Assembly: GCA_947585115.1 (NCBI GenBank)
Contig: CANPWW010000020.1
Span: 1 to 35,858, forward strand
From: an uncultured Monoglobus sp.
Lineage (GTDB): Bacteria > Bacillota > Clostridia > Monoglobales > Monoglobaceae
Direction of reading: 5' to 3'
DNA: 35,858 nucleotides
This document shows positions 1 through 35,858 of the stretch, piece by piece. A program made the position numbers and the translations under genes. Position 1 is the first letter of the stretch. The number at the start of each line of letters is the position of its first letter. The notes below the pieces were generated by a model. It was given only the letters and a program-made list of their open reading frames with translations, was not told the origin of the DNA and searched no databases.

Positions 1-4
1 TGAA

Positions 5-556
5 TCAAAGATCAAATTGATTTTTTATCATCTGCGCAACAACATCAGGCGCAAGGTTTGTGTTGTCGATCTTCATGTAATTTTCAAACGGAATTTCCCC
101 GTCCATACTCTCAAGGCGATATTTTTTATCATCATCTATCAGTCTTTGGTTGGACACCGGAACATTTCTTTTTGAGGCTTTATTTAGAAGGCGATTATCC
201 GTTGCGTTTCTCTTTAAGCGAACTTCACGGGAGGCAACAAGCTCTACATAGTAGAATTCCGTATCGTATGGCATAAAAATATTCTTTACATACTCCACAT
301 AATCCCAGTCAGACTGCTGGTCAAAAGCCCACATATAGGTGAAAATCATCCCATAATTATCCGTCTTGGCAAACTCCTCAAACACAACCTGACGAAGCCT
401 ACTTATTACTGCGCCGTTATACTGTCCAAAAATTTTAATGACCGGTTCAATGGTCATATGATTGTGAAACAATCTCAGTCCGGTTATTTTCGCCAACTCT
501 TGGCCGACAGTCATTTTGCCCACAGCGGCATTTCCAATCATAAATAATAATTTCAT
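5..556 (-). CDS. P-loop nucleotide-binding (AAA/shikimate-kinase-like) protein
   Basis: A complete 183-residue cytoplasmic protein with a P-loop at residues 8-16 (GNAAVGKMT), which fits the GxxxxGK pattern followed by M-T. Small uncharacterised ATP-binding proteins related to shikimate and adenylylsulfate kinases often start this way. A hydrophobic beta strand precedes the loop, and an Arg-rich helix in the second half (around LKRNATDNRLL) resembles the lid region of small-molecule kinases. No membrane segment is visible. ATG at 556 is supported by an AAGGG-type ribosome site about 8 bases upstream. It is read leftward and its stop lies 4 bases from the window edge, so nothing can be said about what follows. 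The family suggests phosphotransfer to a small molecule, but the substrate is unknown. It could also be a simple ATP-binding protein without kinase activity. Confidence 0.75.
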   Translation of the reverse strand: MKLLFMIGNAAVGKMTVGQELAKITGLRLFHNHMTIEPVIKIFGQYNGAVISRLRQVVFEEFAKTDNYGMIFTYMWAFDQQSDWDYVEYVKNIFMPYDTEFYYVELVASREVRLKRNATDNRLLNKASKRNVPVSNQRLIDDDKKYRLESMDGEIPFENYMKIDNTNLAPDVVAQMIKNQFDL

Positions 557-758
557 TTTCTTTTCTGCCCTTTCTGCAATTTTCCCTTGTATTTGACGAA
601 TTCAAATTCCGATTTATCGTTAGTTTGGTTATAAAATAATCTCTAACGCCGCCCGCGCGGGGCTTAAATTTAAAGAAAAACGACAATGTTAACAATTTGT
701 TCAACACTTTTTCACATTTTCTTAACCCATTTTCGAAAAAAGGGGGTATAATAGTTAT

Positions 759-844
759 CGTAGCAAGTCATTGTTACAGAGTTAAAACATAACTCCCTCC
801 CTTTTAATTTTTTGGACCGCTTTCCCCAAAGCGGTCATTTTTTT
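759..844 (+). ncRNA. candidate small RNA with C-rich segments
   Basis: A perfect -10 box (TATAAT, 747-752) lies in an otherwise gene-free gap, and about 60 bases later a strong intrinsic terminator (815-844) reads in the same direction. No open frame lies between them, so a short RNA of about 85 nt is the simplest explanation. The unpaired part holds a C-rich run near 793-801 (CTCCCTCCC) complementary to Shine-Dalgarno sequences, and the terminator loop is CCCC. C-rich loops like these are typical of Gram-positive trans-acting small RNAs such as RsaE/RoxS. The -35 box is weak (TTAACC with a 19-base spacer), so the promoter is uncertain. Confidence 0.3.
815..844 (+). terminator. rho-independent terminator (rightward)
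   Basis: A 9-bp perfect stem (GACCGCTTT / AAAGCGGTC) with a CCCC loop is followed by A and seven T. The T run is on the + strand side only, so it ends rightward transcription. No protein-coding gene reads into it from the left. Confidence 0.7.
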
Positions 845-845
845 G

Positions 846-1367
846 CTATAAATTCAGCTCGTACAGGCAAAACTCGGGTATCTCGGGGATGCCTCGCTTT
901 AAGTCCTTGGTGCCGGCGTATTTAAAGCCCATTGATTCATAAAGTCTCATCGCCGGCGTGTTTGTGGGCACCACATCGAGGCGCAGCGCCTTTTTGCCGC
1001 TCTCTCTCGCAATCTTCACGCATTCCTCTACCATGGCCCTGCCGATGCCTTTGCGGTAGAGCCGCGGATCGGAGGCGAGGGCGTGCACGGTCAGAACCTG
1101 ATCGGGCCTGAGGTCCGCGCTCCATTCGCCGACCGAGTAGTCGCCCTGAGGATCCTCGCAAATCACGAACAGGCCGAGGATATTTCCGTCCTCGACGCAG
1201 GCGTGCAGGCTGCCCTCGGCTATTGCCGCCTCCGCGCTGGCGCGGCCCGGATAATCGCCGGGCGTCCACTTGGGATAGTTTATATGCCCGGCGAGATACG
1301 CGGTCACCATGTCATAAAATTCCGCCGCCGCGTCGAGGTGCTTTGGTTCGCATTTAATTATTTTCAT
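846..1367 (-). CDS. GNAT-family N-acetyltransferase
   Basis: A 173-residue GCN5-related acetyltransferase, which would transfer an acetyl group from acetyl-CoA to an amine of unknown identity. The acetyl-CoA pyrophosphate loop is visible as RKGIGRAM, and the C-terminal motif NTPAMRLYESMGF is the usual GNAT motif B. ATG at 1367 (MKIIKCEP) is preferred: it has a GGAG ribosome site 8 bases upstream and matches the usual domain start. The open frame runs further upstream to 1466, but that would overlap the end of the aldo/keto reductase gene by about 80 bases and adds a low-complexity basic stretch. The gene lies 19 bases downstream of the reductase gene and is probably the last gene of the operon starting at 7460. 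Its link to sugar metabolism is unclear. Confidence 0.85.
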   Translation of the reverse strand: MKIIKCEPKHLDAAAEFYDMVTAYLAGHINYPKWTPGDYPGRASAEAAIAEGSLHACVEDGNILGLFVICEDPQGDYSVGEWSADLRPDQVLTVHALASDPRLYRKGIGRAMVEECVKIARESGKKALRLDVVPTNTPAMRLYESMGFKYAGTKDLKRGIPEIPEFCLYELNL

Positions 1368-1386
1368 ATGTATCTCCGATCCTGTT

Positions 1387-2418
1387 TTAAACTTCGACCT
1401 CTCCGGCGAGGACTTTTTTGTAGTCCTCGTAGTTTTTCTTAAGAAGCTCGGGCGTGTTGAGCTCATACGGGCATTTTGATTTGCATTGTCCGCAGTTTAA
1501 GCAGTTCTCGATCTTTTTCATCTCGGCCTGCATCGCCTCGGTCAGCCACGCCTTGGAGGGCGCGCGCCGCAGCATCAGCGACATTCTGGCGCAGTTGTTT
1601 ATCAAGATGCCTGCGGGGCAGGGCATGCAGTAGCCGCAGCCGCGGCAAAACTCGCCGCTGAGCTCCTCTTTTTCGCTCTCAATATATTTTCTTATCTCGT
1701 CGGTCATTTTTGGCGTGTTTTCAAAATAGGCGAGCCACTCGTCGAGCTCGCTCTCGCGCTGGATGCCCCAGATGGGGAGCACATTGTCAAACTGCGAGAT
1801 AAACGCCATCGCCGCCTCGGAGCGCGTTATCAGTCCGCCCGAAAGCCCCTTCATGGCGATAAATCCCACGCCGTTTTTCTCGCAAAGCTTCACCAGCTCG
1901 ATCTCGCGCTCGGAAGAAAGGTAGCTGAACGGGTACTGGAGTGTCTCGTATAGCCCCGACTCGGCTATGTCAAAGGCCACCCGGATCTTGTGCGCCGTTA
2001 TTCCGATATGCCTGATCTTTCCCTGCTCCTTTGCTTTGAGCAGACACTCATACATGCCCGTGCCGTCTCCCGGCGCGTAGCATCTGTCGGCGCAGTGCAG
2101 CTGGTATATGTCGATATAGTCGGTCTTGAGCAGTTTAAGCGAGGTGTCGAGCTGCTCCCAAAACTCCTCGGGCGTGTGAGCCATGGTTTTGGTGGCAATA
2201 TACATCTTGTCGCGCACGCCCATGCCGCCGAAAGCCATGCCCAGCTTTTCCTCGCTGTCGCTGTAGGCTCGGGCGGTGTCGAAAAAGTTCATGCCGCCTT
2301 CGTATGCCCTGCGCAGGATCTTTACCGCCGTCTCCTTGTCGGCCCTCTGTATCGGCAGCGCGCCGAACGCGTTTTGAGAAACGGTTATGCCCGTTTTTCC
2401 CAATGTCACATTTTTCAT
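1387..2418 (-). CDS. aldo/keto reductase with C-terminal 2x[4Fe-4S] ferredoxin-like domain
   Basis: A 343-residue cytoplasmic oxidoreductase. Residues 1-250 form the aldo/keto reductase barrel with the catalytic tetrad D47, Y52 (FFDTARAY), K77 (ATK) and H108 (YQLH). The C-terminal part carries two cysteine clusters, C258/C261/C264/C267 and C306/C309/C312/C316, the latter in the ferredoxin pattern CxxCxxCxxxCP. Such iron-sulfur AKRs are common in anaerobic Clostridia. They probably use reduced ferredoxin or a flavin partner as well as, or instead of, NADPH, but their substrates are mostly unknown. ATG at 2418 has a GGAG site. The gene starts 20 bases after the GH3 fusion gene ends, which indicates co-transcription and suggests reduction of a sugar or sugar-derived carbonyl. 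A paralogue lies at 22123-23241. Confidence 0.9.
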   Translation of the reverse strand: MKNVTLGKTGITVSQNAFGALPIQRADKETAVKILRRAYEGGMNFFDTARAYSDSEEKLGMAFGGMGVRDKMYIATKTMAHTPEEFWEQLDTSLKLLKTDYIDIYQLHCADRCYAPGDGTGMYECLLKAKEQGKIRHIGITAHKIRVAFDIAESGLYETLQYPFSYLSSEREIELVKLCEKNGVGFIAMKGLSGGLITRSEAAMAFISQFDNVLPIWGIQRESELDEWLAYFENTPKMTDEIRKYIESEKEELSGEFCRGCGYCMPCPAGILINNCARMSLMLRRAPSKAWLTEAMQAEMKKIENCLNCGQCKSKCPYELNTPELLKKNYEDYKKVLAGEVEV

Positions 2419-2438
2419 TTTATCATCTCCAATTTTTA

Positions 2439-5400
2439 TTAAACCAAATAATAAACGTTTTCAAATCCCATTTCCTTGGCGCGCAGCACCGCCTCGGCGG
2501 ACCAGATTCCCCTGCTGCAGCAGAACACGATCTTGGTCTCGCGGCCGTAGGTCGATATCTTTTGGAGCTCATTAAGCGGCACATTGACCGCGCCCTCTAA
2601 TCTCGTCGGCTCGGCTTTGAACACCTCGCGCTCGCGCACGTCTATCGCGGCAGCGCCGCCCGCGATCAGAGCCATCGCCTCGTCTATGCTTATCTGATCG
2701 GCGCCCATGGCGGTCATCGAGATCTCTTTTCTCTCGTCCGCGCCGTCTCCGCGCAAGATCATAACGCCGTCTGAAATATCTATGCTCTTTATGTCAAAAT
2801 CGCAGACCTTTTTGCGCGTTCGGCATTTGGGACAGTCGGTTATGACTATAACCTCTCCGCCGCCGCAGCCCGCGTACAGCCTGTCTTTGTATGCCGCTAT
2901 GCCGCAGATCTTCGGCGGCTTGTCAAAGCCGATGACGCTCAGATCGACCTCGCTCCACTGTCTGCCCGTGTCGCTGAGATATATCTTCTCCTCGCCGTTT
3001 ATGTTTCTGTCAAGCCTCGCGAATCCTATATCCGCACTGAGACTTTGTACAGTCTTTTGATTCGGCTCCGCTCCGCCGCGGTAGTCCACGATCACGGCGT
3101 ACAGGCTCTTGTTCGCGCCTCCGCCGTAGGTGTAAATCGGAGCCGATGTGTCGGCAGTCTCGGCCGATACGACCGTTTTATGCCCGGGATGCGAGAGCCC
3201 CGACGCCAGACGCACGCCGTTTTGGACTATGTACTGCTCTCTGTCCTCGCCGCCGTCGAATATGACCGTCACGCGGCAGGGCGCCTCGGTAGTGAAGAAC
3301 AGACACGCTCTGTCCTCGCCGCCTTCTCCGCCCTGCCAGTCGCGGGTAAACTTCAGCTTTTCTCCGCCGGTATCAAAATCATACTCGGTGCAGGTGTGGT
3401 ATTTCAGCGGCCCGTAGCCCGTGAGGCCGTTGATCTCGGGCAGCTTGACCGCGCCGCTTTTGTCGAACAGCGCCGCGTAGGCCGGGTCGCTCGCGGAATA
3501 TATCACGCGGCGCGGAGCTTTAGGCGCGGAATACTTGAGCTTTGTCTCGGCTCCGCAAATATTGAGGGTTATCTCCTCCCCCTCTTTCGCGCCGGTTTCG
3601 ATCTCGTATACACCGCCGCCACAAACCGCCGCGGTCTTGCCGCCGCAGCGCAGCGTGTCGGACTTCGGCTCACCGACGCCGACATAATTCACATAAGCGG
3701 CAGCTTTGCCGCCGGTGCCGCACTCGACCGCGGCGATCTTATAAGGAGCATCGGCATCCGTCTCTTCGTATATCATTTTAAACTTGTCAATATCGGCGCC
3801 GCCCGCCGCGAGCCCGATATCCGCAAGGCCGTTAAAATCGGCTCCGCATTTGCGTATCGCCGCGGGGTCCGCTTTGAGCGTGATCTCGCTCCAGTCATCG
3901 GTCGGCTCCGCTATGCCCTCGGCGATCACCGAGCCGCCCGACATAAGCCGAACCGCGGCCGCAGGGCCGCCGAAACGGTACCTCAGACAAACCTCTTTCA
4001 AGTTCTCGATATTCAGGCCGCAGTATTTCAAAACGCGCGCTCCGGTACTCGCGGCATATCCTCCGCTTTCCGTTCCGCCGTCCTTCGCGGTCAGGTCGGC
4101 GCCGCCGCCGTTATCGGCAGTCTCGGCCTCGATCGGCAGATTTATGTATATAAGGCTTTCACCGCGGCGCAGGTTTTCAATATCGACTGCGCGGACCCTC
4201 ACAAGGCCGCTGCCCGACGCGATCAGCTTTTTATCTTTAAGCTCGGCGGTTTTCCGTTTTGAGCCGCTAAGATCCTCCGCGCTCCACGCGGCGCCGATCT
4301 CGGCTCCCGTTCCGTCTTTGGCGATAAGCGCGTATTCTCCGCGCTTTCCGATAACGCCGTTTTCGGCGCCGACCGCCTCGACCGCGAGGCTCATTTCAAG
4401 TTTGTCGGGCTCAACGTTTTCAAGATCGCGCAGCGTTTCATCAAGAGCTGTTTTCAACTCGTCAAGCTTGACCGCTCGACCTATCCTGCCGATCCCGTCC
4501 GAAAAAATTTTGTCAAGCAGCCTTAGATTGTTTTCCGAATACGCCTCGGGGCGCAGTCCGCTCCGAGCGGCTTTCAGCTTTGCCTCGGCATCGGCTTTGC
4601 TTTTTTCGTCCGCCTTGAGCTCGGGGATATTCACGATCGGGAACTGCGCGCTCTTTGTCTCGCCGCCGAATGTGACAGCCGCGGTGATCATCGTGACGCC
4701 GCCGCAGGGTCCGGGCAGGACTGTTCCGTCCGCCTCCGCTCGGGCGATCTCCTCGTTATCGCTTTTGTATTTTGTATTGGTTTCGTTTAGTTTGAGAAAG
4801 CTCTCGTCGGTCAGCGCCGCGGAAAGCTCCGCGCGAACGCTTGTGACCGTCTCGACCATATCTCCGCTCACCAGTCCGCGGACTATCACGCCGCTCGGCA
4901 GCGCCGCCACGGTTTTGAGCGTCGGCGTTATGCCGCTCGTGATCTCAAATTCCGCCGAAAGGCCTAAATCGGCCGAGTTTTTCGCCGCGTATATTTTGTA
5001 TTTTCCGGGATGGACCGCGGTCTTTTGCACCGCCTCGTCAAAAAATCTCAAATCGCGCATGCTTATCTTCGCCGCGGCGGTCTTGGTCTCCTCGGGACCG
5101 AGCGCAAGCTTCTCAAAGCCCACAAGGCATATCTTCGGCAGCCCCTTGATATTCGGGAATCCCGCATAGAACTGCACGGTCTCCATGCCGAAAACGCCGC
5201 CTGTGTTTGTGACGTCGACAAGTGCCTCGATCTCGCCGTCGGCCCCCGCCGCGGCGCTTGAAAGCCTCAGGTTTTTATATTCAAATTCCGAATAGCTCAG
5301 TCCGAATCCGAACGGGTAGACCGGTGTATTTTTATAATATCTGTACGTCCTGCCGGGGAAGTCTTTTTTATCGTCCGACTTTATTTCGTAATTGTTATAG

Positions 5401-7460
5401 TATCTTGTAATGCCGTCGTCGCCCACGGTTCCCTTTACGCCCACGGGCATTTTTTCAAGGTCTGAGTTTTTGTACCATGTGGTCGTCAGTTTGCCCGAGG
5501 GATTTACCGCGCCGCACAGCACTCGACCTATAGCCGAGCCCTGGGTCTGGCCGTTATACGACGTCCAGAGTATCGCCCTCGCGCCTTTTTCGAAGGGCTC
5601 GACGTCTATCTGTCCAACCGTCTGCAGCGCGACAACCGTCTTTTCGGGGTACGTTTCCGTGAGCGCGCGGACGTGGGCCTGGCTCTCGGGCAGCGCGATA
5701 CTGCCTCGGTCGTTGAACTCCGCCGAATCGGAGAGCGTCGTGCCCGCGTAGGCGATTATGACGTCCGCCTCGTCGAGCTCTTTTCTGTATTTGTCAACCG
5801 AGAACATACCCGCCTCGGCCTCAAACTCGATATAAAGGTCGGCGGTCTCGCAGTAGCCGCCCGCCTCTCCGGTATAGCCGCCCTTTGGGTCGGAGGCTTT
5901 GAGCTCCGCCACCTGAGGGCCGCCGAAGCCGTAGTACAGCTTGATTTTGCCTCCGGCCAGCGGCTCGATATCGGCCTCGACCGAAACGACGTCTCTGAAA
6001 TCAACGCTCGGGATCAGCGCCGCGCCCTTTCGGGTCACTCCGAAAAATCCAAACTCCACGCTCTCCATGCCCTCGGCTTTCGCCGAGCCGAGATCAACTT
6101 CTCTGGTTCCGCCGTTTTTCAGCAAAAGCCTCATGCCCCGTATGTTCATCAGCGGCGTGTCGTCGGTGGCGCCGCCCAAATATTTGAGCTCGGCGCCCGG
6201 GCAGGCTTTTTTAAGCTCCGCCGATATCCCCTCAAGGGGCGTGACGGTGCGCTCGGGTGAGCCCGAGTAGTCGCCCAGCACGATCTCGTCCGCCAAAGCG
6301 CCGACCAGCGCCGCGCTCTTTATGCTTTTGTCAAGCGGCAGTATGCCGTCGTTTTTCAGCAGCACCCACGACTGCTCGGCGGCCTCCTCGGCGACCGCAA
6401 TATGCTCAGGCGTCTCCAATACGTCCGCGGTTATTTCTCTGTAGGGCGGATTTTTATCAAACTCGCCTGTGCGCATCCTTTGAAGGAACAAATTGTATAT
6501 GTTTATATTCAGCTCGTCCTCGGTTATGCTGCCGTTTTTCACCGCCTCGAGCACGCTGCCCGCCGAGGCCGAATATCCGCAGTCGGTGTCGGCTCCATTC
6601 AGAAAGCCTTTCACCGTCGCCGCCGACTGGGGCACGGCGTTTATATCCTCACCCGGAAACAGCACGGTTTTGTATGCCGCGGTGTTGTTAAGGTCGCCGA
6701 ACGCGCCGCAGTCGCCCGTGACATAGCCTTTAAAGCCCCAGGTGCGGCGCAGCAGGTCTTTTAAAATATACGGATTCGCCGTGGCGGGAACGTAGTCATA
6801 GAGCAGCTTTCCGCCGCGGTATATCGTGGTCGCGTTGTACGAGCTCATGGCCGATGCCGGAGCCGCGCTTTCAACTATGTTCTGGAACACGCGGGCGTAG
6901 TAGTCGCGCAGGGTCCGCTCGCTCATGACCGAGGCGCCCACGCGGCGCTCCTTTTCCACGTTGTTGGCGACAAAATGCTTGACCGTCGCGATGGTCTTTA
7001 TATACTTTTTGTCGCCGCCCTGCATTCCCTTGACAAACTCGCTCCCCAGCCTGCCGCTGAGAAACGGGTCCTCGCCGTAGGTCTCCTCGTTTCTGCCCCA
7101 GCGCGGATCGCGCGCCATGTTGACGGTCGGGCTCCAGTATGAAAGATCGGTGCGCGGATTTTTTCCGTGCGCCTCGGTCGAGGTTATCTCGGCCGCACGG
7201 CGCACCAGATCGAGGTTCCATGTGTTTGACATGGAGAGGCTTGTGGGAAAGCTGGTCGCCTTGCCCTGCCGCGCCACGCCGTGCAGCGCCTCGCGCCAGT
7301 AGTTATAGGCCGAGACCCCCAGGCGCGGGATCGCCGCCGCCTCGTTTTTGAGCTGCGACGCCTTTTCCTCAAGGGTCATGCGCGAGACCAAGTCAGCCGC
7401 GCGCTCCTCGAACGATAAGCTCTCGTCAAGATACGCGGGTATTTTTTTGCTTTTTGCCAT
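2439..7460 (-). CDS. GH3 family glycoside hydrolase fused to C-terminal modules and a rhodanese domain
   Basis: A 1673-residue protein. Residues about 15-345 are the GH3 N-terminal barrel, with the substrate-contacting KHF motif at 161-163 and the expected nucleophile D250 in GYVTGDC. Residues about 365-665 are the GH3 C-terminal domain, apparently with a beta-rich insertion at about 435-555. E581 (SAEFNDR) is a candidate acid/base. A fibronectin-III-like domain follows (745-840). The motifs YWREALHG and TGDC resemble the beta-xylosidase/arabinosidase branch of GH3. Residues 850-1580 are not typical of GH3: Ig-like strands, a helical FIVAR-like segment (950-1020), a carbohydrate-binding-like beta domain (about 1100-1235) and a cysteine-containing patch (CPKC at 1543). 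Residues 1588-1673 are a rhodanese domain with a DVRE motif and active-site loop C1648-S-R-G-I-W-S. The M1 start has no signal peptide, so the enzyme is predicted to be cytoplasmic. ATG at 7460 has an AAAGGCGG site. It is the first gene of the operon with the aldo/keto reductase and GNAT genes. Confidence 0.9.
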   Translation of the reverse strand: MAKSKKIPAYLDESLSFEERAADLVSRMTLEEKASQLKNEAAAIPRLGVSAYNYWREALHGVARQGKATSFPTSLSMSNTWNLDLVRRAAEITSTEAHGKNPRTDLSYWSPTVNMARDPRWGRNEETYGEDPFLSGRLGSEFVKGMQGGDKKYIKTIATVKHFVANNVEKERRVGASVMSERTLRDYYARVFQNIVESAAPASAMSSYNATTIYRGGKLLYDYVPATANPYILKDLLRRTWGFKGYVTGDCGAFGDLNNTAAYKTVLFPGEDINAVPQSAATVKGFLNGADTDCGYSASAGSVLEAVKNGSITEDELNINIYNLFLQRMRTGEFDKNPPYREITADVLETPEHIAVAEEAAEQSWVLLKNDGILPLDKSIKSAALVGALADEIVLGDYSGSPERTVTPLEGISAELKKACPGAELKYLGGATDDTPLMNIRGMRLLLKNGGTREVDLGSAKAEGMESVEFGFFGVTRKGAALIPSVDFRDVVSVEADIEPLAGGKIKLYYGFGGPQVAELKASDPKGGYTGEAGGYCETADLYIEFEAEAGMFSVDKYRKELDEADVIIAYAGTTLSDSAEFNDRGSIALPESQAHVRALTETYPEKTVVALQTVGQIDVEPFEKGARAILWTSYNGQTQGSAIGRVLCGAVNPSGKLTTTWYKNSDLEKMPVGVKGTVGDDGITRYYNNYEIKSDDKKDFPGRTYRYYKNTPVYPFGFGLSYSEFEYKNLRLSSAAAGADGEIEALVDVTNTGGVFGMETVQFYAGFPNIKGLPKICLVGFEKLALGPEETKTAAAKISMRDLRFFDEAVQKTAVHPGKYKIYAAKNSADLGLSAEFEITSGITPTLKTVAALPSGVIVRGLVSGDMVETVTSVRAELSAALTDESFLKLNETNTKYKSDNEEIARAEADGTVLPGPCGGVTMITAAVTFGGETKSAQFPIVNIPELKADEKSKADAEAKLKAARSGLRPEAYSENNLRLLDKIFSDGIGRIGRAVKLDELKTALDETLRDLENVEPDKLEMSLAVEAVGAENGVIGKRGEYALIAKDGTGAEIGAAWSAEDLSGSKRKTAELKDKKLIASGSGLVRVRAVDIENLRRGESLIYINLPIEAETADNGGGADLTAKDGGTESGGYAASTGARVLKYCGLNIENLKEVCLRYRFGGPAAAVRLMSGGSVIAEGIAEPTDDWSEITLKADPAAIRKCGADFNGLADIGLAAGGADIDKFKMIYEETDADAPYKIAAVECGTGGKAAAYVNYVGVGEPKSDTLRCGGKTAAVCGGGVYEIETGAKEGEEITLNICGAETKLKYSAPKAPRRVIYSASDPAYAALFDKSGAVKLPEINGLTGYGPLKYHTCTEYDFDTGGEKLKFTRDWQGGEGGEDRACLFFTTEAPCRVTVIFDGGEDREQYIVQNGVRLASGLSHPGHKTVVSAETADTSAPIYTYGGGANKSLYAVIVDYRGGAEPNQKTVQSLSADIGFARLDRNINGEEKIYLSDTGRQWSEVDLSVIGFDKPPKICGIAAYKDRLYAGCGGGEVIVITDCPKCRTRKKVCDFDIKSIDISDGVMILRGDGADERKEISMTAMGADQISIDEAMALIAGGAAAIDVREREVFKAEPTRLEGAVNVPLNELQKISTYGRETKIVFCCSRGIWSAEAVLRAKEMGFENVYYLV

Positions 7461-7526
7461 ATTCTTTCCGCCTTTCGATATTGTAACGGTTATTGCTCAA
7501 ATTAATAATTGTTAAAATTTTTATTC

Positions 7527-7555
7527 TTGTATTTTAAACTATAATGCGCTATAAT
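7527..7555 (+). promoter_or_regulatory. sigma-A-type promoter of the AraC regulator gene
   Basis: TTGTAT (7527-7532), a 17-base spacer and TATAAT (7550-7555), placed about 60 bases before the regulator start codon. The region is shared with the divergent GH3 operon, for which no clear promoter could be picked out. Confidence 0.6.
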
Positions 7556-7613
7556 AATAGTCGGTAAAATCAAAATACAAGCCAAAATTTGCTGTTTTCG
7601 GGAGGTAATTTTT

Positions 7614-8405
7614 ATGGTGCCCTTTTATGAAATCCAGCCGTCGGACCTTAACGTGATACACAACTACCGCGAGATCAGGTTCCACGCCCATCTGCACAAG
7701 CACATCGAGATCGTGTATGTTTTCGAGGGCGGCCAGCACGTGAATATCGACGGCCAAAAATACGAGGTCAAAGCCGGACAGGCCGCGATAATCTTTCCCG
7801 ACATCGTGCACCACTACTACCGCGATAATGTGCGCCCCGCGGACGGAGTGCTGGTGATCTGCCACCCGAGGATATTCGGAAACATTTTTCCCGATATTTC
7901 CAACTCGCGGCCCGAGTCTCCGCTTATTACGGAGGTGGACAAGGAAACGGCCTGCGCCTTCACGGGGATCGCCGACTGCACCTCGTTTTCCGAAAAACTC
8001 GGTTGGTCTTTGGTAATTATATCAAAGCTTCTGAAAAAAATCAAGATAAATAAAGATAAACATATCCCCGTTGAGAGCCTCGCGGAAAAAATGATAGAAT
8101 ACATATCGCTTAACTTCAAGCAGGACATTTCTCTCGATACTCTGGCCGAGGAATTCAGCGTCAGCAAATATTATATTTCGCATATATTTTCAAACAGGAT
8201 ACGTATCAATTTCCGCAGCTATCTTGCTCTGCTCCGCACCGAGTACGCCGCGGGGCTGATACGATCCACAAACGACAGCATAACAAATATCTGCCTGAAC
8301 GCGGGATTTTCCAGCCAGAGGACATTCAACCGCGCGTTCAAGCAGATATACGGCGTGACGCCGAGAGAGTATAAAAACAATATCAGCGAATTTTATAAAA
8401 ATTAA
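7614..8405 (+). CDS. AraC-family transcriptional regulator (cupin sensor + HTH)
   Basis: A 263-residue DNA-binding regulator. The N-terminal half (about 1-105) is a cupin-like sugar-sensing domain with the typical HxHxxIEIVYVFEG and FPDIVHHYY segments. The C-terminal 100 residues form the double helix-turn-helix, ending in the AraC signature around GFSSQRTFNRAFKQIYGVTPREYK. ATG at 7614 is preceded by a GGAGG site 9 bases upstream. The gene is divergent from the GH3/aldo-keto reductase/GNAT operon with 153 bases between start codons, the usual arrangement for a local activator responding to a sugar released by the enzyme. Its stop codon overlaps the stop of the converging polymerase gene by three bases (shared TTAA). 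Confidence 0.9.
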   Translation: MVPFYEIQPSDLNVIHNYREIRFHAHLHKHIEIVYVFEGGQHVNIDGQKYEVKAGQAAIIFPDIVHHYYRDNVRPADGVLVICHPRIFGNIFPDISNSRPESPLITEVDKETACAFTGIADCTSFSEKLGWSLVIISKLLKKIKINKDKHIPVESLAEKMIEYISLNFKQDISLDTLAEEFSVSKYYISHIFSNRIRINFRSYLALLRTEYAAGLIRSTNDSITNICLNAGFSSQRTFNRAFKQIYGVTPREYKNNISEFYKN

Positions 8406-9649
8406 ACGATCATCGTGTTGGGCATCACTGGGTTTATCTCCTTTTCGTTTGGGAGCTTCAGATCTCCCATCAAGCCCGCGTACGATACGGCGTATTTGCC
8501 GTACATTCCGCGGATATTCTCCATCGCAAGCTCTATGCGGTCGCGCTTGAGCTCGCGGTTTATATTGTCGAACATGCCCACCTGGGCGGGCTCGTTCTCA
8601 TCCGTCAGATATATGGCGCGGACGGAGACCGCCCGAACCTGGAGCTTTCGATCATAATTTTCACAAAACAGCTCAAAGCCCCTCTCGGTAAGCTCCCGCG
8701 AGCCGCGAACGGACTTTTTGAATATACGCTGGTACTCGCGGCTCTTGAGCTCGGTGTCCTTTATCGAGACCGACACGCCCCGCGCCATGAACCCGTGCTT
8801 GCGCAGCCTGTGCGAAATATCGCGGCACAGGGCAAACATGACCTTGCGCACCTCCGCGTCGGTGCCAAGGTCGGCGGTGCAGGTTATTCCGTGTCCTATC
8901 GACTTTATCGGCGGAGCGTAACCGCTCGGCGCCACGCTCACGCCGCCTTGGCCGCGGGCGAAGGCATTCAGCCTGACCCCGTTCACGCCCAGCCAGCCGC
9001 GCAGATGCTCCGGGTCGGCCCCGGCCAGCTGTCCGATGGTGTATATGCCGTGCCGCGCCAGCTTTTTCGCGGTGGCGCGCCCCACGCCCAGCAGCTCGGA
9101 CGCCGGAAGCCCCCATATCTTCTCGCGGAAATTTTCGCGGTCTATGCAGGTCACCGCGTCGGGCTTTTTCATATCGGATCCCAGCTTGGCGAAAATTTTG
9201 TTGAACGACACGCCCACCGAGACCGTAAGACCCAGCTCGCGCTTTATGTCGCGTCTGATACTGTCGGCGATCTCGCGGCCCGAGCCGAACAGCAGCGTGC
9301 TGCCGCTGACGTCCAGCCAGCACTCGTCGAGGCCGAATGGCTCTATAAGATCGGTGTATCTGTAATAGATCTTTTGCGCCAGCTTTGAATATTTCATATA
9401 AATATCAAAATGCGGGTCGACCGTGACCAGCATCGGGCACTTGCGCAAAGCCTGCCACACGGGCTCGCCTGTCGCGACGCCCAGCGCCTTCGCTTTCTCG
9501 TTTTTCGCCAGCACGATGCCGTGGCGGTCCTTCTGCCTGCCGCAGACCGCCACATACTTATCCCGAAGCTCGGGGTTCAACATGCACTCCACCGAGGCGT
9601 AAAAGTTATTCATATCGCTGTGAAGTATTATTTTTTCTTTGCTTTTCAT
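8402..9649 (-). CDS. dinB: DNA polymerase IV (Y-family, DinB type)
   Basis: A 415-residue error-prone translesion polymerase. Metal ligands are D12 (HSDMNNFYASVE) and D108/E109 (FGLDECWLDV); the aromatic steric-gate residue corresponds to Y17. Thumb helix-hairpin-helix motifs lie near 183-210 (LLGVGRATAKKLARHGI) and the little-finger domain covers about 245-350. Q356-V-G-M-F360 looks like the beta-clamp binding peptide, followed by about 55 residues that are longer than in Escherichia coli Pol IV. ATG at 9649 has a GGAG site 8 bases upstream. It has its own consensus promoter (9717-9745), with a near-perfect palindrome just downstream of the transcription start. The canonical Gram-positive LexA box (CGAAC-N4-GTTCG) was not seen. 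Confidence 0.93.
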   Translation of the reverse strand: MKSKEKIILHSDMNNFYASVECMLNPELRDKYVAVCGRQKDRHGIVLAKNEKAKALGVATGEPVWQALRKCPMLVTVDPHFDIYMKYSKLAQKIYYRYTDLIEPFGLDECWLDVSGSTLLFGSGREIADSIRRDIKRELGLTVSVGVSFNKIFAKLGSDMKKPDAVTCIDRENFREKIWGLPASELLGVGRATAKKLARHGIYTIGQLAGADPEHLRGWLGVNGVRLNAFARGQGGVSVAPSGYAPPIKSIGHGITCTADLGTDAEVRKVMFALCRDISHRLRKHGFMARGVSVSIKDTELKSREYQRIFKKSVRGSRELTERGFELFCENYDRKLQVRAVSVRAIYLTDENEPAQVGMFDNINRELKRDRIELAMENIRGMYGKYAVSYAGLMGDLKLPNEKEINPVMPNTMIV

Positions 9650-9685
9650 AATATCGGCTCCACTATAGTTATCAGATAAAAGTTT

Positions 9686-9708
9686 GATATGAAAATGATT
9701 TTCGTATC
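9686..9708. promoter_or_regulatory. 23-bp near-perfect palindrome, candidate operator of dinB
   Basis: Two 11-base arms (GATATGAAAAT and ATTTTCGTATC) around a central G match at 10 of 11 pairs. The site lies about 2-24 bases downstream of the predicted dinB transcription start. A weaker relative (9721-9737, arms TACGAAAT and ATTTTGCG) overlaps the -10 box, with its centre 32 bases away, about three helical turns. The core has the 7-1-7 layout of Fur-family boxes (11 of 14 matches to TGATAAT-N-ATTATCA), but it may equally be a LexA variant or another repressor site. Confidence 0.5.
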
Positions 9709-9716
9709 ACGTTTTT

Positions 9717-9745
9717 ATTATACGAAATTATTTTGCGTTTGTCAA
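9717..9745 (-). promoter_or_regulatory. consensus sigma-A promoter of dinB
   Basis: On the minus strand TTGACA (9745-9740), a 17-base spacer and TATAAT (9722-9717), a perfect match to both consensus boxes. The start codon is about 60 bases downstream, with the palindrome at 9686-9708 in between. Confidence 0.75.
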
Positions 9746-9804
9746 GGTATATGCGCAGATAACTTTCGTAAAATTTTTCCTGTAAATCGGGAACAAAACA
9801 GCTG

Positions 9805-9833
9805 TTGAAATCGTCTAAATAATATGGTATAAT
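9805..9833 (+). promoter_or_regulatory. sigma-A-type promoter of the secreted stalk-domain protein gene
   Basis: TTGAAA (9805-9810), a 17-base spacer and TATAAT (9828-9833). The predicted start lies about 30 bases before the ATG at 9868, which has AGGAGAG at 9853-9859. Confidence 0.7.
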
Positions 9834-9867
9834 ATTCTCAGTTCATATATTTAGGAGAGTGTGGATT

Positions 9868-12792
9868 ATGAAACTTAAAAAAGCGATAAGAAATATATTG
9901 TGCTCAGCGGGGCTCTGCGCCGTCATTTCGGTATGCCCCGCTCACGCGGCGGTGGGCGACATCGTTGACACGATATACACCACCGATATACTGACCCGCG
10001 TCAACGGCGCCGACATAGCCTCATTCAGCATTGAGGGCAGGACGCTGATCGCGATGGAGGATCTTAAAGACTACGGCTTTACCGTGGCTTATGACGACAG
10101 CATACGCACCCTGTTTGTGAACCAAACCGGAGAAACGCCCAAGGACATGCCCTCGATAATCCGCGGCACCGTCGGAGGCACCGCCGGATACACATACGAG
10201 ACCGACATAAAGGTTATCTTCAACGGCAAACCGGTCAACGCCTACGCCATAGACGGCAAAATGGCGGTCATAGTCGAAGAATTGGGCGTGCCCGAAAAAT
10301 ACGGAATGATATGCAGCTACGATGACGGCAAGCGCCTTTTGACGCTTGACAGCGCGGCGCCCGCGGCCACGCCGACGCCTGTGCCCACCGCGGCGCCCAC
10401 GGCATCCGCGGTTCCATCAACCTCGCCCTCGCCTTCTCCCGCGGCGACAGCCAAGACATCGGGCGGATCCGCCGCCGGCGGATTCAGCACAAGCGGAGGC
10501 GGATTCGGCGGAGGCGGAGGCTTCCACTCTGGCGGCTCGAGCGGAATGCCCGCGCCCGGCGCGGCGCCCGACTCGACTGCCGACAGCGCGCTTAACGTTA
10601 TTGTTGACGGGACCGAAGTCGGCGCCTACATATCGGACGAGAAAGTATATCTCGGCATCGACGCGCTGAAAGCATTCGGCTTTGACGAGACCTATCGGGA
10701 CGATAATATAATAATGCTCGTCAAAAAGCGTGGCGGAGACAGAAAGCCTCCGGCCGCGGACCAATCGCTCGAGCCCGCATACAAAAGCGGAGAACCGAAA
10801 GTCTACGTAAACGGCGTGCCCTGCGACACGATGTACGCGGGAGATATTCCCGCGATACGCGTCGATGATCTGAAAACCCTGCCGTTTGACGAAAACGTGC
10901 CCTGCTGCGGAATATCGGCGGAAAAGACGGCGGAAGGCTCGCTGATCATAGACACGACGGGCAGCGGCTACCCGACGTTTGACGAGCAGTCGTCGGCCGT
11001 GCTCAGCAGCGGAGACATGATAATAGACATGGACCGGGATTTTTGGCTGGCGCAGCGCAAAGGAAAGCTTTACAAGATACTGCGGAACGGACACGTGATC
11101 CCGATCACCGACCTTCTTGTTGACTACGGCATAGACATGTCGGCCGCCACGGATTTCTCCGTGAGCGCCGACGGCCACTCCCTCACTTGGATAAACCACA
11201 ACGACAACAAATACTATCAGTTCGATCTGACCGACCTGATCCCCGTGCCGGTGCTGAGCTCGAGCGTGCGCGTGCGCGTTAACGGAGCCGAGATAAGCGC
11301 GGCGACCTTGGGCTGCGAGACATTTATCGCCCTTGAGGATCTGAGCGCCTGCGGTTTTTCGACAGCGTACGACGGCAGCATAAACACCATGTTTGTGAAC
11401 CGGATCGAAAGCGCTCCCCAAAGCCCGACTGTATCGGCGGCGTCATACGGCGACGCGGAATACGGCGGCGAGTCGGATATCACGGTGGTGTTTAACGGCG
11501 TTTATATCAAGGCCTACAACATCGGCGGAAAAACTGCCGTCAAGGCTGATATTCTGGGCGGCGCAAACCAAAACGGAGAATATGACTACGGCCTTAGATA
11601 CGACCGCGCCGACGGGATCATTGATATAAATCCTCTGCCGTCCGAGCCAAAGGAAAAGCAGATCGAAAAGTTTATAGACCCCGAAAACAAATTTAACTGG
11701 AACTACGAAAACACTTACTCGGGCACCGATTTTGATCTTGTCATATGCTCCCAAAGCGGCACGCCCCACGGAACGTTTACTACCTTCAGGCAGTTCATGG
11801 ACATGGGCCGCTCCAACAATATAAACAACGTGTTTTATTATTACGGCTTTAACAATACATGGGGCAAAACCCTTATAGAAATAACCGGCATGAGCGGCGA
11901 CAAGCTGTATTTCACGGGAGAGCGCGGCGGCGGACGCAGCGGAGACTACGTTATGGACCTGCACAGCTATATCATAACTCCGCTCAGCGAGAACGAGCCC
12001 GACCCCGACGCCGATTTTATGCAGCGGTTCCCGGCGCCCGAAAGCCCGATCGGCAAGACGGCGGTCACTCCCGAATATCCCGTGGAGATCGACGGCGTGC
12101 CCGTCCGCGCCTGCGAGGCAGACGGCCGGGTGTACATCAGCCCCTATACCCTCACGGATTTCGGCTTTGACGTGACTTACACAAGCGACGATATGATAAT
12201 TCTCTTAAAAAGAGGCGAGGGCGGCAAGGCTCCCGCTGAGCCCGCGGCGCCGGGCTCGGAAGCGGGAACAATGACCGCTTGGGGCGAGCCCGAAATATTC
12301 GTGAACGGTGTGGCGGTAAGCTCGGTAAAAATCGACGGCGAGCCGATGATGAGGATCGACGATCTTAGCGTTGAGCCCTTTGACTTTGACGGCCGCGTAA
12401 TATCCGCCGGGATCGACGCCCGAATGAGCGACGGAAGCTTGATAATAGACACGACGATGAGCGGTTTTCCGAGCTTTGAATCACAGCTTGAAAAGGTCTG
12501 CTCGATATACGACGAGACCGATTTCTCGGGCAAGATAAAGAAAAATTATCTCTATCAAAGCGATGAGTATTCGGTCATCGATTATTCAAATCAATTCGGG
12601 AACCATGATATTTACAAGGTCTGCTCAAACGGCCTTGTTATGCCTCTGTCATTCATTATAGAGGCATACGGCGTGAGCGCCGCCGCGGAACCCGAGGTCA
12701 GCGGAGACGGCCTCACAATGACGCTGACCGACAGCGAGACGGGAACAGCGCACACATTGGATTTGATAAACCTGACGCTTGACAACGCATAA
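9868..12792 (+). CDS. secreted protein with duplicated copper-amine-oxidase-N-like (stalk) modules
   Basis: A 974-residue exported protein. Residues 1-27 form a signal peptide (MKLKKAIRN, hydrophobic core, then AHA-A). The body is built from repeated motifs of the form VNG/IDG - x - about 15 residues - LxxFGF, typical of the copper amine oxidase N-terminal (stalk) domains of Clostridia surface proteins. The order A (44-160), B (243-287), C (310-365), D (398-453) recurs as A' (468-588), B' (738-782), C' (808-863), D' (912-965), so the protein is an internal duplication. The first half contains a Pro/Thr/Ala linker (164-195) and a Gly-rich stretch (198-226). The second half instead has a unique segment (598-705). 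No SLH, LPXTG or membrane anchor is seen, so it may be released or held by its binding modules. ATG at 9868 is preferred to the in-frame GTG at 9859, which lies inside the ribosome site. Function unknown; a wall or glycan-binding role is an inference. Confidence 0.75.
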   Translation: MKLKKAIRNILCSAGLCAVISVCPAHAAVGDIVDTIYTTDILTRVNGADIASFSIEGRTLIAMEDLKDYGFTVAYDDSIRTLFVNQTGETPKDMPSIIRGTVGGTAGYTYETDIKVIFNGKPVNAYAIDGKMAVIVEELGVPEKYGMICSYDDGKRLLTLDSAAPAATPTPVPTAAPTASAVPSTSPSPSPAATAKTSGGSAAGGFSTSGGGFGGGGGFHSGGSSGMPAPGAAPDSTADSALNVIVDGTEVGAYISDEKVYLGIDALKAFGFDETYRDDNIIMLVKKRGGDRKPPAADQSLEPAYKSGEPKVYVNGVPCDTMYAGDIPAIRVDDLKTLPFDENVPCCGISAEKTAEGSLIIDTTGSGYPTFDEQSSAVLSSGDMIIDMDRDFWLAQRKGKLYKILRNGHVIPITDLLVDYGIDMSAATDFSVSADGHSLTWINHNDNKYYQFDLTDLIPVPVLSSSVRVRVNGAEISAATLGCETFIALEDLSACGFSTAYDGSINTMFVNRIESAPQSPTVSAASYGDAEYGGESDITVVFNGVYIKAYNIGGKTAVKADILGGANQNGEYDYGLRYDRADGIIDINPLPSEPKEKQIEKFIDPENKFNWNYENTYSGTDFDLVICSQSGTPHGTFTTFRQFMDMGRSNNINNVFYYYGFNNTWGKTLIEITGMSGDKLYFTGERGGGRSGDYVMDLHSYIITPLSENEPDPDADFMQRFPAPESPIGKTAVTPEYPVEIDGVPVRACEADGRVYISPYTLTDFGFDVTYTSDDMIILLKRGEGGKAPAEPAAPGSEAGTMTAWGEPEIFVNGVAVSSVKIDGEPMMRIDDLSVEPFDFDGRVISAGIDARMSDGSLIIDTTMSGFPSFESQLEKVCSIYDETDFSGKIKKNYLYQSDEYSVIDYSNQFGNHDIYKVCSNGLVMPLSFIIEAYGVSAAAEPEVSGDGLTMTLTDSETGTAHTLDLINLTLDNA

Positions 12793-12813
12793 TTTATAAA
12801 ATTTGGCGCAAAC

Positions 12814-12831
12814 TGTATATATCAATATACA
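12814..12831. promoter_or_regulatory. inverted repeat abutting the Mn-catalase ribosome site
   Basis: TGTATAT and ATATACA arms separated by four bases, ending at the first base of the AAAGGAG ribosome site. It could be an operator or an RNA hairpin affecting translation. No good -35/-10 pair was found in the short gap after the preceding gene, so read-through from 9833 is also possible. Confidence 0.35.
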
Positions 12832-12845
12832 AAGGAGTGTCAAAT

Positions 12846-13514
12846 ATGTTCAAACACGAAAAACAGCTTTTTCAGCCGGTGAGCGTTGAAAAGCCAAACC
12901 CGCAGTACGCGGCGCTGATGCAGGAGCAGCTGGGCGGAGCCAACGGCGAGCTCAAAGCGGCAATGCAGTATATGTCGCAAAGCTTCAGGATCAAGAATCA
13001 GGAGATCAAGGATCTGTTCCTCGACATCGCGGCCGAGGAGCTGGGCCACATGGAGATGGTGGCGCAGACGATTAACCTTTTAAACGGCCACGATGTTGAC
13101 TATGACCAAACGGGCGTCGGCGAGATCGAGACGCACGTGCTGCTGGGGCTCAATCCGGGACTTATAAACGCGTCGGGCTATTCATGGACAGGCGACTATG
13201 TGAGCGTGACCGGGGACCTGTGCGCCGACCTTTTGTCAAACATCGCGTCGGAGCAGCGCGCCAAGGTGGTATACGAGTACCTCTACCGCCAGATCGACGA
13301 CAAAAAGGTGAAAGAGACCATCGACTTTCTTTTAAACCGCGAGGAGGCGCACAACGCCATGTTCCGCGAGGCGTTCAACAAGGTGCAGCACAGCGGCTCG
13401 AACCGAGACTTCGGCACCACCGAGGCTGCGAGAATGTATTTCAGCCTCTCCGAGCCCTCCCCCGAGGATAATCCTTTCAAAGATTCCAACTTCAAACAAC
13501 CCGCGTTTCAATAA
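12846..13514 (+). CDS. manganese catalase family protein (CotJC-like)
   Basis: A 222-residue four-helix-bundle dimanganese protein that would disproportionate hydrogen peroxide in the cytoplasm or spore coat. The ligand pattern of manganese catalases is present: E35 (NGELKAAMQY), E65 and H68 (EELGH), E136 (ASEQRA), and E166/H169 (EEAH). The spacing of the first ligands equals that of the Lactobacillus plantarum enzyme. Its size and sequence style fit the CotJC/YjqC branch found in spore formers. ATG at 12846 lies 8 bases after AAAGGAG; the in-frame GTG at 12837 overlaps that site and is rejected. An intrinsic terminator follows at once. No cotJA/cotJB neighbours are present, which favours an oxidative-stress role, though a spore role cannot be excluded. 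Confidence 0.85.
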   Translation: MFKHEKQLFQPVSVEKPNPQYAALMQEQLGGANGELKAAMQYMSQSFRIKNQEIKDLFLDIAAEELGHMEMVAQTINLLNGHDVDYDQTGVGEIETHVLLGLNPGLINASGYSWTGDYVSVTGDLCADLLSNIASEQRAKVVYEYLYRQIDDKKVKETIDFLLNREEAHNAMFREAFNKVQHSGSNRDFGTTEAARMYFSLSEPSPEDNPFKDSNFKQPAFQ

Positions 13515-13524
13515 CGACGTTTCG

Positions 13525-13553
13525 GCCCGTCTCGTTTCCGTAGACGGGCTTTT
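13525..13553 (+). terminator. rho-independent terminator after Mn-catalase
   Basis: A perfect 8-bp stem (GCCCGTCT / AGACGGGC) with a 9-base loop, followed by TTTT, 10 bases after the stop codon. Confidence 0.8.
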
Positions 13554-13573
13554 CAAATATGCACAAAAATTCA

Positions 13574-13602
13574 TTGACATAAATTCTTTTATTTGGTATA
13601 AT
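13574..13602 (+). promoter_or_regulatory. perfect sigma-A promoter of the GH105 gene
   Basis: TTGACA (13574-13579), a 17-base spacer and TATAAT (13597-13602). The leader is short (about 32 bases) and contains GGAGGAG at 13629-13635. No operator-like repeat is obvious. Confidence 0.85.
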
Positions 13603-13641
13603 TTAATCAGCCGAAAAAATTTTGAAACGGAGGAGTATATC

Positions 13642-14742
13642 ATGAACGAATTAATGGTTAACGGTCACAGCGCGCTCGAGTACGCCGAGATGGCGTGCGA
13701 CGCGCTTATGCACAAGTTCGCGGCGGAGGACCTGCCCCCAAAGGGCCGCTTCCACTATCATCAGGGCGTGTTCCTTTCGGGAGTTCAGCATACATACCTG
13801 CTTGACAAGGACGAAAAATATTACGAATACAGCAAGGCGTGGGTTGACTCGATAATCGACAAGGACGGAAACATTACCAAGTTTGACACCACCCAGCTTG
13901 ACGACATGCAGCCCGGAGTGCTTCTGTATCTGCTCTACAAAAAAACGCAGGATCCCAGATACAAGAAGGCTCTCGACACGCTTATCCCGCTTATCAAGGA
14001 CTTCCCCAAGAATCCCGAGGGCGGATTCTGGCACAAGGGCAGATACCCCGAGCAGATGTGGCTCGACGGCCTTTATATGGCGGGCCCCATTTGCGCCGAG
14101 TACGCCAAGACCTTTGACGCGCCCGAACTGTTCGACCTCTGCGCGTTCCAGGCTTTGATGATGCAGGAAAAGACCAGAGACGAAAAGACGGGTCTTTGGT
14201 ACCACGCGTGGGATTACGCCAAGGTTCAGCCCTGGGCCGACCCCGAGACGGGCAGATCTCCGGAGTTCTGGGGACGCTCGGTAGGCTGGGTTCCGGTCGC
14301 GATTCTGGAGGAGCTGGACAGCTTCCCCGAGGATCACAAGGACAGAGACGCGATGATCAAAGCGGCCTGCGACCTGCTCAAAGCCGTGGTTAAATATCAG
14401 GATCCCGAAACGGGTCTTTGGTACCAGGTCCTCGACAAGGGCGACGACCCGAACAACTGGCTTGAGTCGTCCTGCACCTGCCTGTTTGTGGGCTCGATCT
14501 GCAAGGCGGTCAAGAACGGATTTTTGGATGAGTCTTATCTCGAGTACGCCAAGAAGGGCTACACCGGCATAATCAACCGTCTGCGCTATGACGACAAGGG
14601 CGACATCATTATTGACAACATCTGCGTCGGCACCGGCGTCGGCGACTACGCTCACTACTGCGCCAGAGGCACAGGCGAGAACGACCTGCACGGAGCGGGC
14701 GCGTTCCTGATCATGTGCACCGAGGCGGCGGGCGTTCTGTAA
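13642..14742 (+). CDS. GH105 unsaturated rhamnogalacturonyl hydrolase (YteR/RhiN family)
   Basis: A 366-residue (alpha/alpha)6-barrel enzyme that hydrates and cleaves the unsaturated galacturonate left at the non-reducing end by pectin lyases, typically of rhamnogalacturonan disaccharides. The family signature GRYPEQMWLDGLYMAGP contains the catalytic D142 (equivalent to D143 of Bacillus subtilis YteR), and the LDDMQPG segment carries D88, also conserved in YteR. Length equals the family norm. No signal peptide is present, so it acts in the cytoplasm on imported oligosaccharides. It is transcribed alone, between its own perfect promoter and a terminator. Together with the SLH-anchored pectin methylesterase at 23588-29503 it indicates pectin use, although no lyase or transporter lies in the window. 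Confidence 0.93.
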   Translation: MNELMVNGHSALEYAEMACDALMHKFAAEDLPPKGRFHYHQGVFLSGVQHTYLLDKDEKYYEYSKAWVDSIIDKDGNITKFDTTQLDDMQPGVLLYLLYKKTQDPRYKKALDTLIPLIKDFPKNPEGGFWHKGRYPEQMWLDGLYMAGPICAEYAKTFDAPELFDLCAFQALMMQEKTRDEKTGLWYHAWDYAKVQPWADPETGRSPEFWGRSVGWVPVAILEELDSFPEDHKDRDAMIKAACDLLKAVVKYQDPETGLWYQVLDKGDDPNNWLESSCTCLFVGSICKAVKNGFLDESYLEYAKKGYTGIINRLRYDDKGDIIIDNICVGTGVGDYAHYCARGTGENDLHGAGAFLIMCTEAAGVL

Positions 14743-14760
14743 ATCAAGCCGAATAACGCG

Positions 14761-14789
14761 AAAGGCGGCCTTTAATCGGCCGCCTTTTT
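14761..14789. terminator. bidirectional terminator between converging genes
   Basis: A perfect 10-bp stem (AAAGGCGGCC / GGCCGCCTTT) with a 7-base loop, with T runs in both reading directions. It ends the GH105 transcript, and its loop and right arm also encode the last residues and stop of the ImmA-like gene coming from the right. Confidence 0.8.
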
Positions 14790-15293
14790 GAATATCGCGT
14801 TTTCGGGAACGATCACCGCGGGTATCTTCATTCCCCTGAGCTGCATCGAATGCAGCTTTATCATAACAAGATTCGGCGAAAACCCCAGTCTCGCCGCGGT
14901 CTGCTCGGCGCTGTAGCCGTAGCCGCGCATCAGCTCGAAAACAACATCGTCCCCGATCAAAAGCTCGGCGGCGAACATGTTCGCCTCGTACTCGGGGCGC
15001 GCCGTCATGTCATACAGCGCGGTATCGAGCACGGCGCGGTTTTCAGCCAGCTCTCTGTGCAGACGGTCGTGGCCCAGTTCGTGAGCCAGAACGACGCGCT
15101 CGGCCGAGGGCTCCAGATTTCCGTTTATTATTATAACGCGCCTGCGCTTTATCACCGTGTACAGTCCGTACAGTTTTTTGAACTCGTAATTCTTGATTAT
15201 TTTTATTCCCAGATCCTCGGCGATCTCGGCGGGATCATCTCCGTGCGCCTTTTTGAGTTCCTCCGCCATGCCGTGAATATCGTCCGCCGACAT
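14772..15293 (-). CDS. ImmA/IrrE-family metallopeptidase
   Basis: A 173-residue zinc protease of the ImmA/IrrE (COG2856) family. The HEXXH motif is H71-E-L-G-H75, and E103 in the downstream EYEANMFAAELL helix is the likely third ligand. In known systems these proteases cleave a partner XRE repressor in response to a signal such as DNA damage. The partner here is probably the XRE gene 48 bases upstream in the same operon. ATG at 15293 has a GGGG/GGAT-type site, weaker than its neighbours. Its last codons overlap the shared terminator. No integrase or other mobile-element gene lies nearby, so this seems to be a chromosomal regulatory pair rather than part of an ICE. Confidence 0.88.
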   Translation of the reverse strand: MSADDIHGMAEELKKAHGDDPAEIAEDLGIKIIKNYEFKKLYGLYTVIKRRRVIIINGNLEPSAERVVLAHELGHDRLHRELAENRAVLDTALYDMTARPEYEANMFAAELLIGDDVVFELMRGYGYSAEQTAARLGFSPNLVMIKLHSMQLRGMKIPAVIVPENAIFKKAAD

Positions 15294-15341
15294 TTTGTCA
15301 TCCGCCCCTTCCGAATATATTGCCGAAAACTAACTCAAAAA

Positions 15342-15746
15342 TCAGCTTATGTACTTTTTGGGCGTGTATTTTTTGTTCTCCTCTTTGACCGCGAAGTATG
15401 CGTCGGATATGGCTTTCATCGCCGCGTCCATGTCCTCCTCGGGCAGCTCGCCTCCGGCGAACAGGCCGCAGATGCCTTCGATCAGCTCCTCCACGTCGGC
15501 CGCCGATTTCCTGCCGCCTCTTTCATATGCGGCTCTGATAAGCTCCTCGTCCTCGGTCATGAAATAATTTTTGTCGACCCCGAACATCTCGGCCAGACGA
15601 TAGTATATATCGCGGCTCTTTGGATGAACGGAGCCCGCCTCGTAGTTCTGCACGGTACGCAGAGTTATGCCGAGGCTGTCCGCCAGCTCGGTCTGCGTCA
15701 TACCCTTTTCTTTTCTGAGCTTCCTGACCTTTTCTCCGAATTTCAT
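15342..15746 (-). CDS. XRE-family transcriptional regulator
   Basis: A 134-residue protein with an N-terminal lambda-repressor-type helix-turn-helix (about residues 8-60, with MTQTELADSLGITLRTVQNYEAG as the DNA-reading part) and an acidic helical C-terminal region (65-134) that may mediate dimerisation or be the substrate of the linked ImmA-like protease. ATG at 15746 has a GGACGGAG site 6-8 bases upstream, and a strong promoter lies at 15780-15808. It is divergent from the pst operon, and the two promoters are about 30 bases apart, so binding of either regulator could affect both units. Confidence 0.88.
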   Translation of the reverse strand: MKFGEKVRKLRKEKGMTQTELADSLGITLRTVQNYEAGSVHPKSRDIYYRLAEMFGVDKNYFMTEDEELIRAAYERGGRKSAADVEELIEGICGLFAGGELPEEDMDAAMKAISDAYFAVKEENKKYTPKKYIS

Positions 15747-15779
15747 ACGCTCCGTCCTTTCCGAAATAATTATATTATA

Positions 15780-15808
15780 ATAATACTATTTCTCGGCTCC
15801 GCTGTCAA
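15780..15808 (-). promoter_or_regulatory. sigma-A promoter of the XRE-ImmA operon
   Basis: On the minus strand TTGACA (15808-15803), a 17-base spacer and TATTAT (15785-15780), about 34 bases before the XRE start codon. Confidence 0.7.
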
Positions 15809-15834
15809 GCGCAGACTCCGAGGCACGATTCGGT

Positions 15835-15889
15835 TTTACATAAAATTAACACATACGCGGTTGTTGATTTTACATTGCCGCGCTATTAT
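15835..15889 (+). promoter_or_regulatory. pst operon promoter with PhoP-box-like direct repeats
   Basis: TTTACA (15835-15840) and TTAACA (15846-15851) are direct repeats with an 11-base period, and a third TTTACA starts at 15869. This matches the Bacillus PhoP box (TT[A/T/C]ACA repeats of 11-base period). The core promoter is TTGTTG (15861-15866), a 17-base spacer and TATTAT (15884-15889), with the first two repeats just upstream of the -35 box, as expected for activation under phosphate starvation by the response regulator encoded in the same operon. Confidence 0.7.
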
Positions 15890-15925
15890 AGAGCCGAAAT
15901 CAAAAAAGATAAGGAGAGAAAAACC

Positions 15926-16819
15926 ATGAACATTTTTAAAAACCATCCGAAACTCGCGGACGGGATCGCGGCCGCGTGCGCGCTGCTGGCGATCGGCTCG
16001 TCACTGACGGGCTGCGGAAACGGCGCGGAGCAGGCAAAAGAAATAACCGTCATATCCCGCGAGGACGGCTCGGGAACCAGAGGAGCCTTCACCGAGCTGT
16101 TCGGCATTGAGGAAGAGCAAAACGGTGAAAAGGTCGATATGACGACCGACGCGTCAAGCGTGACAAACAGCACCTCAGTCATGATGACGAGCGTGGCGGG
16201 CAACGAGAACGCCATAGGCTACATATCAATGGGCTCGCTGAACTCAAGCGTTAAAGCGCTGCGGGTCGACGGAGCCGAAGCGAGCGCCGACGGCGTGAAG
16301 GACGGCAGCTACAAGGTGTCGAGGCCCTTTAACATCGTTACAAAAGACAGCATATCCGAAACGGCGCGGGATTTTATTGATTTCATAATGAGCGCCGAGG
16401 GGCAGGCGGTCGCGGAGGAAAACGGCTATATTTCCGAGGGAAATTTCGGAGCTTATGCCGGAGCAAAGCCCGCGGGCAGGATAGTGGTCTCGGGCTCATC
16501 GTCTGTAACGCCGGTCATGGAAAAGCTCAAAGAGGCGTATCTTGAGGTTAACCCGTCCGCCGAGATCGAGGTGCAGCAGAGCGACTCGACGACGGGCATA
16601 AATAACGCGATCGACGGCGTTTGCGACATAGGCATGGCAAGCCGCGAACTTAAAGACAGTGAAACGCAAAAGGGCGTAAAAGCCGCGGTCATAGCCCTTG
16701 ACGGGATCGCGGTCATTGTCAACAATTCAAACCCGATAAACGAGATCACCTCCGAGCAGGTGAGAAAAATATACACGGGTGAGCTCACCGACTGGAGCGA
16801 GATCGGGGAACAGTTATGA
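15926..16819 (+). CDS. pstS: phosphate-binding lipoprotein PstS, circularly permuted
   Basis: A 297-residue exported lipoprotein (lipobox LTGC, C30) that would capture phosphate for the Pst transporter. The segment normally found in the C-terminal half of PstS comes first: DGSGTRGAF at 46-54, AIGY at 96-99, IDFIMSAEGQ at 151-160. The normally N-terminal half follows: VSGSSSVTP from 188, CDIGMASR at 233-240, LDGIAVIVN at 258-266, TDWSEIG at the very end. All phosphate-site motifs are present, but the chain order is permuted at the hinge. ATG at 15926 has AAGGAGAG at 15911-15918; the upstream in-frame ATG at 15875 precedes the predicted transcription start. The stop overlaps the pstC start (ATGA). 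Confidence 0.88.
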   Translation: MNIFKNHPKLADGIAAACALLAIGSSLTGCGNGAEQAKEITVISREDGSGTRGAFTELFGIEEEQNGEKVDMTTDASSVTNSTSVMMTSVAGNENAIGYISMGSLNSSVKALRVDGAEASADGVKDGSYKVSRPFNIVTKDSISETARDFIDFIMSAEGQAVAEENGYISEGNFGAYAGAKPAGRIVVSGSSSVTPVMEKLKEAYLEVNPSAEIEVQQSDSTTGINNAIDGVCDIGMASRELKDSETQKGVKAAVIALDGIAVIVNNSNPINEITSEQVRKIYTGELTDWSEIGEQL

Positions 16820-17673
16820 AAAACAAGCTTAAAGAAAACATAATGAGCGGCGTGTTCCTGTTCTGCGCCTGCGTGTCGATACTGGCGGTGGCGCTGATAT
16901 GCGTGTTTCTGTTCGCGAACGGAATCCCGGCCATGAAAAAAATAGGACTGCTTAACTTCCTGCTCGGCAAGAAGTGGAAGCCCGGCAACGATATCTACGG
17001 AATTCTGCCGATGATATTGGGCAGCGTTTACGTCACGGCGGGAGCGATCGTGATAGGCGTGCCGATCGGCATTTTGGCGGCGGTGTTTATGACACGTTTC
17101 TGCCCCGACAGGCTCCGCAAATTTCTGAAACCGGCGGTCGACCTGCTGGCTGGCATACCCTCGGTCGTGTACGGCTTTTTCGGGCTTATGGTGATCGTGC
17201 CCGCCGTGAGGCAGATATTCGGCGGCAGCGGCACGAGCATGCTGGCCGCGTCGATAGTGCTGGGCATTATGATACTTCCGACGATAATATCTGTCAGCGA
17301 ATCGTCGCTCAGAGCCGTACCCGAAAGCTATTATGAGGGCGCCCGCGCGCTGGGCGCGACGCACGAGCGGTCGGTGTTTATGACGGTGCTGCCCGCGGCG
17401 AAGTCGGGAGTTACGGCGGGCGTTATACTGGGAATAGGCCGCGCGATAGGCGAGACCATGGCGGTCATTATGGTGGCGGGAAACCAAGCCGCCATGCCCG
17501 GCGGACTGACGCGCGGCGTCAGGACCATGACTGCCAACATAGTTCTGGAAATGGGCTACGCCGCCGACCTGCACCGCGAGGCTCTGATCGCCACGGCGGT
17601 CGTGCTGTTCGTTTTCATTCTGATAATCAATCTCAGCTTTTCGCTGCTGAAAAGGAGGTCCGAGAGCAAATGA
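16816..17673 (+). CDS. pstC: phosphate ABC transporter permease PstC
   Basis: A 285-residue inner-membrane permease with about six hydrophobic segments (first at about 11-34). The cytoplasmic coupling loop reads ESYYEGARALGATHERSVF, the EAA motif that contacts PstB, and the typical GIPSVVYGFFGL and GRAIGETMAV motifs of PstC are present. It is translationally coupled to pstS by a 4-base overlap and to pstA by another. It forms the phosphate channel with PstA. Confidence 0.95.
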   Translation: MKNKLKENIMSGVFLFCACVSILAVALICVFLFANGIPAMKKIGLLNFLLGKKWKPGNDIYGILPMILGSVYVTAGAIVIGVPIGILAAVFMTRFCPDRLRKFLKPAVDLLAGIPSVVYGFFGLMVIVPAVRQIFGGSGTSMLAASIVLGIMILPTIISVSESSLRAVPESYYEGARALGATHERSVFMTVLPAAKSGVTAGVILGIGRAIGETMAVIMVAGNQAAMPGGLTRGVRTMTANIVLEMGYAADLHREALIATAVVLFVFILIINLSFSLLKRRSESK

Positions 17674-18551
17674 CCAAAACAACCGCTATAGCAAAAACGG
17701 CTGCCGCTCCTCAAAAAAGCGGCGGCGTTTCGGGAGCGAAAGCGCAGGCGGCTGTGCTTCGGACGCTTGTGTATGCCGCGGCATGCCTCACGTTCGGCGC
17801 GCTTCTGTGCCTGATAATTTATATATTCTTAAAGGGCATCCCGAATCTTTCGCTCGACCTGTTCAGCCCCACATACAACTCCGAAAACGTGTCGCTGTTC
17901 CCGGCGCTCATAAACACCGTGATTATGACGCTGCTGTCGCTGCTTATCGCGGTGCCGCTGGGTGTGTTCTCCGCGATCTATCTTGTGGAATACGCGAAGC
18001 GCGGCAACAAGCTCGTCGGCCTTGTCAGGATAACGACCGAGACACTTCAGGGCATACCGTCGATCGTGTACGGCCTGTTCGGGTTCCTGCTGTTTGTCAC
18101 AACGTTTTCGTGGGGTTACTCGCTGCTCGCGGGCGCGCTGACGCTGGTTATAATGATACTTCCGGTGATCATGCGCACCACCGAGGAAGCGCTGAAGTCG
18201 GTGCCCGACTCGTACCGCGAGGGCAGCTTCGGGCTGGGCGCGGGACGGCTGCGCACCGTGTTTAAGATAGTGCTGCCCTCGGCGGTGCCGGGGATCCTGT
18301 CAGGCGTTGTGCTGTCAACGGGCAGGATCGTTGGCGAGACCGCGGCGCTGATATACACCGCCGGAACGGTGGCGCAGGTGCCGCCTGATCTTTTGGGCTC
18401 GGGCCGTACGATGGCGGTCCATCTGTACGCGCTGTGGAGCGAGGGCCTGAACACCGAACAGTCATACGCCACGGCGGTCGTGCTGCTGCTTATTGTGGTG
18501 CTGCTCAACGCGGCGTCCGGAGCGCTTGCGAAAAAAATCACACTGAAATAA
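17670..18551 (+). CDS. pstA: phosphate ABC transporter permease PstA
   Basis: A 293-residue membrane permease with about six hydrophobic segments after a 25-residue cytoplasmic tail rich in Lys and Ala. The PstA motifs LQGIPSIVYGLFGF, the coupling loop DSYREGSFGLGAG and GRIVGETAAL are visible. ATG overlaps the pstC stop by four bases, with AAGGAGG at 17651-17657 inside pstC. It pairs with PstC in the phosphate channel. Confidence 0.95.
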   Translation: MTKTTAIAKTAAAPQKSGGVSGAKAQAAVLRTLVYAAACLTFGALLCLIIYIFLKGIPNLSLDLFSPTYNSENVSLFPALINTVIMTLLSLLIAVPLGVFSAIYLVEYAKRGNKLVGLVRITTETLQGIPSIVYGLFGFLLFVTTFSWGYSLLAGALTLVIMILPVIMRTTEEALKSVPDSYREGSFGLGAGRLRTVFKIVLPSAVPGILSGVVLSTGRIVGETAALIYTAGTVAQVPPDLLGSGRTMAVHLYALWSEGLNTEQSYATAVVLLLIVVLLNAASGALAKKITLK

Positions 18552-18568
18552 TTTAAGAGGATAAAAAC

Positions 18569-19321
18569 ATGGAAAATATTATAAGCATAAAAAACTTAAA
18601 TCTGCACTACGGTGATTTCCACGCTCTGAAAAGCGTGAGCATGGATATACCGAAAAATCAAATCACCGCGTTTATAGGCCCCTCGGGCTGCGGAAAGTCG
18701 ACCCTGCTCAAAACGCTCAACCGCATGAACGATCTTGTGGAGGGGTGCCGCATTGACGGTGATGTAAGACTTTGCGGCGCGAATATTTACAAGGAGCTCG
18801 ACCCCAACGACCTGCGCAAACGGGTGGGCATGGTGTTTCAAAAGCCCAATCTGTTCCCGATGAGCATATACGACAACATCGCCTACGGTCCAAGGACCCA
18901 CGGCATTCGCTCAAAGTCAAAGCTTGACGAGATCGTTGAAAAATCGCTGCGGGACGCGGCGATCTGGGACGAGGTGAAAGACAGACTGAAAAAAAGCGCC
19001 CTCGGAATGTCGGGCGGACAGCAGCAAAGGCTGTGCATAGCCCGCGCTCTGGCGGTCAGGCCCGAGGTGCTGCTGATGGATGAGCCGACCTCGGCTCTCG
19101 ACCCGATCTCAACTTCCAAGATAGAGGACCTTGCGCTTGAGCTGAAAAAGAGTTATACTATAGTTATAGTCACTCACAGCATGCAGCAGGCCGTCCGCAT
19201 CTCGGACAAGACCGCGTTCTTCCTTTTGGGAGAGGTCGTGGAGCAGGGCGGCACCGAGCAAATATTCTCGATGCCCAAGGACAAAAGGACCGAAGATTAT
19301 ATTACGGGAAGGTTTGGATAA
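18569..19321 (+). CDS. pstB: phosphate ABC transporter ATP-binding protein PstB
   Basis: A 250-residue ABC ATPase that powers phosphate import. Walker A is GPSGCGKST (37-45), the Q-loop lies near Q91, the ABC signature is MSGGQQQR (147-154) and Walker B is VLLMDE (167-172). [14 protein letters not shown] is the usual PstB segment after Walker A. The ATG is 17 bases after pstA with an AGAGG site. The stop overlaps the region just before phoU. Confidence 0.96.
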
Positions 19322-19325
19322 TGCT

Positions 19326-19964
19326 ATGAGAGATAATTTTAACAGACAGCTCAACGAGCTGAACATAGAAATGACCGACATGGGCGCTCTTTGCGAGAGC
19401 GCCATTGAGAGCGCGGTAAAGGCGCTGCTCCTCCGCGACGAAAACGCGGCGAAAAGCGTTGCCGCGATCGAGGAAGAGATAAACCGAGCCGAGCGCGATA
19501 TTGAAAGCCTTTGCCTCAAGCTGCTGCTCAGGCAGCAGCCGGTGGCTGCGGACCTGCGCGCGGTGTCCTCGGCGCTTAAAATGATAACCGACATGGAGAG
19601 GATCGGCGACCAGGCGGCGGACATCGCCGAAATAGTGCGCCACGCGGATCTTGACGACAGCTTTGACAATGAACACATCAAAAAAATGGCGGACGGAGTT
19701 TCGAAAATGGTGACCGAAAGCGTGGACGCGTTCGTTGAGAGGGACCTCAACGCGGCAAAGGACGTCATGAGGCGCGACGACGAGATCGACCATTGGTTCA
19801 AGGAATCCTGCGCCGAGCTGGCGGAATATATAGGCGCGAACCCGAAAAAGGCCGCCTCGGCTCTCGACTTGATGATGACCGCGAAATATCTTGAGCGCAT
19901 AGGCGACCACGCGGTGAACATCGCCGAATGGGTAGAATTTTCCGTGACCGGCGAGCACCGATGA
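19326..19964 (+). CDS. phoU: phosphate signalling regulator PhoU
   Basis: A 212-residue helical protein of two PhoU repeats (about 1-105 and 115-205), starting with the typical MRDNFNRQLNELNIEMTDMG. Metal-contacting acidic motifs occur in both repeats (DMERIGDQAADIAE and YLERIGDHAVNIAE). PhoU links the Pst transporter to the PhoR kinase and represses the regulon when phosphate is plentiful. ATG at 19326 fits the family start. An in-frame TTG at 19314 also exists, but the GGGAAGG site is directly against it. The distance from that site to the ATG is rather long (13 bases). Confidence 0.93.
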   Translation: MRDNFNRQLNELNIEMTDMGALCESAIESAVKALLLRDENAAKSVAAIEEEINRAERDIESLCLKLLLRQQPVAADLRAVSSALKMITDMERIGDQAADIAEIVRHADLDDSFDNEHIKKMADGVSKMVTESVDAFVERDLNAAKDVMRRDDEIDHWFKESCAELAEYIGANPKKAASALDLMMTAKYLERIGDHAVNIAEWVEFSVTGEHR

Positions 19965-20004
19965 TAAATCCCGCAAAGATTAAAAAGACAGGAGAAAAAG
20001 TATT

Positions 20005-20685
20005 ATGATTTATTGCGTTGAAGACGACGGAGGCATCCGCGAGCTTGTTGTGTACAGCCTCAGAAACACGGGCTTTGAGGCAAAAGGCTTTGAGAGCGGC
20101 GAACCGCTGTTTGAAGCTCTCAAAAACGGCGGCAGGCCCGAGCTTATACTGCTTGACATAATGCTGCCCGGCGAGGACGGACTGAGCATTTTAAAAAAGC
20201 TGCGCTCCGCTCCCGACACCCGCGATATTCCGGTGATACTTCTCACAGCCAAAAACGCCGAGTTCGACAAGGTGAGCGGCCTTGACGGCGGCGCGGACGA
20301 CTATGTGACAAAGCCGTTCGGGATCATGGAGCTTATATCGAGGATCAAGGCGGTGCTGCGGCGCAGCGGAGGCGCGGCGGAAAGCAAAGCCGACGAGGAA
20401 TATTCCGCCTTCGGCGTGCATCTCAACGCGAAAAAGCATATCGTAACGTCGGGCGGCAATGAGGTCGAGCTGACCTTAAAAGAATTTGAAGTCCTGCGTC
20501 TGCTGCTCAAGAACCGCGGCTCGGTCATGACCCGAGACACGCTGCTCGACCGCGTGTGGGGCTATGACTTTGACGGCGAAACCCGAACGGTCGACGTTCA
20601 CATCAGGACCCTTCGCCGCAAGCTGGGCGAGCGAGGAAGCATAATCAAAACGGTACGTGGCGTGGGCTACAGAATCGAGGATTGA
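20005..20685 (+). CDS. phoB: OmpR-family response regulator (PhoB/PhoP type)
   Basis: A 226-residue two-component regulator. The receiver domain (1-118) has the acidic pocket D7/D8, phosphoacceptor D51 (LLDIMLPGEDG), T81 and K103 (VTKPFG). The C-terminal winged helix (about 128-225) contains LTLKEFEVLRLLLKNRG and RTVDVHIRTLRRKLG. Its place between phoU and a PhoR-like kinase in the pst operon makes it the phosphate-response regulator, probably acting at the repeats at 15835-15874. In Bacillus the orthologue is named phoP. The ATG has an AGGAG site 11 bases upstream. Confidence 0.93.
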   Translation: MIYCVEDDGGIRELVVYSLRNTGFEAKGFESGEPLFEALKNGGRPELILLDIMLPGEDGLSILKKLRSAPDTRDIPVILLTAKNAEFDKVSGLDGGADDYVTKPFGIMELISRIKAVLRRSGGAAESKADEEYSAFGVHLNAKKHIVTSGGNEVELTLKEFEVLRLLLKNRGSVMTRDTLLDRVWGYDFDGETRTVDVHIRTLRRKLGERGSIIKTVRGVGYRIED

Positions 20686-20691
20686 CGGCAA

Positions 20692-22071
20692 GTGGCAAAA
20701 AACATTTTCAAAAACGGCTCGGCAAAGCTGAGCTCAAAAATATTCCGCGGTATCACGGCCGTTGTGATAGCGAGCGTTGTGATAACCGCGATCATTTCAT
20801 CGGCTCTGTTTTACGCCGAATTTTCCCGCGAGATCAAATCCGAGATCAAAACCGAAACGCGATATCTGGCCGAGCTCGCCGATACCGTCGGGGTCTCGGA
20901 ATTAAAATCGGCTGTTCCCGACGGGCGCGTGACGATGATCGCCGCCGACGGCTCGGTGATTTTTGACAGCCGCGCGGACGGTGAGGCGGCGGAAAATCAC
21001 TCAAGCCGCCCCGAGATCAAACAGGCGCTCGAAAGCGGCGAGGGCGAGAGCACGCGCGTGTCAAAAACATTCGGCAAGAAAAATTATTACTACGCGCTGC
21101 GCCTGAGTGACGGCGGAGTTATCCGCGTCTCCCGCGAGACCTCAAGCATGTTCGGCGCGGTGTTCGGCGCGGCGCCCGGAATACTGCTGGCGGTGCTGCT
21201 GCTTATCGGGCTGGCGCTGGCTGCGGCGGGCGCGCTGACCCACTCGATAACAAGACCGATAAACGACCTCGATCTTGACGCTCCCCTCGAATACGAGGCA
21301 TACGAGGAGCTGGAACCGCTGCTTGAGCGCGTCGATGAGCAGAACAAAAAGATGCTTTCTCAAATCAACGAGGCGCGGGAAGCCGAAAAGATGCGCCGCG
21401 AATTTTCGGCCAACGTTTCCCACGAGCTCAAAACGCCGCTGACTACCATTATGGGATGCAGCGAAATTTTAAAAGAGGGCATAGTTGACCCGAAAGACGT
21501 GAACGGATTTCTGGAGCGCATTAATTCCGAGTCAAAACGCCTGCTGGCGCTGATAGATGACATAATCAGCCTGTCGGGGCTTGACGAGGGCGGCGGAAAC
21601 ATAGAGATGACCGACGCGGACCTTTTGGAGATCGCGCGCGAGGCCGCCGAAAGCCTTGGGTTTAAAGCGGAAAAGCGCGGCATAAGCATATCCGTGTCGG
21701 GAAATGAACAAACCGTTTGCGGCAGCCGCGGACTGCTGCACGAGATGATATACAATCTCTGCGACAACGCCGTGAGATACAACCGCGACGGCGGATACGT
21801 CAATATCACGGTCGGCGGCGAGGGCGGCAGGCCGTTTGTGTCGGTCAAGGACAACGGGATAGGCATTCCCAAGGCCGACCGCGAGCGCGTGTTCGAGCGG
21901 TTCTACCGGGTGGACAAAAGCCACTCAAAAGAGACCGGCGGCACAGGCCTCGGGCTCTCAATAGTAAAGCATGCGGCTCAAATATACGGCGCCGAGATAA
22001 GCTTAAAAAGCGAGCCCGACAAGGGCACAGAGATAAAAATTATATTTCCGAAATCTAAGTTCCAAGCGTAA
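20692..22071 (+). CDS. phoR: phosphate-regulon sensor histidine kinase PhoR
   Basis: A 459-residue membrane kinase. Transmembrane segments lie at about 20-42 and 158-182, flanking an extracytoplasmic sensor domain (43-157) that has the PhoR-type sequence RVTMIAADGSVIFDS followed by ENHSSRPEI. No complete HAMP or PAS domain is seen; a short linker leads to the HisKA domain with H244 (NVSHELKTPL). The ATPase domain has NLCDNAVRYN, DNGIGIP and GGTGLGLS. The start is GTG at 20692, six bases after the regulator stop, with GAGG upstream; no better ATG exists. It would phosphorylate the regulator encoded just upstream. Confidence 0.92.
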   Translation: MAKNIFKNGSAKLSSKIFRGITAVVIASVVITAIISSALFYAEFSREIKSEIKTETRYLAELADTVGVSELKSAVPDGRVTMIAADGSVIFDSRADGEAAENHSSRPEIKQALESGEGESTRVSKTFGKKNYYYALRLSDGGVIRVSRETSSMFGAVFGAAPGILLAVLLLIGLALAAAGALTHSITRPINDLDLDAPLEYEAYEELEPLLERVDEQNKKMLSQINEAREAEKMRREFSANVSHELKTPLTTIMGCSEILKEGIVDPKDVNGFLERINSESKRLLALIDDIISLSGLDEGGGNIEMTDADLLEIAREAAESLGFKAEKRGISISVSGNEQTVCGSRGLLHEMIYNLCDNAVRYNRDGGYVNITVGGEGGRPFVSVKDNGIGIPKADRERVFERFYRVDKSHSKETGGTGLGLSIVKHAAQIYGAEISLKSEPDKGTEIKIIFPKSKFQA

Positions 22072-22112
22072 GATCACCGCCGAGGCTGCTCTCCGGCGGT
22101 GATCGTTTTTTT
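22072..22112 (+). terminator. rho-independent terminator of the pst-pho operon
   Basis: A perfect 11-bp stem (GATCACCGCCG / CGGCGGTGATC) with an 11-base loop and a seven-T run, starting at the base after the phoR stop. Confidence 0.9.
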
Positions 22113-22122
22113 AGTTTTCTGC

Positions 22123-23241
22123 TTACGCCAGCGCGGCGGTCACTTTTTCAAGCTCGTCTCTGATCTTGATGTGCTGCGGACAGGCTTCCTCGCACTTTCC
22201 GCATTTTACGCACTCCTCCGCTCCGGCCGAGCCGTGGCCGTTAACCAGCCATCCCAGCTGGTGCCGGGCGGCGGCCTTGTCGCCGTAGAGCGTCATAATA
22301 TTCATCGCGGTAAAGGTGCCTGATATGCCGATGTTTTTGGGGCAGACCTTGGCGCAGTAGTTGCAGACCGTGCAGGGAATGATCGGAATTTTCGCCATTT
22401 CTCCGCGCGCCTTGTCGAGTGTTTCGCGCTGCGCGTCGGTCAGTCCCGTAAATTCCTTCATGTACGACAGATTGTCCTCGGTCTGCTCAATGCTGCTCAT
22501 GCCCGACAGAACGGTTATAACGCCGTCAAGGTCAGCCGCGAAGCGTATCGCCCACGACGCGCACGACATATCGGGTTCCGCCTCTTTCAGGATATTTTTC
22601 ACGGACTCGGGCGGATTCGCGAGCATGCCGCCCTTGACCGGCTCCATGATTATGATCGGAATGTTGTGTTTCCTCGCGACCTCATAGCAGCCGCGTGACT
22701 GTATCGCGTAGTTGTCCCAGTCGGCATAGTTGATCTGGAGCTGCACAAATTCCATCTCGGGGTGCTTGTTCAAAATATCCTCAAGCTCCCGCGGGGTCGA
22801 GTGGAACGAGAAGCCGATATGCTTTATCAGACCCTCGGCCTTCTTTTGCATAACAAAGTCCCACATGTTAAAATCGTCAAAGAATTTTGTGCGCCCCTCA
22901 CCCAGGTTATGGAGCAGATAAAAATCAAAATATCCCGCGCCCGTCACATTCAGAGAGTTCTCAAACTGCGCGATCGCGTCCTCGCGCGTCTTGCAGTTTA
23001 TCCACGCGGCCATCTTGGTCGCAAGCTTGTAGCTCTCTCTGGGATAGCGGTCGACCAGCGCCTTTCGTATCGCGCTCTCGCTTTCGCCGTATGCCCAGGC
23101 GGTATCGAAATAATTGAATCCCGCTTCCATGAACTTGTCGACCATCACTTTGGTCTGCTCGACGTCGATCTTTTTATCGGTCATCGGCAGTCTCATAAGG
23201 CCGAAGCCCAGCTTGCCGATACCTTCATATAAATCCGACAT
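22123..23241 (-). CDS. aldo/keto reductase with C-terminal [4Fe-4S] clusters
   Basis: A 372-residue cytoplasmic oxidoreductase. The AKR barrel tetrad is D46, Y51 (YFDTAWAYGESE), K76 (ATK) and H111 (YLLHN). The C-terminal part has two cysteine motifs, CTVCNYCAKVCP (near 290) and CVKCGKCEEACP (near 345), each able to hold a [4Fe-4S] cluster. It belongs to the same broad family as the product of 1387-2418 but to a different subgroup: it is longer, with a TLYGDKAAARHQLGWL segment between the clusters. Substrate unknown; expected to be a ferredoxin- or NAD(P)H-linked carbonyl reductase. ATG at 23241 has AAAGGGG. It is monocistronic, with its own promoter at 23288-23316 and with pst-pho genes converging from the left. 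Confidence 0.92.
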   Translation of the reverse strand: MSDLYEGIGKLGFGLMRLPMTDKKIDVEQTKVMVDKFMEAGFNYFDTAWAYGESESAIRKALVDRYPRESYKLATKMAAWINCKTREDAIAQFENSLNVTGAGYFDFYLLHNLGEGRTKFFDDFNMWDFVMQKKAEGLIKHIGFSFHSTPRELEDILNKHPEMEFVQLQINYADWDNYAIQSRGCYEVARKHNIPIIIMEPVKGGMLANPPESVKNILKEAEPDMSCASWAIRFAADLDGVITVLSGMSSIEQTEDNLSYMKEFTGLTDAQRETLDKARGEMAKIPIIPCTVCNYCAKVCPKNIGISGTFTAMNIMTLYGDKAAARHQLGWLVNGHGSAGAEECVKCGKCEEACPQHIKIRDELEKVTAALA

Positions 23242-23287
23242 ATGTATTCCCCTTTCTCTGTAAATTAAACCGAATATTTATGTTTAT

Positions 23288-23316
23288 ATTATAATATACA
23301 CAGGCGTTAAAGTCAA
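23288..23316 (-). promoter_or_regulatory. sigma-A promoter of the second aldo/keto reductase
   Basis: On the minus strand TTGACT (23316-23311), a 17-base spacer and TATAAT (23293-23288), about 47 bases before the start codon. Confidence 0.7.
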
Positions 23317-23344
23317 ATTAAAAAAACTGATAACAGCCCATTTA

Positions 23345-23416
23345 CCCACCTCCGTCTGCGGCCAGCCGCCTTGCCTCCTCCCGGGAGGAGGCAAGGCGGG
23401 CGGATAATATCCGCCC
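23345..23416. repeat. intergenic palindromic repeat, copy A, with 34-bp perfect palindrome
   Basis: The unit begins with CCCACCTCCGTCTGCGGC and runs into a perfect loopless palindrome of 17-base arms (23366-23399), followed by an overlapping 9-1-9 palindrome (23398-23416, arms GGGCGGATA / TATCCGCCC). The first 50 bases match 29927-29977 closely. There is no coding potential. It lies between the promoter of the leftward reductase and the terminator of the pectin methylesterase gene. Confidence 0.8.
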
Positions 23417-23522
23417 CTACGGGTGTCGGTGACAAATCAAATTGCTGAAAAGGCGCGAATTCCGCCAAATCCTGTAGGGGCGGCAATCTGCCGCCCGCTC
23501 TATTCGCTAATCGCTAATCACT
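23411..23522. repeat. MITE-like element with 10-bp inverted ends
   Basis: CCGCCCCTAC (23411-23420) and GTAGGGGCGG (23474-23483) are perfect inverted repeats around 53 bases of unique sequence. The right end continues as an 8-3-8 hairpin (GGGCGGCA / TGCCGCCC, 23478-23496). Short direct repeats of CGCTAATC follow at 23505-23518. No gene is seen. Similar GTAGGGGCGG hairpins are common intergenic repeats in Clostridia genomes (from memory, not searched). Confidence 0.6.
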
Positions 23523-23543
23523 ACGTTGACTAATGGGGAAGCA

Positions 23544-23575
23544 TAAAAAAAGCGCCTCCCAAATTGGGAGGCGCT
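23544..23575 (-). terminator. rho-independent terminator of the pectin methylesterase gene
   Basis: Read leftward, a 12-bp perfect stem (AGCGCCTCCCAA / TTGGGAGGCGCT, one base between the arms) followed by seven T. It starts 13 bases after the stop codon. Confidence 0.9.
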
Positions 23576-23587
23576 GGAATTTTAGGA

Positions 23588-26500
23588 TTAAATCCTGCTC
23601 ATAACCGCGGCGAATTCGGCTCTGGTTATGGGCGACTGCGGTTCAAACGCGCCCGCGTCGTTTCCGGTCATAACCTGCTTCATTGTGCAGAACATTACGC
23701 CTTCGACTGCCCAGTCGGAAATTTGACCGAGGTCGGTGTACTCAAGCTGTATAGCCCATGCGCCTGTGGGGCCTTGGCCCTTGCAAGTGTAGTAGCCGGT
23801 GATGATCTTCGCAGCCTGCTCACGCGTTACGGGGTCATTGGGAGCAAACATATTGCCTCCAACGCCGTCTACTATTCCGCTTTCGGCAGCCCACGCGATG
23901 TAAGGCGCGTAGTATTCATTCGGGTCAACGTCCGCAAACGGTGATACCGCCGATGTGTCGGCCTTGTCGAATCTGCCGAGTATCGTAACCAGCATACCGC
24001 GTGTCAGAGTGTCGTTGGGTCCGAACAGGGTTTCGCTCTCGCCGTTCATAATGCCCATTGAGTAAACATTCTGAACGTAGGGATAATACCAATCGGTAGC
24101 CGCCACGTCGGTGAAGGGCATCTGTACCTCGCCTGTCGCGGGTCCGGGTCCGGTGATAGTGGTGTCGGGCGCCGTTGTTGCCGCGGGTTCTCCCGAAGCC
24201 TCGGGTGCCGCCGCGGCGGTTGCCTGAGGCGCTGCCGTGGCTGTCGTTCCGCCTGTTGAGAAGTTTGAGTTTGTGCCCGTGCCGCCCGTGCCGTACGAGG
24301 GTTTGCGCGTAGGCATGGGAGCCGATGTAGGCTCGCCCGAAGGTTCGGGCGTATTCTCGGTCGGAGGCTCCGCTGTCGGTCCGCTCGACGGCTCGGGAGC
24401 CGGCGTGGCCTCAAATGTGTTTGAAACCTCTATATCCACTGAATAGGCGTTGCCCTGAGCGTCGTCAATAACAAGTGTGTTTACGCCGTTTGGCAAAGTG
24501 TTCAGGAATTCGGGCTTAAATGTGATAACGCCGTTTTCGACCGTGTAGCTTTCAGCGGGAACCGAAACTCCGTTAATCGTTACCCGTGTAACGCTCACCG
24601 ACGGATCGGGAAGTGCGACAACGACATTCTCCGGAGACTCTCCGTCAAACACTTGGCTTTCAAGAGGCTCGGGAGTCACTGTAGGTTCGGGTGTTGTTTC
24701 CGCTCCCGGTGTAGGCGTTGCCTCAATTCCCGGTGTGGGCGTTACTTCGGTTCCGGGTGTAGATGTTGCTTCCGTTCCCGGTGTTGGTGTTGTTTCCGCT
24801 CCCGGTGTAGGCGTCGCCTCCGTTCCCGGTGTGGGTGTTACGTCGGTTCCCGGTGTGGGTGTTACGGCGGTTCCCGGTGTGGACGTTGCCTCGGTTCCCG
24901 GTGTGGGTGTTACGTCGGTTCCCGGTGTGGACGTTGCCTCGGTTCCCGGTGTGGGTGTTGTTTCCGTTCCCGGTGTAGACGTTGCCTCGGTTCCGGGTGT
25001 GGGTTCGGGAACCTCGGTTTCCTCCGGAGCGGGGGTCTCGTCCGGTTTCGGCGTGGGAGCGTTCGGGTCGGCAAGCAGTTTTAAATACTTAAAGTTGCCA
25101 ACATATTTGCCCGCTCCTGCGCCTGTGATCTCAATAGTTACCTGTCCTTTTGCCGTTTTATTTGAAAGATCGACTGTAAAGTCTTGATAATCATTCCAGC
25201 CCGATGTTCCCAAATCTTTAAATTCGGCGACAACGGTTTCGCCCACTTTGACGGTCACGTTTACCTTATTGGGATTGTTGTTTGTGCCCGTCTCTTTAGA
25301 CATATTTATAACTGCCTTTGCGTATTTTCCGGCAAGGTCAATTTCCGGAAGCGTGAATACGGCTATGTCGTCCGATGTCGCCTTAACGCTGTCCGGACGG
25401 ATAATATCACCGTCGGTCATCATTTTTCCGCCGTTTGACGTTGTGACCGAATTTTCTCCGAAATTCAGCGTCGCGGAACCGTCGGCATTTTCCGTGACCG
25501 TGCCGTATTGCGTCGCCGCATCCGGCGTCGGCGCCGGTTCGGGAGTTGTGGCTGTCGGCGGGTCTTTGACCGTCTCGCCGTCGGCCAGTACTCTCTTGTA
25601 TGTAACCCAGACGTCGCGCATATTAAACACTTCCGGACCGGGCGTTATAACCATCATGAGCTTGCCTTTTTCATATTTTGCCGGGAATTCGGCAAATTTG
25701 TATGATTCGGTTTTATTGTTTGAGCCCGTGCCCTCCAAGGTTATTGTTTGGTCCTTATAGTTAATATAAGCCGTGACCTTTGAGGGAACCCCCTTTGCAA
25801 ACTTTCCGCAGGCGTTGAGCCATTGATTCGGAGTGTTGCTTGAGCCGCTGAAACCGCTTGTTCCCGAGTCGATCGTGTCAAGCTGGTTCCAATGTCCAAG
25901 CTTTGAATATAGGAATCTTGACGTGATGTCGGTTCCTTCGCCTCTGAGCTCGATAAAGCCGTTTCCTGTCGTTTCGGGCGTGACATCGAGCGTGTATGTG
26001 ACGGCGATCACATCACTTTTCAGAATATCCTCATCGGCGCCGCTGTCAATCGCCAATTGGATCAAATCATAGGTCTTGTTTCCGTCTGTGTTGGCATAGG
26101 AAATTTTTGTGCTTATCGTCTCGTCGACCTGTTTTTCGGCTTTAACATTAAGTTCGAAAGGCTGTCCGATTATGCCCTTAACGGTCATTTTGCCGTCCGC
26201 GGGCTCTGTTATAGTCATATCAATGCTTGACGAGACAACCGTTAGATCATAATCAATACCGCCCGCGCTCGCTGGAATTTTCTCGAGCGTGGCCTCGGCA
26301 GTCTTCTCTCCCGCCGTCATAACAATTTCCTGCGACTTGATCAAAGCGTCGTTTTTTGTGACCGTTACGGTATAAGTGCAGTCCTCGTCAAGCGCCGCGC
26401 TCGCGCTGACGGTGACGGGAATATCAAACACATCTGTCGTGTTTGATGTGGGATTTATCGTGACCGGCACCGATTTCTTATCGCCTATTGTGGTGTCGGT

Positions 26501-29500
26501 TTTTCTCGCGTACAACGTGACCTCGCTTGTTATCGCGGGCATACCCGCGGCGGGACGAATGACTGTAAGCTTGGTTCCGTCTTCCGATACAACGGCGTTG
26601 GGTGAGGCCGATTCCCACTTAAACTCAACTCCCGCGGGAGGCGTCGGAAGAGTTATTTCCGTCTCTTCGCCTTCGGGAATGGTGACGGACGCGCCCTCGA
26701 TTGCCGCGTCGATTTCCTGAAGCTGCTCACTGAAATTCATGGGGTCCCAATCGTCGGTCCAGCCGCCTCTATTATCTTCCGCCCAACTTCCGTTCTCGGC
26801 CGAGAAATAATTTCTGGGATTAAACTCAAGTATCTGCCAGTCATCGAGAACTGTTCCCATGCCTTGGCCGCCTTCCTCGACAGCCGCGTTCTTTACGCGT
26901 CCGCTGAGGTCGATCGCCTCGCCGCTCGCGTTATACGTGCCGTTTTCAAAGAATCTTGCCAGTTCTTTCTTGCCGCCGCTCATGTCTCTCCAACCCGCGG
27001 CGCCGATACCGGCGGCGCTGAGGCCGGTCGATTTATTGTTGTCGATTTTGGTGTTTCGGAAGGTTATCTGGGCTCCCTGACCCCAAGGTCTGCCATAGAG
27101 AGAGTCGGTTATATTGTCGCGCACATTGTAGAACTCACAGTTGTAGAACAAGTAGCCGTACTTCTTGTTCATATCATGATTAGCCGCCGTGATCGTCGCG
27201 CCGTAATCCTTGTCGGACATACCCTCGGCGCCCAGCTTGCAGCCGTCGAAAACAGCCGTCGCGCCCGCGTAGATATAATCGGTTCCGCCGATCAAGTCGC
27301 AATTCTTAAAGTAAATTCTTTCCTCTCCTACATAGACCGAGTCCTGATTGCCTCTCGCGCGGACGTTTTCGAATATTATCTTGTCGCCCTTATAAACGGA
27401 AATGGCATGGCCCCTCTCGTTAAAGCCCGATGATCTCGCAAGCCAAGCGCTTTCGCCCGCGGTCAGCTCGCGCGTTGCCGCGGCATACTTTGTAAGGTTG
27501 ACTGTTCCGTCGGAATTTAATAAATCATTCGGCTTTGACTCGGGTGTGCTTTCATCGCAGACCGCGAGCTTTTCTCTGTAGGGCAGAGCCGCTTTGCCGG
27601 TGGCCGCGTCTATGTTCGGCGTGAGATGCGCGTCCTTTTCGCCCTGTGTAACCATAACCGGAACGCTGTTTACAATATTAAAATCCTTAACGGTGATATT
27701 CTCTGCGCCGCCTCTGATGATCAGCGGAGCCATGTTTGCGAGGCCGCCCGTGTTGCCCAGATTAATATCTCCGTTCACGGTGTCGGTATGCTCGGTGCCC
27801 GCTACATCTCTGTATGTAAGTTTTGTTCCTCTCGGAACTACATCGCCCACATTGTAGGTCTTGCCCGCCTCGTCTTTCGGCGGGTTTGCGTACCAGTCTA
27901 TATTCGGGTTGTACGAGCCGCTCAGATCGCAGTTGGCTGCTGAATAACCCGTGCAATAGTACCAGTGCAGATCGACTTTGCCCGATGTGTCCGGGGTCTG
28001 CCGCAGCGTTATGAACTTCGCGCCGTCGATAATGACCTGTTCCTCATAGTCGCCGGGGGTCACGTTTATCGTTACCCTTTCGGCTTCGCTTTGGGGATCG
28101 AGCTTTTTCGCCGCCGCGACCGCCGCGCTTATGGTTTTAAAACTGGTTTCCGACTCCGCCGCCGAGGGGTCGACCGTCAAAACCTTCGGCTCCACGGCCG
28201 GAGCTTTTGTGGGATCGGCCGTTACAGCCGGAGCAGACGAAACTGTCGGTTCGTTAGTTTCCGAGGGAACGGGAGCGCCGCTCGGTTCCGCTGTTTCGGC
28301 GGGCGCCGAGGGTTCAGCCGTTGCCGCGGGTGCTGACGGCTCCGCCGTCTCTTCGGGCTCAGGCGTGTCGATCGGCTCGGTTCCGTCGTTATAGAATCTT
28401 ATGTACACATAATTGCCCGCGTATGTCGCCGAGGTGGTTATCTCAAGCGTTACAGCGCCGGACGCGGTTTTATTTGTCAGATCCGCGATGTTTTCGCTGT
28501 ACGCGTTCCAATCTTCGTTCTTTATCACAATGCTGTCGGTCACAGCCGTGCCGCCGACCTTGATGACTGCGGAAGTGCTGTTTTCTCCGCCTTTGGTTGC
28601 GGCGTATACCGCGGCCTTGTTATACTTGCCGCCAAGATCAACATTCGGATATATGATCATAGCGCTTCTCCTCAAATTATCGCTTTGAGCCACATAATTT
28701 CCGTCAATATCCTTAAAATTCGAACCGTTGTTGTTTGAAACCGCATTGCTCAAAACAACGCTTCCGCCGCTCGTGATCGAATCGCTGCCCATATAGAGAT
28801 ACAGACCGTCGTTATCTCCGTCCGACCGCTCCTCAGTATAGCCGTATCCGGGGCGGACAGTCGGTTTCGGAGTGCTTGTCGGCTGATTCGGATCATCCGT
28901 TTTTATCGAATCCTCGTCGCCCTCTTTGATAACAAGGTTTCTGAAATTGCCGGTTAGGTCGTTTCCGTCCGCGCCGGTCTCCACGGTTTTAATAAAGATC
29001 GCCTTTTCGCCCTGCGCGGAAACCAGAGTTTTAAGCTGCATTTCAGCAAAGTCCCAACTTGCGGTCGGGCCCGAATAATCCTTAAACTCCGCGATCAAGG
29101 TGCCCTCATTTTCAAGGTCGGGCGCACCTTTATCGCTTATGTTTTTTTCCCCAAGGTTTTGGGTATAATACGTGTCTGTCTCAGTCGCAGTACCCTTAAG
29201 CGGCATAGCGTAAACCATAACATCGGCGGTATAAGTATTTATCAGCGCCCACTCAACCGAAATATCTACAAACTCCGGGAGAGTCGCCGTTCCCGCATAA
29301 GCTATCGCTCCGCTTGAACTGCCGTCAAGCATATCGCCTTTGACCTCGAAGAACTGATTATTACCCGTTCCTGCCCACGCGGTCTTGAAACTTGAAAATG
29401 TCGCGATAGTATCGCCCTTCGCCGCGAACACCGGCATTGAGACAAACATTGTCATGATCATCGCGATCACCAAAATCAAAGACATTGTTCTGCTTTTTCT

Positions 29501-29503
29501 CAT
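23588..29503 (-). CDS. secreted, SLH-anchored multimodular pectin methylesterase (CE8)
   Basis: A 1971-residue surface enzyme removing methyl esters from homogalacturonan. Domains: signal peptide 1-28; beta-rich domain 30-195; carbohydrate-binding-like domain about 230-373; Pro/Glu/Ala/Thr linker 378-440; pectinesterase beta-helix about 440-905 with Q720/D721 (GNQDSVY), D742 (GGTDYIY) and R805 (YGRPWG); Ig-like and other beta domains 930-1340; a second binding-like domain about 1350-1480 similar to the first (both have DLGGKY/DLAGKY and DLTNKTA/DLSNKTA); 13 tandem TPGTEATS-type octapeptides 1502-1605; another beta domain and linker; three SLH repeats about 1795-1971 anchoring the protein to secondary cell-wall polymer. 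ATG at 29503 (MRKSRTM) has AAAGGAG and starts a proper signal peptide. The in-frame upstream ATG at 29569 lies before the predicted transcription start and is rejected. Confidence 0.93.
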   Translation of the reverse strand: MRKSRTMSLILVIAMIMTMFVSMPVFAAKGDTIATFSSFKTAWAGTGNNQFFEVKGDMLDGSSSGAIAYAGTATLPEFVDISVEWALINTYTADVMVYAMPLKGTATETDTYYTQNLGEKNISDKGAPDLENEGTLIAEFKDYSGPTASWDFAEMQLKTLVSAQGEKAIFIKTVETGADGNDLTGNFRNLVIKEGDEDSIKTDDPNQPTSTPKPTVRPGYGYTEERSDGDNDGLYLYMGSDSITSGGSVVLSNAVSNNNGSNFKDIDGNYVAQSDNLRRSAMIIYPNVDLGGKYNKAAVYAATKGGENSTSAVIKVGGTAVTDSIVIKNEDWNAYSENIADLTNKTASGAVTLEITTSATYAGNYVYIRFYNDGTEPIDTPEPEETAEPSAPAATAEPSAPAETAEPSGAPVPSETNEPTVSSAPAVTADPTKAPAVEPKVLTVDPSAAESETSFKTISAAVAAAKKLDPQSEAERVTINVTPGDYEEQVIIDGAKFITLRQTPDTSGKVDLHWYYCTGYSAANCDLSGSYNPNIDWYANPPKDEAGKTYNVGDVVPRGTKLTYRDVAGTEHTDTVNGDINLGNTGGLANMAPLIIRGGAENITVKDFNIVNSVPVMVTQGEKDAHLTPNIDAATGKAALPYREKLAVCDESTPESKPNDLLNSDGTVNLTKYAAATRELTAGESAWLARSSGFNERGHAISVYKGDKIIFENVRARGNQDSVYVGEERIYFKNCDLIGGTDYIYAGATAVFDGCKLGAEGMSDKDYGATITAANHDMNKKYGYLFYNCEFYNVRDNITDSLYGRPWGQGAQITFRNTKIDNNKSTGLSAAGIGAAGWRDMSGGKKELARFFENGTYNASGEAIDLSGRVKNAAVEEGGQGMGTVLDDWQILEFNPRNYFSAENGSWAEDNRGGWTDDWDPMNFSEQLQEIDAAIEGASVTIPEGEETEITLPTPPAGVEFKWESASPNAVVSEDGTKLTVIRPAAGMPAITSEVTLYARKTDTTIGDKKSVPVTINPTSNTTDVFDIPVTVSASAALDEDCTYTVTVTKNDALIKSQEIVMTAGEKTAEATLEKIPASAGGIDYDLTVVSSSIDMTITEPADGKMTVKGIIGQPFELNVKAEKQVDETISTKISYANTDGNKTYDLIQLAIDSGADEDILKSDVIAVTYTLDVTPETTGNGFIELRGEGTDITSRFLYSKLGHWNQLDTIDSGTSGFSGSSNTPNQWLNACGKFAKGVPSKVTAYINYKDQTITLEGTGSNNKTESYKFAEFPAKYEKGKLMMVITPGPEVFNMRDVWVTYKRVLADGETVKDPPTATTPEPAPTPDAATQYGTVTENADGSATLNFGENSVTTSNGGKMMTDGDIIRPDSVKATSDDIAVFTLPEIDLAGKYAKAVINMSKETGTNNNPNKVNVTVKVGETVVAEFKDLGTSGWNDYQDFTVDLSNKTAKGQVTIEITGAGAGKYVGNFKYLKLLADPNAPTPKPDETPAPEETEVPEPTPGTEATSTPGTETTPTPGTEATSTPGTDVTPTPGTEATSTPGTAVTPTPGTDVTPTPGTEATPTPGAETTPTPGTEATSTPGTEVTPTPGIEATPTPGAETTPEPTVTPEPLESQVFDGESPENVVVALPDPSVSVTRVTINGVSVPAESYTVENGVITFKPEFLNTLPNGVNTLVIDDAQGNAYSVDIEVSNTFEATPAPEPSSGPTAEPPTENTPEPSGEPTSAPMPTRKPSYGTGGTGTNSNFSTGGTTATAAPQATAAAAPEASGEPAATTAPDTTITGPGPATGEVQMPFTDVAATDWYYPYVQNVYSMGIMNGESETLFGPNDTLTRGMLVTILGRFDKADTSAVSPFADVDPNEYYAPYIAWAAESGIVDGVGGNMFAPNDPVTREQAAKIITGYYTCKGQGPTGAWAIQLEYTDLGQISDWAVEGVMFCTMKQVMTGNDAGAFEPQSPITRAEFAAVMSRI
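24689..25000 (-). repeat. 24-bp minisatellite, 13 units, coding for Thr/Pro linker
   Basis: Exactly 13 units of 24 bases encode octapeptides of the type TPGTEATS, TPGTETTP and TPGTDVTP inside the pectin methylesterase gene. Units differ at a few positions (second half ATS, ETTP, DVTP, AVTP). The period is a multiple of three, so gain or loss of units would change linker length without a frameshift. The linker spaces the catalytic part from the SLH anchor and is a likely O-glycosylation site. Confidence 0.9.
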
Positions 29504-29549
29504 TGTTTTTGCTCCTTTCGCACCTTTTGATACATACAAAAGACGATAA

Positions 29550-29577
29550 ATTATAATAATATTTTGCATTTTGTTAA
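29550..29577 (-). promoter_or_regulatory. candidate promoter of the pectin methylesterase gene
   Basis: On the minus strand TTAACA (29577-29572), a 16-base spacer and TATAAT (29555-29550), giving a leader of about 40 bases with AAAGGAG before ATG 29503. The surroundings are very AT-rich, so chance matches are possible. Confidence 0.5.
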
Positions 29578-29685
29578 TAATTTTTTGCGCTTATATTATT
29601 ATAATAACATTTATAAAGCAAAATTTCGAGACAAAGCGTATTCAATATCGGCCAAAAATTGCTGTGACGTTGACCCCTCTCCGTC

Positions 29686-29977
29686 TTTCCGCCTTTGGCG
29701 GAAATCCACCATTAAGGAAGCGCTTGTTCAAAATCGCAAGCGATTTTGAAAGGTCGCTTTGAACCCGCAAGCAAAGCTTGCTGATTATCCCCAAGGGGCG
29801 AGGCAGGGCGAGCGGCCGTGGCCGCCTGTTAGGCAAAAAATAGGCGCCCCTCGGGGGGAGCTGTCGGGCAAAGCCCGACTGAGGTGGGAACCTAGTCCCT
29901 AGTTCCTATTTCCTAGTCTCTACGTTCCCACCTCCGTCTGCGGCAAGCCGCAGCCACCTCCTCCCGGGTGGAGGCAA
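29686..29977. repeat. hairpin-rich intergenic repeat mosaic, including copy B of the palindromic unit
   Basis: A non-coding stretch packed with perfect inverted repeats: 29686-29704 (8-3-8), 29728-29749 (10-2-10), 29767-29781 (6-3-6), 29812-29825 (6-2-6), 29863-29879 (7-3-7) and 29938-29953 (7-2-7). Loops are mostly AA, AAA or TTT. CTAGT-like short repeats lie at 29891-29921. 29927-29977 repeats the unit at 23345-23394, with its central palindrome decayed by one mismatch. No protein-coding frame stands out. Confidence 0.75.
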
Positions 29978-30134
29978 TGTTAGCCCCTTCCACCGCTCTT
30001 GCGTCATGTCCGCTTATGTTAATGATTTGTGGCCTCGTTTATTTGTGCAAACGAAATACGTTAGTGCCACGAACCCGCTTCGCGGCTCCGGCCGCAGTCC
30101 CCCCTCCCCCACTTGCGCAGGGGAGACAAAAAAT
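29978..30134. other. intergenic region without a visible gene
   Basis: Follows the repeat mosaic and ends at the stop of the anti-sigma gene. It contains a C/G-rich inverted pair near 30107-30124 (CTCCCC and GGGGAG) but no T run on the correct side, so no terminator is called. The sequence looks like more of the same dispersed-repeat material. Confidence 0.5.
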
Positions 30135-31049
30135 TTATTTCACGCTTTCGGCTACTTTAAGGAGCTCGTCTCCCGTAACGCCGCTGTTTCCGGAGAGGAC
30201 CACGACCGAAACGCCGCCTTCCTCCCACTCCGCCGAGCTGTTGGTCACGGCGGCGGCGCAGCCGTGGATCTCACATTCGGAAACCGGCACGTCATAGCTC
30301 GTCGTATACTTTGTCTTATCGTTGATGATCCTCTCATGCACCGTGAAAACCTCCGCTCCGTTCGAGTATCCGACAACCGCGTAGTCGCCGGAAACAACAC
30401 CGCCGTTCGCGAATCCCTCGGCGTACAGGAATGAATATCCCTCGGGCAGGTACTCCGGCTCCAGAAGATCAAAACTCAGTCCGCTCTTAAACCTTTTAAG
30501 CTCATCAAGCGTCGTGTAGACCTTGATATTCTCGTTTTCTTCCGGAATCAGCTTGCTCTTGCTTGCGGCGCTGACCGAAACACGCACTTTGTCTTTGTCG
30601 ACCATGCCGGTTTCGCACATAAGGTCGATCCATCTCTGAGCGTCATACTTCACTCCGTTCTCGTCGTACAGGTCAATATCGTTCTCATCGAGGCCGCCCT
30701 CAAGCTCGGTGACCGGTTTGCCGTCCTTGTCGAACACTCTGCCGCTCAGCGCCTCGGGCAGCGTGAACATCACTCCGCTGTCGTCGGTCTCGATTATCGT
30801 GTTGTGGCCCGTTGATATTGTTTTTACTATTCTCTCGACAATACCGCCCGCGAAGGCCAGCTGCGTCACGCCAAACACTACCGCGACCGCCGCTGCGACG
30901 GCTATTACCTTCTTTGTCCGAGATCTCTTTTGGGTTTTGTTAAGCACTTCTTTTTTCATGATAATTCGCTCCTCTTTTGTCAGCTCGGCGGGCTCGTATC
31001 CGCTCAGGTCGAGCTCCGCGCCGTTTAGATAATCATACTCATTTTTCAT
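30135..31049 (-). CDS. membrane anti-sigma factor-like protein (DUF4367-type)
   Basis: A 304-residue protein with an acidic, helical N-terminus (1-45), one transmembrane segment (about 47-68) and an extracytoplasmic C-terminal region. The final 120 residues, with the EPEYLPEGYSFLYAEGF segment, resemble the DUF4367 domain found in Firmicutes anti-sigma proteins. It overlaps the end of the ECF sigma gene by 11 bases, so the pair is translationally coupled and the protein probably sequesters that sigma factor at the membrane. ATG at 31049 (GAGGAG 9-10 bases upstream) is preferred over the in-frame GTG at 31058. The signal sensed is unknown. Confidence 0.75.
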   Translation of the reverse strand: MKNEYDYLNGAELDLSGYEPAELTKEERIIMKKEVLNKTQKRSRTKKVIAVAAAVAVVFGVTQLAFAGGIVERIVKTISTGHNTIIETDDSGVMFTLPEALSGRVFDKDGKPVTELEGGLDENDIDLYDENGVKYDAQRWIDLMCETGMVDKDKVRVSVSAASKSKLIPEENENIKVYTTLDELKRFKSGLSFDLLEPEYLPEGYSFLYAEGFANGGVVSGDYAVVGYSNGAEVFTVHERIINDKTKYTTSYDVPVSECEIHGCAAAVTNSSAEWEEGGVSVVVLSGNSGVTGDELLKVAESVK

Positions 31050-31590
31050 AAAAATCACTCCTCAGAAGATGACGTCTCAGTCTTTTTCTGCCTCTTGACA
31101 GGCGGGTATACAGGACCGACGGTTCCTCGCCGCAGCTTTCGGCTATCTCGCGCACCGATTCTGAAAGAATATACCTTCGGTAAAACAGCCTTCGGTCGCG
31201 CGGGTCCAGAGAATTCAGCAGATCAAATATCTCTTTCATTGTCTCTTTTCTTATCAGTTCCGCGTCCGCACCGTCTTCGCCCTCGGCGTCCTCGCTCAAG
31301 GCCTCGCCGCGAAGCTCCTTGTAATACTTGCGCTTATAGTCTATGCACTTGTATTTGCTGACCGCGCCTATCCAGTTTTTCAGAGAATTTTTCTTCGGGT
31401 CAAATCTTTCGATATTGCTCCAGACCGAAAACAAAACATCGTTGACGCACTCGCCGATATGGTCGGGCAGCATGCTAAGGTGCTTCGCGGCTATCGCCTT
31501 GATAAGTCCGCCGTATTTTTCGATGAGGCCCTCAAGCGCGGTCTCGTCTTTTGCTTTGAGCCCCTCCGTCAGCCGCTCGTCGGTTTCCAT
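31039..31590 (-). CDS. ECF-type RNA polymerase sigma factor
   Basis: A 183-residue sigma-70-family factor with region 2 (about 10-85, including ECVNDVLFSVWSNIERFDPKK and NWIGAVSKYKCIDYKRKY) and region 4 (about 122-178, LNSLDPRDRRLFYRRYI and an HTH ending in RLSRGRKRLRRHL). The acidic linker 95-115 is typical. ATG at 31590 has an AAGGTGA site. It forms an operon with the anti-sigma gene and would direct RNA polymerase to a stress or envelope regulon. The upstream region has a weak sigma-A-type promoter and a 12-bp palindrome. Confidence 0.88.
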   Translation of the reverse strand: METDERLTEGLKAKDETALEGLIEKYGGLIKAIAAKHLSMLPDHIGECVNDVLFSVWSNIERFDPKKNSLKNWIGAVSKYKCIDYKRKYYKELRGEALSEDAEGEDGADAELIRKETMKEIFDLLNSLDPRDRRLFYRRYILSESVREIAESCGEEPSVLYTRLSRGRKRLRRHLLRSDFYEK

Positions 31591-31616
31591 ACTATCACCT
31601 TCTTTTTATGAATTTA

Positions 31617-31664
31617 AGAAGCGCTTCTACTTATTAATACGAACCAAAAATCAAAATCTGTCAA
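31617..31664 (-). promoter_or_regulatory. candidate promoter and palindrome upstream of the sigma operon
   Basis: On the minus strand TTGACA (31664-31659) is followed after 19 bases by TATTAA (31639-31634). Just downstream, 31617-31628 is a perfect 12-bp palindrome, AGAAGCGCTTCT, well placed as an operator near the start of transcription. The long spacer makes the promoter call uncertain. Confidence 0.35.
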
Positions 31665-31696
31665 AAAAATAAGATCCCCTTAATTTTGGGGGATCT
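31662..31696 (-). terminator. rho-independent terminator of the solute-binding lipoprotein gene
   Basis: Read leftward, an 8-bp stem (AGATCCCC / GGGGATCT) followed by TATTTTTTT. The stop codon (31680-31682) lies in the loop, so the hairpin overlaps the coding end. Its T run abuts the -35 box of the sigma operon. Confidence 0.85.
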
Positions 31697-32528
31697 GCCT
31701 AACACTTTCAAGACGCGCGTCAAACTCGTTCCGCAGCGCGTTGTCGCCGTTAATATACGCCCTTCTCAGATCGAGCAGCGTGCCGTCGGCTCGGAACTCG
31801 TCGAGAACATCGTTTATTTCGCGCAGCAGCTTCGCGTTTCCGTCCGCCGCCGCGATCGAGTATCTGCGGCGGTCGATATCATCCTCTTTTATCACGAACA
31901 GCGGATACTCGGCGATAAACTCTTCCGCCTCGCGGCCGTCGCAGAACATAATGTCGATATCGCCGCGCAGCATCGCGCCCTCGAGCTCGGCCCGGTTCGG
32001 GTACCCGCTCATGTTCGAGAGCCCGAGCTCGTCCGCCAGATACTTCTGCGGCAGGCTGCCCGAAACCGCGCCGACGTTCCGCGCCAGCTTAAGGTCGCCC
32101 GTTCCGTTTATCTCCGCGTTGCCGCCATTTGCCACGATCGCCGACGCAAGCGTTATATAGCTGTCGGAAAAATCGACCTTGCGCCTCAAAACGTCGGTCG
32201 CCTCGATCGCGGAGACGGCAATATCCGCCAAGCCGCAGTTCAGCGAGTCGGCCAAAAATTTTTCGTCCATCGGATAAAACGCCGCCGTCATGCCGAGCCT
32301 CTCGGCGAGCAGCACAGCAAGCGACGGGTCAAAGCCCAGCAGTCCGCCGTTTGGATCGGTGTAAACAAACGGCTCGTTCTCGGGGGCGCACGCTATCCTG
32401 AGCACGCCGGGATCGGGCTCGGCCAGCGATTTGCTGTCGCTGTCAAAAAGCCTTGCCGGCTCCGAGCAGGAGACCGCGAGCATGGCGGCAATTATTAACA
32501 TAACAGCCGATAAAAATCCGCGCCTCAT
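31680..32528 (-). CDS. family 3 extracellular solute-binding lipoprotein
   Basis: A 282-residue periplasmic-binding-type protein with a lipoprotein signal (LAVSC, C21). The body matches the amino-acid-binding family: LRIACAPENEPFVYTDPNGGLLGFDPSLAVLLAERLGM at the start, DIAVSAIEATDVLRRKVDFSDSY in the middle, and INDVLDEFRADGTLLDLRRAY at the end. No permease or ATPase gene lies nearby. The gene is 45 bases downstream of a sensor kinase gene on the same strand and probably shares its promoter, so it may act as the ligand-binding accessory of the kinase. An orphan transporter subunit is the alternative. ATG at 32528 has a GAGAGG site. Confidence 0.85.
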   Translation of the reverse strand: MRRGFLSAVMLIIAAMLAVSCSEPARLFDSDSKSLAEPDPGVLRIACAPENEPFVYTDPNGGLLGFDPSLAVLLAERLGMTAAFYPMDEKFLADSLNCGLADIAVSAIEATDVLRRKVDFSDSYITLASAIVANGGNAEINGTGDLKLARNVGAVSGSLPQKYLADELGLSNMSGYPNRAELEGAMLRGDIDIMFCDGREAEEFIAEYPLFVIKEDDIDRRRYSIAAADGNAKLLREINDVLDEFRADGTLLDLRRAYINGDNALRNEFDARLESVRQIPQN

Positions 32529-32573
32529 AATATCGCCTCTCAGTTAAACGCTGCATTAGATTTTGTCCCGTTT

Positions 32574-34364
32574 CTATTTGGTCGTCGCCGTCGGCAGGTT
32601 TATAATAACGTTAGTAAACTTTCCGTATTCGCTCTCTATGGTTATGGTGCCGCCGTGGCTCTCTATGATCTCTTTCGCGATCGAAAGGCCGAGGCCCGTG
32701 CCGCCTTTTTCGCGCGTCCTCGCCCTGTCAACTCTGAAAAATCTGTCAAACACATGCTCAAGGTCGGACTTGGGTATGCCGTAGCCGTTGTCCTTGACTT
32801 TTATGTAGACCTCGTTGTACATGCTGCCGGCGGCAATGTTTACGTATCCGCCTTTCCTGCCGTACTTCACCGCGTTTGAAACAATGTTGACGAGCGCGCG
32901 CTCTATCTGAACGGGATCGGCGTACATCTGCGGAAGCTCGCTGACCGCCACCAGCTCAAGCTTGATGTCGTTCTGCTCCGCCTCGAGCGCGAAACGGCTC
33001 ACGATGCCGCGCAGCATATCCTCGATCGAGAACACCTGCTTTTTCATGCTGAACTTCTGCACGTCAAACTTCGACAGGTCCAAAAGATTGCGCACAAGCT
33101 CGGTCATTTTGTCGGCCTCGCTCTCTATCGTGGTCAAAAACTTTTTGAGTATCGCCTTGTCGTCAAGATAGCCGTTGAGCAGCGTCTCGGTGTGGGTCTT
33201 GATGATAAACAGCGGAGTCTTGAGCTCGTGGGAGACCTCGGCCACAAACTCGCGCCGCGCCACCTCAAGGTTGAACTGCTCGGTGAAATCCTCAAACACG
33301 CAGACTATTCCCGCCGTGCGGTCGTTGTCCATTTTAAACGGCACAAAATAGATCCTGATGTGCTTGCCGTTATAGATAATATCACGTATCTCGGACGAGT
33401 ATTTGTCAAGATACGTGAATTCCGCCATGCAGACGCCCGCGTCCAGCTTGTCGAAGAACTCGTCAAACAGCGGTATCTCTTCCTCTGTTATATCCAGCAG
33501 CTCTTCCGCCGCGGGGTTTATATGTATAAGCTTCTGGTCGGTGTCAAAGGCCATGATTCCGTTGGTTATATGCTCCAGAATAACGTCAACCTTGTGCTTG
33601 TCAGCGCCCATCTGGCTGATGGTCTTGCTCATGACCCTGCCCATATGGTTAAACGCCTGAGACAGCGAGCCGATCTCGTCGGTTCGATTCAGATCGGACG
33701 GCATGTCGTAAACGCCCCGGGCAAAGCTGTCAGCCCTGCGCGCCAGCTTGCGCAGCGGCTGGGTGACCGAGCGCGAAACATACACCGCCGCCCCCGCCGA
33801 AAGCAGGCAAGCCAGAAGCAGCATCCACAGCATAATGATAAGCAGAATATTGACGACGCCGTGAAGCTCGTTTTTGTTGTCGGTCACGTATATAACATAA
33901 TCGCCGGCCGTGTCATTTAGAGGCGCCAGATACGCGGCATAGTCCAGCACATCGCCGCCCGAGCCCGCGTTTCCGCCCTTTGTGTGGCGCTCCAGCGCGT
34001 CGGCCATATTGGGCGTTTTTGTTATGCTGTCCTGCATCAGGTATGTGGGCGCGACGATCTCGCCCCCGGGCACCGCCAGGATATAGCACTTTCTGTTTTG
34101 GTCAAGCCCCAGCTGCGCGGTGTAGTCGCGGATCAGATTTTCGATCTCGTATTGCTTGACGAACTCTCTGTCGGTCGAGCCCATCACGCTCTGCACCGCC
34201 GCGCCGAGCCCGCCCGACACGGCCGCGTCCGTCTGTTCCTCAAACTCTTTTTCAAAGCGCGAGGTCACGCAGTAGACCGAAATGATCCCGAACGCCGCTG
34301 TAAGCAGCACCGCCACCGCCATAAAAACAGCGACCGTTTTGTAAATCAGTTTATTTTTCAGCAT
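32574..34364 (-). CDS. sensor histidine kinase (WalK/PhoR-like, HAMP-PAS-HisKA)
   Basis: A 596-residue membrane kinase: transmembrane segment about 10-32, extracytoplasmic sensor region 33-168, transmembrane segment about 170-196, HAMP 197-250, PAS 260-362, HisKA with H379 (EVSHELKTPLF) and an ATPase domain with NIVSNAVKYG, DNGYGIP and GGTGLGLS. The domain order is that of WalK and PhoR kinases. No response regulator gene adjoins: the upstream neighbour is divergent and downstream lies the solute-binding lipoprotein. It may signal to an unlinked regulator. ATG at 34364 has a GGAGAAT-type site, and a promoter with a 17-base spacer lies 31 bases upstream. Confidence 0.9.
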   Translation of the reverse strand: MLKNKLIYKTVAVFMAVAVLLTAAFGIISVYCVTSRFEKEFEEQTDAAVSGGLGAAVQSVMGSTDREFVKQYEIENLIRDYTAQLGLDQNRKCYILAVPGGEIVAPTYLMQDSITKTPNMADALERHTKGGNAGSGGDVLDYAAYLAPLNDTAGDYVIYVTDNKNELHGVVNILLIIMLWMLLLACLLSAGAAVYVSRSVTQPLRKLARRADSFARGVYDMPSDLNRTDEIGSLSQAFNHMGRVMSKTISQMGADKHKVDVILEHITNGIMAFDTDQKLIHINPAAEELLDITEEEIPLFDEFFDKLDAGVCMAEFTYLDKYSSEIRDIIYNGKHIRIYFVPFKMDNDRTAGIVCVFEDFTEQFNLEVARREFVAEVSHELKTPLFIIKTHTETLLNGYLDDKAILKKFLTTIESEADKMTELVRNLLDLSKFDVQKFSMKKQVFSIEDMLRGIVSRFALEAEQNDIKLELVAVSELPQMYADPVQIERALVNIVSNAVKYGRKGGYVNIAAGSMYNEVYIKVKDNGYGIPKSDLEHVFDRFFRVDRARTREKGGTGLGLSIAKEIIESHGGTITIESEYGKFTNVIINLPTATTK

Positions 34365-34394
34365 TTTTAATTCTCCGAAACAAAATATATATTA

Positions 34395-34423
34395 ATTATA
34401 ACATTAAAAAAAGATATATACAA
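34395..34423 (-). promoter_or_regulatory. sigma-A promoter of the kinase/lipoprotein operon
   Basis: On the minus strand TTGTAT (34423-34418), a 17-base spacer and TATAAT (34400-34395). It lies back-to-back with the TM2-protein promoter, with 29 bases between the two -35 boxes. Confidence 0.6.
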
Positions 34424-34452
34424 GAAAATTTTTTCTGGCGCCGATAAATATC

Positions 34453-34481
34453 TTGCAATTTGATGTAAAAAGTTGTATAAT
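34453..34481 (+). promoter_or_regulatory. sigma-A promoter of the TM2-protein gene
   Basis: TTGCAA (34453-34458), a 17-base spacer and TATAAT (34476-34481). The predicted leader of about 130 bases is long for this window. Confidence 0.6.
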
Positions 34482-34521
34482 TATACATAATGTTGTTTTA
34501 TATTACTTTGCAGGCGAAAAT

Positions 34522-34593
34522 ATGAACGGCGGTTCGGGCACCGCCGCGCTAATACCGCTATCCGGAATTGCCGAAAATATAATCAATATATAA
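34522..34593 (+). other. possible 23-codon leader ORF with a hairpin
   Basis: Inside the leader of the TM2-protein transcript an ATG at 34522 opens 23 codons ending at 34593, 24 bases before the main start. Its start overlaps a hairpin (GGCGGT / ACCGCC, 34527-34544). The ribosome site is weak (AGGCG). It may be a chance frame or a leader peptide. Confidence 0.2.
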
Positions 34594-34616
34594 TTTTTAT
34601 GAAAGAAGGTTTTTAA

Positions 34617-35024
34617 ATGAACTGTCCAAACTGCGGAAGCGAGCTCGCGAACGACGCCAAATTTTGCTCTGTGTGCGGCAACCCCGTACCCGTTCAAAAC
34701 GGCGGCGCCGGCACCGAAAACGCAGCGCCCAACTATCAAAATCCCGCACCGAACTATCAAAATCCCAGGCCGAATTATCAATACGCCGCGCCGAACTCCG
34801 CCCCCAAATCAAGGCTCCTCGCCGGAATTCTCGGTCTTTTGCTCGGAGGCATCGGCGTGCATAATTTCTACCTGGGCAACACCACCCGCGCGGTAATACA
34901 GATCGTTGTGTCCTGTGTGACCTGCGGTGTCGGCTCGATATGGGGCTTTGTTGAGGGAATATTGATCCTGTGCAGACAGATAAACACCGACGCCAACGGC
35001 ATCCCTCTCAAAGACGACTGCTAA
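34617..35024 (+). CDS. zinc-ribbon and TM2 domain membrane protein
   Basis: A 135-residue protein. Residues 3-22 form a zinc ribbon (CPNCGSEL then CSVCGNP, four cysteines). Residues about 30-60 are a low-complexity linker with three copies of an NYQNP-type motif. The C-terminal part (66-125) is a TM2 domain: two hydrophobic helices with the conserved GGIGVHNFYLGN segment between them. Such zinc-ribbon/TM2 proteins are common in Clostridia, and their function is unknown. ATG at 34617 has AAGAAGG. A terminator follows at 35046-35094, so the gene is probably monocistronic. Confidence 0.85.
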   Translation: MNCPNCGSELANDAKFCSVCGNPVPVQNGGAGTENAAPNYQNPAPNYQNPRPNYQYAAPNSAPKSRLLAGILGLLLGGIGVHNFYLGNTTRAVIQIVVSCVTCGVGSIWGFVEGILILCRQINTDANGIPLKDDC

Positions 35025-35045
35025 AACCTTTCGCAATATTTTAAG

Positions 35046-35094
35046 CCGCCCCGCAGCGGGCGGTGTCTATAGCGCCGCTTAACGCGGCGTTTTT
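35046..35094 (+). terminator. double-hairpin rho-independent terminator
   Basis: A first stem CCGCCC / GGGCGG (35046-35063) is followed by a second, CGCCGC / GCGGCG (35073-35089), and a TTTTT run. It ends the TM2-protein transcript. Confidence 0.7.
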
Positions 35095-35125
35095 ATTATG
35101 CGCCGCAAATTTTTCATTAAAGCTC

Positions 35126-35154
35126 TTGACAAATTTGTCAAAATATAGTACTAT
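35126..35154 (+). promoter_or_regulatory. orphan sigma-A promoter with palindromic operator
   Basis: TTGACA (35126-35131), a 17-base spacer and TACTAT (35149-35154). The -35 box is the first part of a perfect 16-bp palindrome, TTGACAAATTTGTCAA (35126-35141), so a repressor bound there would block RNA polymerase. No protein gene follows. Confidence 0.6.
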
Positions 35155-35160
35155 TTTATG

Positions 35161-35410
35161 CGTAGTGCTAAATATATAATACAAAAGCTTTTATTTTAAA
35201 TCTGAATTTTCATTTGGAAGCATTGCCTTGTTTTTATTATTTATTACACTTTATTAAAACCGCGCGGCATGACGCGGCGGCGAATGCTTTTGATTTTGAT
35301 AATATTGTATTATATGCGGTGCTTCTGATGAAACAAAGGTTTTTTATCAAATATAAGATTTGATGTCAAAAGAAAAACAGCCGAGAGCTTTTCCTCTTTC
35401 GGCTGTTTTT
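35161..35410 (+). ncRNA. candidate non-coding RNA between orphan promoter and terminator
   Basis: About 250 bases between the promoter at 35126-35154 and a terminator at 35374-35410 (stem AAAACAGCCGA / TCGGCTGTTTT followed by T). Internal pairing includes 35346-35364 (ATCAAAT / ATTTGAT) and a GC-rich imperfect pair near 35260-35280. The longest sensible frame is a 19-residue hydrophobic peptide at 35269-35328 (start MTRRRMLLIL) without a ribosome site. It could be a regulatory RNA, a small-peptide mRNA or debris from the nearby transposon relic. Confidence 0.35.
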
Positions 35411-35432
35411 CACTGTCCGTCCGGAAAACGCT

Positions 35433-35668
35433 TTAAATAATATCTTCGCGCATCTTTTCGCGTACAAGCCAGGTATGTTCGCTCGGATGATGATGCGGTC
35501 TGCGACTTTTATCAATAAGGCTTTTCCGGCTTTTGCCGTCATTTATTACGCCACTCATATATGGCGTTTCTGCTGATATGATATATTTTGCGGCTTTTGT
35601 TACACCTACTTTGTAACTTTTTTAATTACCCGTTGACGAAAGTGGGCACTTGATGTTAAAATGTTCAT
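35433..35668 (-). pseudogene. decayed helix-turn-helix transposase/integrase fragment
   Basis: On the minus strand ATG at 35668, 9 bases after AAAAGGAG, starts MNILTSSAHFRQRVIKKVTK and hits a stop at 35606. The adjacent frame then continues the protein (GVTKAAKYIIS, then DGKSRKSLIDKSRRPHHHP and SEHT) and stops at 35433. The order HFRQRVIK - GVTKAA - DGxxxSLxDxSRRPHxHPxxHT is recognised from N-terminal HTH domains of IS481-like transposases common in Clostridia (from memory). The catalytic core is missing, so this is a frameshifted, truncated insertion-sequence remnant. Confidence 0.6.
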
Positions 35669-35730
35669 GGAAAATGACTCCTTTTCTAATGTGCAAGCTC
35701 GACTTGATAATATATGTTGATCCGCAAATA

Positions 35731-35858
35731 TTAAATACATTCAAGCTGCTGCGCAACCTCGTTCTCACAGCTGCGCATGGCGAGAATTGTATCCCAAAGC
35801 AGCTTGTCCAATTCCCAACCGAGCATCTTCGCGCCGTATTCGATCACATCTCTTGAAC
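35731..35858 (-). CDS. 3' end of an unidentified gene (truncated by window edge)
   Basis: The minus strand is open from the window edge to a TAA at 35731-35733, giving 41 residues (SRDVIEYGAKMLGWELDKLL, then WDTILAMRSCENEVAQQLECI). The helical, charged composition looks like real protein. No family is recognised. It lies 63 bases upstream of the transposase relic and could belong to the same decayed element or to a neighbouring gene. An opposite-strand frame over the same bases seems less protein-like. Confidence 0.4.
   Translation of the reverse strand, partial: SRDVIEYGAKMLGWELDKLLWDTILAMRSCENEVAQQLECI

Follow-up and report, generated by a model that had tools for sequence, protein, structure and literature searches.

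The locus examined here raises the question of why a glycoside hydrolase of family 3 (GH3) should end in a rhodanese domain. The window, as we call the whole stretch of 35,858 nucleotides analysed, comes from an uncultured Monoglobus sp. and carries on its minus strand, at 2439-7460, the gene of a 1673 aa protein. According to its ORF, translation and Pfam matches, a GH3 core is followed there by a cysteine-bearing module (Cys module) and a rhodanese. An earlier note, made from the sequence alone, had described this as a predicted cytoplasmic sugar hydrolase joined to a rhodanese, and had suggested a sulfur- or redox-related role.

Gene, reading frame and domain layout

The ORF runs from 7460 down to 2439, 1673 codons with no internal stop, and a Shine-Dalgarno-like AAGGCGG (7468-7474, minus strand) was recognized by eye 7 nt before the ATG. 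The N-terminus of the protein, MAKSKKIPAYLDE, contains no signal peptide as judged by eye. Pfam identifies Glyco_hydro_3 in residues 57-319 (6504-7292; PF00933, 124 bits against a cut-off of 27), Glyco_hydro_3_C in residues 366-723 (5292-6365; PF01915, 145.7 bits against 31), an Fn3-like domain in residues 760-829 (4974-5183; PF14310, 50 bits, over its cut-off) and the rhodanese in residues 1593-1672 (2445-2684; PF00581, 33.1 bits against 22.2), all on the minus strand, like the other features of this gene given below. Both the complete GH3 core proposed earlier, with D250 and K161-H162-F163, and the C-terminal rhodanese were verified by these matches and residues.

The roughly 700 residues of extra modules mentioned in the same note are present as well, the region including a carbohydrate-binding-module (CBM) fold in residues 1315-1462 (3075-3518); this is a match by fold, no PDB entry being matched by sequence. 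The Cys module occupies residues 1493-1590 (2691-2984), and corresponds to the final portion of the propeller found in the stand-alone proteins described below. No thioredoxin domain is found among the Pfam matches of the protein, the CxxC motif being placed in this mostly-beta module.

A divergent AraC-type regulator (7614-8405, plus strand; PF12833/PF02311) possibly controls the gene; genes AraC-like by their look rather than by a Pfam test also lie divergently beside fused genes at three other loci (L038, L049, L128). Just downstream, at 1387-2418 on the minus strand, is an aldo/keto reductase with a C-terminal 4Fe-4S domain, a second one being found at 22123-23241 on the same strand. The window further contains a 977-aa ORF with a GTG start and no Pfam match at E 0.01 (9859-12792, plus strand), and a pectinesterase of 1993 aa featuring three SLH stretches (23588-29569, minus strand).

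A xylosidase-type active site

The solved structures nearest to the GH3 part are beta-xylosidases, and its catalytic core is the same as that of PcBxl3 (7vc7), xlnD (6q7i) and TrXyl3A/BXL1 (5a7m). W55, E57, K161, H162, D250 and E581 align with Trp60, Glu62, Lys183, His184, Asp267 and Glu470 of PcBxl3. In the passages of the PcBxl3 paper cited here (PMC8913315), Trp60 and Glu62 are near C5 and O4 of xylose, and the Trp, which marks xylosidases and is missing from beta-glucosidases, appears to aid xylose selection; Asp267 is given as the nucleophile, Glu470 as the proposed acid/base. In the relatives, W55 and E57 (7290-7298) are each conserved in 88 of 88 covered sequences, and the nucleophile D250, adjacent to C251 (6708-6713), in 90 of 90; the position of E581 (5718-5720) was counted on the alignment with the acid/base proposed in the same passages (PMC8913315). 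Carrying the active-site residues of beta-xylosidases, the GH3 is predicted to be one itself. Its best NCBIfam model is the Xyl3A-type xylan 1,4-beta-xylosidase NF041776, with 463.9 bits, well short of the cut-off of 1250. Unlike the window protein, this model (846 positions) has no rhodanese, and the solved beta-xylosidase chains, 743-785 aa long, leave no room for its Cys module, CBM and rhodanese.

A disulfide is described at the -1 site of PcBxl3 and TrXyl3A, where together with a methionine it faces the bound xylose, in passages that name no cysteines (PMC8913315). Within the solved xylosidases, C251 aligns with a Cys beside the nucleophile and C294 (6579-6581) with the Cys of a D-x-D-C-G motif, both positions being Cys in PcBxl3, and each is conserved wherever covered (90/90) among 91 database proteins. 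We infer that C251 and C294 form the disulfide of the solved enzymes.

Occurrence of the fusion

The earlier note had named beforehand, as a check on its reading, the presence of the fusion in related genomes. Of the 12 genus genomes, 10 carry the window-type fusion, as one open frame in eight (the window's own, G002, G003, G004, G006, G008, G010 and G011) and interrupted by contig ends in two (G005, G009); it was not found in G001 and G007, the two least complete of the set. Five of seven named loci, labelled uncultured Monoglobus sp. or Clostridia bacterium, are 91-94% identical. An assembly or annotation artefact can be ruled out, because relatives assembled separately share the same frame; the claim of an intact frame, free of an assembly join, thus holds for a stop-free ORF which recurs in related genomes and among database proteins.

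Database searches, each scoring about 8000 candidates, returned proteins with both GH3 and rhodanese in 9 of 9 matches to residues 840-1673 and in 78 of 82 matches to a paralogue, P0010 being common to the two lists. These sets are non-random, having been collected through the rhodanese half, so that exported GH3s with the Cys pair and no rhodanese would stay unseen in them.

Rhodanese was matched three times in the window's own genome, always terminating a large GH3 protein. Over the 12 genus genomes, 34 rhodanese and 32 Cys-module matches were found, every one of the latter preceding a rhodanese, and 30 of the 32 lie on frames also matching GH3: 28 frames of at least 1684 codons, each with a GH3 part, and two more (1378 and 1311 codons) covering GH3 residues. 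The remaining two frames have 609 codons, in G002, and 441 codons, at a contig start in G009; the G009 piece is the continuation of a gene of the window's type (A type) that is interrupted by the end of another contig. Two rhodaneses come without a Cys module, in frames 145 and 393 codons long. A general anchoring tag, of the kind represented by SLH, is disfavoured, because Cys modules track rhodanese and GH3, and the SLH pectinesterase of the window has no rhodanese.

Two loci depart from the common layout. At L131 (2918-8251, plus strand; genome G393) GH3 and Cys-module/rhodanese share one reading frame but are separated by a single stop codon. The A-type GH3 of L018 (1417-6537; genome G017) keeps the CxxC module and ends without a rhodanese, inspection by eye of about 860 nt further on, in all three forward frames, revealing none; despite this loss C251, C294 and the CxxC are retained.

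Cys module and rhodanese as one unit

The cysteine patch noticed earlier at residues 1543-1553 exists, and stretches further, to C1532. Within it, C1532, C1543 and C1546 form a C-x10-C-x2-C motif (2823-2867). Where covered in an alignment of 39 proteins, C1532 is conserved in 38 of 38, and C1543, C1546 and C1648, the cysteine of the rhodanese loop, in 39 of 39 each, the other cysteines between GH3 and patch being variable. The larger set of 91 database proteins gives similarly 88/88 for C1532 (88/89 in the other, HMM, alignment), 89/89 for both C1543 and C1546 and 87/87 for C1648, which is therefore conserved among homologues in either alignment. Four of the 91 do not extend to the column of the rhodanese Cys: two (P0179, P0203) stop within the rhodanese itself, and two (P0196, P0211) stop ahead of the Cys module. 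The fourth cysteine of the patch, C1553, is found in just 40 of 89 fused and 28 of 62 stand-alone proteins.

The rhodanese loop, C1648-S-R-G-I-W1653 (2502-2519), has the catalytic-type Cys and, at +5, the Trp in place of Arg which the earlier note reported. Compared with active rhodaneses, the catalytic Cys of a 6-residue loop is present and the Arg or Lys at the loop end is absent. Among 87 proteins the loop ends in R in 75, K in 7 and W in 5; judging from the alignment, the Trp is a trait of the window's near kin, so that the Arg-to-Trp change, real in the window, does not stand as a feature of the system.

Within the window's subclade, five pairs give a dN/dS of 0.06-0.13 for the rhodanese and 0.10-0.13 for the GH3 core, and 0.28-0.36 for residues 841-1340. 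Rhodanese values of 0.16-0.31, based on few changes, were obtained among L013, L014 and L015, and the window/L013 pair gives 0.22, with 0.21 for GH3. By these ratios, purifying selection acts on the rhodanese of the subclade as it does on the GH3 core. A dead rhodanese is ruled out because of the cysteine conservation and dN/dS. In all, the sequences compared show the Cys patch and the rhodanese as a single conserved block that goes with this kind of GH3, whether fused to it or encoded next to it.

Exported and leaderless forms

A signal-peptide-like start was found in 75 of the 91 database proteins by a crude pattern scan, signal peptides being called throughout by such a pattern and by eye. 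The 16 others comprise the window's type (P0001-P0010, probably P0199) and five proteins with cut or doubtful starts. Likewise, the two other Monoglobus paralogue types begin with clear signal peptides, the A type being leaderless. The term "cytoplasmic" used in the earlier note fits, then, the leaderless subtype of the window and not most of its relatives.

In a tree of 43 GH3 domains, whose root is arbitrary and in which some long branches meet, 34 fused or A-type rows fall together (100/100), the leaderless A type forming one branch within the fused group (100/99), and the split partners, five of which were of sufficient length, form one group (99/96). At five loci (L043, L046, L054, L055, L056) an exported GH3-rhodanese gene lies near a second GH3, of 771-785 aa, which failed to align in the xylosidase active-site columns.

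The stand-alone unit and its GH3 neighbour

Other Firmicutes encode the unit separately, as a lipoprotein-like protein made up of a predicted seven-bladed propeller, the CxxC and the rhodanese. The stand-alone set (P0011-P0072), likewise drawn from about 8000 scored candidates and non-random, includes the matches down to the last one with a rhodanese; P0073-P0130, with no Pfam rhodanese, were left out. The CxxC and rhodanese cysteines are present in 62 of 62. A lipobox-like Cys is found at column 27 in 54, and an SLH domain, with no lipobox by the pattern used, in five (P0035, P0037, P0038, P0041 and P0045); stand-alone forms are therefore probably located at the cell surface.

All six stand-alone genes whose neighbours were read, in five genomes (L133, L134, L135, L136, L150 and L151), lie directly upstream of a GH3. 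The six neighbouring GH3s all contain the same D-C and second Cys, and all have a signal peptide by eye. Around the split form there are also genes of sugar transport and sensing, including ChvE/GguA/GguB and XylF-type transport. At the sequence level, the partnership between GH3 and unit, by fusion or conserved gene order, is well supported. The stand-alone gene of L133 (6425-8209, minus strand; genome G069) contains in-frame TGA, one just before the rhodanese, which may reflect either decay or a sequencing error.

The first Foldseek match of the stand-alone propeller is Ycf48 (5oj3; E 2.1e-12, TM 0.48/0.66), a photosystem II assembly factor, which helps to assemble a partner protein and, unlike the stand-alone proteins, has no rhodanese. 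The corresponding Pfam model, PF14870, scores 12.9 in L134, under the cut-off of 27, and is absent from the Pfam matches of L135 and L136. Ycf48 is also absent among the best 50 VIA matches, where virginiamycin B lyase and WDR5 rank first, so that the likeness may be that of propellers generally; families absent from the Foldseek and VIA match lists could still be related.

GH3 enzymes without the unit

For comparison, 13 further GH3 places (L152-L164) were fetched, and no Cys-module/rhodanese unit was found in the several kb around any of them. Eight (L152-L159) have the Cys pair without the unit, none of their seven readable starts featuring a signal peptide (L155 is cut by a contig end); the other five (L160-L164) have neither. 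Among the GH3s read, exported ones with the Cys pair go with the unit and leaderless ones are without it, except for the window's A type.

A search for disulfide catalysts took in DsbB and Thioredoxin_4, DSBA (PF01323) and VKOR (PF07884) lying outside it. Neither of the two was found in any of the 12 genus genomes at E 0.001; control matches among 14 genomes were 6 for DsbB and 9 for Thioredoxin_4.

A possible thiol catalyst for the xylosidase

Since DsbB and Thioredoxin_4 were not found in the genus, we propose that a dedicated thiol catalyst makes or keeps the active-site disulfide: the Cys-module/rhodanese tail may set the predicted C251-C294 bond of its own GH3, a reading to which we give somewhat less than an even chance. 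C1648 would accept either sulfane sulfur, with polysulfide or thiosulfate as its source, or another thiol; the C1543/C1546 pair would act as its redox partner and hand oxidising equivalents on to C251/C294, with release of sulfide, and the disulfide would thereby be formed without oxygen. In the exported forms such a reaction would belong to folding or assembly, and in the leaderless form of the window the unit may hold or adjust the redox state of C251/C294 inside the cell. Partnership and conservation can be read directly from the sequences; which bond the unit acts on, which way the chemistry runs and which compound donates the sulfur are presumed. The first rank of the assembly factor Ycf48 among Foldseek matches was counted in favour. 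The main points against a simple export story are that the leaderless A type keeps the unit and that L018 has lost the rhodanese; the Cys pair also occurs in GH3s devoid of the unit, and the window loop is without the usual Arg. The thiol or sulfur role suggested earlier is favoured here too, apart from the cytoplasmic location and the Trp as general features.

Partial parallels are known. The CoA-disulfide and persulfide reductases 3icr, 3nt6 and 8a56 also carry a fused rhodanese, joined to a flavin/NADH domain, whereas the partner in the window is a sugar hydrolase, and Pfam matches up to E 1 include no flavin pyridine-nucleotide disulfide reductase domain. PspE (2jtq), a single-domain rhodanese scoring 58.8 bits against the profile of the unit, is an exported one, located outside the cytoplasm, and differs in being a single 85-aa domain, with neither the CxxC propeller nor a GH3 partner. 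By title and abstract, no paper on a GH3-rhodanese protein was found in a literature search outside which most subscription journals lay; the search words occur in PMC10353221, PMC12419801 and PMC11311503.

The rhodanese fold and the propeller blades might instead be a docking or structural module, holding the xylosidase at the surface or to a partner, its cysteines being structural, in a metal site or in disulfides. The lipobox-like Cys or SLH of stand-alone forms, the common use of propellers as binding scaffolds and the varying loop Arg would fit such a module, which we regard as possible, if rather unlikely: it would not need the invariant rhodanese Cys, and the leaderless form retains the unit. 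Counting C1553, the motif has four cysteines, as metal sites do, but the variation of this residue in fused and stand-alone proteins makes a fixed four-Cys metal site unlikely, and weakens that proposal.

We consider it unlikely that the unit is a reversible sulfur or redox switch, sensing sulfide, polysulfide or oxidants and toggling the xylosidase through its active-site Cys pair. The same cysteine conservation would be expected, the pair could be reversibly reduced in the leaderless form of the window, and the closest rhodanese folds include those of CoA-disulfide and persulfide reductases that bear a rhodanese; the split form, however, is surrounded by genes for sugar transport and sensing, not by sulfur or stress genes.

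Detoxification, in which the GH3 would cut a toxic cyanogenic or sulfur-bearing plant glycoside and the rhodanese convert the released cyanide or sulfur compound, invokes textbook rhodanese chemistry and would suit several relatives known from MAGs with the name Lapin, the French word for the plant-eating rabbit, but is demoted to a quite improbable reading by -1 residues typical of a xylosidase rather than a glucosidase and by operon partners for ChvE/GguA/GguB and XylF-type sugar transport, and leaves the CxxC motif without a role.

Returning to the thiol catalyst, a wider version, speculative and on balance doubtful, is that of an oxygen-independent disulfide system serving one kind of enzyme: anaerobic Clostridia with no detectable DsbB or DsbA-like Thioredoxin_4 would rely on the CxxC of a surface propeller and a rhodanese, driven by sulfane sulfur, to form the active-site disulfide of exported beta-xylosidases, the unit being a lipoprotein encoded next to the client or part of the same protein. 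The thiol reading can be tested directly, each participant having been specified: the proposed catalyst, its client and the cysteines of the client. The finding itself is that two signs, gene fusion and a conserved gene order, link a mostly exported rhodanese to a single enzyme family. Should the thiol reading be true, it would suggest how anaerobic gut Firmicutes, lacking the usual Dsb pair, form disulfides in the enzymes they secrete, and would point to a tailored helper for producing active GH3 xylosidases.
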